Of a stretch of DNA of 64,000 nucleotides, positions 1 through 64,000 are shown in pieces. Numbering within the stretch: the first letter of the stretch is position 1; each line of letters starts with the position of its first letter. The DNA lies in assembly GCF_034661235.1 (NCBI RefSeq), contig NZ_CP141059.1, forward strand, positions 4,153,501 to 4,217,500. The letters run 5' to 3'. This DNA is from Nocardioides bizhenqiangii (lineage in GTDB: Bacteria > Actinomycetota > Actinomycetes > Propionibacteriales > Nocardioidaceae). The translations under genes were made by a program, and so were the position numbers. The notes beneath the pieces were generated by a model. It was not told where the DNA came from. It saw nothing but the letters and a program-made list of their open reading frames with translations, and ran no database searches.

Positions 1-2271
<2,271 letters not shown>

Positions 2272-2335
2272 GTGGGCTCAACTTCGCGCCGACGCGCGGC
2301 GTTCCCGCCGTGCGGGCGAGTTCGCTGATGGCGAA

Positions 2336-2370
2336 CGCCGACCCGGCCCGCACTCGGGGTCGGGTCGGCG
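2336..2370 (-). terminator. Hairpin terminator after the GH78 operon
   Basis: A perfect 10-bp inverted repeat, CGCCGACCCG / CGGGTCGGCG, with a 15-nt loop that itself contains CCCG/CGGG. It begins 13 nt after the stop codon of the last rhamnosidase gene and ends 64 nt before the lon start. There is no U-tract, as is common for actinobacterial terminators. Termination of the operon is inferred from position and stem strength. Confidence 0.65.
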
Positions 2371-2382
2371 CTGGCGCCGGGC

Positions 2383-5300
2383 TCAGGCCGACTCGAAGGA
2401 CCAGGTGCCGGAGCCGACGCGGTAGCGCGTCACGCTGTCCTCGGTCCCCAGCTCCTCGAGCACGGCGCCGCCGGTCACGTCGTACTCCCCGGCCGGCAGC
2501 TCGACGACCGCCTCGACGTTGACCGGGATCTCGGTCGTGAGGCGCAGGTCGTCGCCGTCCCGCGTCCACTCGGAGGAGACCCGGCCGCGCTGCGTCATCC
2601 GCGAGCCCGAAGCCTGGCCCAGCCCGGTGTCGGGCACCGACACGGTGACCTCGGCCGCACCCGGAGCGGTCACGTCGATCCCGAGCACCGAGTCGAGCAC
2701 GTCCACCGCCACGTTGGAGCCCCAGCCGTGCGAGGCACTGTTCGCGGAGCCGCTCAGCTCCCACGCCTCCGGCGTGAAGGTGCCGCCGTCGGCGAGCCAC
2801 CCGGCCCACCCGTAGTCGTCCTCGTTGGTGAGGAGGTCCAGCAGACCGGCGTCCGCACCGGTGCGAGCGAGCGCCTCGACCAGGAAGTGCGCGGTCATCG
2901 GCCCCTGCCGCATGCCCATCCCTGCGAGGTACTCGCCCAGCGCGGGCAGGTCCTCCTCGGGAGCGATCCCGAATGCCACGGCGTACGACGTCGCGTGCTG
3001 GCCGGCGTGCGGGCTCTGCGACCCGTCGGCGAGCAGGCCGTCGACGTAGGTGCCGTCGGCGCGGCGCAGGGTCTCGTTCATCCGGTCGGCGAGGGCGTCG
3101 GCGTCGGCGACGTACGACTGCACCTCCGCGGCCGGCCGGCCGAGCGCCTCGGCGACGAGCGCGACCTTCCGGAGCACGTCGACACCGAGCGCGTTGACCG
3201 TGGTGCGCGTGGCTGCCGTCATGTCGTAGTCGAACCGGCCGTGCATCGGCCAGTCGACGATGCCGTACTGGTAGGCGCCGCTGCCACCGGTCAGTCGGGT
3301 CACCAGGCCGCTTGTCGGGCCCGACGCCGGGATGTGGCGACGGATGTAGTCGGCGGTCGCGCTCAGCTCGTCGTAGACGTCGGCCAGCAGGGCGGTGTCA
3401 CCACTCTCCAGGTAATAGCGCCAGATCCAGTCCGGCACGACCTCGGTGAAGTCGGGGATGTCGCGCTTGCCGTCGCCGTTGGGGTAGACGGCGTTGTAGC
3501 GCCCGGCGTCGTTGCCGGAGGTCCAGTACCGCTGCTGGCTGAGCATGAACTCGCGGATCGCCTGCCGGGTCGCCACCCGGTCGTGCTCCGTGGCAATCAG
3601 CCCGTAGGAGATGTTGACGGTGTCGTGCAGGAACTGACCCTGCTCCCGGGTCGGGGTGTCGACGAACGTCTCCTGGACGGAGTACTCGAGCGACCGGTCC
3701 ATCAGGTCCCACACCGCGTCCAGGGTCTCGTCGGAGCTCTCGAACGTCGCCGCCCCGTCCTCCGGGTAGGCGGTGTGCACCACGGTCGCCGTCACGTCGT
3801 CGACCGAGATCTCCTCGCCCGCTCCCGGCACCTCGAGGTAGCGGAAGCCGAGGTGGCCGAACGCCTGGTAGTCCTGGGCGCCGTCGGCCTGGGTGTAGGG
3901 GAACGTCATGTTGGTGCCCTGCGTGTCGACCGTGGCGGTGGACGCCCGCCCGTTGCTCGCCAGGCCGTAGCTGGCGCGGATCGTGATCACCCGGCCGGCG
4001 ACGCCCTGCTCGAAGTGGACGGCGGGTCGGGCCGGGATCACCTTCCCGAAGTCGGCGACCGGCGTGCCGTCGTCGGCGAGGAGGATCCGCTCCGGGTGCA
4101 CGACGGTCTCGACCAGGCTGGTCTGCTGGCCCTCGAGGTGGGTGAACGGCGCGACCGGGTGCTGTCCGACGACGACGGCGTCGGACCACGCGGAGTCGTC
4201 GTACTCCTCCTGCCGCCAGGCGCCGATCCGCTGCACCGCGGTGCCGTCGAGGTGCTCGACGTAGAGCCCCTCACCGTTGCGGGTGCCGACGAGGACGTAG
4301 GGACCGCGTCGCACCTTCCACGAGCCGTCGCTGACGACGGTGAACTCCGAGCCGTCGGCGTACTCGACCACGATCCGGGCCAAGAGCCCCGGCTCGCCCG
4401 CGGCCCGGCCCTGTCCACCGCTGAACCAGTGCAGCAGGGCGGCGACCGCCAGCGGCTCACCCGGCGTCACCAGGTCGGTGACGTCGGTGGCCTGGTAGTA
4501 GCCCTCGCCCGGGTAGCCGTAGTTGGTGACCCTGTCCGCGCGCTCGCCATCGAGGTAGAGCTCGGCGGTGTGGCTGGCCGAGAGGTAGCTCCGGGCGCGG
4601 ACGACCTCACCGGCAGGGACGTCGACAACGGTGCGTGCGAGCGTGTACTCGTCCGCCTCGCGGGTGGTCGTGCCGCGGACCCACTGGTCGAGACCGCCCG
4701 AGAAGTCTTCCTCGAACAGCACGGTCGAGCCGTCGAGCGAGGTCACCCGGATGTCGTCGAAGTCGGCGACCTCGCCACTGGCCTCGCGGAAGCCGACGGT
4801 GCCGGCGCGGGAGCCGGTCGGCGAGGGATCGGTCCACGTGTCGACGACCTTCCCGTCGATGCTCGTCGTGAACGTCTGGCCCTCCACGCGGATACCGAGC
4901 TCATAGGTGATGCCGGTGTCGATGACGTGCGGCACGGTACGTCGCGCGTCGGTGGGGAACGCGCCCGCCACCATCCGGTGGGTCTTGATCGCGTTGTCGT
5001 TGGCGTGCAGCTGCCACATGTAGCCGTTGTTGGTGTCCGGGGCACGGAAGACGACGGCCGCCGCCCGGGTGACGGGGGTGACGTCCATGGTGAGGACGTA
5101 GTCGGTCCAGTCCCGTCCGGGCTTCGCGATCGTGACGTTGCCGCCGCTCACGCGGCCGCGCCCGTCGACGATGCTGAGCGAGCTCGCGTCGGGATTGCCC
5201 GGTGGCCGCCGGATCCACGCGGCGTCGCCCCAGTCGTCGTCACCGAGGCCGGTCTCGAACGACTCCCACCGCGACCACGGGGACGGGAGGTGGTCCTTGT

Positions 5301-5679
5301 CCCAGGTCCGCACCCGCCAGGTGTACGCGCTGCCCGGGTCGAGCGGCGCGCCGTCGTACTCGATGTAGGCCTGCTGGGACGACGTCACCTTGTCGGTGTC
5401 CCAGACAAGCGTGCCGTCCGCGTCCTGCACCTCGATCTTGTACGCCGTCTGCACCTCGTTGGGGTCCGCGTCCTGAGGCAGCCAGCCGAACCGCGGGGTC
5501 TCGTCGGTGTCGAGCGGGCTGCGCAGGTCGTCGACGGTCAGCCGCGTCGGGGCGGACGGCTTGCTGCCCTTCGCGGCCGTGGCGCTCGGCGCGTGGCCGA
5601 CGACGGGCAGGGCGACGACGGCCGCCGTCGCGATCACGAGGGCGGCGCGCCGGAGCCGGCGGGTGGGTCGTGTTCTCAC
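2383..5679 (-). CDS. Secreted GH78 alpha-L-rhamnosidase (1098 aa)
   Basis: Exported inverting glycosidase that releases terminal L-rhamnose from plant or bacterial rhamnosides. The N-terminus (MRTRPTRRLRRAALVIATAA...) is an arginine-rich signal peptide of about 35 residues. Next come a fibronectin-like rhamnosidase N-domain (residues ~40-150), an inserted concanavalin/LamG-like jelly-roll (~165-330, with NNGYMWQLHANDN), the Bac_rhamnosid_N sandwich, the (alpha/alpha)6 catalytic barrel and a C-terminal beta domain. The usual D-x-P-x-R-D-E-R motif is represented by DTPTREQGQFLHD near residue 675, and the second acidic motif by TPEAWE near 971; these carry the likely acid and base. It is the third gene of a three-rhamnosidase operon, 29 bp after the previous one. 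The family is confident; the exact substrate is not readable. Confidence 0.9.
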   Translation of the reverse strand: MRTRPTRRLRRAALVIATAAVVALPVVGHAPSATAAKGSKPSAPTRLTVDDLRSPLDTDETPRFGWLPQDADPNEVQTAYKIEVQDADGTLVWDTDKVTSSQQAYIEYDGAPLDPGSAYTWRVRTWDKDHLPSPWSRWESFETGLGDDDWGDAAWIRRPPGNPDASSLSIVDGRGRVSGGNVTIAKPGRDWTDYVLTMDVTPVTRAAAVVFRAPDTNNGYMWQLHANDNAIKTHRMVAGAFPTDARRTVPHVIDTGITYELGIRVEGQTFTTSIDGKVVDTWTDPSPTGSRAGTVGFREASGEVADFDDIRVTSLDGSTVLFEEDFSGGLDQWVRGTTTREADEYTLARTVVDVPAGEVVRARSYLSASHTAELYLDGERADRVTNYGYPGEGYYQATDVTDLVTPGEPLAVAALLHWFSGGQGRAAGEPGLLARIVVEYADGSEFTVVSDGSWKVRRGPYVLVGTRNGEGLYVEHLDGTAVQRIGAWRQEEYDDSAWSDAVVVGQHPVAPFTHLEGQQTSLVETVVHPERILLADDGTPVADFGKVIPARPAVHFEQGVAGRVITIRASYGLASNGRASTATVDTQGTNMTFPYTQADGAQDYQAFGHLGFRYLEVPGAGEEISVDDVTATVVHTAYPEDGAATFESSDETLDAVWDLMDRSLEYSVQETFVDTPTREQGQFLHDTVNISYGLIATEHDRVATRQAIREFMLSQQRYWTSGNDAGRYNAVYPNGDGKRDIPDFTEVVPDWIWRYYLESGDTALLADVYDELSATADYIRRHIPASGPTSGLVTRLTGGSGAYQYGIVDWPMHGRFDYDMTAATRTTVNALGVDVLRKVALVAEALGRPAAEVQSYVADADALADRMNETLRRADGTYVDGLLADGSQSPHAGQHATSYAVAFGIAPEEDLPALGEYLAGMGMRQGPMTAHFLVEALARTGADAGLLDLLTNEDDYGWAGWLADGGTFTPEAWELSGSANSASHGWGSNVAVDVLDSVLGIDVTAPGAAEVTVSVPDTGLGQASGSRMTQRGRVSSEWTRDGDDLRLTTEIPVNVEAVVELPAGEYDVTGGAVLEELGTEDSVTRYRVGSGTWSFESA

Positions 5680-5708
5680 AGGTACCTCCGAGTAGGTCGT
5701 GATGGTGG

Positions 5709-8700
5709 TCAGTGGCAGATCGCGGTCAGCCGGTCGTCGTCCTTCGGACCGCCGCCGGGCGTGGTGCTGAAGACGTGGCAGCCCCTCGTCACGCCGTCCA
5801 CCCGCAGGTAGCCGCGGTCCCGAACGGCGGGGGTCGCCCGCCCGTCGACGTACACGACATCCGCGGCGGCGTCACCCGCCGGCACGTGCACCGATGCGAC
5901 CGTGTTGCCGGGCAAGTAGGCCCCGACGTCGGTGCGGCCGTCGACGGTGTGGAACGCCGCGCCGATCCGTCCCTTGAGGGTCGGAAGGGTCACGTGCGCC
6001 CAATCGACCGACTGCGGCTGCGGACGCACCGCGAAGGTGGCGTAGCCCGGGGTGGTCGGCCGGATGCCGAACATGCCCTGCGGCAGGTTGTACGCCGGCG
6101 ACGCCGCCCACGGGTGCGAGTAGGTCATGTTCGACTTCAGGGAGGCGTCCCACGCCTCCGCCGTCGCGCCCGCCCCGTCGTTGATCATGTTCAGCCAACT
6201 GCGGGTGCCGTCGCCGGTGAGCAGGTCGAGGGCGAGATCGGAGCGATCGCCGTTGTAGAGCGACTCGATGAGGAACGCCGCGCAGTAGACGCTGCACTGC
6301 ATCCCGCGCGAGCCGATGTAGTCGGCGGCGCGCGCGGCTCGCTCGTCGTCCGGCACCCCGAACGCGCTGGCGAACACACTGGCGTGGACGGCCCAATGGG
6401 CGACCGGCGTCCGGTCGGCGTTGAGGCCGTCCCGGTAGGCGCCCAAGCTGTCGTCCCACAACCACTGGTTGATCGCTTCGCGGAGCTGGGTGCCCGTGCT
6501 CCGGAACGACGCCGCGTCGGTGTCCTTCCCCAGCGCCTCGGCGATGGCCGCCATGTCCATGAAGCTGCGGTAGCCGATCGCGTTGATGACGGTGTTGTAG
6601 GGGCGGAAGACGTAGCCGTCGCGCTCCGAGGTCGGCCAGTCGACGATGTCGCAGTCGGTCTGGCTGCTGCAGCCGTTGGACCGGAAGTCCTTGCGGATCA
6701 GGCCGGTCGACGGCTCCACCCACTCGCTCGGCAGCTTCTGGACCAGCTGGTCGTAGCTGCGCTCGAGCTGGGCCACGTCGCCGGTCTGCTGGTAGCTGTC
6801 GTGCATCGCGAGGATCGTGTACATCGGCCACTCGGTCGGCCAGGTGCGCCGGGTGAGCAGGTAGTCGATCGAGTAGTTGCCGAGCGTCGGGTCCGACGAC
6901 GTGAAGAAGTTGGCCATCATCTGCAGGTAGCTGTCGGCCTCGTAGGGCTCGCGCTCGCGGGTCCACGAGTCGACGTAGAGGTTGTGGTTGGTCGCCTCCA
7001 CGGTGTTGCGCGAGAGCTCCCAGACCTGGTTGAGGGCGTCGTCGGACGAGCTGAACACGGCGCCGTCGGTGTCGAACGGGTAGACCTGCGCGAGCGCCGG
7101 GAAGTCCTCGGCCGTCAGCCCGGGCGGGGCGCCGAGCACCTCGAGGTAGCGGAAGACCCGCATGCCCCAGGTCTCCAGGTGCTGCGGTCCGTCTGCAAGG
7201 GTCCAGCGGTCCTGGTAGCTGTTGCCGGTGCGCATCGCGTAGCGCACGGTCTGGGGAGCGGCCAACTCCTCGCCGAACCGCAGGTCGACGACCTGGCCGG
7301 CGGTCCCGTCGAGGTCGAGGCTGACGCCCCCGACCCAGGTCCGGCCGTAGTCCACGAAGTAGTGCCCGGGCGCCTTCTCGACGACCTCGACCGGCAGCTC
7401 GAGGCGCTGGGCCACTTTGTCGGTCGGCGTCGCCATGAGGGCGTCGTACGGCGCCTTCGTCGTCGCCGGCTGCCAGCCGCTGTCGTCGAAGCCGGGCATG
7501 TCGAAGCCGACGGGGTACGCCGCCGCCTGGAGGTTCTCCTTCGGCGCGGTGAAGTAGCTGGTGCCGATCGAGCCCGCCGACGGGAAGACCGAGCTGCCGG
7601 GCATCGTGGTCCAGCCCTCACCGGTGCCGAACGTCTGCCGGCTGCCGTCGACGTACTCGACGACGACCTGGGCCTGGAACCGCTTGTCGCGCGTGGTCCA
7701 CGCCAGCGCACCGAGGGCGTTCTTGCCGCCCTCACGGACCAGGTCGGTGACGTCGAAACCGTCGTAGCGGGTCTCGGTGCTGATCGACCGGGTCGGTCCG
7801 AGGCCGACGAACCGGCCGTTGAGCCAGAGCTTGTAAACGTACTGGCGGCCCGGCTCCGGTGACGACCCGGTGGCGAAGGCGGTCGCCCACGCAATCTCCT
7901 TGCCGGGCGCGGTGTCGAACTCGCCGCGCAGGAACGCCCAGTCGGTGCCGCCGACGCCGTACACGCAGTTCTGGCCGGTGCCGATCGCGAGCCGTCCGCC
8001 GGAGACCGTCCCGCAGGGGAAGTCGGTGCTCGGCGCCTCGAAGTCGTTGTCGTAGAGGACGGTGCCGTCGGCGCCGGTCACGCTGAGGTCGTCCCAGGTG
8101 CTGCGCTCGCTGCCGCCGGTGCGGAAGCCGATGCTGCCGGTGGTGAAGCGCACGCCCTCGGTGGTGTCGACCAGGGTCCCGTCGAGGTAGGTGCGGACGG
8201 TCGAGCCCGACACCTCGATCCGGATCCGGTAGTCGGTGCCGCGCTGCAGGCTCACGCCGAGCGGGACGGTCTTGAGCTGGGTGAACGCGCCGTTGACCCG
8301 CTGGTGCGGCGCCAGCTGGTTGACCCCGTCGCCGCGGAACTGCCACATGAGGTAGTTGTCGTTGTCCTGGGCGTTGAAGACGATCGTGGCGTTCTGCGTG
8401 GTGATCGAGAACGTCGCCTCGAGCGTGTAGTCGCGCCACGCGAGGGCCGCGGATGCGCCGAGCCAGATCGGCCGGCTGTCGCCCCAGGTGTCCCCTAGCG
8501 CCGTACCGAAGTGGGCAGGGAGCGACCACGGCGAGGCCTTGTCGTCACCGCTCCAGGTCCGCACCCGCCACTCGTACCCCTCTCCCGGCTCGAGCGCCGG
8601 ACCGGCGTACGGGACGTTCGTGCTGGCGGCCGACGCGATCCTGCCGGAGTCCCACACCAAGCGGCCGGAGGCCAGTGCCGACCGGGAGGTGGCGACCTGC

Positions 8701-8918
8701 ACCTGGTAGGCGGACTGCCGGGCCGACGGCACCTGCCAGCCGAGGATCGGGCCGGTCAGGTCGTCGACGTCCGCCGGCGTCGTGCGCTGCTCCACCGTGA
8801 GGCCCGAGGGAAGCGCGGCCGGCGCTGCGGCTGCCGGACCGACGGCGGCGACCATGCCCAGCACGAGAGCGAGCACGGAGAGGGCCACGGACAGGCAGCG
8901 GCGCTGTGGGGTCGACAT
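5709..8918 (-). CDS. Secreted GH78-like alpha-L-rhamnosidase (1069 aa)
   Basis: Second gene of the rhamnosidase operon. I start it at ATG 8918 (MSTPQRRCLSVALSVLALVLG), because GAGGAG lies just upstream and a typical signal peptide follows; an upstream in-frame start at 9011 would add 31 uncharacteristic residues. The layout matches its neighbours: N-terminal Ig-like domain, an inserted LamG-like domain (DNDNYLMWQFRGDG), Bac_rhamnosid_N sandwich, helical barrel and C-terminal domain. The first catalytic motif is altered to DSWTREREPYEAD (near residue 651) and the second reads TAEAWD (near 919), with the Glu kept in each. These divergent motifs suggest a specificity different from the 1551-aa paralogue. 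It is 40 bp downstream of that gene and cotranscription is likely. Confidence 0.88.
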   Translation of the reverse strand: MSTPQRRCLSVALSVLALVLGMVAAVGPAAAAPAALPSGLTVEQRTTPADVDDLTGPILGWQVPSARQSAYQVQVATSRSALASGRLVWDSGRIASAASTNVPYAGPALEPGEGYEWRVRTWSGDDKASPWSLPAHFGTALGDTWGDSRPIWLGASAALAWRDYTLEATFSITTQNATIVFNAQDNDNYLMWQFRGDGVNQLAPHQRVNGAFTQLKTVPLGVSLQRGTDYRIRIEVSGSTVRTYLDGTLVDTTEGVRFTTGSIGFRTGGSERSTWDDLSVTGADGTVLYDNDFEAPSTDFPCGTVSGGRLAIGTGQNCVYGVGGTDWAFLRGEFDTAPGKEIAWATAFATGSSPEPGRQYVYKLWLNGRFVGLGPTRSISTETRYDGFDVTDLVREGGKNALGALAWTTRDKRFQAQVVVEYVDGSRQTFGTGEGWTTMPGSSVFPSAGSIGTSYFTAPKENLQAAAYPVGFDMPGFDDSGWQPATTKAPYDALMATPTDKVAQRLELPVEVVEKAPGHYFVDYGRTWVGGVSLDLDGTAGQVVDLRFGEELAAPQTVRYAMRTGNSYQDRWTLADGPQHLETWGMRVFRYLEVLGAPPGLTAEDFPALAQVYPFDTDGAVFSSSDDALNQVWELSRNTVEATNHNLYVDSWTREREPYEADSYLQMMANFFTSSDPTLGNYSIDYLLTRRTWPTEWPMYTILAMHDSYQQTGDVAQLERSYDQLVQKLPSEWVEPSTGLIRKDFRSNGCSSQTDCDIVDWPTSERDGYVFRPYNTVINAIGYRSFMDMAAIAEALGKDTDAASFRSTGTQLREAINQWLWDDSLGAYRDGLNADRTPVAHWAVHASVFASAFGVPDDERAARAADYIGSRGMQCSVYCAAFLIESLYNGDRSDLALDLLTGDGTRSWLNMINDGAGATAEAWDASLKSNMTYSHPWAASPAYNLPQGMFGIRPTTPGYATFAVRPQPQSVDWAHVTLPTLKGRIGAAFHTVDGRTDVGAYLPGNTVASVHVPAGDAAADVVYVDGRATPAVRDRGYLRVDGVTRGCHVFSTTPGGGPKDDDRLTAICH

Positions 8919-8958
8919 CGGCGGTTTCTCCTCGGTTTGACGAACGGCGGCGGCCCGG

Positions 8959-11900
8959 TCAGCCGACCGGGACCACCCACACGTCGGCGATCGACGGGTC
9001 GGAGTCCGCACCGGTGTCCTGGAAGCGCAGTCGGACGGTGCCGTCCGCGCTCAAGTCAGACTCGTCGACCACGAACTGGTAGGTGATCGTGCCGTGACCG
9101 CCTGCGGACCGCTTGAGGTCCTGCTGGTGGACGACGCGACCGTCGGCCTGGACGTCGTAGGTCTTGCGGGTGGCGCCGTCGAAGGTCTCGATCGCCCGGA
9201 CCACGAATGCTCCCTCGGTCGGAACGGCGACGTCGAACTCGAACCAGCCGCCCGGGAAGGCCGAGTGCGTGTAACGGCGGGTCAGTCCGGCTTCGACGCT
9301 CGTCCCGGAGTGCTGCGACGCCGTCAGCCGGTGGCCGGACTCGGACGAGCCGTTCCCGAGGTCAACGTGGTCGGTCGCATCCGCCGGCGGGTTGGCGATC
9401 CGCACCTGGACCGACGCGGTGTGCTGCTCGAGATCGGTTGCTCCGATCGCGGCGACGACGGTGGCCTCGCCCTCGGTCACCCCGAGGGGCACGTCGAGGG
9501 TGAGCTCGAGCGTCCAGGCCTCACCCGCGGCCAGCGAGTACGGCGCGGGCTCGGGAGCGGTCCAGCCTTCCGGCGGGGTGACCACCACCTGCCCGGCGAT
9601 CGCCCGGTCGGCGCGGTTGACCAGGTCCACCGACGCGGTCAGCTGCTCACCGGGGTCGACCGGCGTCGGGGACAACGTGAACGACTCGACGATGACCGGC
9701 GGGGCGACGGCGATCGTCGCGGCCAACGGCAGTCGCGCGGTGCTGCCCCGGTACTTGTAGGACAGGTTGCCCTCGAGCGGCACCGCTCCGGGGGCGATGC
9801 CCTCCGGCACCGCGACGTCGTAGCGGAGTCGCAGCGTCTCCCCCGGCTCGACCGTGGTCTCCGGGTCCGGCTCAGGCGTGACCGTCCAGCCCGGGCCCGC
9901 GGTCAGGGATGCCACCACCGAGGTCAGCGGCGCGGAGCCGCCGTTCTCGACGACCACCGTCACCGGCACGGTCGAGCCCGGGAACCACTCCCGGACCGGT
10001 ATCTCCACGGACGCGGTGGCGCCGAGCAGGCGGCCCGACGCGGCCGAGAGCGCGGCGTCGATCTCGTCGATCAGCGCCTGCACCGCTTCACCGTCGGCGG
10101 CGCTGACCCGGTCCTTCTCGACCTGGAGAGCCGTCCAGCGCTCGATGTCCCCGAGGATCCCCAGCGCCCGGTGGACGTGCGCGACGGCCGCGCGCTCGTC
10201 GTCCCCCACGTAGGCGCTCCAGGCGTCGTCGAGGGTCGCCGCCAGCTCGTCGGCGCGCGCCGCGGTGGCCTCTGCCCCCGGCGCGTCCAAGCCGGACACC
10301 AGGTCCTCGAGATCCCCGGCGGCGGCCCGCGCGTCCCCGAGGTTGCCAAGCACCCGGTCCGTGGCGAAGTCGTAGTCACCCGAGCCGACCTCGAAGACGG
10401 CCACGCCGTCCTCCATCCGGAGGAAGGTGATTCCGTCGACGTCGCCGGCGGGAGCACCGCCCTCGGTGACGGCCCACCGGGTCCTGGCGGGCACGTGGAC
10501 CTCGGCGGTCGTGTTCACGGGCACGGTGACCTGCATCGCGATGCCGTCGCCGGTCTGCTGCCACGAGCTCGCCAGCAAGCCGTAGACGGTCTTCAGCTCG
10601 CCCGCACCGTGGGTGAGGCCACCTCCGACCTTCGGGGCGATCCGGGACCGCTTGTAGCCCGGCTCGTCGGCGGCGATGCCTCCGACGTTCTCGTACATCC
10701 AGTCTCCGACCGCGCCGTAGGCGTAGTGGTTGAACGAGTTCATGCTGACGTCGCCGAAGGAACCGTCCGGCATGATCGAGTTCCACCGCTCCCACATCGT
10801 GGTGGCACCCTTGGCCACCTCGTAGCCCCAAGACGGGTAGTCCTCGTGCATGAGGAGGGTGTAAGCGAGGTCGTCGCGGTCGATGGAGCTCAGGGCGGGC
10901 AGCAGCCACGGGGTGCCGAGGAACCCGGTCGTCAGGTGGTTGTCGCTGGCCGCGAGCTTGGCGACAAAGCGGGCGCCCACCTCGTCCCGCAGGTCGTCGG
11001 GCACCAGATCCATGCCGAGCGCCATCGCGTAGCCGGTCTGGCTGTTGCCGCTCACCGTGCCGTCGGCATCGATGAACGCATTGGCGAACGCGGCGCGTGC
11101 GTCCTCGGACAGCGCGGCGTACTCGGCCGCGTCGGCGTCCTTGCCGAGCGCGGCGGCCATCTCCGCCATCATCCGGGCGTCCTCAGCGAGGTACGCCGTG
11201 CCCATGACCGCGGTCGGGGTGGGGTCGTCGAGGTGCAGCCAGTCGCCCCAGCCGCCGCGACCCTGGTCGATCAGGTCGGGGCCGGTGTGCGCACGCAGGT
11301 AGTCCATGAAGTCCGTCATCACGGGGTAGAACTGGCGGGCGATCGAGGCGTCGCCGTAGCTGTCCCAGAGGGCGTAGGGCACGGTGATCCCAGCGTCCGA
11401 CCAGCCGGTCCCGCTGCCGCAGCAGCCGACCCCGGGCGGCTCGGGGGCGATGCCGGGCAGGTCGCCGTTGGCGAACTGGGTGTCGGCCATGTCGCTCATC
11501 CACTTGGACAGGAAGGCCCGCGTGTCGCGCAGGTAGCTGGCGGTGGGTGCGAAGACATTGATGTCGCCGCTCCAACCCAGCCGCTCGTCGCGCGCCGGAG
11601 TGTCGGTCGGGATCGACAGGAAGTTGCCGCGCTGGCCCCACGAGATGTTGCTGGCGAGCTGGTTCAGCATCGGGCTCGAGGTCTCGAGCGCGCCGGTGGC
11701 CGGCAGGTCGGAGCCCCAGACCACGCCGGTCACGTCCTCGGCGGCGGGCGGGGTCGCGATGCCGGCGATCTCCAGGTAGCGGAATCCGTGCTGGGTGAAC
11801 TTCGGCTCGTAGGTGACCGTCCCGTCGGCTGCGAACTCGTAGTAGTCAGTCACCTTCGCTGCACGGAGGTTGGCCGTGTAGAGCGTGCCGTCGGGATTGA

Positions 11901-13614
11901 GCTCCTCCCCGTAGCGGATCCTGACGGTGTCGCCTGCCTCGCCCTGGAGCTCCATCCGGGCGACGCCGACCATGTTCTGGCCGAGGTCGTAGATGAACGC
12001 CCCGTCGGTGGGTTCGGTGCGCTCGACCACCGAAAGCTCCTCGGTCGCCCGCACCGGCTCGTCGCCCTGCGGCACCAACAGGTCGGTCGCCGAGGGGACG
12101 ACGCGGACCGGCCGCCAGCCGCTGTCGTCGAACCCGGGCTGGTCCCAGCCGGTTTGCTCGTGCTGGGCGTCGTAGGTCTCGCCGTCGATGTTGTCGGTGA
12201 ACGCGTACGGCCCATGGTGGGTGGTCCAGGTGTCGTCGGTGTCGATCCACTGGCTGGAACCGTCGGAGTAGTCGATGCGGAGCCGGGCGATCAGCGACAG
12301 CTGGGTGCCGTAGACCCCTGGCCCCCACATGCCGACCTTTCCGGCCCACCAGCCATCGGCGAGCTCGGCGCCGAACACGTTCTCGCCGGAGGAGACCAGC
12401 TCGGTGACGTCGTACGTCTGGGCCTGGATCCGGTCGGTGTAGTCGGTGAAGCCGGGGGCCAGGAACTGGTCGCCGACCTTCTCGCCGTTGATGTTGAGCT
12501 CGTAGATCCCGCGGGCGGACGCATAGACCCGGGCCCGGGTGACGGTCTTGCCGTCCTCGGTGGAGAAGTCCCTGCGCAGCAGCGGGCGGTGGGCGTCGGT
12601 GGACTGGTAGAGGGCGTCGGTCGGCTTGTCGAAGACCAGTCCGCCATCGCCCCACTGGCCCGCGCTGAACGGGTTCCCGTTGGTGAAGTCGGTGTCGAGG
12701 AGGGTCTCGCCGGACTCCGCCACGACCTCGGCTCGGAGGACCGTGAACTTCTCGAAGCTGCCGTTGGCGTGGTCTGAACGGAACCCCACGAAGCCCTTCG
12801 CGTGACGGGCGTGGGTGCGGGTGTCGATCTGCTCGCCGTCGATGCTGGTGGTGATGGTGCTGCCGTCGACCTGCACGGTCATGGTGTGCTGGCCGGAGAG
12901 CAGCTCGTCGACCGAGACGACTGACGAGATGCTCTTGTTGTCGAGGAGCTGGTAGGCGCCGTTGACGCGCACGTGCGGCCGGAACCGGGGAGTGCCGTCG
13001 GCCACGCTGACCTGCCACATGTAGCCGTTGCCGGGCTGCGCCGCCCTGATGAACGCGGCGAACGCATGGTTCTGGATGGTGAAGTCGAACTCGGCGGTGT
13101 AGTCGGTCCAGCGGTCGACCTCGTTGCCCGGCGGCGCGCCGACCCACTCTGCGCTGCCCCAGTCGGACGCCGACAACATGCCGGTCTCGAACCAGGCCGG
13201 CTCGCTCCACGCCGACACCTCGCCGGTGCCGTCCCACACGCGGACCTGCCAGTAGTAACGCGTCTGCGCGGCGAGGGCGGGCCCGTCGTACGCCACGTCG
13301 ACCTGGCGGCGGGACTCCACCTTCCCCGAGTCCCACACGTCCGCCGACGCCAGTGCCGACTCGCTGCCAGCGACCCGAAGCTCGTAGGCGGACTGCACCA
13401 CGCTCCGTGTGGAGGCGGTCGAGGCCCAGCCGAACGAGGGCGGCTCCCCCGGGATGCCGAGGGGGTTCGTGCGCCCGTTCGTGGTGAGCGCTGCGACCTC
13501 GATACCCGAGGTGGCGCTCGTCGCCGCAGGAGCGACGGACACCTGGACCGCCACGGTGAGTCCGGCCACGAGCAACAGCGCGAGGACGAGAGGGAAACGA
13601 CGGACACCCAGCAT
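8959..13614 (-). CDS. Secreted multidomain GH78 alpha-L-rhamnosidase (1551 aa)
   Basis: First gene of the rhamnosidase operon. I start it at ATG 13614 (MLGVRRFPLVLALLLVAGLTVAVQ), a clear signal peptide with GGGAG upstream; the frame stays open farther upstream but would cross the promoter and the divergent gene. It has the canonical GH78 motifs: DTPARDERLGWSGD near residue 671 and GATTMWERWN near 940. After the barrel and C-terminal beta domain comes a helical linker (~1110-1195), two NEW3-like beta domains (~1200-1410, VREWFPGSTVPVTV...) and a C-terminal domain (~1418-1551) that looks like a carbohydrate-binding module. The extra modules make it about 450 residues longer than its paralogues and suggest attachment to a polymeric substrate. 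Its promoter carries a LacI-type operator. Confidence 0.92.
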   Translation of the reverse strand: MLGVRRFPLVLALLLVAGLTVAVQVSVAPAATSATSGIEVAALTTNGRTNPLGIPGEPPSFGWASTASTRSVVQSAYELRVAGSESALASADVWDSGKVESRRQVDVAYDGPALAAQTRYYWQVRVWDGTGEVSAWSEPAWFETGMLSASDWGSAEWVGAPPGNEVDRWTDYTAEFDFTIQNHAFAAFIRAAQPGNGYMWQVSVADGTPRFRPHVRVNGAYQLLDNKSISSVVSVDELLSGQHTMTVQVDGSTITTSIDGEQIDTRTHARHAKGFVGFRSDHANGSFEKFTVLRAEVVAESGETLLDTDFTNGNPFSAGQWGDGGLVFDKPTDALYQSTDAHRPLLRRDFSTEDGKTVTRARVYASARGIYELNINGEKVGDQFLAPGFTDYTDRIQAQTYDVTELVSSGENVFGAELADGWWAGKVGMWGPGVYGTQLSLIARLRIDYSDGSSQWIDTDDTWTTHHGPYAFTDNIDGETYDAQHEQTGWDQPGFDDSGWRPVRVVPSATDLLVPQGDEPVRATEELSVVERTEPTDGAFIYDLGQNMVGVARMELQGEAGDTVRIRYGEELNPDGTLYTANLRAAKVTDYYEFAADGTVTYEPKFTQHGFRYLEIAGIATPPAAEDVTGVVWGSDLPATGALETSSPMLNQLASNISWGQRGNFLSIPTDTPARDERLGWSGDINVFAPTASYLRDTRAFLSKWMSDMADTQFANGDLPGIAPEPPGVGCCGSGTGWSDAGITVPYALWDSYGDASIARQFYPVMTDFMDYLRAHTGPDLIDQGRGGWGDWLHLDDPTPTAVMGTAYLAEDARMMAEMAAALGKDADAAEYAALSEDARAAFANAFIDADGTVSGNSQTGYAMALGMDLVPDDLRDEVGARFVAKLAASDNHLTTGFLGTPWLLPALSSIDRDDLAYTLLMHEDYPSWGYEVAKGATTMWERWNSIMPDGSFGDVSMNSFNHYAYGAVGDWMYENVGGIAADEPGYKRSRIAPKVGGGLTHGAGELKTVYGLLASSWQQTGDGIAMQVTVPVNTTAEVHVPARTRWAVTEGGAPAGDVDGITFLRMEDGVAVFEVGSGDYDFATDRVLGNLGDARAAAGDLEDLVSGLDAPGAEATAARADELAATLDDAWSAYVGDDERAAVAHVHRALGILGDIERWTALQVEKDRVSAADGEAVQALIDEIDAALSAASGRLLGATASVEIPVREWFPGSTVPVTVVVENGGSAPLTSVVASLTAGPGWTVTPEPDPETTVEPGETLRLRYDVAVPEGIAPGAVPLEGNLSYKYRGSTARLPLAATIAVAPPVIVESFTLSPTPVDPGEQLTASVDLVNRADRAIAGQVVVTPPEGWTAPEPAPYSLAAGEAWTLELTLDVPLGVTEGEATVVAAIGATDLEQHTASVQVRIANPPADATDHVDLGNGSSESGHRLTASQHSGTSVEAGLTRRYTHSAFPGGWFEFDVAVPTEGAFVVRAIETFDGATRKTYDVQADGRVVHQQDLKRSAGGHGTITYQFVVDESDLSADGTVRLRFQDTGADSDPSIADVWVVPVG

Positions 13615-13630
13615 GAGGACTCCCAAAGGA

Positions 13631-13644
13631 CTGAAACGATTCAG
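13631..13644. promoter_or_regulatory. LacI-type operator at the GH78 promoter
   Basis: CTGAAACGATTCAG, a near-palindrome of the same TGAAA..TTCA type as the two sites beside the LacI regulator gene at 31656 and 31733. It lies 5 bp downstream of a -10-like element and 16 bp upstream of the start codon, a position where binding would block transcription. Binding by the regulator at 31804-32850 is inferred. Confidence 0.7.
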
Positions 13645-13649
13645 CGCCC

Positions 13650-13679
13650 AAACTAGGAAACCAGTGACCGTCCTCACAA
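13650..13679 (-). promoter_or_regulatory. Promoter of the GH78 operon
   Basis: On the minus strand a -35-like TTGTGA (13679-13674) and a -10-like TAGTTT (13655-13650) are separated by 18 bp. The operator at 13631-13644 covers the expected transcription start. No other promoter-like sequence is evident between the start codon and the divergent gene. Confidence 0.5.
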
Positions 13680-13683
13680 CCCC

Positions 13684-13701
13684 CTGGCCGGATCCGGCCA
13701 G
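13684..13701. repeat. 18-bp perfect palindrome upstream of the GH78 promoter
   Basis: CTGGCCGGATCCGGCCAG is a perfect palindrome immediately upstream of the proposed -35 element; a further GGCCAGT copy lies about 25 bp farther on. It could bind a second dimeric regulator. A palindrome of this length is expected about once in a window of this size and GC content, so the position is the main argument. Confidence 0.45.
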
Positions 13702-13756
13702 TGCCCCGCCCACGGACGGCCAGTCCTGCGCCGACCCTTCGGCGGGCACGGACCAA

Positions 13757-13783
13757 TGTCGAGTCTGATGGGATGGCTCCGAC
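13757..13783 (+). promoter_or_regulatory. ECF42-type autoregulated promoter
   Basis: TGTCGA (13757-13762), a 17-bp spacer, then CGAC (13780-13783), 53 bp ahead of the DGPF gene. As I recall, TGTCGA in the -35 position and CGA(T/C) in the -10 position are the reported signature of ECF42 promoters, which usually drive DGPF genes. The sigma factor encoded at 14229-15428 probably recognises it. Confidence 0.65.
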
Positions 13784-13836
13784 GTACGTGTGATGGGGGC
13801 CGACCTGCGGCCCCGACGACGCGAGGAGTCCTCGAC

Positions 13837-14223
13837 ATGAAGTTCGTGATTCTCATCCACTCGAATCCCCAGCCCTGGGGTCACCCGACGAGCGCGCACA
13901 CAGCGGAGTACCAGGCGCTGCCCCAGGACAGGCAGGACGAGCTCGGGCGCCGGTGGGAGCGCGTGTTCGGTGACGCCGATGCCAAGGCCGAGATCGTCTA
14001 CGGCTGCGCTCTCGGCGATCCGACCGCCTCCTTGATCTTCCGGCACGACCGAGAGCCGGTAGCCACGGACGGCCCGTACTCGGAGAGCAAGGAACACCTT
14101 GCCGGGTTCTTCCTCATCGACGTCGAGTCCGAGCAGCGTGCCCAGGAGATCGCCGAGGCGTTCTCCTGTCCCGGCGACACGGTCGAACTGCGCCCGACGA
14201 TGAGGCCGGACAGCGAGTCCTGA
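13837..14223 (+). CDS. DGPF/YCII-domain protein (128 aa)
   Basis: Small cytoplasmic protein of the YCII-related/DGPF family: it begins MKFVILIHSNPQPWG and contains the ATDGPYSESKEHLAGFFLIDVES signature (DGP followed by E-K/H-L-x-GF). Start at ATG 13837, preceded by GAGGAG. Proteins of this family are found next to ECF42 sigma factors and are their typical targets; their biochemical role is unresolved. The sigma factor gene follows after 5 bp, so the two are cotranscribed from the TGTCGA promoter upstream. Confidence 0.9.
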   Translation: MKFVILIHSNPQPWGHPTSAHTAEYQALPQDRQDELGRRWERVFGDADAKAEIVYGCALGDPTASLIFRHDREPVATDGPYSESKEHLAGFFLIDVESEQRAQEIAEAFSCPGDTVELRPTMRPDSES

Positions 14224-14228
14224 CCCTC

Positions 14229-15428
14229 GTGGACCCTGCGATCGGGGAGGTGTGGCGCCGCGAGGCGCCACACGTCCTCGCCGCCCTCCAGCGTCGGGGA
14301 GCCGCTCTCGAGGATGCTGAGGACGCCGCCCAGGAAGCGCTCCTGGCGGCGGCCGTGCAGTGGCCACGCGACGGCATGCCGACCAATCTTCGAGGCTGGC
14401 TGATACGCGTTGCGTCTCGCCGTCTCGTCGACGCTCAGCGCTCCGAAGCCGCCCGCCCGCGCCGTGAGCTCCAGACCGAGCAGGAACGGGCCGGCACGTG
14501 GAGCCAGCGAGCCCACGACCACGACGACTCGCTCCAGATGCTGGTCCTGTGCTGTCACCCGGCGCTGACCACGCCGTCGGCGGTCGCACTCACGCTGCGT
14601 GCCGTCGGTGGTCTCACCACGCGTCAGATCGCGGCCGGACTGCTCGTGCCGGAAGCCACCGCGGCGCAACGAATCAGTCGGGCCAAGGCCACTCTGCGCA
14701 GTGCCGGCGCACGATTCGGACCAGTGCCCCCCGAGCAGCTGCCCGCCCGGCTCCATGCCGTCCGGCACGTCCTGCACCTGATCTTCACGACGGGGTCTTC
14801 GCTGCCGTCCGGCTCCACGGTCATCGACCGGACCATGACGGACGACGCGATCCGCATCACCGAGAGGCTCCATCGCGCAGTGCCCCGCGACCCGGACACC
14901 GCCGGGCTCCTGGCGCTCATGCTCCTGGTCGACGCGCGCGCCTCCACCCGCGTCGTCGACGGCCGACTCATCCCCCTGGCGCAACAGGATCGGAACGCGT
15001 GGGACCACTCCCAGATCGGCCGTGCGGTCCGGCTCCTCGAGGATGCGCTGCCCCGCGGGCCCGTCGGACCGTTCCAGCTGCAGGCCGCCATCGCCGCCGT
15101 GCACGCCACCGCGCCCGCGTTCGCGGAGACCGACTGGCCCCAGGTGCTCGAGCTCTACCGGATGCTCCTGGCCGTCGCGCCCAATCCGGCCGCCGAGCTC
15201 GGCGCGGCCATCGCTCTCAGCGAGGTCGAGGGCCCCGAAGCCGGCCTGGCCGCGCTCGAGCCACTCGCGGCGGCCCGCCCGCGAGACCATCGCGTCATCG
15301 CCGCTCGCGCCCACCTGCTCGAAGCCCTGGGCCGGCCCGATGCCGTCGCCGACTTCCGGCAGGCAGCCGCACTCACCGACTCCATCCCCGAGCAGAACTA
15401 CCTCAACGCCAAAGCCGGCCCCCGCTGA
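14229..15428 (+). CDS. ECF42-type RNA polymerase sigma factor with TPR-like C-terminus (399 aa)
   Basis: Extracytoplasmic-function sigma factor that directs RNA polymerase to a small regulon, usually its own DGPF operon. GTG start at 14229. Sigma region 2 is at residues ~10-90 (DAEDAAQEALLAAAVQWP, NLRGWLIRVASRRLVD) and region 4 at ~105-165 (LTTRQIAAGLLVPEATAAQRISRAK). About 220 extra residues follow (FTTGSSLPSG... FQLQAAIAAVHATA... LEALGRPDAVADFRQAA), forming the long C-terminal extension that distinguishes ECF42 from simple ECF factors. No anti-sigma gene is adjacent, as expected for the group. Its end is 3 bp from the convergent HTH gene, leaving no room for a terminator. Confidence 0.92.
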   Translation: MDPAIGEVWRREAPHVLAALQRRGAALEDAEDAAQEALLAAAVQWPRDGMPTNLRGWLIRVASRRLVDAQRSEAARPRRELQTEQERAGTWSQRAHDHDDSLQMLVLCCHPALTTPSAVALTLRAVGGLTTRQIAAGLLVPEATAAQRISRAKATLRSAGARFGPVPPEQLPARLHAVRHVLHLIFTTGSSLPSGSTVIDRTMTDDAIRITERLHRAVPRDPDTAGLLALMLLVDARASTRVVDGRLIPLAQQDRNAWDHSQIGRAVRLLEDALPRGPVGPFQLQAAIAAVHATAPAFAETDWPQVLELYRMLLAVAPNPAAELGAAIALSEVEGPEAGLAALEPLAAARPRDHRVIAARAHLLEALGRPDAVADFRQAAALTDSIPEQNYLNAKAGPR

Positions 15429-15431
15429 GTG

Positions 15432-15665
15432 TCAGATCAGGCCGACGCGCACGGCGTGCACGACCGCCTCGATCGAGGACTCCACTCCGATCTCGTCCGC
15501 GATGGCGCGCAGCCGACGTCGTACCGTGCGCTCCGAGACGCCCACCCGGCGCGCGATCGCGTCGGTGGTGTGGCCGCGCGACAGCAGCCGCAGGATCTCG
15601 ATGTCGAGGTCGCCCGGCCGCCACCCGGGCTGGTCGCACCCTCTCCTGCGCCGCTGGTCGATCAC
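15432..15665 (-). CDS. Stand-alone LuxR-type HTH protein coupled to lutC (77 aa)
   Basis: Short protein consisting almost entirely of a LuxR/FixJ-type helix-turn-helix: DLDIEILRLLSRGHTTDAIARRVGVSERTVRRRLRAIADEIGVES. There is no receiver or ligand-binding domain. I place the start at GTG 15665, whose GTGA overlaps the lutC stop codon, giving translational coupling; the frame is open upstream only as antisense-like Arg-rich sequence. It is the last gene of the rhamnose/lactate operon. It probably binds DNA, but partner and target are unknown. It may be a genuine solo regulator or the remnant of a larger one. Confidence 0.7.
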   Translation of the reverse strand: MIDQRRRRGCDQPGWRPGDLDIEILRLLSRGHTTDAIARRVGVSERTVRRRLRAIADEIGVESSIEAVVHAVRVGLI

Positions 15666-16276
15666 TGTTGCTCGATCTCCCCGACGACGATCACGTGCAG
15701 CACCCGAGGTCCGTGTACCCCCTCCACCCGGTCGAGCTCGATGTCGCTGGTCGCGCTCGGGCCGCTGATCCAGGTGAGTGGCCGGCCGGGGTCGAGGGCG
15801 GCGACGGCGTCCGGCACGTCCGCGACGACCTGGTCGGCTCGGACCACGCACACGTGGCGGTCCGGCACCAGGGTCAGCGCGCGCCGGCCCTGGCCCGGCG
15901 CGTGGTCGAGGACGATGGTCCCGGTCTCGGCGACGGCGACGCGGCAGCCGGTGATCACGGCGTCCACCTGGTCGAGCTCAGCCGCCGAGAGCCCGTCGTC
16001 GACCCGGACGTCGCTGAGCCGGGCGGCGACCACCTCCGGCAGCCCCGGGGGTACGACGACGCGCGCACCTGCCGGGAGCGCGGCAGCCACCGCTGCCCCG
16101 ACCTCGTCGGCGGTGCAGCGCACGACCGTCGCCCGGTAGTCCGCCACCCGCTCGGCGAAGTGCGAGACCAGGTCGGCCGGCGCGGCACCTCGCGGCGCGG
16201 CCACCGGATCCGGATCGGGCTCGACATCGGTCAACGCGGACCGCACCCTGCGCAGGATCTCGTCGCGGGCGCTCAT
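15662..16276 (-). CDS. lutC: L-lactate utilization protein LutC (LUD domain, 204 aa)
   Basis: LUD-domain (DUF162) subunit of the LutABC complex that oxidises L-lactate to pyruvate. Start ATG 16276 (MSARDEILRRVRSAL) overlaps the lutB stop as ATGA. Family features include VAVAETGTIVLDHAPGQGRRALTLVPDRHVCVVRADQVV and a C-terminal SGPSATSDIELDRVEGVHGPR motif. The order lutA-lutB-lutC with 4-bp overlaps is typical. Here it follows rhamnose genes, where lactate would arise from lactaldehyde. Confidence 0.93.
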   Translation of the reverse strand: MSARDEILRRVRSALTDVEPDPDPVAAPRGAAPADLVSHFAERVADYRATVVRCTADEVGAAVAAALPAGARVVVPPGLPEVVAARLSDVRVDDGLSAAELDQVDAVITGCRVAVAETGTIVLDHAPGQGRRALTLVPDRHVCVVRADQVVADVPDAVAALDPGRPLTWISGPSATSDIELDRVEGVHGPRVLHVIVVGEIEQQ

Positions 16277-17703
16277 CGGTCGAGCCTCCCGTCGGTCCGC
16301 TTCCACCACGCGCGGAAGGACTCCTTCGGCGGCGTCGGCAGGTCACGGGTCGCGGTCCACCTGGCGGCGCCGAACCGGCGCCCGACCCCGATGCCCAGGC
16401 GGGTGAGCCGCTCGGCCCGCCCCAGTCGGCGACCGCCGGCGAACGTCCAGGAGGCCGACCTCATCGCGACCGCCTCGGGCTTGGGGATCCGGTCGTCGCG
16501 GTGCCCGTCGACGACCTTCGACCGCAGGTGCACCAGCACCTCGGGAATGTCGATCCGCACCGGGCACGCCTCGAAACAGGCGCCGCAGAGGGACGACGCG
16601 TAGGGCAGCGAGTCCGTCTGCGGGTCGCCGGTGCCCTTCAGCAGCGGGTTGAGGATGGCGCCGATCGGGCCGGGGTAGACCGACCCGTAGGCGTGGCCGC
16701 CGACCCGCTCGTAGACCGGGCAGACGTTGAGGCACGCCGAGCACCGGATGCAGCGCAGGGCCTGCCGGCCGACCTCGTCGGCGAGCGCCCGCGTGCGACC
16801 GTTGTCGAGAAGCACGACGTGCACCTCCTGCGGGCCGTCGCCGGGGATGACTCCGCTCCACGTAGAGGTGTAGGGGTTCATCCGCTCACCCGTGGACGAC
16901 CGCGGCAACAGCCGCAGGAGCGGGTCGAGCTCGGCCCACGTCGGCACGACCTTCTCGATGCCGACCACGCTGACGAGGACGTCCGGCAGGGTGAGGCACA
17001 TCCGGCCGTTGCCCTCGGACTCGACGACGACCAGGGTCCCCGTCTCGGCGACGGCGAAGTTCGCCCCCGAGACCGCCATCCGGGCGCGGAGGAACTTCTC
17101 CCGCAGGTGCGCGCGTGCCGCTGCGGCGAGCGCTGCCGGGTCGTCACTCAGCTCCGACGGTGCGGCACGTCCGACCCCGCCCATCTTGCTGCGGAAGATC
17201 TCCCGGATCTCGGCGCGGTTGCGGTGGATCGCCGGCACCAGGATGTGGCTGGGCAGGTCTCCTCCGAGCTGCACGATCAGCTCGGCGAGGTCGGTCTCCC
17301 ACGCCGCGATGCCCTCAGCCTGGAGGGCCTCGTTGAGCCCGATCTCCTGGGTCACCATCGACTTGACCTTGACGACCTCGTCGACCCTGTGACGCCGCGC
17401 GACGTCGACGACGATCCGATTGGCCTCCACCGCGTCCCGTGCCCAGTGCACGGTCGCCCCACGGTCGGTCAGCGATTCCTCCAGCTGCACCAGGTGCTGG
17501 TCGAGGCCGCGCAGCGCGCGGTCCTTCACGGCCGCGCCGGCCAGCCGCAGCTCCTCCCAGTTCTCCACCTCCGCGACGACCTGGTCGCGCTTCCCGCGGA
17601 TGGTCGCGGTCGCGTGGCCCAGGTTGTGCCGAAGCTGAGTGTCGGCGAGCGCTTCCCGCGCCGCGACGGGGAACGGTGGCATCCCGACGAAGGTGTGCGT
17701 CAT
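16273..17703 (-). CDS. lutB: L-lactate utilization iron-sulfur protein LutB (476 aa)
   Basis: Iron-sulfur subunit of the LutABC L-lactate oxidation system. The N-terminal LUD domain (residues ~60-300) contains VAETGTLVVVESEGNGRM. It is followed by two ferredoxin-type clusters, CIRCSACLNVCPVYERVGG (~325-345) and CGACFEACPVRIDIPEVL (~378-395), giving two [4Fe-4S] sites, and a DUF3390-type tail (LGIGVGRRFGAARW). Start ATG 17703 (MTHTFVGMPPFPVAAREAL) overlaps the lutA stop as ATGA; a longer upstream frame is rejected because it runs through lutA. The length is normal for the family. Confidence 0.95.
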   Translation of the reverse strand: MTHTFVGMPPFPVAAREALADTQLRHNLGHATATIRGKRDQVVAEVENWEELRLAGAAVKDRALRGLDQHLVQLEESLTDRGATVHWARDAVEANRIVVDVARRHRVDEVVKVKSMVTQEIGLNEALQAEGIAAWETDLAELIVQLGGDLPSHILVPAIHRNRAEIREIFRSKMGGVGRAAPSELSDDPAALAAAARAHLREKFLRARMAVSGANFAVAETGTLVVVESEGNGRMCLTLPDVLVSVVGIEKVVPTWAELDPLLRLLPRSSTGERMNPYTSTWSGVIPGDGPQEVHVVLLDNGRTRALADEVGRQALRCIRCSACLNVCPVYERVGGHAYGSVYPGPIGAILNPLLKGTGDPQTDSLPYASSLCGACFEACPVRIDIPEVLVHLRSKVVDGHRDDRIPKPEAVAMRSASWTFAGGRRLGRAERLTRLGIGVGRRFGAARWTATRDLPTPPKESFRAWWKRTDGRLDR

Positions 17704-18449
17704 CGGGCGCCTCCGGGATCGGCTTCCGTCGAGGCGAGGACCTCGGCGAGGTGCATCACCCGCACGCCCGCCTGGTTGCGGGAGAGGAGGCCGCCGATGT
17801 GCATCAGGCACGAGTTGTCACCGGCGACCAGGACCTCTGCCCCGGTCTCCCGGACGTGCCTGGCCTTGTCCGATCCCATCGCCACCGACGTGTCGGCGTT
17901 CTTCACGGCGAAGGTGCCGCCGAAGCCACAGCACTCGTCGGCGTGGGGGAGGTCGACCAGGCGGATGCCGCGCACCGCCTCCAGCAGCCGGCGCGGCCGG
18001 TCGCCGACGCCCAGCATGCGGAGCGAGTGGCAGGTGGGGTGGTAGGTCACCCGGTGCGGGAAGTACGCACCGACGTCGGTCACGCCGAGCACGTCCACGA
18101 GGAACTCACTGAGCTCGAAGGTGCGCGGCGACAGGTCGGCCACCGCGCCCGCCAGCACGGGATCGGCCGCACGCCTCGCGACCAGCCCGTGCTGGTGCCG
18201 GACCGAGCCCGCGCAGGAGCCGGACGGGGTCACCACGGCGTCGTACCCGGCGAACGCGTCGACGAAGTTGCGGACCACCGGGACCGCCTCGTCGAGGTAC
18301 CCCGTGTTGACCATCGGCTGACCACAGCAGGCCTGGTCCTGCGGGAAGTCGACGTCCACGCCCAGTCTCCGCAGCAGGCGTACGACGGCCGCCCCGGTGC
18401 CCGGGTAAATGGCGTCGTTGACGCAGGTGACCATGAGCGCGACACGCAC
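17700..18449 (-). CDS. lutA: L-lactate utilization protein LutA (CCG domains, 249 aa)
   Basis: Cysteine-rich subunit of LutABC with two CCG domains: QACCGQPMVNTGY near residue 44 and DECCGFGGTFAVK near 175, which bind iron-sulfur or haem-related cofactors in this family. I start it at GTG 18449 (VRVALMVTCVNDAIYP), because a perfect AGGAGG lies 6 nt upstream; a GTG at 18488 would add 13 residues across that ribosome-binding site. It begins 56 bp after the GH106 gene, in the same operon. Confidence 0.93.
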   Translation of the reverse strand: MRVALMVTCVNDAIYPGTGAAVVRLLRRLGVDVDFPQDQACCGQPMVNTGYLDEAVPVVRNFVDAFAGYDAVVTPSGSCAGSVRHQHGLVARRAADPVLAGAVADLSPRTFELSEFLVDVLGVTDVGAYFPHRVTYHPTCHSLRMLGVGDRPRRLLEAVRGIRLVDLPHADECCGFGGTFAVKNADTSVAMGSDKARHVRETGAEVLVAGDNSCLMHIGGLLSRNQAGVRVMHLAEVLASTEADPGGAR

Positions 18450-18505
18450 CGCGGACCTCCTCTGTCGCTCGTCGATGTTCCCTGTCACTCATCCTGCTGC
18501 GGGGG

Positions 18506-21500
18506 TCAGGCAGGCACCACCTTCTCGACGTACGGGACCAGCCGGACCGGACCCACCAGCCCGTAGCTCTGGCGCGCTGCGCCGCCGTAGACCGCGGGCG
18601 TGACGACCCGTAGCCGGTTGAGCAGGGTCGAGGCGACCTCGACCTCGATCACGTTGCTGCCGGGCCGTAGCCGGCGGCCGAGGTCGACGGTGGCGTCCAG
18701 CGGGTCGCACGGCGGCAGCGGCTCGCCGTTGACGCTCACCCGGAACGTGTCGTTGACCTCGCCCAGCTCGAGGTAGGCGCCGTCGTCCCGGGTCCAGTCG
18801 GGCCCGAGGTCGACGGTGGCGCGGTAGCGGCCGATGCCGGACACGTCCTCGAAACCGGGGACCTTGGACCACGACTGGAGTGTCGCCAGCTCGGCCGAGT
18901 GCTGCTCCTTCGTCGTGCGGAGGTCCTTCGGGTCCGACGGGTCGGCCGGCTTCCAGTCCTCCAGCTCCAGCGACCACCCGGTCGGGGCGACGGGCTCGCG
19001 GACCCGGTCGACCTGCACCGACGCGGTGCTGCCGTCGGGGCGGGTGAGCTCGGTGGTGCCGGCGACCGTGGTGCGCAGCGCGGCGTTCGCTCCGCGGGCC
19101 ACGACCTCCTTGCCGGCCGTCGCGACGGGCAGGACCGACCGGGCGGTGCTCGTGCCCGGCGCGGCGAGCGCGATGACGACCGACTGGCCGGGGACCAGGT
19201 CGACGCGCACCCGCACCCGGTCACCCGAGCGCTCGTACGCCGCCGCCCGGGAGGTCTCCCCGGTCCAGGCGTCGAGCAGCCACGGGACCGCGGACGGGTC
19301 GGTCGCGGTCAGCCAGACGTCCTGGAGGACCCGGTTGAGCCGGCGGTTCTCCGCGTGCCGGGCGTTGGCGAGGTAATAGAGGTCGATGTCGCCCTCGACC
19401 CGGCGCACGTGCATGACCGTCGAGTCGGCGTGCTCGACGTCGCGGATGACGCCGAGCGCGGCCAGCGCTCCGCCGATCCCCGCCTCGGGCACGCTCCTCG
19501 TGGTCGGCAGCGCCGCGATCCTCGCCATCAGGTCGCGAACCTCGGCGACGGCGGCCGCGTCGGTGCGCCCGATCGGGGTGGCGTCCCTCGCCCAGTCCTT
19601 GCCCGCGTCGTTGACGAGGATCACCGGCAGGCCCGCCCGGCCGAGCTCGAGGACCTTGCGCGCCGCGGCGAGGTCGATCGTCACCTCCCGGCTGCGGATC
19701 TTGTCGGGCCCGATCACCAGCACCTTGTAGGCCGGGCCGTCGGGAGCGAGGCGTCCGTCGCGGAAGGTGACGTCGTCGCGGGTGAGCAGCGCTGACGTGA
19801 TGAACGAGTGCGACCACCCGAGCTTGGTGCCGTCGTTGGTGACCCAGAACGGCCCGATGCCGGTCGCTGCGCCGCTCTTCTGGCGCAGGAAGACCAGGTC
19901 GTACTTGGGCGTGCCGGTCTGCAGCACCAGCTGGGTGCGGGCGAGGTAGGAGGCGATGCCCGGCAGGTGCTCCCACTGCGGGGTGCGCGGTCCCCACGCC
20001 TCGCCGAAGCCGACCGCGCCGTTGTAGTACGGCGAGAAGGCGGCGAAGCCCGGCCAGGTGACGTCCGGCGCGGCGGCGTACGGGAAGCCGTGGATGATCG
20101 CCTGGTTGACGCCCGCGGCGAAGATGCTGTTGAGGGTGAACAGCGCCTGGTTCTGCGCGGTCGGGCTGGTGCTGTTGAACCCCCAGGTCGTGTTGTAGGC
20201 CGCGCCGTTGTAGCAGATCGCCTCGCAGGACAGGATCTTCTTCCCGGCGATGTCGCGGCCGCCGGCCATCACCCGGTAGTCGTCGAGGTTCTTGAAGCCG
20301 AGGGACTCGGTCTCGGCGATGTCGAGGATGGCGGCGTGCTCGGTGCTGTCGGTCTCCAGGCCGTAGGCCTGGATCCGCAGGCCCATGCCCAGGCTCCGGG
20401 CAAACTCCTGCATCGGCCGGAGGTGGCGGTCGCGGTAGAGGTCGGACAGCACCTGGTTGAAGTCGTCGCGCACCTGGTTGGTGCGCAGCGCGTCGGTCGT
20501 CGCCGGCGAACCGGGCGTGCCGAGCGCGAACTGGTAGTCCTCCTCGACCTCGAGCACGACCGGGAGCCAGGGGCGCAGGTCGTAGCCGGCGCGGGCCTCG
20601 AACTCCTCGAGCATCCGCGGGGTCCAGATGGTCGCCTCGGTCTCGATCTCCAGGGAGTCCTCGAAGAGGTAGCCGCCGGCGGCGCGCAGCCGGGCTCGCA
20701 TCTCCCCGTCGAGCACCCTGTCCTCCCAGAGGTCGATGACGGCCTGGGTGCCGGCGTCGCTGAAGTGGTCGACGACGTAGGAACGCGGGCTGGTGTGCGG
20801 GCCGGCCTCGGGCTCCTGGCCGGACCCGCGGCGCCAGGTCGCCAGGACCGCCCAGGTCGAGCCGGCCGGCTCGGCGGGCGCGGTCCAGGTGAGTCGGGTG
20901 CCCGAGACGTGGTCCGACAGGTCGACGTAGGACTCGGGGTCGAGCGTCGTGATGGAGGACGTCGCCGCAGTGACGCGGTGGGCCTGCACGGTGACCAGCT
21001 CGACCTTCGTGCTGTGTGCCTCGCCCGTGGGTGCGGGGAGCTCGGCGTCGAACGCCTGCCCGGCGGCGACGTCGGCGCGGCCGTACGCGAGCTCGCTGCA
21101 GGCGGCGTCGTCGTCGGGGGTGATGGTCGGCACCGCCGCCGGCCAGGAAGGACCGACGGTGATGTCGATGCGGACGTTCCGCTCGGCCGCCCTCGCGAGG
21201 GCGGCCTTCACGCCGGCGACCCAGGTCGGGCTGCCCCAGCCGTGCTTGGCGACGTCGATCTCGATGCCGCGTGCCCGCAGGCTGTGGGTGACCACGGCGA
21301 CCTCGAGGACGCCGAAGCCGGCGTCGGCGACCTGGTCGACCTCCCGGGCGATCTCCGCGGGATCCACGAGGCCGTGCGGCCACCACCAGCGGAACCCGGC
21401 CGCGGTCGCCGTGCCCGGCTTGCGGAACGCCTTCTCGAGATCCTTGGGCAGTCCACCGGGTCCGCTCGCCAGTGCGCCCGCGGGCGCGAGGGCCGAGCCG

Positions 21501-21595
21501 CTCGCGCCGACCACGGCCGCGGCACCGATCGTGGCGGCGGCCGCGCCGAAGAGCGAGCGGCGGTTGAGGCGGGCGCCGGAGGTGGGTTCGGTCAT
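18506..21595 (-). CDS. GH106 alpha-L-rhamnosidase, Tat-exported (1029 aa)
   Basis: Exported inverting alpha-L-rhamnosidase of family GH106, structurally distinct from GH78. The twin-arginine signal MTEPTSGARLNRRSLFGAAAA is followed by the family start FRWWWPHGLVDPAEIAREVDQVADAGFGVLEV. Further family features are HPF-like strands around GLRIQAYGLETD, the LSCEAICYNGAAYNTTWGFN segment with a likely catalytic Glu, and WEHLPGIASYLARTQLVLQ. A C-terminal beta-sandwich (~870-1020, RYRATVDLGPDWTRDDGAYLELGEV) looks like a GH2-type sugar-binding domain. Being inside the rhamnose catabolic operon, unlike the three GH78 enzymes, it may handle oligosaccharides at the cell surface. Tat rather than Sec export suggests folding before secretion. 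Confidence 0.88.
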   Translation of the reverse strand: MTEPTSGARLNRRSLFGAAAATIGAAAVVGASGSALAPAGALASGPGGLPKDLEKAFRKPGTATAAGFRWWWPHGLVDPAEIAREVDQVADAGFGVLEVAVVTHSLRARGIEIDVAKHGWGSPTWVAGVKAALARAAERNVRIDITVGPSWPAAVPTITPDDDAACSELAYGRADVAAGQAFDAELPAPTGEAHSTKVELVTVQAHRVTAATSSITTLDPESYVDLSDHVSGTRLTWTAPAEPAGSTWAVLATWRRGSGQEPEAGPHTSPRSYVVDHFSDAGTQAVIDLWEDRVLDGEMRARLRAAGGYLFEDSLEIETEATIWTPRMLEEFEARAGYDLRPWLPVVLEVEEDYQFALGTPGSPATTDALRTNQVRDDFNQVLSDLYRDRHLRPMQEFARSLGMGLRIQAYGLETDSTEHAAILDIAETESLGFKNLDDYRVMAGGRDIAGKKILSCEAICYNGAAYNTTWGFNSTSPTAQNQALFTLNSIFAAGVNQAIIHGFPYAAAPDVTWPGFAAFSPYYNGAVGFGEAWGPRTPQWEHLPGIASYLARTQLVLQTGTPKYDLVFLRQKSGAATGIGPFWVTNDGTKLGWSHSFITSALLTRDDVTFRDGRLAPDGPAYKVLVIGPDKIRSREVTIDLAAARKVLELGRAGLPVILVNDAGKDWARDATPIGRTDAAAVAEVRDLMARIAALPTTRSVPEAGIGGALAALGVIRDVEHADSTVMHVRRVEGDIDLYYLANARHAENRRLNRVLQDVWLTATDPSAVPWLLDAWTGETSRAAAYERSGDRVRVRVDLVPGQSVVIALAAPGTSTARSVLPVATAGKEVVARGANAALRTTVAGTTELTRPDGSTASVQVDRVREPVAPTGWSLELEDWKPADPSDPKDLRTTKEQHSAELATLQSWSKVPGFEDVSGIGRYRATVDLGPDWTRDDGAYLELGEVNDTFRVSVNGEPLPPCDPLDATVDLGRRLRPGSNVIEVEVASTLLNRLRVVTPAVYGGAARQSYGLVGPVRLVPYVEKVVPA

Positions 21596-21643
21596 CGTGG
21601 AGGCCTTCCGAGAGGAGATGGGGACCGGGCAGGGGTACGACGG

Positions 21644-23119
21644 CTAGCGGACGCGCGCCTCCGCGTCGGCCCAGTCGGCACCGCCGCGCGGCTCGTAGCG
21701 GCGGACGTCGTAGGACCGGCGGACCAGCGACCGCATCGCCGCGAGGTCGGGGAGGTCCGCGCCGAGCGCGCGACCCTGCACCAGCACGTTGCCGAGGGCG
21801 GCTGCCTCGACCGGTCCGGCGAGGACGGGCAGGCCGCAGGCATCAGCGGTGAGCTGGCACAGCACCTCGTTCTGCGAGCCACCGCCGACGACGTGCACCA
21901 CGTCGAGGGTGACCCCGGCGAGGTCGGCCGCGGTGCGGACGTGGCGGCGGTAGGCGACGGCAAGGCTGTCGACGATGCACCGCGTGATCGCGACTGGTGA
22001 GTGCGGCACCAGCTCGCCCGCCTCCCGTGCCAGCGCAGCCACCCGCTCGGGCATCGGGTCGGCGACCGTGCTCGGTGCGAGCAACCGACGGTCGTTGATG
22101 TCGATGACCGTGCGCAGCGGCTCGAACTCGGCCGCCGTCGCGATGAGCGACCGCAGCTCGACGTCCTTGAGCCGACGGTCGCCCCAGGACCGCAGGCACT
22201 CCGACAGGACCCACAGGCCGGTGACGTTCTTGAGGAACCGGACCGTGCCGTCCACCCCGAGCTCGTTGGTGAAGTCGGCGAGTCGTGCCTGCTCGGTCAG
22301 CACCGGCCGGTCGAGCTCGAGCCCGACCAGCGACCAGGTGCCCGAGGAGATGTAGGCGAACCGGTCGGTCGCGGCGGGCACGCCGACCACGGCCGACGCG
22401 GTGTCGTGCGAGCCGACGGCGACCACCGGGACGTCCGCGGTGACGCCGAGGTCGCGCGCGACGTCGGGCAGCAGCGGCCCGGCCACCGACCCCGGGTCCC
22501 GCAGCGGCGGCAGGATCGACCACGGGAGCCCGAGCCGGCGACAGAGGTCGACGGCCCACTCGCCGGCGCGCGCGTCGTAAAGCTGGGTGGTGGAGGCGTT
22601 GGTGCGCTCCGCGCCGGCCACGCCGGTCAGCCAGAAGCCGAGCAGGTCGGGCAGGAGGAGCATCGTGTCCGCCGCCTCGAGCGCCGCGGAGCCGCGGGCC
22701 GCGACGAGCTGGTAGAGCGTGTTGAACGGCAGCTGTTGGATCCCGGTGGTGGCGTAGAGCTCGGCGGCGCCGATCTCCGCCACGACCTTCTCGGCCACGC
22801 CGTCGGTCCGGGCGTCGCGGTGGCTGAACGGCAGCCCGAGCAGCTGGCCGTCCCGGTCCAGGAGGCCGTAGTCGATCGCCCAGGAGTCGATGCCGATCCC
22901 GTGCAGCGGCCCGGTGGTCGCGACCTCACGGATGCCGTGCAGCACCTCGCGGTAGATCCCGAGGACGTCCCAGAACAGGCCGTCACGCACCGGTACCGCG
23001 CCGTTGGGGAAGCGGTGCAGCTCGTTGATCTCGACCCGGCTGTCCGTGATCCGTCCGGACATCACCCGGCCGCTGGTGGCGCCGAGGTCGACCGCCGCCA
23101 CTCGCACAGGCTCAGTCAT
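21644..23119 (-). CDS. rhaB: L-rhamnulokinase (491 aa)
   Basis: FGGY-family sugar kinase that phosphorylates L-rhamnulose to L-rhamnulose 1-phosphate with ATP. It starts MTEPVRVAAVDLGATSGRVMSGRI, the N-terminal phosphate-binding loop; other family motifs are GIGIDSWAIDYGLLD, GSHDTASAVVGVPA, YISSGTWSLVGLELD and the C-terminal VHVVGGGSQNEVLCQL / GPVEAAALGNVLVQ. The length is typical. It lies 22 bp downstream of rhaD, across a short tandem repeat that contains its start codon, and 48 bp before the GH106 gene. Confidence 0.96.
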   Translation of the reverse strand: MTEPVRVAAVDLGATSGRVMSGRITDSRVEINELHRFPNGAVPVRDGLFWDVLGIYREVLHGIREVATTGPLHGIGIDSWAIDYGLLDRDGQLLGLPFSHRDARTDGVAEKVVAEIGAAELYATTGIQQLPFNTLYQLVAARGSAALEAADTMLLLPDLLGFWLTGVAGAERTNASTTQLYDARAGEWAVDLCRRLGLPWSILPPLRDPGSVAGPLLPDVARDLGVTADVPVVAVGSHDTASAVVGVPAATDRFAYISSGTWSLVGLELDRPVLTEQARLADFTNELGVDGTVRFLKNVTGLWVLSECLRSWGDRRLKDVELRSLIATAAEFEPLRTVIDINDRRLLAPSTVADPMPERVAALAREAGELVPHSPVAITRCIVDSLAVAYRRHVRTAADLAGVTLDVVHVVGGGSQNEVLCQLTADACGLPVLAGPVEAAALGNVLVQGRALGADLPDLAAMRSLVRRSYDVRRYEPRGGADWADAEARVR

Positions 23120-23144
23120 CGCTGGGAGTCATCGCTGGGAGTCA
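23115..23144. repeat. 13-bp tandem duplication at the rhaD-rhaB junction
   Basis: GTCATCGCTGGGA occurs twice in tandem (23115-23140), followed by GTCA of a third copy. The repeat spans the rhaD stop codon and the rhaB start codon. On the minus strand it creates a second upstream ATG in another frame (ATGACTCCCAGCGATGACTGA, a six-codon frame overlapping the rhaB start). It may affect rhaB translation; that is speculative. Confidence 0.8.
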
Positions 23145-25181
23145 CCGCAGGAAGGCGGCCGCGACACCGGCATCGACCGGGATGTGCAGTCCGGTGGTGT
23201 GGGTCAGCTCGGGCCCGCAGAGGACGAAGACGGCGTTGGCGATGTGGTCGGGCAGCACCTCGCGCCTGAGGATCGTCCGCTGGGCGTAGAACTTCCCGAG
23301 GTCCTCCTCCTCCACGCCGTACACCGCGGCGCGGTTGGCACCCCAGCCGCTGGCAAAGATGCCGGAGCCCTGGACGACGCCGTCGGGGTTGACGCCGTTG
23401 ACCTTGATGCCGTGCTCGCCGAGCTCGGCCGCCAGCAGCCGCACCTGGTGCGCCTGGTCGGCCTTCGCGGCGCCGTAGGCGACGTTGTTGGGACCGGCGA
23501 AGATCGCGTTCTTGCTGGAGATGTAGACGATGTCGCCGCCCAGCTGCTGCTCGATCATCACCTTCGCGGTCGCCTTGGCGACCAGGAACGAGCCCTTGGC
23601 CATCACGTCGTGCTGGAGGTCCCAGTCCTGCTCGGTGGTCTCCATCAGCGAGCGGGAGAGGGACAGGCCGGCGTTGTTGACGACGAGGTCGACTCCCCCG
23701 AACGCCAGCACCGCGGCGTCGACAGCGGCCTGGACGGCAGCCTCGTCGCTGACGTCGACCTGCACACCGACGGCCACGTCCGCGCCGCCGATCTCGCGCG
23801 CGGCCTCCTGGGCCTTCTCCAGCGACAGGTCCGCGATGACGACACAGGCACCCTCGGCGGCCAGCTTCTGCGCGGTGGCCCGGCCGATGCCGGACGCGGC
23901 GCCGGTAACCAGCGCGACGCGGGTGGCGAGCGGCTTGGGCTTCGGCATCCGCTGGAGCTTGGCCTCCTCCAGCGCCCAGTACTCGATCCGGAACTTCTCC
24001 GTCTCGTCGATCGGCTGGTACGACGACAGTCCCTCGGCGCCGCGCATCACGTTGATCGCGTTGACGTAGAACTCGCCGGCGACGCGGGCGGTCTGCTTGT
24101 CCTTGCCGAAGCTGAACATGCCGACGCCGGGCACCAGGACGATCAGCGGGTCCTTGCCGCGGATGGCGGGCGAGTCCGGTGTCGCGTGCCGGTCGTAGTA
24201 GGCCTGGTAGTCCTCGCGATAGGCGACCGCGAGGTCGTGCAACCGGGCGAGGGACTCCTCGACCGGCGCGGTCGGCGGCAGGTCGAGGACCAGGGGCTTG
24301 ACCTTGGTGCGAAGGAAGTGGTCGGGGCAGGACGTGCCCAGGGCGGCGAGCCGCGGGTGCTCCGCGTGGGCGAGGAAGTCGAGGACCTCGTCGGAGTCCG
24401 TGTAGTGGCCGACCATCGGCCGGTCCGCGCTCGCGATGCCGCGGATGGTCGGCGCGAGGGCGGCCGCCCGGGCGCGGCGCTCGGCCGGCGGCAGCGCGGC
24501 GTACCCCTCGAGCGCGGGTCCGAACGGCTCGGCCCTGGAGTTCTCGGCGATGTAGTCGGCAGCAGTGTCGATGATCATCAGCGAGTGGGCCTCTGCCTCC
24601 TCGCTGGTGTCGCCCCACGCGGTGATGCCGTGACCCCCGAGGATGCAGCCGATCGCCTGCGGGTTGCGGTGCTTGATCTCGGCGATGTCGAGGCCGAGCT
24701 GGAAGCCGGGGCGCCGCCACGGCACCCACACCACACGGTCGCCGAAGATCTCCTTGGTCAGCGCCTCGCCGTCGGCGGCGGTGGCGATCGCGATGCCGGA
24801 GTCCGGGTGGAGGTGGTCGACGTGTGCCGCATCGACGAGGCCGTGCATCGCGGTGTCGATCGAGGGAGCGGCGCCGCCCTTGCCGTGGAGGCAGTAGTCG
24901 AACGCGGCGACCATCTCGTCCTCGCGGTCGATGCCGGGGTAGACGTCGACCAGGCTGCGCATCCGGTCGAGGCGGAGCACGGCGAGTCCGGGCTCGGTCA
25001 GGGTGCCGAGGTCGCCGCCGGAGCCCTTGACCCAGAGCAGCTCTACCGGCTCGCCGGTGACCGGGTCGGTCTCGACTCCCTTCGCCGAGGTGTTGCCGCC
25101 CGCGTAGTTGGTGTTCTTCGGGTCGGCGCCGAGGCGGTTGGACCGGGCGATCAGCGCGGCCGCAGCGGGGTTGGTCATCAT
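23142..25181 (-). CDS. rhaD: Bifunctional rhamnulose-1-phosphate aldolase / lactaldehyde dehydrogenase (679 aa)
   Basis: Fusion enzyme that cleaves L-rhamnulose 1-phosphate to dihydroxyacetone phosphate and L-lactaldehyde, then oxidises the aldehyde to L-lactate. The N-terminal class II aldolase domain (residues ~1-400) shows NTNYAGGNTSAKG and the zinc-binding HVDHLHPDSG and GGHGITAWG segments. The C-terminal short-chain dehydrogenase (~430-679) has the Rossmann motif VTGAASGIGRATA and the Ser-Tyr-Lys set in YISSKNAIFAGPNNVAYGAAKADQ. This is the usual arrangement in actinobacterial and proteobacterial rhamnose pathways. Two consecutive ATGs open the gene. The lactate formed explains the lutABC genes downstream. 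Confidence 0.95.
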   Translation of the reverse strand: MMTNPAAAALIARSNRLGADPKNTNYAGGNTSAKGVETDPVTGEPVELLWVKGSGGDLGTLTEPGLAVLRLDRMRSLVDVYPGIDREDEMVAAFDYCLHGKGGAAPSIDTAMHGLVDAAHVDHLHPDSGIAIATAADGEALTKEIFGDRVVWVPWRRPGFQLGLDIAEIKHRNPQAIGCILGGHGITAWGDTSEEAEAHSLMIIDTAADYIAENSRAEPFGPALEGYAALPPAERRARAAALAPTIRGIASADRPMVGHYTDSDEVLDFLAHAEHPRLAALGTSCPDHFLRTKVKPLVLDLPPTAPVEESLARLHDLAVAYREDYQAYYDRHATPDSPAIRGKDPLIVLVPGVGMFSFGKDKQTARVAGEFYVNAINVMRGAEGLSSYQPIDETEKFRIEYWALEEAKLQRMPKPKPLATRVALVTGAASGIGRATAQKLAAEGACVVIADLSLEKAQEAAREIGGADVAVGVQVDVSDEAAVQAAVDAAVLAFGGVDLVVNNAGLSLSRSLMETTEQDWDLQHDVMAKGSFLVAKATAKVMIEQQLGGDIVYISSKNAIFAGPNNVAYGAAKADQAHQVRLLAAELGEHGIKVNGVNPDGVVQGSGIFASGWGANRAAVYGVEEEDLGKFYAQRTILRREVLPDHIANAVFVLCGPELTHTTGLHIPVDAGVAAAFLR

Positions 25182-25198
25182 TTCCTTCTCTATCGGGG

Positions 25199-26371
25199 TC
25201 AGTTCCAGGACAGCTGCGTGCCACCGACGCGGCTGGCCTCGATCTCGGCCTGGTAGCCGGACTCGGCGTAGGCACGCATCGGGTCGGCCGGCAGTCCGTG
25301 CTCCTCACGCCAGCCGGCGAGGTCGGCCCGGACGTCGGTGTAGAACGCGTCCATGAAGACCTGGTGGGCACCGAGGACGTCACCGGCGTCCTGGGCGGCG
25401 TGGAGCGCATCGGTGTCCACCAGCAGCGCGCGAGCGGTCATCTCCTGCACGTTGAGGACCGACCGGATCTGGCCGGGAATCTTCTCCTCGACGTTGTGGC
25501 ACTGGTCGAGCATGAACGCCACGTCGCTCTCCGGCCCGTAGCCGCCGCCCCGCATCACCTCGAAGAGGATCCGGAACAGCTGGAACGGGTCGGCCGCGCC
25601 GACGATCAGGTCGTCGTCCGCGTAGAAGCGGGAGTTGAAGTCGAAGGAGCCGAGCTTCCCGAGCCGCAGCAGCTGCATCACGATGAACTCGATGTTGGTG
25701 CCGGGCGCGTGATGGCCGGTGTCGAGGCAGACCACCGCGCGGTCGCCGAGAGCGGCCACCTGGGCGTACGCCGTACCCCAGTCGGGGACGTCGGTGTGGT
25801 AGAACGCCGGCTCGAAGAACTTGTACTCGAGCACCAGCCGCTGGTCGTCACCGAGCCGGTCGTAGATGGTGCTGAGCGACTCCCCCAGCCGGTCCTGGCG
25901 GCCGCGCAGGTCTGCCTGGCCCGGGTAGTTGCTGCCCTCGGCCAGCCAGATCTTCAGGTCCCGGCTGCCGGTCGCGCCCATGACGTCGATGCACTCGAAG
26001 TGGTGGTCGATCGCCTTCTGGCGGACCTTGGCGTCGACGTGGGTCAGGGCGCCGAACTTGTAGTCGTCGTCCTGGAACGTGTTGGAGTTGATCGTCCCGA
26101 GCCGCACGCCGTGGTCCTGGGCGTACGCCGACAGCGCGGCGTAGTCGTCGACCTTGTCCCACGGGATGTGCAGGGCGACGGTCGGTGCGAGGCCAGTGAA
26201 CCGGTGGACGGTGGCGGCATCGGCGATCTTCTCCTCGACACTGCGCGGGGTGCCCGCGGTGGCGAAGACCTTGAAGCGGGTGCCGGAGTTGCCGAACGCC
26301 CAGGAGGGGAGCTCGATCGCCTGGCCCTCGAGCCGAGCGGCGATGGCGGCGAAGCCCTTCTGACTACTCAT
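25199..26371 (-). CDS. rhaI: L-rhamnose isomerase (RhaI type, 390 aa)
   Basis: TIM-barrel, divalent-metal-dependent isomerase converting L-rhamnose to L-rhamnulose. It is of the RhaI type known from Pseudomonas stutzeri rather than E. coli RhaA. Likely metal ligands lie in LEYKFFEPAFYHTD, VVCLDTGHHAPGTN and GSFDFNSRFYADDDLIVG. Start MSSQKGFAAIAARLEGQAIELPSWAFGNSGTRF overlaps the rhaM stop as ATGA, so the two are translationally coupled. rhaD follows after 17 bp. Confidence 0.95.
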   Translation of the reverse strand: MSSQKGFAAIAARLEGQAIELPSWAFGNSGTRFKVFATAGTPRSVEEKIADAATVHRFTGLAPTVALHIPWDKVDDYAALSAYAQDHGVRLGTINSNTFQDDDYKFGALTHVDAKVRQKAIDHHFECIDVMGATGSRDLKIWLAEGSNYPGQADLRGRQDRLGESLSTIYDRLGDDQRLVLEYKFFEPAFYHTDVPDWGTAYAQVAALGDRAVVCLDTGHHAPGTNIEFIVMQLLRLGKLGSFDFNSRFYADDDLIVGAADPFQLFRILFEVMRGGGYGPESDVAFMLDQCHNVEEKIPGQIRSVLNVQEMTARALLVDTDALHAAQDAGDVLGAHQVFMDAFYTDVRADLAGWREEHGLPADPMRAYAESGYQAEIEASRVGGTQLSWN

Positions 26372-26742
26372 GATCGGGTGCTTTCTGCGAGCTGGTCGTC
26401 GAGGTTGAACACCTCGCGGAGGACGACGAAGCCCTCGTCGGGGGCCTGTCCGGCTGTGTCATCGGCGGCATCGGCGGCATCCGGCCAGGTGAAGTAGGCG
26501 GCCATCTCGGCTTGCCAGCGGGTGTTGACCTCGGTGCGGCCCATGGCCGCCCGGGCCGCGGCCAGGTCGTCGGACTCGACGTACCCGACCAGCAGCCCGT
26601 CCTCCCGCAGGAACAGGGAGTAGTTGCGCCACCCGGTCTCGGCAAGTGCGGCGAGCATCTCGGGCCAGACGGCCCGGTGCCGCTCGACGTACTCGTCGAT
26701 CAGGTCCGGTCGGACCTGGAGGGTGAAGCAGTAGCGGGGCAT
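26368..26742 (-). CDS. rhaM: L-rhamnose mutarotase (124 aa)
   Basis: Small DUF718 enzyme interconverting alpha and beta anomers of L-rhamnose to feed the isomerase. MPRYCFTLQVRPDLIDEYVERHRAVWPEMLAAL contains the likely catalytic His (RHRAVWPEM) and is followed by NYSLFLREDGLLVGYVES. It is about 20 residues longer than the E. coli enzyme, with an Ala/Asp-rich insert (PDAADAADDTAGQAPDEG) before the closing VVLREVFNLD segment. GGAGG lies upstream of ATG 26742. Confidence 0.95.
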   Translation of the reverse strand: MPRYCFTLQVRPDLIDEYVERHRAVWPEMLAALAETGWRNYSLFLREDGLLVGYVESDDLAAARAAMGRTEVNTRWQAEMAAYFTWPDAADAADDTAGQAPDEGFVVLREVFNLDDQLAESTRS

Positions 26743-26800
26743 GGTGGTGCCGCCTCCCTGTTCCTGCGGTGGTGAGGACGTGTCAATTCCGAGCCGAGGC

Positions 26801-27826
26801 TCAGAAGTCGAAGTCGCCGATGTTCTCTGCGTTGAAGACGAACGGGTCGCCGAGGAGGACCTCGCCGTCCGCGCCCACCGTGTACTCGCCGAGGTCGCCG
26901 GCGTCGAAGGTGTCGCCCTCCTCGCCCTCGATGTCGCCGTCGATCAGGGCCTGGGTGGCGTACATCGCCAGGTAGCCCAGGTCGCCCGGGTTCCAGAGTG
27001 CGAAGGCCTCGACGGTGCCGTTCTCGACGTACTCACGCATCTGGTTCGGGGTGCCGAGGCCGGTCAGCGCGACCTTGCCCTTGTACTCCGAGTCCGACAG
27101 GTAGCGGGCGGCCGCGGAGATGCCGACCGTGGTGGGCGAGATGATGCCCTTCAGGTCGGGGTGCGCCTGCAGGAGCGCGGCGGTCTGGTCGAAGGACTTC
27201 TGGTCGTCGTCGTCGCCGTAGACGGTGTCGACGAGCTCGATGTCGGGGTGGTTGGCCTCGAGCTCCGCCTCCATCATCTCGATCCAGGCGTTCTGGTTGG
27301 TCGCGTTGGCCGCGGCCGACAGGATCGCGATCTCGCCCGAGCCGCCGATCTGCTCGGCGATCAGGTCGACCTGGACCTTGGCGATGCCCTCGGCGCTGGC
27401 CTGGTTGATGAACAGGTCGCGGCACTCGGGGTTGGTGTCGGAGTCGAAGGTGACGACGGAGGCGCCGGCGTCCATCGCCTCGGTGAGCGCGTCGCAGATC
27501 GCCTCCGGGTCGTTGGCCGAGACGATGAGGCCGCCGACGCCCTGCTGGGCGGCGGTGTTGATGAACGGGACCTGGGCCTCGGGGCTCGCCGTGTCGGGTC
27601 CGACCTCCTCGATCTCGGCGTCGAGCTCGCCGGCAGCCTTCTCGGCGCCTGCGGTGCTGGTGTCGAAGTACGGGTTGCCGAGGTTCTTCGGCAGCATGGT
27701 GACGGAGCTGTCGCCCCCGCCGCTGCCTCCGTCCTCACCGTCGTCCCCACCGCACGCGGTGAGGCTGAGGCCCGCAACAAGGGTGACAGCGGCCAGGGTG
27801 GCCACCCGTCGGCTCTGGAACTTCAT
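26801..27826 (-). CDS. rhaS: Rhamnose ABC transporter substrate-binding lipoprotein (341 aa)
   Basis: Extracytoplasmic sugar-binding protein of the importer. Start ATG 27826 gives a lipoprotein signal (MKFQSRRVATLAAVTLVAGLSLTACGG) with lipobox LTAC, then a Gly/Asp/Ser-rich tether. The mature part is a periplasmic-binding protein of the ribose/rhamnose type: TMLPKNLGNPYFDTSTAGAEKAA, GGLIVSANDPEAICDALTEAMDAG, VVTFDSDTN and LKGIISPTTVGISAAARYL. Ligand assignment to rhamnose rests on the surrounding genes and on similarity to RhaS-type binding proteins. It follows rhaQ by 26 bp; the 58 bp after it is the longest gap in the operon. Confidence 0.93.
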   Translation of the reverse strand: MKFQSRRVATLAAVTLVAGLSLTACGGDDGEDGGSGGGDSSVTMLPKNLGNPYFDTSTAGAEKAAGELDAEIEEVGPDTASPEAQVPFINTAAQQGVGGLIVSANDPEAICDALTEAMDAGASVVTFDSDTNPECRDLFINQASAEGIAKVQVDLIAEQIGGSGEIAILSAAANATNQNAWIEMMEAELEANHPDIELVDTVYGDDDDQKSFDQTAALLQAHPDLKGIISPTTVGISAAARYLSDSEYKGKVALTGLGTPNQMREYVENGTVEAFALWNPGDLGYLAMYATQALIDGDIEGEEGDTFDAGDLGEYTVGADGEVLLGDPFVFNAENIGDFDF

Positions 27827-27852
27827 CGTCCTGGTTACCTTTCGTTGACTGA

Positions 27853-28941
27853 TCAGGACTGCGGCTGCCGGGCAGCGCGGTCGGACCGCGAGCGAGTCGC
27901 CCACGGCCATCTCCTCCCTGAGCGCAGACCCGAGGCCCAGGAGAGGAAGCTGGTGGAGATCACGGAGAGCACGAGGAGCACTCCGATCACGATGTTGATC
28001 TTGTTGACGGTCTCGCCCTCCAGGCGCATGGCGCTGGCGATGACACCGAGGAGCAGCACGCCGGCGATGACGCCGTGGAGCGCACCCCGGCCGCCGAAGA
28101 TCGAGACCCCGCCGAGCAGCACGGCGGCGATGACCTGGAGCTCCAGCCCGTAGGCCGAGTCGCCGCGGACGCTGCCGTAGCGCAGGGCGTAGTAGACGCC
28201 GGCGAAGGCCGCGACCGCACCGGAGAGCACGAACAGGAGGAACTTGGTGCGCTCGACGTTGACGCCCGTGAAGCGAGCGGCCTCGTGGTTGAGCCCGATC
28301 TCGTAGATGCCGCGGCCGAAGCCGGTGAAGTGGAGCAGGAGCACGAAGATGACGGCGAGGACCGCGATCGGCACCAGGATCATCGGGTACGAGCTCTCCT
28401 CGACGATCCGCTCCTTCGCGAGGTCGGTCCACTTGTCGGGGAAGTCGGTGATCGAGCTGTCGCCCAGCAGACCGACGGCGATGCCGCGGAAGAGGGCGAG
28501 CGTTCCGATGGTGACGGCGAGGGAAGGCAGTCCGACGTACGCGACGAGGAAGCCGTTGAGCGCACCGGCGAGGACGCCGACACCGACCGCGAGAGCGGCC
28601 GCGACCGGGATCGAGAGGCCGGCGTCGACGTGGAAGACACCGGTCAGCGCGGCGCTGACGCCGACGATGCTGGCCACCGAGAGGTCGATCTCACCGGTGA
28701 CGATCACCAGTGTCATCGGCAGTGCGATCAGCAGGATCGGCACGTTGTCGAGGAAGAGGTAGTAGAGCGTGAGCGGGCCGTCGAAGTTGGCGACGTTGCC
28801 GTTGGCCCACACGAAGACCGCGACGAGGAGGGCGATGACCGCGGCCTCGTGGGTGAGGAGCAGGCGCGACCACAACGGGCGGGCGTAGGCGCGGTAGGTG
28901 CGCTCGGGTGCTGGTGTCTGGGCGTCGAGCATGCTGGTCAC
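27853..28941 (-). CDS. rhaQ: Rhamnose ABC transporter permease (362 aa)
   Basis: Inner-membrane permease of the BPD_transp_2 (RbsC-like) family with about 8-10 hydrophobic segments. The conserved VIVTGEIDLSVASIVGVSAALTG near residue 80 and the cytoplasmic EIGLNHEAARFTGVNVERTK coupling segment (EAA-like) are visible. The C-terminus is a basic hydrophilic tail. It overlaps rhaP by ATGA at 28938-28941, and pairs with it to form the channel. Confidence 0.93.
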   Translation of the reverse strand: MTSMLDAQTPAPERTYRAYARPLWSRLLLTHEAAVIALLVAVFVWANGNVANFDGPLTLYYLFLDNVPILLIALPMTLVIVTGEIDLSVASIVGVSAALTGVFHVDAGLSIPVAAALAVGVGVLAGALNGFLVAYVGLPSLAVTIGTLALFRGIAVGLLGDSSITDFPDKWTDLAKERIVEESSYPMILVPIAVLAVIFVLLLHFTGFGRGIYEIGLNHEAARFTGVNVERTKFLLFVLSGAVAAFAGVYYALRYGSVRGDSAYGLELQVIAAVLLGGVSIFGGRGALHGVIAGVLLLGVIASAMRLEGETVNKINIVIGVLLVLSVISTSFLSWASGLRSGRRWPWATRSRSDRAARQPQS

Positions 28942-30068
28942 GAGGCGCTCCCCGATGGGACGGAAGTGGACGACGGTGGCGGTGGTGGCGGCCCCTGGTC
29001 GTGGTCGAGCTCGCGGGCGGCGACCAGCCGCCGTTCCTGGCGGAGGGTCAGGACCCGGTCGAGAGCCACCGCGGCGAGGATGAGCGCACCGACGACGGCG
29101 CGCTGCCAGAAGTCGTCGATGCCCAGCACCGGCAGCGCGCTGTTGATCGTCACCAGCAGGGACGCGCCGATCGCGGCGCCCCAGACGGTGCCGCTGCCAC
29201 CGAAGATCGCGACGCCCCCGATGACCGCGGCGCCCACGGCTTGGAGCTCGATGCCGAAGCCGGCGTTGGAGCTGACCGTGCCGTAGCGGGCGACGTAGAA
29301 GACGCCGGCGAGACCGGCGAGGGCTCCGGAGGCGACGAAGGCCATCAGCACCCGGCGCGCGACGGGCAGGCCGTAGAGGTGGGCGGCGTCGGGGTCGGAC
29401 CCGATCGCGTAGAGCTCGCGACCGCCGCGGCTGGTGTGCATCAGGTACCCGACGACGCCCATGACGGCGAGCGCGACGATGGTGAGGACAGGGATGCTCA
29501 GCAGCTGCTCGGTGCCGAGCGACGAGAAGCCGTCGGGGATGTCGCTGGCGTTGATCCGGTCGCTGCCGGCCCAGGAGAGGAAGACGCCGCGGTAGATGTA
29601 GAGGGTGCCGAGAGTGATCACGAGGGACGGCACCCGTCCGAACGTCACCAGGATGCCGTTGACCAGGCCGAGGCCGGCACCGGCCAGGACCGCCAGCAGG
29701 ACCACGACGAGGGTCGGCAGGCCGGTGTCGACGAAGAGCCGGCCGGTGAGATAGGCGGTCAGACCGAGGGTCGAGCCGACCGAGAGGTCGACGTTGCGGG
29801 TGACGATCACCACCGTCTGGCCCACTGCGAGCAGGATGAGGATGCTGGGGTTGACCAGCAGCGACCGCCAGCCGTCGGAACCGAAGACGAAGCTCGAGCT
29901 CTGGGTCGCCGTCGCCACGACGAGAGCGAGGAGGACGAGCCCGACCGCGAGCTCGCGCGAGCGGAGCAGGCCGCCGAGGAAGCGTTGCGCGGGTGAGAGC
30001 GCGCTGGGCGCCAGCTCGATCGCGTCGTCGGGCAGCGACGGCTGCGGGGCATCGGTGGTCGTCGTCAT
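28938..30068 (-). CDS. rhaP: Rhamnose ABC transporter permease (376 aa)
   Basis: Second BPD_transp_2 permease, paralogous to its neighbour: TVVIVTRNVDLSVGSTLGLTAYLTG near residue 85 and the coupling segment AIGSDPDAAHLYGLPVARR. It has about 8-10 hydrophobic helices. The C-terminal tail holds a proline run (GPPPPPPSSTSVPSG). It overlaps the ATPase gene by 4 bp at its start and rhaQ by 4 bp at its end, so all three are translated as a unit. Assigning P versus Q is by order only. Confidence 0.92.
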   Translation of the reverse strand: MTTTTDAPQPSLPDDAIELAPSALSPAQRFLGGLLRSRELAVGLVLLALVVATATQSSSFVFGSDGWRSLLVNPSILILLAVGQTVVIVTRNVDLSVGSTLGLTAYLTGRLFVDTGLPTLVVVLLAVLAGAGLGLVNGILVTFGRVPSLVITLGTLYIYRGVFLSWAGSDRINASDIPDGFSSLGTEQLLSIPVLTIVALAVMGVVGYLMHTSRGGRELYAIGSDPDAAHLYGLPVARRVLMAFVASGALAGLAGVFYVARYGTVSSNAGFGIELQAVGAAVIGGVAIFGGSGTVWGAAIGASLLVTINSALPVLGIDDFWQRAVVGALILAAVALDRVLTLRQERRLVAARELDHDQGPPPPPPSSTSVPSGSAS

Positions 30069-31636
30069 GCCTTCACCTCCTGGCGGGCAGCAGCAGCGGG
30101 GCCCGCGCCGGTTCGTGCCGGCGTGGTGCTGCCGGTGGCGGCGCGCATCACGGCCTCGGGCGTGGCCTGGTCGCGATCGAGCTCGGCCGCGATCCGTCCC
30201 TCATGGACGACGAGGACGCGGTCGGCCATGCCGAGCACCTCCGGCAGCTCGGAGGAGATCATCACGATCGCGAGACCGCGCCCGGCGAGGTCGGAGAGGA
30301 GGCGGTGTACCTCGGCCTTGGTGCCGACGTCGATACCGCGGGTCGGCTCGTCGATGATGAGCAGCTTGGGCTCCGTCGCGAGCCACTTGGCGAGGACGAC
30401 CTTCTGCTGGTTGCCGCCCGACATGGTCGCGGCCCGCATGTCCAGTGCGCTGGTCTTGACCTCGAGCCGCGCCGCCCACGGACCGGCCGCCCTGTTCTCG
30501 GCACGGCTGGTGATGATCCCGGCCCGGTCGAGCCGGGTGCGGATGACCGAGGCCACGTTGCGGGCGATGGTGCCCTCGATGACGAGGCCCTGCTGGCGGC
30601 GGTCCTCCGGGACGAACGCCATGCCCGCCGCGATCGCGGCGCGCGGCCGGCGCGCCGGAAGCCGTTTGCCCGCGACGGTCACGCGTCCGCTGTCGTAGGG
30701 GTCGACGCCGAACACCGCGCGGGCGATCTCGCTGCGGCCGGCGCCGACCAGGCCGGCGAGCGCGACGATCTCGCCGGCTCGCACCTGGAAGCTGACGTCG
30801 TGGAAGAGCCCGGCCCGGTTGAGGCCGTCGACCTCCAGCACGACGTCGCCGATCTCGGCAGGGACCTTGGGAAAGAGCTCGGCGACCTCGCGACCGACCA
30901 TCCGCGCCACGATCTGGTCGACGGAGGTCTCGGCGACGGTGTCGGTGGAGACGTACTCGCCGTCCCGCATGACGGTGACCATGTCGCAGAGCGCGAAGAC
31001 CTCGTCGAACCGGTGGGAGATGAACACGAGCGCACGGCCTTCGTCGCGCAGGCTGCGCGCAACGGCGAACAGACGCTCCACCTCGACGCCGCTCAGCGCG
31101 GCGGTGGGCTCGTCCATGACGAGGAGGGCGGCGTCGAGCGAGATCGCCTTGGCGATCTCGATGATCTGCTGGTCGGCGATCGACAGGCCGCGCGCGGGCC
31201 GGCGGGGGTCGATGTGCACGCCGAGCCGTGCGAACAGCGCCTCGGACTCGACGTACATGCGCGGGCGGTCGATCCGACGCGCGCCGCGCAGCGGGTGCCG
31301 GCCCATGAAGATGTTCTCCGCGACGGAGAGGTCGGGGAAGAGCGTCGGCTCCTGGTAGATGACCGCGACGCCTGCCGCCTTCGAGTCAGCGGTCGACCCG
31401 AAGTCGACGTCCGCCCCGAGCAGCCGGAAGGTGCCGGCGTCGCGACGGTGCACGCCGGCGACGATCTTCACCAGCGTCGACTTGCCGGCGCCGTTCTCGC
31501 CCACGAGCGCGTGGATCGATCCGGGCCGTACCTCGAGGGTGCCCGAACGGAGGGCGGCGACCGCTCCGAACGACTTCGCGACGTCACGAAGCTCGAGCGT
31601 CAGCGGGCTGGAGCCGGGTCCGGTTCTGGCAGGCAT
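30065..31636 (-). CDS. rhaT: Rhamnose ABC transporter ATP-binding protein (two ABC domains, 523 aa)
   Basis: Cytoplasmic ATPase of the RbsA/RhaT type with tandem ABC domains. The first has Walker A GENGAGKSTLVKI and Walker B LLVMDEPTAALSG. The second has a degenerate Walker A (GLVGAGRSE, Lys missing), signature MSGGNQQK and Walker B LLIIDEPTRGIDVG; a degenerate second site is usual in the family. I start it at ATG 31636 with AAGGA upstream; a GTG at 31654 would add six residues but has no ribosome-binding site and nearly touches the operator. First gene of the rhamnose operon. Confidence 0.94.
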   Translation of the reverse strand: MPARTGPGSSPLTLELRDVAKSFGAVAALRSGTLEVRPGSIHALVGENGAGKSTLVKIVAGVHRRDAGTFRLLGADVDFGSTADSKAAGVAVIYQEPTLFPDLSVAENIFMGRHPLRGARRIDRPRMYVESEALFARLGVHIDPRRPARGLSIADQQIIEIAKAISLDAALLVMDEPTAALSGVEVERLFAVARSLRDEGRALVFISHRFDEVFALCDMVTVMRDGEYVSTDTVAETSVDQIVARMVGREVAELFPKVPAEIGDVVLEVDGLNRAGLFHDVSFQVRAGEIVALAGLVGAGRSEIARAVFGVDPYDSGRVTVAGKRLPARRPRAAIAAGMAFVPEDRRQQGLVIEGTIARNVASVIRTRLDRAGIITSRAENRAAGPWAARLEVKTSALDMRAATMSGGNQQKVVLAKWLATEPKLLIIDEPTRGIDVGTKAEVHRLLSDLAGRGLAIVMISSELPEVLGMADRVLVVHEGRIAAELDRDQATPEAVMRAATGSTTPARTGAGPAAAARQEVKA

Positions 31637-31655
31637 GCGTTCCTTGACTTTCACC

Positions 31656-31671
31656 GTTGAAAGGTTTCAAC
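31656..31671. promoter_or_regulatory. LacI-type operator O1 of the rha operon
   Basis: GTTGAAA-GG-TTTCAAC, a perfect palindrome with 7-bp arms, centred downstream of the proposed -10 and 19 bp before the rhaT start codon. It is the best match to the TGAAA..TTTCA motif shared with 13631 and 31733. Repressor binding here would block the operon; the binder is inferred to be the adjacent LacI protein. Confidence 0.78.
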
Positions 31672-31684
31672 TACGGTTGCGCCG

Positions 31685-31714
31685 ACGTTAGGTGACCGCC
31701 GTCACGCCCGTCAA
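31685..31714 (-). promoter_or_regulatory. Promoter of the rha-lut operon
   Basis: On the minus strand TTGACG (31714-31709), 18 bp, then TAACGT (31690-31685): a good match to the actinobacterial housekeeping consensus. Operator O1 lies just downstream and O2 just upstream, so the promoter is bracketed by two sites. Confidence 0.65.
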
Positions 31715-31732
31715 GACTTCGGTGAAACTTTG

Positions 31733-31746
31733 TTGAAACGAATCAA
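31733..31746. promoter_or_regulatory. LacI-type operator O2 between rhaT and the regulator gene
   Basis: TTGAAACGAATCAA, an imperfect palindrome of the same family, 62 bp from O1 (centre to centre about 76 bp) and 57 bp before the regulator start codon. A related GTGAAAC lies 5 bp upstream. It could give autoregulation or DNA looping with O1. Confidence 0.6.
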
Positions 31747-31803
31747 TGGCCGACGACGAGCAGCGGGTGGTCCTAGTCTGTGCGGACATCCGAGGAGGAA
31801 GAA

Positions 31804-32850
31804 GTGGCCACCGAACCGCGCCTCACCCGCGCCGCTGACCCGAACGGGCGGAGCGTGTCGGTCAAGGATGTCGCCGCGGCCGCCGGCGTCTCGCTCGGCA
31901 CCGTCTCCAACGTGCTGAACCGCCCGGAGAAGGTGCTGCCCGCCACCCGCGACCACGTGCTCGCGGTCATCGACGACCTCGGGTTCGTCCGCAACGACGC
32001 CGCGCGCCAGCTCCGGGCGGGCACCAACCGCGCGGTCGGGATGATCGTGCTCGACGTGCGCAACCCGTTCTTCACCGACGTGGCCCAGGGCGTCGAGGAA
32101 CGACTCGGCGAACACCGGCGGCCGCTCATCCTCGGCAACTCCGGGCAGGACGCGCGCCGAGAGTCGACCTACCTCGACCTCTTCGAGGAGCAGCGGGTCA
32201 GCGGCCTCCTGATCACACCGGTCGGCCAGGTACTGCCGCGCCTGCGGCGGCTCCGTGACCGCGGCACCGCGGTGGTGGTCGTCGACCGACGCGCCGGGAC
32301 CCGGGAGTTCTCCTCGATCGCGGTCGACGACAAGCGGGGTGGGCGGATCGGGGCGCAGCACCTGATCGACACCGGGCGGCGCCGGATCGCGTTCGTGGGC
32401 GGACCCAAGGGGCTGAGCCAGGTCAAGCACCGCCTGCAGGGCGCCCAGGAGGTCGTCGACGCGACGGTCGGCGCGCAGCTGACGTTCGTCGAGACGCCCA
32501 CGATGGACGCCGTCGCCGGTCGCCGGGCCGCCGACCAGCTGGTCGCGCTGGGCAAGCGCTCGCGTCCCGACGCCATCTTCGCCGCGAACGACCTGATCGC
32601 GCTCGGCGTGCTGCAGGCGCTCACCTTCGCGGGCGTCCGGGTGCCCGACGACGTCGCGATCATGGGGTACGACGACATCGACTTCGCCGCGTCCGCAGCG
32701 ATCCCGCTCAGCTCGGTGCGTCAGCCGCGCGAGCAGCTCGGACGTGTCGCCGCCGACACCCTCCTCGACGTCATCGCCGATCCGGGGGCGAAGGTCCGCG
32801 ACGTCGTCCTCGAGCCGGAGCTCGTCGTACGCCGGTCGACCGTCGGCTGA
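31804..32850 (+). CDS. LacI-family transcriptional regulator of rhamnose genes (348 aa)
   Basis: DNA-binding regulator with an N-terminal LacI helix-turn-helix (VSVKDVAAAAGVSLGTVSNVLNRPEKV, residues ~17-43) and a periplasmic-binding-protein-like effector domain (AVGMIVLDVRNPFFTDVAQGVEE ... FAANDLIALGVLQAL ... MGYDDIDFAASAAIPLSSVRQP). I choose GTG 31804 because AGGAGG sits 5 nt upstream; a GTG at 31780 lacks a ribosome-binding site. It is divergent from the rha operon, and three palindromes in the region fit its family. The effector is probably rhamnose or a rhamnose metabolite (inference). Confidence 0.92.
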   Translation: MATEPRLTRAADPNGRSVSVKDVAAAAGVSLGTVSNVLNRPEKVLPATRDHVLAVIDDLGFVRNDAARQLRAGTNRAVGMIVLDVRNPFFTDVAQGVEERLGEHRRPLILGNSGQDARRESTYLDLFEEQRVSGLLITPVGQVLPRLRRLRDRGTAVVVVDRRAGTREFSSIAVDDKRGGRIGAQHLIDTGRRRIAFVGGPKGLSQVKHRLQGAQEVVDATVGAQLTFVETPTMDAVAGRRAADQLVALGKRSRPDAIFAANDLIALGVLQALTFAGVRVPDDVAIMGYDDIDFAASAAIPLSSVRQPREQLGRVAADTLLDVIADPGAKVRDVVLEPELVVRRSTVG

Positions 32851-33040
32851 GGTGCCCCGGAGTCTGCCCGGCCGACGCATCCTCCGAGCACGACTGGGTG
32901 ACGAACGGATAACTATCGGCCACGCCGGGCCAAATCCCGAGATTTTGCGGAGCTCGGGGGTTCCAATGGGATCAAGAGGCCGACAGTGCACGACGAGCGC
33001 ACCGCACGACCGAAGACCGAGAAGCCGAGGGGGAGCCGAC

Positions 33041-33304
33041 GTGGAACTGGGGACGAGCACACTGGCCGACGTCGCGGCCTGCACGATGGCCGCCGTGCAC
33101 CGACGCGACCACGAGCACCGGGTCGGTGCGGACTCCTGCCACCCGCACGTGGTCGAGGTCGTGCACCTGGGCGCCCGGGCAGTCTGCGTCTGCCACGACT
33201 GCCGCCTCGACTCCGGGTTCCTGCCCCGCCGCGAGGCGGAGATGATGGCTGCCGGCCACCGGGACGTCACCCGCGACGTCAGCGTCAGGCTCTGCAGCGC
33301 CTGA
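33041..33304 (+). CDS. Small Cys/His-containing protein of unknown function (87 aa)
   Basis: GTG start at 33041 with GAGGGGGAG upstream. The protein reads VELGTSTLADVAACTMAAVHRRDHEHRVGADSC... and contains Cys and His clusters: CHPHVVEVVH, then VCVCHDC and a final Cys three residues from the end. The spacing suggests a small metal site but matches no family I recognise. The VOC gene begins 8 bp downstream, so the two probably form an operon. Confidence 0.6.
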   Translation: MELGTSTLADVAACTMAAVHRRDHEHRVGADSCHPHVVEVVHLGARAVCVCHDCRLDSGFLPRREAEMMAAGHRDVTRDVSVRLCSA

Positions 33305-33311
33305 ACCGACC

Positions 33312-33710
33312 ATGCCTCTCGGTGACTTCCCGCTGCGGCCGTCGATCGCCGTGTCCGACATCGGTCGGGCGGTCGAGTTCTACGAAGGCAGGCTCGGCCT
33401 GGAGGCCTTGCGCACCGAACCCAGCGCCGGCATCCCCGAGGGCAGCCGGGTCTACGGCTCCGGCGGCGGCCCCGCGCTGAACGTCTACCAGTCGGAGACC
33501 GCAGGGAAGTCCCCGGCGACCCTGGCGGCCTGGTACGTCGACGACATCGACCAGGTCGTCGACGAGCTCACCGCCAACGGCGTCGAGATCGTGCGGTACG
33601 ACGAGTTCGAGCACGACGCCAAGGGCATCACGCCTCGAGCCGGTGGCGGTCGCATAGCGTGGTTCCAGGATCCCGACGGCAACACGTTCGCCGTCGAGGC
33701 CGACGTCTGA
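33312..33710 (+). CDS. Glyoxalase/VOC superfamily protein (132 aa)
   Basis: Single-domain vicinal-oxygen-chelate protein: RPSIAVSDIGRAVEFYEGRLGLEAL (first beta-alpha-beta), AAWYVDDIDQVVDELTANGVEI and the closing IAWFQDPDGNTFAVEADV. The likely metal ligand positions are not complete (the first-strand His is Ser/Ile-like), so it may be a binding protein rather than an enzyme. Substrate unknown. It converges on the acyl-CoA dehydrogenase gene with a 19-bp gap. Confidence 0.85.
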   Translation: MPLGDFPLRPSIAVSDIGRAVEFYEGRLGLEALRTEPSAGIPEGSRVYGSGGGPALNVYQSETAGKSPATLAAWYVDDIDQVVDELTANGVEIVRYDEFEHDAKGITPRAGGGRIAWFQDPDGNTFAVEADV

Positions 33711-33729
33711 CCCGGCCCGGACCCAGACG

Positions 33730-34875
33730 CTAGAAGCCGAGCTCGCGGCCGATGAGCTCCTTCATGATCTCATTGGATCCGGCCCAGATCTTGGTGACCC
33801 GGGCGTCGCGCCAGGCGCGGGCGACGCGGTACTCGTTCATGAAGCCGTAGCCGCCGTGGATCTGGACGCAGTGGTCGATGACCTCGTTCTGCATGTCCGA
33901 CGACCACCACTTGGCCTTCGCCGCCTCCACCGCGGACAGTTGGCCCTCGGCGTGCGCCGCGACGCACTTGTCCATGTAGGCCTCGCACACCTCGACCGCG
34001 GTGACCAGCTCGGCCAGCAGGAACTTGATGTGCTGGAACCGCCCGATCGACTGGCCGAAGGCCTGCCGGTCCTTGGCGTACTGGATCGTCTCCGCGAGGA
34101 TCTGCTTGGCGTGGTGGGTGTTGGCGATCGCGCAGGCGAGCCGCTCCTGCGGCAGCTTCTGCATCATGTGGACGAACCCCATGTTGAGCTCGCCGATGAT
34201 GTCGTCGTCGGTGCACCGGACGTTCTCGAAGAACAGCTCCGACGTGTCGGACTCCTCCATACCGACCTTGTCGAGCTTGCGACCACGGCTGAAGCCCTCC
34301 TTGGTCGCCTCGATGCCGAACAGGGTGATGCCCTTCGGCCCCTTCTCCGGGTCGGTCCGCGCGGCGGTGACGATCAGGTCGCCGGAGTAGCCGTTGGTGA
34401 TGAACGTCTTGGAGCCGTTGATGACCCATTCGTCTCCGTCACGCACAGCCGTGGTCCTGAGAGCGGCCAGGTCCGAACCGCCCGATGGCTCGGTCATCCC
34501 GATACCGAGCAGGATCTCGCCGGAGGCCACGCCCGGGAGCCAGCGCTGCTTCTGCTCCTCGGTGCCGAGCTCGACGATGTAGGGCGCGGTGATGTCGGCG
34601 TGGATCCCGACGCAGGTCGGCATCCAGGCGCCCACCTTGGCCATCTCTTCGGTGAGGACCGCGTTGAACCGGAAGTCGTCGGCACCGGCGCCGCCGTACT
34701 CCTCCGGGATCGCGAGCCCGAGCATGCCCTGGGCCCCCGCCTCCAGCCAGAACTCGCGAGGCAGCGACTTCTCCTGGATGTACTTCTCGGCGTTCGGGGT
34801 GACCGACCGCTCGATCCAGGTGCGGGCGGACTCGCGGAAAGCCTCGTGGTCCTCGTTGTAGATGTCGCGCTTCAT
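33730..34875 (-). CDS. Acyl-CoA dehydrogenase (381 aa)
   Basis: FAD-dependent dehydrogenase introducing an alpha-beta double bond into an acyl-CoA. The three family domains are in order: N-terminal helices (GAQGMLGLAIPEEYGGAGADDFRF), the beta domain (GIGMTEPSGGSDLAALRTTA, WVINGSKTFITNGYSGDLIVTAART) and the C-terminal helices ending YGFMNEYRVARAWRDARVTKIWAGSNEIMKELIGREL. Length and motifs are canonical. It lies 10 bp downstream of the MFS exporter gene. The natural acyl group is not predictable. Confidence 0.95.
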   Translation of the reverse strand: MKRDIYNEDHEAFRESARTWIERSVTPNAEKYIQEKSLPREFWLEAGAQGMLGLAIPEEYGGAGADDFRFNAVLTEEMAKVGAWMPTCVGIHADITAPYIVELGTEEQKQRWLPGVASGEILLGIGMTEPSGGSDLAALRTTAVRDGDEWVINGSKTFITNGYSGDLIVTAARTDPEKGPKGITLFGIEATKEGFSRGRKLDKVGMEESDTSELFFENVRCTDDDIIGELNMGFVHMMQKLPQERLACAIANTHHAKQILAETIQYAKDRQAFGQSIGRFQHIKFLLAELVTAVEVCEAYMDKCVAAHAEGQLSAVEAAKAKWWSSDMQNEVIDHCVQIHGGYGFMNEYRVARAWRDARVTKIWAGSNEIMKELIGRELGF

Positions 34876-34885
34876 GGCGGCGATC

Positions 34886-36397
34886 CTACTCGGCGGTAGC
34901 CACCTGCGATTCGCGCGTGGTTCCCACGCGAGACGGCATCAGGAGTGCCCCGATCACCAGCAGCAACGCACAGCCGGCCACCGCGAGGAAGACCGCCTGC
35001 AGCGCAGGATCGAGTACGTCGACCGGCAGCTGGTCGAGCTTCACCGAGCCCGCCGCGTCGGCTCCTCCCAGCCGGTCGGCGACGACGCCGTTGGCGATGG
35101 CGCCGAACATCGCGACGCCGACCGCACTGCCGACCGAGCGCGCGAACATGTTGGCGCCGGTGGCGACCCCGCGTTGCCGGAACTCCACCGCCGACTGGAG
35201 GGCCACGATGCTCGGGCTGACGACGTACCCCAGGCCGAGGCCGAGCACCAGGCAGGCAGCGGCGAGCAACCAGATCGAGCTGCCCGGGCCGACCAGCGCC
35301 AGGATCGTCGCACCGGCCGCACCGAAGAAGGCGCCGAGGAACAGGCACGCCCGGAACCCCCACCGGAGGTAGATCCGGCCCGAGGTGCTGGCCGCGAACG
35401 GCCAGCCGATCGCCAGTGCGGCGACCGCGAAGCCCGCCACCGTCGCACCGGCACCCAGCACCTGCTGGGCGTAGACAGGGACGTAGGAGGTGACGCCCAG
35501 CATCACGACGCCCGCCACGAAACCGCCCACGGTGGCGGCGTTGAGGACCCGGTGCTTGAACAGCCAACCCGGCAGGACGGGATCGTCGACCCTCGTCTCG
35601 ACGCGCACGAAGAGGAGCGCCAGCGCAGCCGCGCCGCCGAACGCGACGGCGCTCTGCCAGGACCACCACGACCACCGGATGCCGCCCTCGAGCAGGCCGA
35701 GGAGCAGCAGCGCCGAGGTGCCGGCGACCAGCAGGGCACCCCACCAGTCGATCGGTCGCCGGCGATGCGGCGCGGGCTGCTCGTCGAACCGGACCCAGAG
35801 CACGGCTGCGGCCAGCAGGCCGAGCGGCAGGTTGATCCAGAAGATCCAGCGCCAGGACAGGTGGTCGGAGAAGAGGCCGCCGAGGGTCGGGCCGACGACG
35901 GCGGACATCGCCCACACGCTGGCGATGTACCCCTGCGCGACCGCGCGCTCGGCCACCGAGTAGATGTCGCCCATGATCGTCATGCCGGCCGGCTGGATCG
36001 CTCCGGCACCGAGGCCCTGCAGCGCGCGGAACGCGATCAGCGCGCCCATGCTCCACGACACGGCGCACAGGACGGAGCCGATCACGAAGGTCCCGATGCC
36101 GAACAGCATCAGCGGCTTGCGGCCGAAGGTGTCGGCGAGCTTGCCGTAGATCGGCGTGCTGATCGCCTGGGTCAGCAGGTACGCCGAGAACAGCCACGGG
36201 AACTGGGTGAAGCCGCCGAGGTCGCGCACGATCGCGGGGACCGCGGTGGCGAGGATGGTGGCGTCGATGGCGATCAGCGCGATCGAGAGCATCACCGACC
36301 CGAGGATCGGCCCTCGGTCGCTCCGCAGCCCGACCGAGGCACGGGTCGGGGCGGCGGTCGTCACGTCTGGCCGCAACCGGGTCGACCTCCGAAGCAT
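34886..36397 (-). CDS. MFS multidrug exporter, EmrB/QacA type (503 aa)
   Basis: Proton-coupled major-facilitator exporter with about 14 hydrophobic helices (DHA2 layout). Visible motifs include motif A GKLADTFGRKP near residue 85, motif B-like FRALQGLGAGAIQPAGMTIMGD, and the motif C region WAMSAVVGPTLGGLFSDHLSWRWIFWINLPLG. Start ATG 36397; the kinase gene stops 8 bp upstream, so the two are probably cotranscribed. The exported substrate is unknown. Confidence 0.92.
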   Translation of the reverse strand: MLRRSTRLRPDVTTAAPTRASVGLRSDRGPILGSVMLSIALIAIDATILATAVPAIVRDLGGFTQFPWLFSAYLLTQAISTPIYGKLADTFGRKPLMLFGIGTFVIGSVLCAVSWSMGALIAFRALQGLGAGAIQPAGMTIMGDIYSVAERAVAQGYIASVWAMSAVVGPTLGGLFSDHLSWRWIFWINLPLGLLAAAVLWVRFDEQPAPHRRRPIDWWGALLVAGTSALLLLGLLEGGIRWSWWSWQSAVAFGGAAALALLFVRVETRVDDPVLPGWLFKHRVLNAATVGGFVAGVVMLGVTSYVPVYAQQVLGAGATVAGFAVAALAIGWPFAASTSGRIYLRWGFRACLFLGAFFGAAGATILALVGPGSSIWLLAAACLVLGLGLGYVVSPSIVALQSAVEFRQRGVATGANMFARSVGSAVGVAMFGAIANGVVADRLGGADAAGSVKLDQLPVDVLDPALQAVFLAVAGCALLLVIGALLMPSRVGTTRESQVATAE

Positions 36398-36405
36398 TCC
36401 CGACC

Positions 36406-38277
36406 CTAGGGTTGGGGACCGATGTCCGAGTCCTTCAGGATGTCGCTTTCCGCCGGCAGCTCGATCGTGACTTCCTCGTCGAACTCGGAGTACTCGAACC
36501 AGGCCCGCTTGGTCTCGTTGAGCCGCAGCAGGTAGTGGGGCTCGGCGACCATCACGTAGTAGGTCTCCTTCTTGCTGCCTTCCTGGAGGCGCACCTTGAC
36601 CGCGTCCTCACCCTGGACCGACACCACGCCCTCGTTGGTCGCGGTCGCACCGTCCCTCCCGTCACGCTCGAGGAACTCATCGAGATCGCAGACGCTCTCG
36701 AACTGTTGGGGGTCGTCGGTGAACTCGAGCCACCGGCCGTCGAGGAACTGCAGGAAGCTCTCGGGGTTGTCGATGCCGAAGTCGACGAGGAAGAGGGCGT
36801 CGGGCTTGATCATGATCCGCCCGTCCTTGCGCAGGACCTGGGCGGTGCCCCTGCCGAGATAGCTCATGGTCCCGGTGCAGTCGCCGTCGGAGGTGATGGT
36901 CATCCGGATCGACACGTTCTTCTTGCCGTCGGGGAACTGGCTGGTCACCAGCACCGAGTCGAGGACGTTCATCTCCTTCTCGGAGGTGCGCAGGATCTCC
37001 TCCGGGGGCAACGCGAGGAACGACGACTCCGCCGTCGGCTCCGACGGTGGGTCGTCGTTGCCGTCGTCCCCACCGTCACCGACCACGGCAGCCGCGGCGA
37101 TCCCACCGGCGACGGCCACCATCGCGGCCACCGCCGCGGCGACGAGCAGCCTGGTCCGACCGCTCCGACGCGCGGTCGACGGACGACGGTCGTGACCGGG
37201 CGGCGCGGTGCGCGCGAGGGCAGGCGGGAGGCCGGTCGGAGGCGGCGTCGACGGGGGCGGCGTCGACGGAGGCGGCGTCGACGGGGGCGGCGTCGACGGG
37301 GGCGGCGTCGACGGCGGCGCGACCCGCTCGTGGGTGTGCCGGGACGGGGTGCCGGACGACGCCGGGCGGAGCGCCGTACCGCCTCTGGCCTCGGGCACGG
37401 CAGCACCGGGCGTGTGCGGGAGCCGCAGCGCGGCCTGGAGGTCGGCCCGCATCGCGGCCGCCGTCGGATAGCGCTGACTCGGTTCCTTGGCCATCGCGAG
37501 CCGGAGGATCCGGTTGGTGGCCTGCACCATCGGGCTGGTGCCGGCGAGCTGCGGGATCTCCTGGGTCACGTGCGCCGCGACGATCTGGTAGTCGGTCTGG
37601 CCGGTGAAGGGCGGGGTGCCGGTGAGCGCGACCCACATCAGGCACCCCAGCGAGTACACGTCGGTGACGAAGCTGGCGGCGGCGCCTCCGTGCAGCTCCG
37701 GGGCCATGTAGGTCGGCGTCCCGACCGCCGAGGATCCGAACCGGGTCGACGCGGCGTCCATCCGACGCGCGATGCCGAAGTCCGCGAGGTACGCCCGCAC
37801 GGCATTGCCACGGATCCGGACCAGCACGTTGCCGGGCTTGATGTCGCGGTGCACGAGGCCGGCCTCGTGGGCGTCGGCGAGCCCACTTGCCACCTGCTCG
37901 ATCACGCTCAGCGCGTCGACCAGCGGCGGGACGCCGGCCGTCCGGATCAGCCGACCGAGGTCGCCGTCGACGATGAGCTGGCTCGCGATGTAGAGGTATC
38001 CGTCCTCCTCCCCGTGGGCGTAGACCGCGACGACGTGAGCCGACTCCAAGGACGCCTGGGAGCGGGCCTCCCGGCTGAACCGCTCCCGGAACTCCGGGTC
38101 GTGCGCGTAGAGCGGCGCGACGATCTTGAGCGCGACCTCCCGGCTGAGGTTCTCCTCGACCGCGCGGTAGACGACGCCCATCCCGCCCTGACCGAGCTGC
38201 TCCACGATGCGGAACCGTCCGATCCGAGCACCGGGAACGGGATAACCGCCAGCCGAGCCTCCCGAGACAGTGACCAC
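36406..38277 (-). CDS. Membrane Ser/Thr protein kinase with extracytoplasmic lipoprotein-like domain (623 aa)
   Basis: PknB-type receptor kinase. GTG start at 38277. The kinase domain is at residues ~18-280: glycine loop LGQGGMGVVYRAV, VALKIV, catalytic HRDIKPGNVLV, DFGIARR, and MAPELHG. A Pro-rich linker with five STPPP repeats follows, then one membrane helix (LLVAAAVAAMVAVAGGIAAAAVV, ~377-400). The outer domain of about 210 residues (NVSIRMTITSDGDCTGTMSYLGRG ... YLLRLNETKRAWFEYSEF) resembles the LppX/LprG-type hydrophobic-ligand fold rather than PASTA repeats; this last point is by eye. It may sense a lipid. The exporter and acyl-CoA dehydrogenase genes follow directly. Confidence 0.9.
   Translation of the reverse strand: MVTVSGGSAGGYPVPGARIGRFRIVEQLGQGGMGVVYRAVEENLSREVALKIVAPLYAHDPEFRERFSREARSQASLESAHVVAVYAHGEEDGYLYIASQLIVDGDLGRLIRTAGVPPLVDALSVIEQVASGLADAHEAGLVHRDIKPGNVLVRIRGNAVRAYLADFGIARRMDAASTRFGSSAVGTPTYMAPELHGGAAASFVTDVYSLGCLMWVALTGTPPFTGQTDYQIVAAHVTQEIPQLAGTSPMVQATNRILRLAMAKEPSQRYPTAAAMRADLQAALRLPHTPGAAVPEARGGTALRPASSGTPSRHTHERVAPPSTPPPSTPPPSTPPPSTPPPSTPPPTGLPPALARTAPPGHDRRPSTARRSGRTRLLVAAAVAAMVAVAGGIAAAAVVGDGGDDGNDDPPSEPTAESSFLALPPEEILRTSEKEMNVLDSVLVTSQFPDGKKNVSIRMTITSDGDCTGTMSYLGRGTAQVLRKDGRIMIKPDALFLVDFGIDNPESFLQFLDGRWLEFTDDPQQFESVCDLDEFLERDGRDGATATNEGVVSVQGEDAVKVRLQEGSKKETYYVMVAEPHYLLRLNETKRAWFEYSEFDEEVTIELPAESDILKDSDIGPQP
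37241..37315. repeat. Five 15-bp tandem repeats in the kinase linker
   Basis: Five units of GGCGGCGTCGACGGN, differing only at the last position, encode five STPPP pentapeptides on the minus strand between the kinase domain and the membrane helix. A perfect in-frame array like this is likely to vary in copy number by slippage, changing linker length without a frameshift. Confidence 0.85.
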
Positions 38278-38366
38278 GAGGACGTTTCTACCCGACGTGG
38301 CAGAAGAACGGTCCGACCGGGCGGCGGGTGGGAGGACTCGCGGCCCGGTCGGACGGTCACGCCGAT

Positions 38367-38429
38367 CCGGCTCGTCTGTACCCGACCCGGCGCGTTTGAA
38401 CCAGCCGGGTCGACGTTCAGATGAGCCGG
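38367..38429 (-). terminator. Long nested inverted repeat between the MMPL and kinase genes
   Basis: Outer arms CCGGCTCGTCTG (38367-38378) and CAGATGAGCCGG (38418-38429) pair with one G-U, and inner arms CCGACCCGGC (38382-38391) and GCCGGGTCG (38404-38412) pair around a 12-nt loop. It starts 10 nt after the MMPL stop codon and ends 90 bp before the kinase start. A terminator for the MMPL transcript is the simplest reading; a regulatory element of the kinase is possible. Confidence 0.5.
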
Positions 38430-38438
38430 GTCGGGGTT

Positions 38439-40604
38439 CTACACGCCGGCCCCGACCGGTTTCTCGTCGGCGGCCGAGCCCGGTCGGTCGCCCTCCTCGC
38501 GGAAGCCGTGGCGCTCCCACCAGCGGGCGAGCGGGCCGGGGGCCCACCAGTTCCAGCGGCCGAGCAGCTTCATGGTGGCGGGCACGAGGAGGGCGCGGAC
38601 GATGGTCGCGTCGACGAGCAGCGCGATCAGCATGCCGATGCCCATCATCTTCATGAAGACGACGCCGCTGAGGCTGAACGCGCCGATCACCACGGCGAGC
38701 AGAAGGGCGGCGCTGGTGATGATCCGCCCGGTCTTCTGCAGCCCGGTCGCCACCGCCCGGTCGTTGTCGTGGGTCGCGTCCCACTCCTCCCGTACCCGGC
38801 TGAGCAGGAACACCTCGTAGTCCATCGACAACCCGAACAGCACGGCCAGCATGACGATCGGGTTGGTCAGGTCGAGGAAGCCCGAGCTGGTGAAGCCGAG
38901 CAGGTTCTCGAGGTGACCGTCGCTGAAGATCCAGGTGACGACGCCGAACGCCGCTGTGATCGAGAAGAAGTTCATCACGATCGCCTTGACCGGCAGGACC
39001 AGCGAGCCGAACGCGAGGAACAGCAGCACCAGCATCACCGCGACGACGATCAGGCCCATCCACGGCAGGTGCGACTTGACCGATGCGGCGAGGTCGACGG
39101 TGTCGGCCGTCAGGCCGCCCACCAGTGCCGTCGAGCCGTCCGGAGCAGGCACGTCACGCAGGTCGCGGACGACCTGCTGGCTCGGCTCGCTCTGGCTGTT
39201 GCCCTCCCACGCGGCCCGCAGCAGCGTGGTGTCGCCTTCGGCCTGGACCGGCCGCACGTCGACGACGCCGGGCACGTCCGCGAGCGCATCGGTGTACGAC
39301 GCCACCGCGGCCTCGTCGGCACCCTCCAGCAGCACGTTGGCGGTCGACCGCTCGGACCCGAACTCGTCGTTGAGCCGCTCGGCCGCCTGGTGGGCGGCGG
39401 CGTCCGGCGGGAGCACCCGGTAGTCCACGCTGCCCCATTTCACACCGAGGAACGGCGACGCGACGGCGAGCAGCACGACGATCACACCGGCGGCCACCCA
39501 GACCGGACGCCGCATCACGCCGCGGGCCAGACGCGACCACGCGCCGTGCTCGCTGTCGACGGCGCTGGCCCGCTGGAGGAACGGGATCCGGAGCGAGTCG
39601 ACCCGCTTGCCGAGCAGTGCGAGCGTGGCCGGGAGGACGGTGAGGGCGGCCACCATCGCGACGAGGACCGCCGCGATGCCGCCGTACCCGATCGACTTGA
39701 GGAAGGCCTGCGGGAAGACCAGCAGCGAGCTCATCGCGGCCGCGACGGTCAGCGCGGAGAACATCACGGTGCGGCCGGCGGTCGCCATCGTGCGGACCAG
39801 CGCGTGCCGGGTGTCGTCCGGTGACAGCGCGATCTCCTCGCGGAAGCGGGACACCACGAACAGCGCGTAGTCGATGGAGAGGCCGAGACCGATCAGGGTG
39901 ATGATGTTGGGCGCGAAGATCGACACCTCGGTGATCTCGTTGAGCCCGGCGATCATCGCGCGGGCACCCATCACCGTGACCACACCCACCAGCAGCGGCA
40001 GCAGCGCCGCGGTCACGCTGCGGAAGATGATGAGCGAGAGGAGCAGGACGATCGGCAACGAGACGATCTCCGCCATCAGGAGGTCGTCCTTGGTGTGCTC
40101 GTTGACGTCGGAGTAGACCGCGTAGGAGCCGGCGAAGTCCACGTCGAGCGCCGATTCCTCGATCACCGGGCGGATGGCGTGGTAGGAGTCCATGAAATCG
40201 TTCTGGCTCTCGCCCTGCAGCGAGATGTAGACGGCAGTGGCGTGCTCGTCACTGCTCACCATCGCCGGGTCCTCGGTGTCGTAGAAGGTGGCGACCGCGG
40301 TGACCCGGTCTTCCGGGACCCGGGCCAGCGTGTCCTCGACCTCCGACCGGAACTCAGGGTCGGTGACCACCTGGTCCTCGCTGGTGAAGATCGCGATCAC
40401 GTCGATCGACTGGTTGCCGAAGGCGGCGCGCTCCCCTCGCAGCTCCTGTGTCGACTCCGACGAGGGGTCGTCGAACCCGCCGGCGGACAGCCTGTCCTCG
40501 AGCCCGACGCCGGCGAACATCGCCGCGGCGGTGATCCCGAGCCCCACCAGCAGCACGACGACCGCCCGCCGGACCACCAGGCCTCCCCATCGCTCGATCA
40601 TCAC
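38439..40604 (-). CDS. MMPL-family (RND) membrane transporter (721 aa)
   Basis: Large inner-membrane transporter of the MMPL/RND superfamily, associated in actinobacteria with lipid or drug export. Two halves each have one helix, an extracytoplasmic domain and a helix cluster. Signature segments are GLGLSIDYALFVVSRFREEIA in the first half and LFGLSMDYEVFLLSRVREEWDATHDNDRAVATGLQKTGR in the second, both with the conserved Asp-Tyr pair needed for proton coupling. Start ATG 40604 (MIERWGGLVVRRAVVVLLVGL). It is divergent from a TetR regulator, which probably represses it. Confidence 0.93.
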   Translation of the reverse strand: MMIERWGGLVVRRAVVVLLVGLGITAAAMFAGVGLEDRLSAGGFDDPSSESTQELRGERAAFGNQSIDVIAIFTSEDQVVTDPEFRSEVEDTLARVPEDRVTAVATFYDTEDPAMVSSDEHATAVYISLQGESQNDFMDSYHAIRPVIEESALDVDFAGSYAVYSDVNEHTKDDLLMAEIVSLPIVLLLSLIIFRSVTAALLPLLVGVVTVMGARAMIAGLNEITEVSIFAPNIITLIGLGLSIDYALFVVSRFREEIALSPDDTRHALVRTMATAGRTVMFSALTVAAAMSSLLVFPQAFLKSIGYGGIAAVLVAMVAALTVLPATLALLGKRVDSLRIPFLQRASAVDSEHGAWSRLARGVMRRPVWVAAGVIVVLLAVASPFLGVKWGSVDYRVLPPDAAAHQAAERLNDEFGSERSTANVLLEGADEAAVASYTDALADVPGVVDVRPVQAEGDTTLLRAAWEGNSQSEPSQQVVRDLRDVPAPDGSTALVGGLTADTVDLAASVKSHLPWMGLIVVAVMLVLLFLAFGSLVLPVKAIVMNFFSITAAFGVVTWIFSDGHLENLLGFTSSGFLDLTNPIVMLAVLFGLSMDYEVFLLSRVREEWDATHDNDRAVATGLQKTGRIITSAALLLAVVIGAFSLSGVVFMKMMGIGMLIALLVDATIVRALLVPATMKLLGRWNWWAPGPLARWWERHGFREEGDRPGSAADEKPVGAGV

Positions 40605-40633
40605 AACGCCTTTCGTAACTACCCGTCATTGCG

Positions 40634-40663
40634 GTTAACGCCGTTCACGGTAAACGGTGTAAA
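40634..40663. promoter_or_regulatory. Probable TetR operator between the MMPL and TetR genes
   Basis: Nested half-sites GTTAAC (40634), GTTCAC (40643), GTAAAC (40650) and GTAAAC (40658) form two overlapping imperfect inverted repeats, including GTTCACGGTAAAC (10 of 13 symmetric). It is in the divergent intergenic region, 30 bp from the MMPL start. Such paired sites are usual for TetR-family autoregulation. Confidence 0.55.
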
Positions 40664-40734
40664 CTCCGCTCGTCAACCCCTCCCGGGGTCTTCGCAGATG
40701 TGACCCTGACCGCAACGGAACCGAGGACCCACGC

Positions 40735-41511
40735 GTGCCGGCACTCCACCAGCCCACCCGACGCGAGCGACAGCGCGAGGCGACGTACGACGAGATCGTG
40801 CGGGCCGCCACCGAGCTGCTCACCGAGGGGGCCGAGCTGTCCCTGCGTGCGGTGGCGTCGCGGATGGGGATGACGGCGCCGGCGCTCTACCGCTACGTCG
40901 CCAACTACCAGGAGCTGGTCGACCTGGTGGCGTTCGAGCTGGACAAGGCAGCGACCCAGGACTTCATCAAGGCCGCCGAGAAGTATCCCGAGAGCGATCC
41001 GGCCGCGCGGCTGTGCGCAGCCTGCGTGGCGTTCCGTCGTTGGGCGTTGACCCGGCCGCGCGAGTTCGCCCTCGTCTTCGCCAACCCGATCCTCAGCGAG
41101 GAGTCCGACCGCCGCGAGCTGCTCACCCTGTCGACCTCGGGCCACTACTTCACCGACCTGCTCTACCAGATCTGGGAGCTCTACCAGTTCCCCTACCCGG
41201 CGCTCGAGGAGCTCGACCCGATCGTCAGGGAGGCGGTGCTCAACCCGCTGATCCCCGCGAAGGCGGCGCACATCGAGCCGGAGGACCGCGGCATCCTCTG
41301 GATCTACATGCGGTCCTGGTCGGCGCTGTACGGCGTGGTCACCCTCGAGTCGACAGGCCACTGCGACCCGCGGGTGCTCGAGAGCGCCGCGCTCTTCCGC
41401 GCGACGTTGATCGACTGGCTCGAGCCGCTCGGGCTCGGTGGCGAGAAGGAACGGATGATCCGGCTGCTCGACGACGAGCTCGCGCTGGGCCGGACGCCCG
41501 CGGCGCCCTAA
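40735..41511 (+). CDS. TetR/AcrR-family transcriptional regulator (258 aa)
   Basis: GTG start at 40735. The N-terminal TetR DNA-binding domain reads TRRERQREATYDEIVRAATELLTEGAELSLRAVASRMGMTAPALYRYVANYQELVDLV, followed by a helical ligand-binding domain with a C-terminal TetR_C-like part (FRRWALTRPREFALVFANP). It is divergently transcribed from the MMPL transporter. Its TAA stop overlaps the convergent asparaginase TAG stop within CTAA. It is probably a repressor released by a transporter substrate. Confidence 0.92.
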   Translation: MPALHQPTRRERQREATYDEIVRAATELLTEGAELSLRAVASRMGMTAPALYRYVANYQELVDLVAFELDKAATQDFIKAAEKYPESDPAARLCAACVAFRRWALTRPREFALVFANPILSEESDRRELLTLSTSGHYFTDLLYQIWELYQFPYPALEELDPIVREAVLNPLIPAKAAHIEPEDRGILWIYMRSWSALYGVVTLESTGHCDPRVLESAALFRATLIDWLEPLGLGGEKERMIRLLDDELALGRTPAAP

Positions 41512-42515
41512 TTGACGTACGCCGGGAGCAGCGCGCGCACCCGCTCGGGGTCGCCGACCGCGGCGAGCAGCGCGAGCAGCAGGATCCGGCCCTGCCCGGC
41601 GCGCAGCGTGCCGAGCGGCACGGCACCGGCCGCCACGAGATCGGCGCCGCCCCCGCCGCCGCCGTAGGTCCCGGCGACCGGCCCGGTGTCGACCCGGGTG
41701 GTGAGGCCGACCACGATCCCCTGCCGGGTCAGGTCGGCGACGGCCGCGACGACGGCCGGGTTGGCGTTGCCCGACCCGGTGGCGACGAGCACGACGCCCC
41801 GCGCGCCCGCAGCCGCGAACGCCTCCAGCGCGGTCCCGTCGACGCCGGGGTAGACCGCGGCGATGTCGACCCGGAGCGCCTCGATGTCGTGCGGGTCGAC
41901 GACCAGGTGCTCGCGATGTGCGGGGATGCCGTCGAGGACCAGCTTCCCGTCGACGACCCGTCCCAGGACGCCGCCGTCGGGATGAGCGAACGCCGCCGCC
42001 TCCCGGGTGTGCACCTTGCGGGCGCCCCGCGCGGCGAGCACCACGCCGTCGAAAACGACCAGCACTCCGAGGCCGCGGGCCCTCGGGTCGGCAGCGACCG
42101 ACAGCCCGTCACGCAGGTTGCGGGGACCGTCGGCGTCCGGGGCATCCGCCGGCCGCTGGGCGCCGGTGAGCACCACCGGGCGGTCGTCGGTGTGCACCAG
42201 GTCGAGGAGGTACGCCGTCTCCTCCGCCGTATCGGTCCCGTGGGTCACGACCACTCCATCGATCTCGGAGTCTCCGAGCGTCGCCAGCACCTCGCGGACG
42301 ATGAGCGCCTGGTCGGCGGTCGTCAGGGCGGAGCTGTCCTTGACGAAGAGGTCCCGAGCCTCGACCTGGACCTCGCCGACGCCCCCCGGCTCCCCGAGAC
42401 CCAGCGCGACCACGATGTCCCCCACGCGGTCGACCGGCTGCGCGGCACCGTGCTGGTCGAGCCGACTGGCGATGGTGCCGCCGGTGCCGAGCACCGCGAT
42501 CCGTCGAGAGGTCAC
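41508..42515 (-). CDS. Asparaginase-family amidohydrolase (335 aa)
   Basis: Cytoplasmic L-asparaginase-type enzyme, hydrolysing asparagine to aspartate and ammonia. The two catalytic threonine motifs are seen: VLGTGGTIASR near residue 8 and VVVTHGTDTAEETAYLL near 85, followed by PVVLTGAQRPADAPDADGPRNL. No signal peptide is present. Start GTG 42515 overlaps the sirtuin stop codon as GTGA; the longer frame upstream runs through the sirtuin gene. Side activity on other amides cannot be excluded. Confidence 0.93.
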   Translation of the reverse strand: MTSRRIAVLGTGGTIASRLDQHGAAQPVDRVGDIVVALGLGEPGGVGEVQVEARDLFVKDSSALTTADQALIVREVLATLGDSEIDGVVVTHGTDTAEETAYLLDLVHTDDRPVVLTGAQRPADAPDADGPRNLRDGLSVAADPRARGLGVLVVFDGVVLAARGARKVHTREAAAFAHPDGGVLGRVVDGKLVLDGIPAHREHLVVDPHDIEALRVDIAAVYPGVDGTALEAFAAAGARGVVLVATGSGNANPAVVAAVADLTRQGIVVGLTTRVDTGPVAGTYGGGGGGADLVAAGAVPLGTLRAGQGRILLLALLAAVGDPERVRALLPAYVN

Positions 42516-43198
42516 GTGCGGACCAGCTCGGCCACCCAGGCCGGCACCAGCTCGCCGGCCCGGCCGCGCCGCGCCTCGTGGAAGAAGAAGCTGCCCTCGC
42601 TCGGGACCAGGTTGAGCTCGAGCGTGCGTGCGCCGTACGCACGGGCCTGCTGCACGAACCCTGCGGCCGGGTAGACGGCGCCCGAGGTGCCGATCGAGAC
42701 GAACAGGTCGCACTCGACGAGCGCGTCGACGATGTCGTCCATCTGGTAGGGGACCTCGCCGAACCACACCACGTCCGGCCGCACCTCGCCGCGTTCACAG
42801 GAGCGGCAGGTCGCGCCGAGCATCGGCCCGTCCCACTGGCTGCGCTCCTCGCAGCTGACGCACAGCGCCGACCGCAGCTCGCCGTGCATGTGCACGACCC
42901 GCTTGGAGCCGGCTCGCTCGTGCAGGTCGTCGATGTTCTGGGTGACCAGGGTCAGGTCGTCGCCGAGGTGTTGCTCGAGCTCGGCCAGGGCGACGTGCGC
43001 CGGATTGGGTACGACGCTCCCGAGCGCGGCGCGGCGGGCGTCGTAGAACCGGTGCACGGTCACGGGGTCGGCCAGGAACGCCCCGGGTGTCGCGACGTCC
43101 TCGACCTGGTGGCCCTCCCACAGCCCGTCGGCGTCGCGGAAGGTCGGCACCCCGCTCTCGGCGGAGATGCCGGCTCCGGTGAGGACCACGACCTTCAC
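42512..43198 (-). CDS. cobB: NAD-dependent protein deacylase, sirtuin (228 aa)
   Basis: Sir2 family enzyme that removes acyl groups from lysine using NAD. Seen motifs: GAGISAESGVPTFRDADGLW (NAD site), TQNIDDLHERAGSKRVVHMHGEL with the catalytic His, a zinc site CVSC...CRSC, and GTSGAVYPAAGF. FYDARR carries the Tyr-x-x-Arg pair that marks class III sirtuins, so desuccinylation is likely alongside deacetylation. Start ATG 43198. It overlaps asparaginase by GTGA. Confidence 0.95.
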   Translation of the reverse strand: MKVVVLTGAGISAESGVPTFRDADGLWEGHQVEDVATPGAFLADPVTVHRFYDARRAALGSVVPNPAHVALAELEQHLGDDLTLVTQNIDDLHERAGSKRVVHMHGELRSALCVSCEERSQWDGPMLGATCRSCERGEVRPDVVWFGEVPYQMDDIVDALVECDLFVSIGTSGAVYPAAGFVQQARAYGARTLELNLVPSEGSFFFHEARRGRAGELVPAWVAELVRT

Positions 43199-43461
43199 GG
43201 CGGCAGCCTAAGCCCGTCAGCGAGCGGCGTCGTACGCCTCCCGGGCATCGTCGACCGCACCGCGCGGTCGCGAAGGGCGGCGTGCGGGGGCGGTTCGTGC
43301 TGCGTCCCCGACCGCCGCGGCTCGCGCGAGTGCTGCGATTGACAGCAGGGCGTACCGTCGAAGGTACAAGTCGTCGACCGGCTTCTCGATCCTGTCCCCG
43401 GCACCAGCTACCGCGATCCGCGGTGCGAGCCAGAGTGCAGCAGTTCATTGAGGATCAAGCC
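43199..43461. other. Intergenic region with weak promoter-like sequence
   Basis: Between divergent genes. It contains TTGACA at 43339-43344 and a short inverted repeat GTACC-N6-GGTAC at 43352-43367, but no -10 at correct spacing. I see no gene here; the Arg-rich open frames lack ribosome-binding sites. Confidence 0.5.
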
Positions 43462-43692
43462 ATGTTGGACGAGACCGTCTTCTCAGGTGTCCATGAAGTG
43501 TCCGTCGACCTTCCCACCGCACCCGACCAGGATCACGGCCTGGTGCTGAAGTGGCGCCGACGCGGCGAGATCCTGGAAGGGTTGGTCAGTCGCGAGGCCG
43601 ACGGCCGGGTCATGACCGAGTGGCTTCCGGCGCTGCTGCTGTCGCCGGCGGAATCGTCGACGGCGCCCGACAACGTCCTGGCCGAGAGCTGA
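43462..43692 (+). CDS. Small hypothetical protein (76 aa)
   Basis: ATG 43462 with GAGG upstream. The product MLDETVFSGVHEVSVDLPTAPDQDHGLVLKWRRRGEILEGLVSREADGRVMTEWLPALLLSP... is acidic with one basic patch (KWRRRGE), has no signal peptide or helix, and matches no family I recognise. It ends 1 bp from the convergent hemerythrin gene. Confidence 0.6.
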   Translation: MLDETVFSGVHEVSVDLPTAPDQDHGLVLKWRRRGEILEGLVSREADGRVMTEWLPALLLSPAESSTAPDNVLAES

Positions 43693-43693
43693 C

Positions 43694-44194
43694 CTAGGAC
43701 AGGACGGCGTCGACGGTCTTCTTCAGCGCGCTGGGCTGCGAGGGTCGCCGCGGCGCCTTCGTCCGGGCCTCCTGCATCTCGGCGCCGATCTCCTGGAGCA
43801 CCTTCCGGCCCAGACCGTCCCGGACCTTGGGGAACCAGTCCTGCTCCTCCTCCTCGATGTGGTGCGTGACGCTCTCGATGAGGACGGTGGTCTTGGCGTC
43901 GAACCGCTCGGCAGACGGGTTCATGCCGGCCAGCTCGACGACGAGGAGGTCGGCCACGTGGTGCTCCTCGTAGGACTCGAGCACGTCGTCCTCGAGGTCG
44001 GGCAGCAGCTCCCGGACCCGCGGGTACATGACCTCGTTCTCGATGTAGGTGTGCACGGTGAGGATCTCGATGATGTCGTCGACCAGCTTCGCCTTGCGGG
44101 CGGTCGCGTCCTCCCCCGCCTGCTGGAACTCCCGGAACAAGCGCCGGATCTCTTTGTGGTCCTGCTTGAGCAGGACGATGGCATCGGTGGACAT
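43694..44194 (-). CDS. Hemerythrin HHE-domain protein (166 aa)
   Basis: Cytoplasmic four-helix protein with a likely di-iron site. Ligand-bearing segments are LLKQDHKEIRRLF, HTYIENEVMYPRVREL, YEEHHVADLL and VTHHIEEEEQDWFP. ATG 44194 is chosen because AGGAG lies 8 nt upstream and the HHE domain starts at once; the frame is open farther upstream. Such proteins bind oxygen, nitric oxide or iron in stress responses; the role here is not resolved. A lysine-rich tail ends the protein. Confidence 0.92.
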   Translation of the reverse strand: MSTDAIVLLKQDHKEIRRLFREFQQAGEDATARKAKLVDDIIEILTVHTYIENEVMYPRVRELLPDLEDDVLESYEEHHVADLLVVELAGMNPSAERFDAKTTVLIESVTHHIEEEEQDWFPKVRDGLGRKVLQEIGAEMQEARTKAPRRPSQPSALKKTVDAVLS

Positions 44195-44324
44195 AAGGGG
44201 GTCTCCTGAGGTGGGGCGAGTCGTGGTCGAACGGAGAGGTACCCACTGCGCTACCTCCCACCACAGCAACGCTGCGGCCGACCCCGAAGGGCCGGCCGCA
44301 GCGCGATGCTGTTCCTCTCGCGGA

Positions 44325-46529
44325 TCAGACCAGGGCGGCCTCCCGCTCCGGCTCGTCGGCGACGGGCTCCAGGACGGGCAGCTCCTCGCCGTCGTACGCT
44401 CCACCCTCGATGTCGATCGACGGCAGCCGGCGCTCGAGCCAGGCCGGGAGCCACCAGGCGCGGTGACCCAACAGGCTCATCGCAGCCGGGACCAGCACCA
44501 TGCGGATCAGCGTGACATCCAGGAGGACAGCGACCGCGAGGCCGAGACCGAACATCTTGGTCGTGACGTCGACGTCCAACATGAACGAGGAGAACACGCC
44601 GATCATGATGAGTGCGGCACAGGTGATGACCCGGGCTGTGGAGCCCACACCCTCGACCACGGCGCGCCGGGGATCGAAGTGCTTGCGGTACTGCTCGCGG
44701 ACCCGGCTCATCAGGAACACCTCGTAGTCCATCGAGAGGCCGAACAGGATCGCGAACATCAGCATCGGAGCCAGCGGCATGATCGGCACGCTCTCGTGCA
44801 CGCCGATCAGGTTCGCGAACCAACCCCACTGGAAGACCGCGACGATCACGCCGTACGCAGCTCCGACGCCGAGCACGTTGAGCGCAGCAGCCTTCAGCGG
44901 GACCAGCACCGACCGGAACACGACCATCAGCAGCAGGAACGACAGCCCGATGACCGCTCCGAGGAACAGAGGCATCCGGTCCTGCAGTCGCGACGAGACG
45001 TCCTCGGTGAGCGCCGTGTTGCCGGTGACCGACGCCTCGACGCCGGTACCGTCGAGCGCCGCGGGGATGGTGTCCTCACGGATCTGCTCGAGCAGCTCGC
45101 CGGTCTCCGCGTCCTGCGGTGACGTGGTCGGGACGACGCTGATGATTGCGATGTCCCCAGCCTCGTTCGTCGACGGCGGGTCGACCGAGGCTACGCCCGG
45201 CTCACTCGCCAGCGCGGTCGAGATCCGCTCGATCGCGCCACTCGGGATCGTGGCCCCGTCGGCGTCGAGCACCACCTGGAGCGGGCCGTTGATGCCGGCA
45301 CCGTAGCCCTCGGCCATCAGGTCGTAGGACTTGCGGGTCGTCGTGTCCGGCGCATCGTTGCCCGCGTCCGCGAACCCCAGGTGCATCGAGAAGACGGGGA
45401 TCGCGAGGATTCCGAGGACGACCGCTGCCGCGCCGCCGTAGCGCAGCGGCTTGGCGACCACCCGTGCGGCCCACTTGGCCGAAGCAGCATCCGGGTTGTC
45501 CACCGGCTTCTGCTTCACGAAGGGGACCCGGGCGCTGTTGACGCGGTGCTTGACGACGCCGAGGATCGCAGGGAGCAGGGTGATCGACGCGAGCATGACG
45601 ACGGCGACCATGATCGCCGAGCCGTACCCCATCTTCTCCATCATCGGGATGCCCGAGAGCTTGAGCCCGAGGATCGCGACCATCACGGTCACGCCTGCGA
45701 ACAGCACCGACAGGCCGGCGGTCGCGTTGGCGCGGCCGATGGCCACGGGCACGGACTGCCCCGCCGCAAGGTTCTGGCGGTGCCGGGTCAGGATGAACAG
45801 CGCATAGTCGATGCCGACGCCGAGCCCGAGCATCATCGCGACGATGCCGGTGATCTTCGGCACCGCGACGACGCCGGCCATGATGCCGATGCCGCTGCTG
45901 CCGACCACGATGGCGAGGAGCGCTGTGCCGATGGGCAGGCTCATCGCGACCAGCGACCCGAAGGCGACGGCGAGGATGACGACGGCGAGCAGGACGCCGA
46001 TCAGCTCGCTGTTGCCGCCGGCGGGGAGGTCGGCGTAGCCGAGGCCGCCGTCGTACTCGACCTGGATGCCCGCGTCACGGACGTCCTGGACCGCCTCCTC
46101 AGCGGCGTCGAGCTCCTCGATGCCGACCTTCTCGATGTCGAAGGCGACGGTCGCGAAGGCGGTCTGCCCGTCCTCGCTGACCGTGGGGCCTCGAGGATCG
46201 TAGGGGCTGCTCACGGCAACGACGTGTTCACCCTCGGTCAACTGCTCCACGGCCTGCTCGATCGCGGCCTTGGTGGCCGGGTCGGTCAGTCCGTTGTCGG
46301 AGTGGAAGATCACGTTCGACGAGTACAGCGTCTCTTGCGGGAAGCGGTCCTCGATGGCGTCGGCGGCACGCTGGGACTCCGAGCCCGGAAGGCTGAAGCT
46401 CTCGTCGTACTCACCACCCTGCGAGGAGTTGAGCATGAAGACCGCGCCGGCGACGAAGATCCACGCGGCGATGACACGCCAGGGGTGGCGCCCGGCGAAG
46501 TTGCCGATTCGGTAGAGGAAGTGAGACAT
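44325..46529 (-). CDS. MMPL-family (RND) membrane transporter (734 aa)
   Basis: Second MMPL-type transporter, only distantly similar to the one at 38439. ATG 46529 (MSHFLYRIGNFAGRHPWRVIAAWIFVAGAVFML) has AAAGG upstream. Key helices: GLGVGIDYALFILTRHRQNLAAG and LFGLSMDYEVFLMSRVREQYRKHFDPRRAVVEG. The C-terminal cytoplasmic tail is Glu-rich (DGEELPVLEPVADEPEREAALV). No regulator is adjacent. Substrate unknown; family members export drugs, peptides or envelope lipids. Confidence 0.93.
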   Translation of the reverse strand: MSHFLYRIGNFAGRHPWRVIAAWIFVAGAVFMLNSSQGGEYDESFSLPGSESQRAADAIEDRFPQETLYSSNVIFHSDNGLTDPATKAAIEQAVEQLTEGEHVVAVSSPYDPRGPTVSEDGQTAFATVAFDIEKVGIEELDAAEEAVQDVRDAGIQVEYDGGLGYADLPAGGNSELIGVLLAVVILAVAFGSLVAMSLPIGTALLAIVVGSSGIGIMAGVVAVPKITGIVAMMLGLGVGIDYALFILTRHRQNLAAGQSVPVAIGRANATAGLSVLFAGVTVMVAILGLKLSGIPMMEKMGYGSAIMVAVVMLASITLLPAILGVVKHRVNSARVPFVKQKPVDNPDAASAKWAARVVAKPLRYGGAAAVVLGILAIPVFSMHLGFADAGNDAPDTTTRKSYDLMAEGYGAGINGPLQVVLDADGATIPSGAIERISTALASEPGVASVDPPSTNEAGDIAIISVVPTTSPQDAETGELLEQIREDTIPAALDGTGVEASVTGNTALTEDVSSRLQDRMPLFLGAVIGLSFLLLMVVFRSVLVPLKAAALNVLGVGAAYGVIVAVFQWGWFANLIGVHESVPIMPLAPMLMFAILFGLSMDYEVFLMSRVREQYRKHFDPRRAVVEGVGSTARVITCAALIMIGVFSSFMLDVDVTTKMFGLGLAVAVLLDVTLIRMVLVPAAMSLLGHRAWWLPAWLERRLPSIDIEGGAYDGEELPVLEPVADEPEREAALV

Positions 46530-46674
46530 GGTGAAGCCTTTCGGGATGAGCTCGAGTGGGTTTGGCGGATGGCGAGGCGCCACGTCTCGAACCTAGGAAT
46601 TCCCGTTGCCCCGGACGATCGGGGAGGCCGCTCACCTGCGGAGGCTGACCGCACGGCTGCCCGCCGGCCGGGGT

Positions 46675-46692
46675 GTGGGTAGCCGCACCCAC
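46675..46692 (-). terminator. Short hairpin after the EF-Tu gene
   Basis: GTGGGT-AGCCGC-ACCCAC, a perfect 6-bp stem about 38 nt past the tuf stop codon, with no U-tract. It is a weak candidate terminator. Confidence 0.35.
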
Positions 46693-46730
46693 CAAGCGGC
46701 CACCCACCCCCTGCGCCACCTGCGGTCGTG

Positions 46731-47918
46731 TCAGTCGAGCAGACCAGTGACGGTGCCGGCGGCCACGGTCCGTCCGCCCTCGCGGACGGCGAAGCCGAGA
46801 CCGACCTCCATCGCGACCGGCTTTCCGAGATCGACGGTCACTTCGACCGTGTCACCGGGCATCACCAGCGCCACTTCCCCGAGGTCCATGCCTCCGGAGA
46901 CGTCGGTCGTCCGGAAGTAGAACTGCGGGCGGTAGTCCGCGGCGAACGGCGTGTGCCGACCACCTTCGGCGGCGGTCAGTGCATGCAGGTTCGCGGTGAA
47001 CCTGGCATGCGGCATCACCGAACCGGGCGCGCCGAGCACCTGGCCCCGGCGGACGTCCTCACGACGTACGCCACGAAGCAGCACCGCGGCGTTGTCGCCG
47101 GCCCGGACCTCCTCCAGGGTCTTGCCGAAGGTCTCCAACCCGGTCGCCACGCTCGCGACCGTCGGACCGAGCCCGACGACCTCGACGGCATCGCCGACGC
47201 GGAGCGATCCCCGCTCGACAGCACCGGTGACCACCGTGCCCCGGCCGCTGATCGTGAGCACGCTCTCGATCGGCATCAGGAACGGCTCGCCGAGCTCGCG
47301 GTCGGGCACCGGCACGTAGTCGTCGACGGCCTGCAGGAGGTCCATGATCGACTGCGTCCACCGCGGGTCGCCCTCGAGCGCCTTGAGCGCGGACACCCGG
47401 ACGACGGGCACCTCCTCGCCGGGGAACCCGTACTCGCCGAGCAGCTCACGAACCTCCAGCTCGACCAGGTCGAGCAGGTCCTCGTCCTCGACTGCGTCGG
47501 ACTTGTTGAGGGCCACTACGAGGTACGGCACGCCGACCCGCCGCGCGAGCAGCACGTGCTCCCGCGTCTGCGGCATCGCGCCGTCCTGCGCGGACACGAC
47601 GAGGATCGCCGCATCCACCTGGGCAGCGCCGGTGATCATGTTCTTCACGTAGTCCGCGTGGCCCGGCATGTCGACGTGGGCGTAGTGACGGGTCGCCGTC
47701 TCGTACTCCACGTGCGCGATGTTGATGGTGATCCCACGCTGGATCTCCTCCGGCGCCCGGTCGATCCCGTCGAAGGACACGAAGGTGTTCTGACCCGGGT
47801 CGGCGTCCGCGAGCACCTTGGTGATCGCGGCGGTCAGCGTCGTCTTGCCGTGGTCGACGTGACCCATCGTCCCGATGTTGAGGTGCGGCTTGGTCCGCAT
47901 GAACTGGCTCTTGGCCAT
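46731..47918 (-). CDS. tuf: Elongation factor Tu, stand-alone paralogue (395 aa)
   Basis: GTPase delivering aminoacyl-tRNA to the ribosome. ATG 47918 ([33 protein letters not shown]). G motifs: [29 protein letters not shown]; domains 2 and 3 follow with [13 protein letters not shown] and [25 protein letters not shown]. It departs from the usual actinobacterial sequence at several positions (DMPGHADY and NKSD rather than DAPGHADY and NKAD) and has an atypical end ([10 protein letters not shown]). It is not in an rpsL-rpsG-fusA-tuf operon, so it is probably a second, divergent copy like Streptomyces tuf3. A structured leader precedes it. Confidence 0.93.
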
Positions 47919-47976
47919 GGCAGTGCTTTCTGTGAGTGATTCGCAGGCGTACGACGTGGCAGGGCGGCGTGCCAGA

Positions 47977-48120
47977 CCGCCCGCGCCCGGGACCGGGCGG
48001 AACTGCCGACCCTCCTCCTTCGGTCCCGCTGGGGCGGGAGGAGGGTCAGCGTCGCGCGCCGGCGAGGTGCAGGTTCGCGCCGTCAGCGCAGGGCGCTGCA
48101 ACCGACAGAGGGGCTGTCGG
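47977..48120 (-). promoter_or_regulatory. Structured leader of the EF-Tu paralogue: four hairpins
   Basis: Four perfect stems lie in a row within 145 bases: CCGCCCG/CGGGCGG (47977-48000), GACCCTCCTCC/GGAGGAGGGTC (48008-48047, 11 bp), CAGCGC/GCGCTG (48084-48098) and CCGACAG/CTGTCGG (48102-48120). They lie 58-202 bases upstream of the tuf start. They could be a terminator for the upstream gene, an attenuator, or mRNA control of tuf; no known riboswitch is recognised. Confidence 0.6.
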
Positions 48121-48144
48121 GAGCGCGGTGCTGATGACGAACAT
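48046..48144 (-). CDS. Possible 32-residue leader ORF upstream of tuf
   Basis: ATG 48144 to TGA 48046 encodes [20 protein letters not shown] plus 12 more residues. The stop codon coincides with the base of the 11-bp hairpin at 48008-48047. About 80 percent of third positions are G or C, which in this genome is not decisive, and no ribosome-binding site is seen, so it would need leaderless translation. Low confidence. Confidence 0.2.
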
Positions 48145-48192
48145 GCGGATCACGATAGGTACCAACGCCGACCGGACCGAACGGATTCCCGG

Positions 48193-48657
48193 TCAGGCCG
48201 ATCGCAGCCGGCGCATCAACGAGTAGGCCTTGCAGCCCAAGCACAGCCCGGTGGAGGCGTTGAGGCCTGCTACGCCAACGGCGAGTGCCGTCACGCTGTA
48301 GCCGGCGACGTCGCCGCCGACTGCGAAGAAGGTCAGCCCCACAGCCGTGAGCACGAACCCGAGGAGCTGGGCGAACCTCGGCGGCCGAGCATCCTCCAGC
48401 TCGGCCGGTGCTCCTATCCGCGGCCAGATGAAGCGGGCATAGACCTGCGCCCACAGCGACCACTGGAAGCTGACGAATGCGGTGAACGCGAACACGGCGG
48501 CCTGGGTGGCGATCAGGCCGAGCCCCCATGGTCGGGCAACGTCGACGATGAGCAACCCGATGGCGAGAATGCTCGCAGTCGCCCCGGCGCTGAACCGCAC
48601 CAGGCGCGGATCGACCTGGGCGCGGAGCGGACAGGCGCCGATGCTGGTACCGGGCAT
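48193..48657 (-). CDS. DUF4395 membrane protein (154 aa)
   Basis: Small integral membrane protein with about four hydrophobic helices (ATASILAIGLLIVDVA, GLIATQAAVFAFTAFVSFQW, FAQLLGFVLTAVGLTFFAV, YSVTALAVGVAGLNAS) and a Cys pair in GLCLGCKAYSLMRR that is typical of the family. ATG 48657 follows GGAG. DUF4395 proteins often occur with thiol-redox genes; none is adjacent. Function unknown. Confidence 0.85.
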   Translation of the reverse strand: MPGTSIGACPLRAQVDPRLVRFSAGATASILAIGLLIVDVARPWGLGLIATQAAVFAFTAFVSFQWSLWAQVYARFIWPRIGAPAELEDARPPRFAQLLGFVLTAVGLTFFAVGGDVAGYSVTALAVGVAGLNASTGLCLGCKAYSLMRRLRSA

Positions 48658-48762
48658 GGGGTCTCCGGGGTAGGGGCCAGGATCCAACGACATTCTGGGC
48701 GTTGCTGACTGACGTCGGCAACGACTGGACAACCCGGGCTGACGCTGGCCCCCGGATCAAGC

Positions 48763-50244
48763 TCACCCGAGGTACTTGCCCCACGGTCCATCAATGGCGA
48801 TGGTCAGGCCAGGGTCCTGAATGTTCACGTAGAGCACCTTGCCGTCTGCGGAGAACGTGGGACCGGTGAACTCGGAGTACTCGGGTTCAGCGTCGTCGCC
48901 GACATTGATCATGTTCCGGGCGATCGCGCAGCTCGGTCCGCCGGGCACGCTGCTGAGCACGTGCGATGCGCCCACCCCGTCCTCCGCCAGGACGAGTGAT
49001 CCCCACGGCGTCACGGTGACGTTGTCCGGGCTGTCGAAGTAGAGGTCGGGATACGCCGGCTCGAACGTCTCCTCGTGGACGTGCTGCTGATAAGGGAAGT
49101 AGTTCACCAGCTGGATCGTCTGGTCCGCGTAGCTGTAGAACCAGACCATTCCGCTGTGCGGCACAGCATCGACGGGGAGGTCTTCACCCTTCTCGAGTGC
49201 GTAGGAGTTCACCACGTACACGCCTTGCTCGGTGCCCCACACGCCCTCGAACTTACGACCGCCGGTGACCTCGCCGTCCGCGAACTGCTCACGCACGTCG
49301 ACCTCCGTGGCGTCGCGATCGGGCACCTTCACCCAGGTGACCCTGAACGGCCGACCGAGCTGGGCGGAGGTCAAGTACGCGACATCGGGCAGCACGCTGC
49401 CGTCATCCAACAGAATTGCCATCGCGGCGAGCCGCCCGAACGACGCGGAGGACAGCTTGGCGACGGTGTCGGGGCCGATCCGGAAGCGAGGCGGTCCCTC
49501 CCAGCGGTAGAACAGACCGTTCGGCTCGTCGGCATCCTCGGACAGGAAGACGAACTGGCGATCCGCGCTGATCGCGCAAGCCTCGTGGTCGTAACGCCCG
49601 AGTGCCTTGAGCGGCTTCGGTCGGGCGCGCCCGTCGCCGAAGACCTCGAACACGTAGCCGTGGTCCTTCTCGTAGACGCCGGTCGCACCGCTGTCCTCGT
49701 TCTCCCAGTCCTCCCCTGCACGAGCGGTGGCTTCCTCGCACGTCCACCAGGTCCCCCACGGGGTCGGCCCGCCGGCGCAGTTGGCGATGGTGCCTGAGAT
49801 TCCCACGTACTGCCCGCGGTTGTTGCCCTTGCCATCGGTCCTGACCACGGTGCAGCCACCTCCACCGGTCGCGCCTGGGTCGTACACCGTGCCCGGCAGG
49901 TGCGGGACACCCAGCGGATCGCCGGCGTCGCACTCGTGGTTGAGGATCAGGTATTGGCGCCGGCCATGTCCGAAAGCCCCCGCACCGTCGTGACTGCCGG
50001 GGCACGACCCGCCTGTCTCGAGAGCCGTCTCCCCGGCCCGCGTCAGGATCTTGTACGAGAAACCGGCTGGGAGAGCCAGAATCCCCTCGGGATCGTCGAC
50101 GAGCGGGGGAAACGGACGGTGCGGGCCACTGGGCGTCGCAGCGAACCTCGGCCTGGCCTCGGCGAGCGAGGGAAAAGACCCGGTGACCGCGATCCCGGCT
50201 CCGGCGGCGCTGCTGGCCATCAGGCCGCGGCGAGAGATGACCAT
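48763..50244 (-). CDS. Tat-exported PhoX/DUF839 family protein (493 aa)
   Basis: Probable exported phosphatase-like protein. ATG 50244 (MVISRRGLMASSAAGAGIAV) gives a twin-arginine signal, with AGGAG 6 nt upstream. Conserved DUF839 features: DGAGAFGHGRRQYLILNHECDAGDP, NCAGGPTPWGTWWTCEEA, GRYDHEACAISADRQFVFLSED, and SPDNVTVTPWGSLVLAEDG near the C-terminus. PhoX members use calcium and iron and hydrolyse phosphate esters under phosphate limitation, but many DUF839 proteins are uncharacterised. No Pho box was recognised upstream. Confidence 0.85.
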   Translation of the reverse strand: MVISRRGLMASSAAGAGIAVTGSFPSLAEARPRFAATPSGPHRPFPPLVDDPEGILALPAGFSYKILTRAGETALETGGSCPGSHDGAGAFGHGRRQYLILNHECDAGDPLGVPHLPGTVYDPGATGGGGCTVVRTDGKGNNRGQYVGISGTIANCAGGPTPWGTWWTCEEATARAGEDWENEDSGATGVYEKDHGYVFEVFGDGRARPKPLKALGRYDHEACAISADRQFVFLSEDADEPNGLFYRWEGPPRFRIGPDTVAKLSSASFGRLAAMAILLDDGSVLPDVAYLTSAQLGRPFRVTWVKVPDRDATEVDVREQFADGEVTGGRKFEGVWGTEQGVYVVNSYALEKGEDLPVDAVPHSGMVWFYSYADQTIQLVNYFPYQQHVHEETFEPAYPDLYFDSPDNVTVTPWGSLVLAEDGVGASHVLSSVPGGPSCAIARNMINVGDDAEPEYSEFTGPTFSADGKVLYVNIQDPGLTIAIDGPWGKYLG

Positions 50245-50319
50245 CGGTGCTCCTAGCGATTGAGCAATGCGTCGTCGCACAACTTCGCGGCGGAACCTGA
50301 AATCCGCAGCCACGCCGGT

Positions 50320-50339
50320 GGTTGGCCAGACGGCCAACC
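50320..50339. promoter_or_regulatory. Palindrome in the phoX-like / pls divergent region
   Basis: GGTTGGCC-N4-GGCCAACC, perfect 8-bp arms, in the 227-bp region between divergent genes, 76 bp from the phoX-like start and 132 bp from the pls start. It has operator geometry for a dimeric regulator; no regulator gene is adjacent. Confidence 0.5.
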
Positions 50340-50471
50340 GATGAACGCGAGTGGACCCGCGCCGCCCGCTCGTCGACGCGAGCACCGCTGCGGCTACGAC
50401 CCGGGGACCGACCCCGACCACGGCAGCGGCCTCGACACCTCCCGTTCACCTTCTTCCGGGACGGTCCGTGC

Positions 50472-53400
50472 GTGCCCCCGCCTGCGACGCCGTTGCTGCG
50501 TGGCCACCTCGCACCTCCGCCGCGGACTCTCGTCGACATCTTCCGCGAGACAGTTGCCCAGGCCCCCCATGACAGTGCTGTGGACGCCGGCACAGGCGTG
50601 CTCACCTACGCCGAGCTCGAGGAGGCGGCCGACGAGCTCGCCTCCGAGCTGAATGCTCATGGTGTCGGACCCGGCGACAAGGTAGGGGTGCGGGCCGCCT
50701 CGGGCACGACCGACCTCTACGTGGCGATCCTCGGAGTCCTCGTCGCCGGCGCGGCGTACGTGCCGGTCGATGTGGACGACCCGGATGAACGCGCCCGGCT
50801 GGTGTTCGACGAGGCCGACGTCACCGCAATCGTGGGCAACGACCGCGTGGTCGTCTGGCGGAGGGAAGGCCCTGCTCTCGAGCCACGCGACCCTGGCTTG
50901 GACGACGACGCGTGGGTGATCTTCACCAGCGGCTCCACCGGAACCCCGAAGGGGGTGGCGGTGACGCACCGGAACGCCGCAGCCTTCGTCGACGCGGAGG
51001 CCCGCATGTTCCTCCAGGAAGCGCCCCTCGGTGTTGGTGACCGGGTGATGGCCGGGCTGAGCGTGGCCTTCGACGCCTCGTGCGAGGAGATGTGGCTGGC
51101 GTGGCGTTACGGCGCCTGCCTCGTTCCGGCGCCGCGGGCACTGGTGCGTACGGGCATCGACGTCGGCCCCTGGCTGGTCGCCAACGAGATCACCGTTGTC
51201 TCGACAGTGCCCACCTTGGTGGCGCTGTGGCCGCTGGAGTCGCTCGAGCAGGTGCGCCTCCTCATCATGGGGGGTGAAGCCTGCCCGCCGGAGCTGGCCA
51301 GCCGCCTCCTCGCGCCCGGTCGCGAAGTCTGGAACACCTACGGCCCCACCGAGGCGACTGTGGTCGCTTGCGGCGCGCGGCTGAGCGACGACGGGCTGGT
51401 GCGGATCGGACTGCCGCTCGACGGGTGGGACCTCGCCGTCGTCGATGCCGACGGCCAGCCGGTCGGCGAGGGCGAGTCAGGCGAGCTCATCATCGGTGGC
51501 GTCGGGCTCGCCCGTTACCTCGATCCCGAGAAGGACGCCGAGAAGTACGCACCGATGCCGTCACTGGGGTGGGACCGCGCGTACCGGAGTGGCGACGTGG
51601 TGATCTATGACTCCGCCGGGCTGTTCTTCCAGGGTCGGGCCGACGACCAGGTCAAGCTGGGTGGTCGACGTGTCGAGCTCGGCGAGATCGACAGCGCGCT
51701 CCTCGCACTCCCTGGGGTGGTTGCCGCGGCCGCTGCCGTGCGGAGGACGGCTGCCGGCAACAGGCTCCTGGTCGGCTACATAGCCACGAATGCATCGTTC
51801 GACCAAGCCAGCGCCGTCGAGTCCTTGCGCCGTTCGATGCCGGCACCCTTGGTGCCACGACTGGCACTCGTCGAGGCCTTGCCGACCCGAACCTCGGGCA
51901 AGGTCGACCGCGACGCGCTCGCTTGGCCGCTGCCACCGGCCACGACGAGCACGGCGCTCCGGGGTACGGCGGCGTGGATCGCCGAGCTCTGGAACGAAGT
52001 GCTCGCAGCCCAGCCCACAACCGTCACCGACGACTTCTTCGACCTCGGCGGCGGGAGCCTGACGGCGGCTCAGATGGTGTCGCTGCTTCGCAGCCGCTTC
52101 CCTGATGCTGCGGTGGGTGACATCTACGAGCATCCGACCGTGGGCGCTCTCGCTACCTACCTGGACGGCCTGGCCACCCCTGGTCCGGCGTCAACGCGAG
52201 CCGTGCGGCCGATCCCTCTGAAGAGCCAGCTCGGACAGGTCGCCGCCACCCTGATGGTGCGCTCCCTCGGCGGCCTCCAGTGGCTGGCGTGGGTCGGCCT
52301 CGGGTGCCAGCTCGGCGCCAGCCTGCTCGGCATGGGCTGGCTTCCTCAGCCCTCGTGGTGGCTGGTCGTGCCCGCCTGGCTGGTCTTGGTCAGCGCCCCG
52401 GGTCGGATGCTCCTGGCGGCGGGCTTCGCGCGGCTCCTGCTCCGACCTGTCACTCCCGGCAACCACCCCCGCGGCGGTCGGATCCACCTCCGGTTGTGGC
52501 TCGCCCAGCACGTGGTCGACGAGCTGCGCGCCGTCAGCCTCGCCGGCGCCCCATGGATCACGTGGTACGCGAGGCTGCTCGGGGCGAAGATCGGTCGCGA
52601 CGTCGACCTGCACAGCATCCCGCCCGTGACCGGCATGCTCCGGCTGGGGAAGGGCGCCTCGATCGAGCCCGAGGTGGACCTCACCGGCTTCTGGGTCGAT
52701 GGCGACGTCGTGCACGTCGGCCCGATCTCGGTGGGGGCACGGGCCCGGGTCGGCGCCCGCAGCATGCTGTGCCCGGGCGCAGTGGTGGAGGCCGATGCCG
52801 AGGTCGCCCCTGGCGCGTCGGTCTTCGGCACCGTGCCCGCGGGCGAGTTCTGGTCGGGGTCGCCGGCCGTCAGGGTCTCCCGGACCGCGCGTGGCCCCTG
52901 GCGGGACCGGCCGGCCAGCAGCCCGCTGTGGGTGGCGGCGTACGGCGCGGTCGCGGCGTTCCTGTCTGTCATTCCCCTGCTCGGGATCGTCGGCGGCGCG
53001 GCGATACCGCTCCTGGTGGCCGAGCGCCCGACGGGCTTCGCCGACGCACTGGCGCTGCTCCCCTGGTTGCCGGTCTCGACGCTCGCCGGCCTGGTCACCG
53101 TGGCCGTCCTGGTGTGGGCCGTGGTCCGCCTGGCAGCCCGGGCGATCGTGCCCGGCGTACACCCGGTGCGCAGTCGGGCGGCGCTGGCGGTGTGGACGAC
53201 GATCCGCGTGCTCGACGAGGCGCGGACCTGGATCTTCCCGCTCTACTCCTCGATGCTGACGCCTGCCTGGCTGCGACTGCTCGGCGCTCGGGTCGGAACC
53301 GACGTCGAGGCGTCGACGGTGCTGATGGTGCCGTCGCTGACCCAGGTCAACGACCAAGCCTTCCTCGCCGACGACACCCTCATCGGCGGCTATGAACTAG

Positions 53401-54317
53401 GCGGTGGGTGGCTGCGGGTCGAACGGGTCAAGATCGGCAGACGGGCCTTCGTCGGCAACTCCGGCATGGCCGCCCCGGGGCGCAAGGTGCCCAAGGCCTC
53501 GCTCGTCGCGGTCCTCTCTGCCGCGCCGCGACGCAAGAGTGCGCGCTCCGGCGAATCCTGGCTGGGAAGCCCTCCGGCCGCGCTGCGGCGGGTGACCTCG
53601 GAGAGCGACTCTGGCCGCACCTACGCGCCACCCACCCGCCTCAAGATCGCGCGAGCCGGCTTCGAGCTCTGCCGCCTCATTCCCTGCACGCTGGCGATCG
53701 GACTCGCGACTGCCTTGGCGATCGTCCTGGTCGTCGTTCTGGATCGAGCCAATCCGGTCGTCGCCGTCCTTGTTGCCGGACCGGTGCTGGCCTTCGGCGG
53801 ACTTGTCGCAGCCTGCCTGACCGTGGTCGCCAAATGGCTGCTCGTCGGTCGCATGAGACCCGGTGCCCATCCGCTGTGGAGCTCGTTCGTCTGGCGCAAC
53901 GAGCTGGCCGACACCTTCGTCGAGGTCGTGGCGGCGCCCTGGTTCGCTCGCCCGGTGTCCGGCACTCCGCTGCTCAACGCGTGGTTCCGCGCAATGGGTG
54001 CCAGGATCGGCCGCGGCGTCTGGTGCGAGACCTACTGGCTGCCCGAAGCAGACCTGGTCGACCTCGGCGACGGTGCCACGGTCAACCCGGGCAGCGTGCT
54101 CCAGACCCACCTGTTCCACGACCGCGTTCTCAGCATGGACACCGTGGCGCTGCGGCGAGGCGCGACGCTGGGTCCGAACAGCGTGATCCTGCCGGCCGCG
54201 ATGCTGGGTCGTCACGCTACGGTCGGGCCTGTGTCGTTGGTGATGAGAGGCGAGTCCGTGCCGGACAAGACGAGCTGGATCGGCAACCCCATCGGTCCCT
54301 GGGCAGACCACTCGTGA
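50472..54317 (+). CDS. pls: Pls/PosA-type non-ribosomal peptide synthetase (1281 aa)
   Basis: Membrane-bound single-module synthetase of the type that makes homo-poly(amino acids) such as epsilon-poly-L-lysine. Adenylation domain (residues ~15-490): IFTSGSTGTPKGVAVTH, NTYGPTEATVV, YRSGDVV, and catalytic Lys in TSGKVDR (~477). Carrier domain: DLGGGSLTAAQ with the phosphopantetheine Ser near 528. The remaining 690 residues carry three pairs of membrane helices alternating with three hexapeptide (left-handed beta-helix-like) domains, the hallmark C-terminus; no thioesterase. Specificity residues aligned by hand to GrsA read D-A-E-S-I-G-T-V-V-K, of lysine/ornithine type. GTG 50472 is my best start; a TTG at 50322 gives a low-complexity extension. 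Confidence 0.88.
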   Translation: MPPPATPLLRGHLAPPPRTLVDIFRETVAQAPHDSAVDAGTGVLTYAELEEAADELASELNAHGVGPGDKVGVRAASGTTDLYVAILGVLVAGAAYVPVDVDDPDERARLVFDEADVTAIVGNDRVVVWRREGPALEPRDPGLDDDAWVIFTSGSTGTPKGVAVTHRNAAAFVDAEARMFLQEAPLGVGDRVMAGLSVAFDASCEEMWLAWRYGACLVPAPRALVRTGIDVGPWLVANEITVVSTVPTLVALWPLESLEQVRLLIMGGEACPPELASRLLAPGREVWNTYGPTEATVVACGARLSDDGLVRIGLPLDGWDLAVVDADGQPVGEGESGELIIGGVGLARYLDPEKDAEKYAPMPSLGWDRAYRSGDVVIYDSAGLFFQGRADDQVKLGGRRVELGEIDSALLALPGVVAAAAAVRRTAAGNRLLVGYIATNASFDQASAVESLRRSMPAPLVPRLALVEALPTRTSGKVDRDALAWPLPPATTSTALRGTAAWIAELWNEVLAAQPTTVTDDFFDLGGGSLTAAQMVSLLRSRFPDAAVGDIYEHPTVGALATYLDGLATPGPASTRAVRPIPLKSQLGQVAATLMVRSLGGLQWLAWVGLGCQLGASLLGMGWLPQPSWWLVVPAWLVLVSAPGRMLLAAGFARLLLRPVTPGNHPRGGRIHLRLWLAQHVVDELRAVSLAGAPWITWYARLLGAKIGRDVDLHSIPPVTGMLRLGKGASIEPEVDLTGFWVDGDVVHVGPISVGARARVGARSMLCPGAVVEADAEVAPGASVFGTVPAGEFWSGSPAVRVSRTARGPWRDRPASSPLWVAAYGAVAAFLSVIPLLGIVGGAAIPLLVAERPTGFADALALLPWLPVSTLAGLVTVAVLVWAVVRLAARAIVPGVHPVRSRAALAVWTTIRVLDEARTWIFPLYSSMLTPAWLRLLGARVGTDVEASTVLMVPSLTQVNDQAFLADDTLIGGYELGGGWLRVERVKIGRRAFVGNSGMAAPGRKVPKASLVAVLSAAPRRKSARSGESWLGSPPAALRRVTSESDSGRTYAPPTRLKIARAGFELCRLIPCTLAIGLATALAIVLVVVLDRANPVVAVLVAGPVLAFGGLVAACLTVVAKWLLVGRMRPGAHPLWSSFVWRNELADTFVEVVAAPWFARPVSGTPLLNAWFRAMGARIGRGVWCETYWLPEADLVDLGDGATVNPGSVLQTHLFHDRVLSMDTVALRRGATLGPNSVILPAAMLGRHATVGPVSLVMRGESVPDKTSWIGNPIGPWADHS

Positions 54318-55642
54318 GTCTGCGCAACAGCGCCGACCTTCCGACGTCCGACCCTTACCTCCCGGGCCACGGAGACCCGGCGTGGAGCGCCACCCACTAC
54401 GCCCTCGACCTCCAGTACGACGTGTCCGGCAACCGTCTGCGCGGTCAGGTCGTCCTCGATGCGGTCGCTGAGCACGACCTGACCCGGGTGGTCCTCGATC
54501 TCGCGCACCTGCGGGCTACGAAGGTGACCGTCGATGGCGCGGAACCGGCCAAGTACGCCGCCCGCGACAACCGCCTCGTCGTCACCCTCCGCCGTCCGCT
54601 CTCCGCCGGCACGAACTTCCGACTCCTGGTGAAGTACGAAGGACAGCCGCGCCCGCTCGTCGACCGCCACCATGGCGATGCTGGGTGGGAGGAGCTCGAG
54701 GACGGCGTGATCGTCGCGGGCCAGCCGCACGGCGCGCCGACCTGGTTCCCCTGCAACGACCGACCCGACAACAAGGCCTCGTACACGATCTCGGTGACGA
54801 CCCAACCCGAATACGTCGTCGTCGCCAACGGCGAGCTGGCCCTTCGACGCCGGCGCGGAGCCACCACGCGCTGGACCTACCAGCAGCTCGAGCCGATGGC
54901 CACGTACCTGGCGACGGTCCAGATCGGCCGCTACGAGCTTCGTGAGCTGGACGCCTCGGTTCCGATGCTCGCCGCCGTTCCGCCCGATGTCGGCGACGGG
55001 TTCGAGGCCGCGTTCGGCCGGCAACCCGAGATGCTGGTGGCCTTCACCGAACGGTTCGGTCCCTACCCCTTTCCCAGCTATACCGTCGTCGTCACTCCGG
55101 ACGACCTCGAGATTCCGCTGGAATCCCAGACGCTTTCGACGTTCGGGCGCAACTTCTGCCGCGACGACTGGGACGCGATCCGGCTCGTGGCGCATGAGCT
55201 GTCCCATCAATGGTTCGGCAACACAGCGACCCTTCGGGAGTGGAAGGACATCTGGCTGCATGAAGGCTTTGCCTGCTACAGCGAGTGGATCTGGTCCGAA
55301 GAGTCCGGAGGCGACTCAGCCGACACCTGGGCTCGCCGTCATCACGACCGACTCGCCGATCTGGAGCAGGACCTGGTGCTTGCCGACCCCGGCCCCGAGC
55401 TGATGTTCGACGACCGCCTGTACAAGCGCGGGGCGCTCACGTTGCACGCCGTTCGTCTCACCGTCGGGGACGACGCGTTCTTCGACCTTCTGCGCAGCTG
55501 GGTCACACACCATCGCGGCGGCACCGTCTCGACCGCCGAGTTCGTGGCCTTCGCCGGCGATCGGACCGGCACCGATCTCGACGACCTCTTCAAGTGCTGG
55601 TTGCAGCAGCCGGAGCTCCCGGACCTGCCAGCCGCCAGCTGA
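54314..55642 (+). CDS. M1-family zinc metallopeptidase (442 aa)
   Basis: Cytoplasmic or surface aminopeptidase-like enzyme. The zinc site is HELSHQWFGN with the third ligand in WLHEGFA 18 residues on; the substrate Tyr is probably in RLYKRG. The usual GxMEN exopeptidase motif is replaced by IPLESQTLS. It is about half the length of PepN because it lacks the large C-terminal domain. GTG 54314 overlaps the synthetase stop as GTGA, so production is coupled. Known epsilon-polylysine-degrading enzymes are, as I recall, M1-type zinc peptidases, which suggests product trimming or self-protection. No signal peptide is seen. Confidence 0.92.
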   Translation: MSLRNSADLPTSDPYLPGHGDPAWSATHYALDLQYDVSGNRLRGQVVLDAVAEHDLTRVVLDLAHLRATKVTVDGAEPAKYAARDNRLVVTLRRPLSAGTNFRLLVKYEGQPRPLVDRHHGDAGWEELEDGVIVAGQPHGAPTWFPCNDRPDNKASYTISVTTQPEYVVVANGELALRRRRGATTRWTYQQLEPMATYLATVQIGRYELRELDASVPMLAAVPPDVGDGFEAAFGRQPEMLVAFTERFGPYPFPSYTVVVTPDDLEIPLESQTLSTFGRNFCRDDWDAIRLVAHELSHQWFGNTATLREWKDIWLHEGFACYSEWIWSEESGGDSADTWARRHHDRLADLEQDLVLADPGPELMFDDRLYKRGALTLHAVRLTVGDDAFFDLLRSWVTHHRGGTVSTAEFVAFAGDRTGTDLDDLFKCWLQQPELPDLPAAS

Positions 55643-56012
55643 CGTCCTGACCGACCAGGGTGCCGACGTAGCCGTCGGGCATCGGCAGGACAGCGGTCGG
55701 TACGTCGGGCAGGTCGACGGGGTCTGCGAGCCGATCCGCGATCCCCTCGCCACCCGCCTTCAGGAGCGCCTCCAGGCGGGTCCACTCGAGTCGGTCACCC
55801 AGCTCGACGTCGATCCCCACGGGACCAGCCCAGCTCCACGCGACGGCGACGAGGTCCCTTGCGTAGGAGAGACTGACGTGTGCGCCGCCGTCGACCAACG
55901 GACGACCGTGCACCGAGCTGCCGCACCGTGGACAAAGCCGGGCGACGGCCTCAGCGCCGGTTTCGCGGCAGAGGATCGCCTCCGCTTCCCGGCGAAGCAG
56001 GTCGCGCGTCAT
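55590..56012 (-). CDS. Short 4'-phosphopantetheinyl transferase (140 aa)
   Basis: Sfp-superfamily enzyme that would load the phosphopantetheine arm on the synthetase carrier domain. Family motifs: HVSLSYARDLVAVAW, VGIDVEL (magnesium-binding Asp and Glu) and WTRLEALLKAGGEGI, in which the usual W-x-x-K-E-A-x-x-K has Leu for the first Lys. It is short; Sfp proteins usually have 200-240 residues, and the N-terminal half is reduced and carries a CPRCG pair. ATG 56012. Its 3' end overlaps the convergent peptidase gene by 53 bp. Confidence 0.85.
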   Translation of the reverse strand: MTRDLLRREAEAILCRETGAEAVARLCPRCGSSVHGRPLVDGGAHVSLSYARDLVAVAWSWAGPVGIDVELGDRLEWTRLEALLKAGGEGIADRLADPVDLPDVPTAVLPMPDGYVGTLVGQDVSWRLAGPGAPAAATST

Positions 56013-56089
56013 GCCCCTCAGTATTACGGCCACCGATGAGAGGCTCGCCGCACGGTCAGACCGCTGATGCGCCCACCGTGACCCTTCCG

Positions 56090-57007
56090 TCATCGTGGCG
56101 CGGTGGCCGGCCTCCCTGATCCACGTCGCCGACGCGTCGCCTGCGCGCCGTACCACCAACCGGCTGCCATGGTCCCGTCGGCAGCCGTGTGGGCCACCCG
56201 GGCCAACAGAGCCAGAGCGGTGGCGCCGGGGACGCCGAGCAGCGGCGTGAGGAGCACGACGAAGAGCGCCTCGCGAGCACCGAAGCCAGCCGGGGCCGCC
56301 ACGATGACGACGCCACTGGCGTACGCCAGCGCGAAGGCACCGCCGAAGGCGGCCATGTCGACCCACGGCCGACCAGGTGAGAGCAGCACGAGCGCGACGG
56401 AGTACGCCGACCAGGCGGCAGCCATCAGAGCAAGCAGCACGAGGGTGTCACCGAGATCGACGGCCACCTGGCGGCCGGCAACACGACTACCGGCACGGCG
56501 TACGACGACGGGAAGCAGGCCGAGCACCGAGGTGGCGAACAGGAGGACCGTCACCCCCGGGGGCCACGGCACGGCGAGGCCGCCGACGAGCACGACGACG
56601 GAGCTGGCGGCTACCCCAGTGGCGACGTGGTAGCCGAGGAAGAGCAAGCCCGCGGCGACGGTGGACCGGCGCGGTACCGAATTGCGCCCAGCCATCTGTG
56701 CTTGTGCCCCGATCGACCAGACCGATCCCGGGATGTACTTGCCCAGCTGTCCGACGAAGAACGTCGCGAGTCCGTCTCGCAGAGGTAGGTCTGCCCCTGC
56801 CACCCGCATCAGTCGCAGCCACACGAAGCCGGTGGCGAGCAGGCCGAGAAGGACCAGCACGAACGCCCCGGCGACGCCGAGAGCCGACGTGGCGCGGAGC
56901 GCCGCGCCCACCTCGTCCAGCCGACCATGCAGGCCGTACCACGCGAACACCGCCACGGCGACGAGGAAGGCCACCCGCAGCGCAGTCAGGTAGCGGGTGT
57001 CAGTCAC
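56090..57007 (-). CDS. LPG-synthase-TM (UPF0104) family membrane protein (305 aa)
   Basis: Integral membrane protein with about eight helices, of the family that includes the flippase half of MprF. Conserved segments are FFVGQLGKYIPGSVWSIGAQAQMAGRNSVPRRSTVAAGLLF and APAGFGAREALFVVLL. No lysyl-transferase domain is present. In glycosylation loci such proteins are thought to move lipid-linked intermediates. The start overlaps the upstream gene by 8 bp; the phosphopantetheinyl transferase follows after 77 bp. Confidence 0.88.
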   Translation of the reverse strand: MTDTRYLTALRVAFLVAVAVFAWYGLHGRLDEVGAALRATSALGVAGAFVLVLLGLLATGFVWLRLMRVAGADLPLRDGLATFFVGQLGKYIPGSVWSIGAQAQMAGRNSVPRRSTVAAGLLFLGYHVATGVAASSVVVLVGGLAVPWPPGVTVLLFATSVLGLLPVVVRRAGSRVAGRQVAVDLGDTLVLLALMAAAWSAYSVALVLLSPGRPWVDMAAFGGAFALAYASGVVIVAAPAGFGAREALFVVLLTPLLGVPGATALALLARVAHTAADGTMAAGWWYGAQATRRRRGSGRPATAPR

Positions 57008-57704
57008 GAAGCCTCACGAGGGCCGTGCGCGTCGGGTAGGGCAGCGCAGGAGTCAGGCCCCGTGTCCACTCGACGTCGACGGCCACCGGGGACGAGGCAA
57101 TGGCGTCGCGGTAGCGCTTCCGGTCCACGTTGTCGAAGACGAGGACGCCTCCGGGTGCGAGCCGGGAGACGGCCCGATGGAAGCAGGCGCCGCGCGCCCG
57201 GCCGTCGATGACGATGAGATCGAAGTGACCATCCGTCACGTCGACAGCGGCCACGTACTCGGAGAAGTCGAGTCCCTCGAAGCCTGGCTTGCCTGAGCGC
57301 TCCTCCGCCGGATCACCGATCGCCGTCCGGGGCGAGGCGATCTTGACCACCGCGTTGTCGGGGAGCACCGGTTCGACGATCGCCCCCCATTCCGCGTCGT
57401 GCTCGATGGACGTCACGTCGCCGGCGCGCTTCGACATCCAGACCGTCGAGGCCCCCGACCCCCACTCGAACACGCGTGCCTGCGGCCGCGTGGACAGGAA
57501 GCCGGCGACGCGGTCGGAGGCCTCGAAGGTCCACCATGGGACGTCGTAGCTCAGCAGGTCCTGAAGGTCGTAGATCGAGAGCAGCGAGCGCACCCAGAGC
57601 CCGGTTCGCGATCGTCTGGCCCACCGGTCGAGAAGACCGAGCAGACCGACCGCGGCCAGGATCCGGCGGAGCGCTCGAAGGCTGGCGACGTACGCAGTCT
57701 TCAT
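57000..57704 (-). CDS. SAM-dependent methyltransferase-like protein (234 aa)
   Basis: Class I methyltransferase fold: ARVFEWGSGASTVWMSKRAGDVTSIEHDAEW contains the glycine-rich motif I and acidic motif II, and FDLIVIDGRARGACFHRAVSRLAPGGVLVFDNVDR the later strands. An N-terminal amphipathic segment (RRILAAVGLLGLL) may touch the membrane. ATG 57704 overlaps the preceding gene as ATGA. Substrate unknown; a role in glycan or lipid modification is inferred from neighbours. Confidence 0.75.
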   Translation of the reverse strand: MKTAYVASLRALRRILAAVGLLGLLDRWARRSRTGLWVRSLLSIYDLQDLLSYDVPWWTFEASDRVAGFLSTRPQARVFEWGSGASTVWMSKRAGDVTSIEHDAEWGAIVEPVLPDNAVVKIASPRTAIGDPAEERSGKPGFEGLDFSEYVAAVDVTDGHFDLIVIDGRARGACFHRAVSRLAPGGVLVFDNVDRKRYRDAIASSPVAVDVEWTRGLTPALPYPTRTALVRLRD

Positions 57705-59752
57705 TCCTGTCCCTTCGTCGTGCTCTGCTTCAGGTTCGGCGCCAGCGACAACGCCGACAGCGTCATCCCCAAGGTCTCGCCAGATCGGCGGGAGAACGTC
57801 ACCCACACCGGACGTGCCGCCCGTGCAGACCCCAGCGGGAGCGTCACCGTTCCTGGACCGTCGTGAGTCAACGGCACCTTTGTCCCGTCGACGCGCGCGA
57901 CGAGATCGTCGGGTGCCGTCCCCTCGATGACCAACCGGCAGCCGTGTGCGCAGGCTCGGCGGCTCGGGCGGAGGGCGACCTCCGCGACCGGTACGGGCGC
58001 CGTCAGGTCTTGTCGGTCGGGCCACTGGACCCAGCCGTCGATGGCGTAGCGCCAGAGGTCGCTGGGAAATGTCGTGCTCGGCGCCGTGTCGGACACGCGG
58101 ACGCCGGATGCCGGGAGCGCGGTCGGATGGACGGTGCATCTGCCGATGGTGCTGAGCACGATCTCGAACCCATGTCGCCAGCGGGTCACCTCGTCGAGCG
58201 GGGTGCAGTTGCTCGGAAGGGGTCCGATGAAGACCGCGTCGAACTCCTCAGCAGGCAGCTGCCGGACCACCGGGAGGCCCTCGGGGGCGAGCGGTCCGTT
58301 CGCCTCCTCGCGGCAGTCGGTGTTGCGGACGGTCGAGAACGCCAGACCCCCGTTGGCGAAGGGGTGGGCGAGGTCGGTCGCCTCGTCGACGGTCGCCTTG
58401 CAGAGGAGCTGACGGTCGAGCGCCGAGCGCGCAACCAGCTCGGGAATGCTCACCCGCCAGTAGTCTCCACCCGGTCTTTCGTCGGCGGCCCGTGAACCGG
58501 ACAGGACGTCGGTGGCGAGGTTGACGTACGTCGTCTGGTACGGCTGCAGGGTGACCTGGTCGACGGTGGGCAGCACCAGCGCGGCTCCAGCCGCTACCAC
58601 CAGGAGGCCAGGTCTGACCCGTGCCCGCTCCGACCACCACGCCATCCCGTACGCGGCCAGCACGGCAAGCGCGGGGATCGCGAACAGCAGCTGGCGCAAG
58701 CCGTGGTAGAGATCCGAGCCCAGCGCGACCGCGACGACGAGGAGGGTGAACGCCTGAGCGCCGACCAGCGCCAGCCGCGCGGCGGTGACCCGGTCCGGGC
58801 GACCGCGGCGCAGCAAGGCCGCGATCGCGACGACGGTGCCGGTCAGGGCGAACACGGTGAGCAGCGTCGGCAGATCCTCGACCAGGTGCCGGAGCACGTA
58901 GAACCGGTCGGACGTCCGGCCGTCGCGGAAGCTCGACGAGGCCTCACTCGTGCGAGGTAGCGCCCGCAGGGGGGAGCCGAACAGGCTCGGGTAGATCGCT
59001 ACGAGAGCCCCCGCGGCCGCACCGCAGGCCAGGAGGAGCTCGGCGAGGGTGACCGCCGCAGTGCGCCGCGTTGCCGAAACGAGCAGGACGGCCAGGATCG
59101 AGACGGCCAGGACCACGCCGATACCGGCCCACATGCCCGGTCTCGTGCCCAGGGTCAGGATGAGACCCGCCACGAGACAGCCGGAGCGGGCGACCCGGAC
59201 CGACGGGCGCGTCGGGTTCTCGCGCACGTGAAGCACCAGCGCCAGCGTGACAAGCGTGTGTCCGGTGGCGACCGGGACGTCCTTGACGTTGAACATCGCG
59301 TGCCCGGTCCAGAGCGGGGTCGCGGCCAGCACTGCGGCGGCGACGACACCCCATCGCCAGCTTCCCAGCACGACCCGTCCGACCGCCGCCACCGCCGCGA
59401 GTCCGGCCAGCGCGATGACGACGACGCCGAGATGACGGACGTCGTACGCATGGGACGTCGTGGCCACCTCGTGCCATCCCTCGACACCCCAGAGCACCGA
59501 CCAGCCGTGGAGGAGGAGCATCGTCACCGGGGCGTAGACGTAGGTGTTGGTCCCCTCACCGCCCGGGCCTGCGCCCGAGTAGTCCCAGTCGAGTGCGTAC
59601 CAGCCGGTGTCGAAGAAGTTGCGCAACCGCATCACGTGGATCGGCTCGTCCGTGCTGACGCCCGTCTCGAGTGCTCCGAGGATCGCGAGCACCGTCGTGA
59701 CGGCCAGGACGAGGAGCGCGACCGCCACCAGCGGGCGCGGCGGCGGTCTCAC
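57701..59752 (-). CDS. GT-C-type membrane glycosyltransferase-like protein (683 aa)
   Basis: Polytopic membrane protein with about 11 helices in the first 450 residues and a hydrophilic C-terminal domain. The first loop has STDEPIHVMRLRNFF, with the acidic pair typical of GT-C enzymes (PMT/ArnT-like), and a conserved FNVKDVPVATGHTLVTLAL. The C-terminal part has a beta-rich domain with Cys pairs (ACAHGC). It is paralogous to the protein at 60680-62704. ATGA overlaps link it to the genes on both sides. Donor is probably a polyprenyl-phosphate sugar made by the adjacent GT2. Confidence 0.78.
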   Translation of the reverse strand: MRPPPRPLVAVALLVLAVTTVLAILGALETGVSTDEPIHVMRLRNFFDTGWYALDWDYSGAGPGGEGTNTYVYAPVTMLLLHGWSVLWGVEGWHEVATTSHAYDVRHLGVVVIALAGLAAVAAVGRVVLGSWRWGVVAAAVLAATPLWTGHAMFNVKDVPVATGHTLVTLALVLHVRENPTRPSVRVARSGCLVAGLILTLGTRPGMWAGIGVVLAVSILAVLLVSATRRTAAVTLAELLLACGAAAGALVAIYPSLFGSPLRALPRTSEASSSFRDGRTSDRFYVLRHLVEDLPTLLTVFALTGTVVAIAALLRRGRPDRVTAARLALVGAQAFTLLVVAVALGSDLYHGLRQLLFAIPALAVLAAYGMAWWSERARVRPGLLVVAAGAALVLPTVDQVTLQPYQTTYVNLATDVLSGSRAADERPGGDYWRVSIPELVARSALDRQLLCKATVDEATDLAHPFANGGLAFSTVRNTDCREEANGPLAPEGLPVVRQLPAEEFDAVFIGPLPSNCTPLDEVTRWRHGFEIVLSTIGRCTVHPTALPASGVRVSDTAPSTTFPSDLWRYAIDGWVQWPDRQDLTAPVPVAEVALRPSRRACAHGCRLVIEGTAPDDLVARVDGTKVPLTHDGPGTVTLPLGSARAARPVWVTFSRRSGETLGMTLSALSLAPNLKQSTTKGQE

Positions 59753-60669
59753 GCCCGCTCGCGCTGCCGGGAGTAGACCTGCAGCTCGGCCAGCAGCCCG
59801 AACAGCACCAACTGCAGCCCGCCGAGCACCAGAACCACGCCTGCGATGAGCAGGGGCCGACCACCGATCTCCGCCCCGGCCACCTTCTCGGCGAACAGGT
59901 AGGCGAGGGCGAGCCCGCCGGCGGCCATGCTGGCCATGCCGAGCCCGCTGAACAGGTGTGAGGGCCGGCTCTCATAGGTCATCAGGAACCGCACGGTCAT
60001 CAGATCGACGAAGCCGCGCCAGAACCGGGCGAGCCCGTACTTCGTCTTGCCGTGCAAGCGCTCGTGGTGCTGCACGCTGACCTCGGCCACCCGGTAGCCC
60101 AGCCAGTGCGCCACCACCGTGAGGTACCGGTGGAGCTCGCCGTACAGCATCGGGGAGGCATTGCGGGCAACCTCACCTCGCATCACCTTGAACCCGGAGT
60201 TGAAGTCCTTGCCCGGGGCACCCGACAGACGTGCTGTGGCCGCGTTGTAGAGCTTGGACGTGTTCCGCTTCACGAACCGGTCGTTGCGCACGGTTCGTGC
60301 GCCCGTGACGAGGTCGGCGCCGTCGGCGAGCCGGTCGAGGAGGAGTGGCAGCTCAGCCGGATCGTCCTGTCCGTCGGCGTCCATCATCACGACGACCTCG
60401 GCGCCCTCGAGCAGCGCTTCGTCGAACCCACGGCGCAACGCGGTGGCCTTGCCCATGTTGCGGCCCAGCGACAGCAGGCGAACCGCCGAGTGTCGGTCCG
60501 CGAGATCGGCGACCACTTCGCGGGTCTTGTCCGTCGAACCATCGTCGACCACGACCACGTGGCCCTCCATGTCGACGAGCTCGAGCGCGTCGAGGATCCG
60601 TGGCACCACGAGGGCCAGGTTCTCTGCTTCGTTGAGGGCCGGTACGACGACCCACAGGTTGGTGGACAT
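59749..60669 (-). CDS. GT2 polyprenyl-phosphate glycosyltransferase (306 aa)
   Basis: DPM/ArnC-like enzyme that transfers a sugar from a nucleotide donor to polyprenyl phosphate. MSTNLWVVVPALNEAENLALVV, VVVDDGSTDKTREV, MGKATALRRGFDEAL, VVMMDADGQDDPAEL (DxD-type) and FNSGFKVMRGEV are visible; two C-terminal hydrophobic helices anchor it (GLGMASMAAGGLALAYLFA, LLIAGVVLVLGGLQLVLFGLL). It sits between the two GT-C-like genes, 10 bp after one and overlapping the other by 4 bp, so it probably supplies their donor. Confidence 0.92.
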   Translation of the reverse strand: MSTNLWVVVPALNEAENLALVVPRILDALELVDMEGHVVVVDDGSTDKTREVVADLADRHSAVRLLSLGRNMGKATALRRGFDEALLEGAEVVVMMDADGQDDPAELPLLLDRLADGADLVTGARTVRNDRFVKRNTSKLYNAATARLSGAPGKDFNSGFKVMRGEVARNASPMLYGELHRYLTVVAHWLGYRVAEVSVQHHERLHGKTKYGLARFWRGFVDLMTVRFLMTYESRPSHLFSGLGMASMAAGGLALAYLFAEKVAGAEIGGRPLLIAGVVLVLGGLQLVLFGLLAELQVYSRQRERA

Positions 60670-60679
60670 ACGGCGTCTC

Positions 60680-62704
60680 CTAGCCGACCCCGGTCGGGAT
60701 CACTCGGATGGTGTGAACCCGGAGGCCGAGTGGCGCGCCGGTCGTGCTCGTGAAGGTCACCCAGGCGGCGGTGACACCCGCCGGCAGAGGAACGGTGACC
60801 TCGTCCGCCTTCACGTCGACGGGCACCGGCACGTCGTTGAGGGCGACACCCAGGTCCGGCCCAGCCTCGCCACGGAGCTCCAGAGCACACGCTCGTCGCC
60901 GGCAGGCCTCCGGCGCGCGGAAGGTGAGGCTCGCGGAAGGGCCCGCCGCGTCGATCGCGCTCGCGGTCTCGCGCATCACCCAACCCTCGGGTGCGTAAGC
61001 CCACAGCGCGGGTGCCATGTTCTCGCCTTCTGGGCGCACGAACGCCACGCCGTCGCCGATCGGGCTCGGAGCGAGTCGACAGCGCGCGAGGTAGGTCATC
61101 GATACCTGGCGCCAGTGGCGATGCCGGGTCACCGACGCCAGCTGCGTGCAGTTGCTGGGCAAGGCGTGGTCCCGGTCGATCACCACGTAGAACTCGTCGC
61201 GCGGCAGCGTGTCGCCGAGCGGCAGCCCAAGCGCGGTCCAGGGCGAGGAGAGCGGACCAAGCGGGTCGACCCGGCAGTCGACGCTGCTGTCGGAGGAGTA
61301 GCGGCCCGCGATCGTGGCCTCCTCGTCATCGGCAGGGGATTGTCCGATCTGGGTCGAGCGGGTCGGGCCACAGATGACCTGACCGTCGGTCGGGATTGCC
61401 GGGAGCAGCTCGGGAACGCTCGTGCGCCAGTAGTCGGAGTCGACGTGCGCCCCGGTCGCGTCGAGGGCAGGGTTGAAGTAGGTGTACTGGTAGGGGAAGA
61501 GCGTGGCCTGGTCGGCTACCGGCAGGACGAGCGAGAGGGCCGCGATCCCACCGACCAGACGGGTCCGATGAACGGCCCATCCGAGCAGGTGCGCCATCCC
61601 GAGGGTGACGAGCACCGCCCAGGCCGGTGAGGCGAACAGAAGCTGTCGGAGGCCGTTGTAGAGGTCGGAGTTCTTCGCGAAGGCGAGCAACGGCAATGCC
61701 AACACCTGTGCCAGCACCAGTGTGAGCTGGGTCGACAACACTGGGTCGCGATCCTGTCGCCGCAGCGCGGCCCGGATGGCGACCCACAACCCGATCGCCG
61801 CCAACCCCTGGAGCAGCAGTGGGAACTGTGCGGCGAGGTGGAAGGGGATGTAGAGGTAGCCCCAGGCATCGTTCTCCCGGAAGCTCGCGGACTGACTGGC
61901 CGATCGCAGGAGCATCGACGGGTGCGCGAAGACATTCGGATAGATCACGGCGAGGATCGCCCAGGCAGCTGCCAAGCCGGTGAGCGCCTCGCCCCACGCC
62001 GGTCGCACCTCGCCCTCGGCAGCTCGCGAGCGACGGATCACCATCCAGCCGCATCCCACGATGGCCACGCCCAGCACCAGCGCCGACCACATCGCCGGCC
62101 GCGTGCCCACCATCAGCACCGCTCCGAGGACGAGTCCGGTGACGCGCCAGGATCGACGTGCTTGCGTCGGCGTGACCATGGCGAGCAGCGCCAGCGTCAT
62201 GAGGGTGTAGCCGCTCGCGACAGGAACGTCCTTGATGTTGAACATGACGTGGCCGGTCCACATGGGCAGTGCGAACAGCACCCCAGCCGTGACCGCGGCC
62301 CAGCTCCACGACCGGAGCAGGATCCGCGTGATGCCGCTGGCTGCGGCGGTACCGACCAGGCCGATGATCACAACGCCGAGGTGCCGCACGTCGTACGCCG
62401 TCGGGCTGGTCGCGACCGCGTTCCAGTCCTCGACCCCCACAAGAACGCAGAGGCCGTGGAGCAGGAGCATCATGACCGGTCCGTAGACGAGCGTGTTGTT
62501 GTCGCCCGCGATCGAACCACCGGCATCGGTGGACCAGTCGACGCTGAACCAGCCGTGCTCGAAGAGGTTGCGGAGTCGCATCACGTGGAACGGCTCGTCC
62601 CAGGAGATCCCCGTGCGCAGCGCGCCCACCACGCTCATGGTGACGCCTGCCGCGACGACACCCGCACTCACCCAGACCAGGAATCGCGGAGGTCGGGCTG
62701 TCAC
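60680..62704 (-). CDS. GT-C-type membrane glycosyltransferase-like protein (674 aa)
   Basis: Paralogue of the protein at 57701: GISWDEPFHVMRLRNLFEHGWFSVDW, YDVRHLGVVIIGLVGTAAASG and FNIKDVPVASGYTLMTLALLA align along the whole length. About 11 helices and a hydrophilic, Cys-containing C-terminal domain. I use GTG 62704 (VTARPPRFLVWVSAGVV), where similarity to the paralogue starts; GTG 62785 would add 27 residues. Neither start has a clear ribosome-binding site. First gene of the leftward glycosylation operon. Confidence 0.76.
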   Translation of the reverse strand: MTARPPRFLVWVSAGVVAAGVTMSVVGALRTGISWDEPFHVMRLRNLFEHGWFSVDWSTDAGGSIAGDNNTLVYGPVMMLLLHGLCVLVGVEDWNAVATSPTAYDVRHLGVVIIGLVGTAAASGITRILLRSWSWAAVTAGVLFALPMWTGHVMFNIKDVPVASGYTLMTLALLAMVTPTQARRSWRVTGLVLGAVLMVGTRPAMWSALVLGVAIVGCGWMVIRRSRAAEGEVRPAWGEALTGLAAAWAILAVIYPNVFAHPSMLLRSASQSASFRENDAWGYLYIPFHLAAQFPLLLQGLAAIGLWVAIRAALRRQDRDPVLSTQLTLVLAQVLALPLLAFAKNSDLYNGLRQLLFASPAWAVLVTLGMAHLLGWAVHRTRLVGGIAALSLVLPVADQATLFPYQYTYFNPALDATGAHVDSDYWRTSVPELLPAIPTDGQVICGPTRSTQIGQSPADDEEATIAGRYSSDSSVDCRVDPLGPLSSPWTALGLPLGDTLPRDEFYVVIDRDHALPSNCTQLASVTRHRHWRQVSMTYLARCRLAPSPIGDGVAFVRPEGENMAPALWAYAPEGWVMRETASAIDAAGPSASLTFRAPEACRRRACALELRGEAGPDLGVALNDVPVPVDVKADEVTVPLPAGVTAAWVTFTSTTGAPLGLRVHTIRVIPTGVG

Positions 62705-62885
62705 CAGCGGGCCGTGAGAAGCTGCGTTCCGACGAACAGACGAATCCCGGCCTCGGGTCGACAGCGACCCCCCTAGCGCCGGCACGACGTCAACGTCGCA
62801 TTCGCAGGGGAACGCTCAGGAAAGGGCTGGCCGGCCCGCAAAGAACGGGGCCATGAACAGTGTGCGTCCTGCGGTAACAGCCGAG

Positions 62886-63848
62886 TCAGTAGTACCAGGG
62901 GTACGGCGACCAGTCGGGCTCGCGCTTCTCGAGGAACTGGTCGCGGCCCTCCTGGGCCTCGTCGGTCATGTAGGCGAGGCGGGTGGTCTCACCGGCGAAG
63001 AGCTGCTGGCCGACCAGGCCGTCGTCGGGGAGGTTGAAGGCGTACTTCAGCATCCGCACGGCGGTGGGGCTCTTGCCGTTGATGATCCGGCCCCACTCGA
63101 GTGCGGTGGCCTCGAGCTCCGCGTGCGGGACCGCGCGGTTGACGGTGCCCATCCGCATGCCGTCGGCGGCGTCGTACTCCTCGGCGAGGAAGAAGATCTC
63201 GCGGGCGTACTTCTGGCCGACCTGGCGGGCGAGGTACGCCGACCCGTAGCCACCGTCGAAGGACCCGACGTCGGCGTCGGTCTGCTTGAAGCGCGCGTGC
63301 TCGGCGCTGGCCAGGGTCAGGTCGCACACCACGTGCAGCGAGTGGCCGCCGCCGGCGGTCCAGCCGGGTACGACGCACACGACGACCTTCGGCATGAACC
63401 GGATCAGCCGCTGGCACTCGAGGATGTGCAGCCGGGCCAGCTTCGCCTTGTCGATCGGGCTCGGCTCCTCCGCGCCGGTCGACTCGCTGGTCGAGCCTGT
63501 CGAGACCCCCGCGTCGACTTCCTCGTACTGGTAGCCCGCCTTGCCCCGGATCCGCTGGTCACCGCCGGTGCAGAAGCTCCGCTTGCCGTTCTTCGCCGAC
63601 GGGCCGTTGCCGGTGAGGATCACGCAGCCGACGTCGGCAGAGGTGCGCGCGTGCTCCAGCGCGCGGAGCAGCTCGTCGACGGTGTGCGGGCGGAACGCGT
63701 TGAGCACGTCCGGCCGGTCGAACGCGATCCGGACCGTGCCGTGCGCCCTGGCGCGGTGGTAGGTGAGGTCGGTCAGGCCCTCGAAGCCAGGCACCTCGTC
63801 CCACGCCGCCGGGTCGAACGTCTCCGACACACCCTCGATCGCGCTCAT
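62886..63848 (-). CDS. menB: 1,4-dihydroxy-2-naphthoyl-CoA synthase MenB (320 aa)
   Basis: Crotonase-fold enzyme of menaquinone synthesis that cyclises o-succinylbenzoyl-CoA. GGGHSLHVVCDLTLAS (oxyanion site), TDADVGSFDGGYGSAYLARQVGQ (catalytic Asp) and the C-terminal RLAYMTDEAQEGRDQFLEKREPDWSPYPWYY are diagnostic. The loop after GGDQRIRGKAGYQYEE carries extra Ser/Thr-rich residues (GVSTGSTSESTG) encoded by a repeat-like sequence (63477-63509); in the mycobacterial enzyme this loop is flexible. ATG 63848. Confidence 0.95.
   Translation of the reverse strand: MSAIEGVSETFDPAAWDEVPGFEGLTDLTYHRARAHGTVRIAFDRPDVLNAFRPHTVDELLRALEHARTSADVGCVILTGNGPSAKNGKRSFCTGGDQRIRGKAGYQYEEVDAGVSTGSTSESTGAEEPSPIDKAKLARLHILECQRLIRFMPKVVVCVVPGWTAGGGHSLHVVCDLTLASAEHARFKQTDADVGSFDGGYGSAYLARQVGQKYAREIFFLAEEYDAADGMRMGTVNRAVPHAELEATALEWGRIINGKSPTAVRMLKYAFNLPDDGLVGQQLFAGETTRLAYMTDEAQEGRDQFLEKREPDWSPYPWYY
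63477..63509. repeat. Repeat-like element inside menB
   Basis: The core GGTCTCGACAGGCTCGACC (minus strand, 63507-63489), flanked by CAGCGAGTCGACC, matches the kind of short dispersed element (GGTTTCGACAGGCTCAACC and variants) that I know as common between genes of high-GC actinobacteria. Here it is in frame in menB and encodes a Ser/Thr-rich loop. No second copy was noticed in this window. Confidence 0.6.
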
Positions 63849-63876
63849 GCGGGGAGGCTACCGAGGAGACCCGGGA

Positions 63877-64000
63877 TCAGCCCTCCCGGGCCGTTGCGTG
63901 ACGGACGCGGTACCGCAGATGGGTGGCGTCCCGCCCTTCGAGGTGGCGGACCAGCTCCAGCTCGGTGCGGTCGTCCAGGTTGTCGAACAGCCGCCTGCCT
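63877..64000 (-). CDS. C-terminal end of an unidentified gene (cut by window edge)
   Basis: An open frame enters from the right edge and ends at TGA 63877; the visible 40 residues end RRLFDNLDDRTELELVRHLE followed by GRDATHLRYRVRHATAREG. It is charged and soluble-looking. The family cannot be named from this piece. It is upstream of menB in the same direction, with a 28-bp gap. Confidence 0.6.
   Translation of the reverse strand, partial: GRRLFDNLDDRTELELVRHLEGRDATHLRYRVRHATAREG

Follow-up and report, generated by a model that had tools for sequence, protein, structure and literature searches.

A predicted epsilon-poly-L-lysine synthetase gene of Nocardioides bizhenqiangii, its overlapping M1 peptidase gene and a convergent phosphopantetheinyl-transferase-like gene

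The window, a stretch of 64,000 nucleotides of Nocardioides bizhenqiangii DNA, carries a predicted pls gene, an M1 metallopeptidase gene that overlaps its end and, on the opposite strand, a compact gene resembling phosphopantetheinyl transferases (Table 1). The pls frame is intact over 1281 aa, from GTG at 50472 to TGA at 54315-54317. An upstream extension of the frame is also open, back to TTG at 50322, and the GTG is the likelier start, since alignments with the full-length relatives begin at about residue 1-8. Also near pls lies a complete elongation factor Tu gene (window 46731-48101, minus strand; TIGR00485, 610 bits). The synthetase matches TIGR02353, the NCBIfam model of the Pls/PosA C-terminal domain, over residues 589-1274 with 678.1 bits against a cut-off of 423.1, which bears out the Pls/PosA-type synthetase proposed by an earlier, sequence-only reading of this DNA. 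It is the single complete gene of this kind in its own genome, the four other matches being fragments far below the cut-off. At E ≤ 0.001 its Pfam content is AMP-binding (24-348), PP-binding (502-564) and Hexapep (752-784), that is one A and one T domain, and no condensation or thioesterase domain is found at this threshold.

Table 1. Coordinates of the features in the window, with the basis of each assignment
Feature	Position	Strand	Basis or remark
pls, epsilon-poly-L-lysine synthetase (predicted)	50472..54317	+	1281 aa, GTG start
Adenylation domain, residues 1-490	50472..51941	+	aligned to 7wew residues 2-490, i-E 1e-183
Code residues D201 A202 E205 S244 I265 G267 T289 V297 V298 K477	adenylation domain	+	alignment
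Carrier (T) domain, residues 502-564	51975..52163	+	PF00550, 48.3 bits
Membrane helix pair 1, residues 590-656	52239..52439	+	AlphaFold2 model
Domain C1, beta-helix, residues 663-816	52458..52919	+	model; Hexapep 752-784
Membrane helix pair 2, residues 819-889	52926..53138	+	AlphaFold2 model
Domain C2, beta-helix, residues 895-1050, partly low confidence	53154..53621	+	AlphaFold2 model
Membrane helix pair 3, residues 1055-1124	53634..53843	+	AlphaFold2 model
Domain C3, beta-helix, residues 1131-1281	53862..54314	+	AlphaFold2 model; alignment
M1 metallopeptidase, pldII-like, 442 aa, GTG start	54314..55642	+	both M1 domains (Pfam); HELSH...E zinc motif
Compact Sfp-like phosphopantetheinyl-transferase-like gene, 167 aa	55590..56093	-	alignment, neighbourhood, co-occurrence

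The C-terminal part was modelled with AlphaFold2 (residues 589-1281, alignment of 45 rows; mean pLDDT 83.9, pTM 0.87; stretches 423-430, 439-456 and 686-693 in model numbering are of low confidence). These 693 residues fold in the model as three repeats of a long membrane-helix pair, a strand, helices and a beta-helix, so three predicted helix pairs alternate with three soluble domains. The count of six helices comes from this model, as the hydropathy scan is crude, missing the first helix and merging the last pair. Together, Pfam, TIGR02353 and the model confirm the complete single-module A-T-(six helices, three beta-helix domains) layout that had been claimed for the protein. Foldseek matches of the model are hexapeptide acyltransferases, just one of them at E ≤ 0.001 (9.3e-4), so the domain type is right though the matches are weak; a PDB search with the C-terminal part likewise returned weak beta-helix enzymes only. 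Residues of C3 that are invariant in 54 aligned C-terminal parts, three of which are at 26-38% identity, include E1144, E1151, E1192, Q1211, H1213 and D1217. Since H1213 is the one His conserved in every aligned row and several invariant acids also lie in C3, our guess is that C3, among C1-C3, might be the bond-forming site. A mutational study of the tandem domains reportedly appeared in 2013, and this idea may already have been tested. Our literature search for a structural mechanism found none.

Alignment of the adenylation domain to GrsA, whose reference letters were checked against 1amu, places D A E S I G T V V K at GrsA positions 235, 236, 239, 278, 299, 301, 322, 330, 331 and 517. All ten residues that had been aligned by hand before (D235 A236 E239 S278 I299 G301 T322 V330 V331 K517) are thus reproduced. 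The comparison made at that time was with the lysine module of bacitracin synthetase, whose code is DAESIGSVCK. A closer one is offered by the top PDB match, 7wew (E 8.9e-184), named epsilon-poly-L-lysine synthase: it has DAESIGTVVK as well, agreeing at 10/10 code positions, and the two adenylation domains are 65% identical (306 of 473 aligned residues). The lysine-like specificity code is thereby upheld. We take 7wew to be the Streptomyces albulus enzyme, the PDB listing having the molecule name only. In the carrier domain the phosphopantetheine site is Ser529, within the motif GGGSL.

How far this code discriminates can be judged from a mixed alignment of 63 rows, from which L150 and L151 had been removed beforehand on length. 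DAESIGTVVK is present in 51 rows, including the window and 7wew; of the others, L130 is one place off, five start with DFE, two read DIWQSTADDK, three are without an aligned A domain and one is GrsA. The adenylation-domain tree has 60 rows (L139, L179 and L187, with no A domain aligned, were left out), and 52 of them form a lysine-code clade with support 100/100, in which the window stands together with 7wew, the sole characterised Pls in the tree. The five DFE-code rows, the two DIWQSTADDK rows and GrsA fall outside. Long-branch warnings concern GrsA, L119, L171 and L180, whose exact positions are unsure; the window is unaffected. Among close relatives the code is nearly invariant, being found in 121 of 123 loci; the exceptions are L130, with a single changed position, and L131, whose A domain lies in a different frame. 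Some loci represent the same genome, taken from two collections. We therefore rejected the code alone as proof within this group, where it marks clade membership and is not independent evidence. As separate observations, the DIWQSTADDK code was read in the A domains of L178 and L188, and L139/L187 (G272), L150, L151 and L179 have the Pls/PosA C-terminal domain at 25-27% identity with no A domain aligned.

The family makes polymers of several diamino acids and codes are only predictive, so an enzyme for ornithine, Dab or Dap has to be weighed. PosA, the delta-poly-L-ornithine synthetase of Acinetobacter baumannii, shares family and architecture with the window protein (the comparator 8g95 matches window residues 18-391, E 3.3e-53), and Dap/Dab-type synthetases have the same family architecture in the part of PMC4668381 available to us. 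According to the available part of the PosA paper, substrate length is read at code position 2, where lysine enzymes have Ala, PosA has Met and Dap/Dab enzymes have Phe (PMC10522769). The window synthetase has Ala202 there, neither the Met of PosA nor the Phe of the Dap/Dab type. The same source reports that changing Met218 of PosA to Ala raised lysine use and did not abolish ornithine use, and it describes the PosA operon as single-gene (PMC10522769). However, the code and clade of the window protein are those of 7wew, while the F-code enzymes are just 34-35% identical to it and lie outside the lysine clade, and specificity for another diamino acid appears unlikely.

The stop codon of pls and the start of the peptidase gene overlap by 4 bp (GTGA at 54314-54317), and this overlap together with the M1 domains marks an operon with a pldII-type peptidase. 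By eye, the peptidase has no obvious signal peptide. An M1 relative is present in 121 of the 123 loci L010-L132, missing in L119 and L132, and the 4-bp overlap with pls recurs in 48 of 80 named loci, the gap elsewhere being a few to 2139 bases. The M1 neighbour is absent in the lysine-code loci L161 (cut short), L170 and L180, and in L119. Four of the five DFE-code loci (L173, L174, L175 and L184) also carry a weaker M1 relative (37-38%), so the M1 neighbour was rejected as proof of lysine specificity. In S. albulus, pls and pldII are reported to overlap by 4 bp and to form a single operon (PMC4361855, seen in part); translational coupling of the pair and an aminopeptidase role of PldII outside the membrane are also described (PMC9223678, likewise in part). 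The lack of an obvious signal peptide in the window peptidase does not fit such a location and counts against the pls-pldII reading.

From the layout, the lysine code, the clade and the 4-bp peptidase overlap we conclude that the window gene is very probably pls, encoding a Pls that makes epsilon-poly-L-lysine. The sequence-only reading had predicted an epsilon-polylysine-like or related cationic homopolymer; this is supported, and the identity of the code with that of 7wew, the tree grouping and the conserved pls-pldII overlap sharpen the prediction to epsilon-poly-L-lysine. The presumed S. albulus Pls (7wew) is like the window enzyme in domain order, code, adenylation domain, gene order and overlap; it comes from a different actinomycete family, and the comparison covers its adenylation domain. 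The window protein shares 53% identity with L169, a copy on a Streptomyces plasmid that bears the name pls; the annotation there shows no adjacent gene for a phosphopantetheinyl transferase. The Pls of Corynebacterium variabile has, by description, the same architecture and peptidase operon, and its product was proven heterologously: the gene makes epsilon-polylysine in S. coelicolor and is silent in its own host (PMC8117764, available part). By analogy, the window pls may not be expressed in its natural host either.

A decayed or silent gene without product is nevertheless very unlikely. Two copies in the genus do look broken, one split over two frames (G046, L131) and one matching residues 4-496 only, approximately the A domain (G049, L132), but the window frame is intact and retains the lysine code, the carrier serine and the conserved C-domain residues. 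Still less probable is an epsilon-poly-beta-lysine synthetase fed by lysine 2,3-aminomutase. A single radical-SAM gene of the KamA family is present in the genome (C1:2345035-2346123), which however stays under every curated cut-off (152 versus 199 bits; 166 versus 525 for lysine 2,3-aminomutase) and lies about 1.86 Mb from pls, whereas in the known beta-lysine case the aminomutase gene is adjacent to the synthetase gene (PMC10522769, available part).

If epsilon-poly-L-lysine is the product, the enzyme would by analogy work as follows. A phosphopantetheinyl transferase would arm Ser529, and the adenylation domain would activate L-lysine with ATP and load the carrier. The membrane-bound C1-C3 would then act as acyltransferase, moving the loaded lysyl to the epsilon-amino group of free lysine or of the growing chain, which would be held non-covalently during polymerisation. 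The polymer would leave the cell, and the co-translated M1 peptidase may trim or degrade it, protecting the producer. Activation, loading and transfer by the C-domains to an acceptor that is free and bound non-covalently are given as the mechanism in the part of a review available to us (PMC9205021).

The organism had been thought not usually named as a producer, but the sense of rarity does not hold. A pls match at E ≤ 1e-100 is found in 43 of 98 Nocardioides genomes, own genome counted, and 73 of 296 genomes of the class pass the TIGR02353 cut-off. The protein search scored 7996 candidates, of which at least 7545 pass E ≤ 1e-100, and among the 120 matches listed many are named by NCBI as Pls/PosA family proteins of Nocardioides. 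Named relatives (best 80 of 585) include Nocardioides, Aeromicrobium, Rhodococcus, Nocardia and Mycobacterium; Corynebacterium, Brevibacterium and others were reported earlier to have pls (PMC8117764, available part). The window pls is an ordinary member of a known, widespread system. Among the papers listed by a literature search on Nocardioides with polylysine or NAPAA, judged by titles and the starts of abstracts, none reports a Nocardioides producer. One genome of the sample, G084, has two synthetases, a normal pls and the divergent lysine-code L119 (43-45% identical), whose pls-like frame ends near 6952 on the minus strand and has no M1 gene in its 17-kb locus.

The third gene of the locus converges on the peptidase gene; ATG at 56093 was chosen as its start and other starts are possible. 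Its product matches Pfam ACPS only below threshold (E 0.23; three relatives give 0.0036, 0.02 and 0.00012). In an alignment of fifteen relatives the shared motifs are HGxP, GxDxE and a W.R.E...K-like one, presumably the pattern of Sfp-type phosphopantetheinyl transferases, together with CxxC. In the KE motif of the window protein Leu replaces the canonical Lys, a position that varies among relatives. By Pfam the genome has just one other transferase of the superfamily, a frame of 124 aa, which is the size of AcpS, though the same search missed the window gene, so others may be missed too.

Of the 88 loci that extend far enough to show it (1 kb or more), 24 have a convergent relative next to the M1 gene. 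Across Nocardioides a transferase profile matches 53 of 98 genomes, 42 of 43 with pls versus 11 of 55 without (Fisher exact test, P-value = 4.8e-16, kinship ignored), though the profile was built from 15 pls-adjacent proteins and leans to such genes, six of them coming from the tested genomes (the window, L123, L125, L126, L129 and L130). After removal of the 12 pls genomes with a pls-adjacent match, 30 of 31 still have the transferase elsewhere, versus 11 of 55 without pls. G084 is the sole pls genome without a profile match. A strong match was also seen at G070:C2:1612645-1613139, in a genome without pls at E ≤ 1e-100. It is as likely as not that the convergent gene is a minimal Sfp-type transferase whose dedicated task is to arm Pls, and that Nocardioides and several other actinobacterial lineages acquired and retained it along with pls. 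Our literature search, as far as its sources were available, returned no report linking such a gene to pls.

Epsilon-polylysine occurs naturally as an antimicrobial and serves to preserve food. Polylysine genes are known to be spread beyond Streptomyces, mostly as untested candidates, and the window gene is one more, well supported; judging by the genus sample, Nocardioides could be a source of the polymer. If the role of the convergent gene is as proposed, pls-pldII with this gene would form a self-sufficient polylysine cassette, and the linked transferase-like gene would offer a reason why pls alone might fail in a new host.
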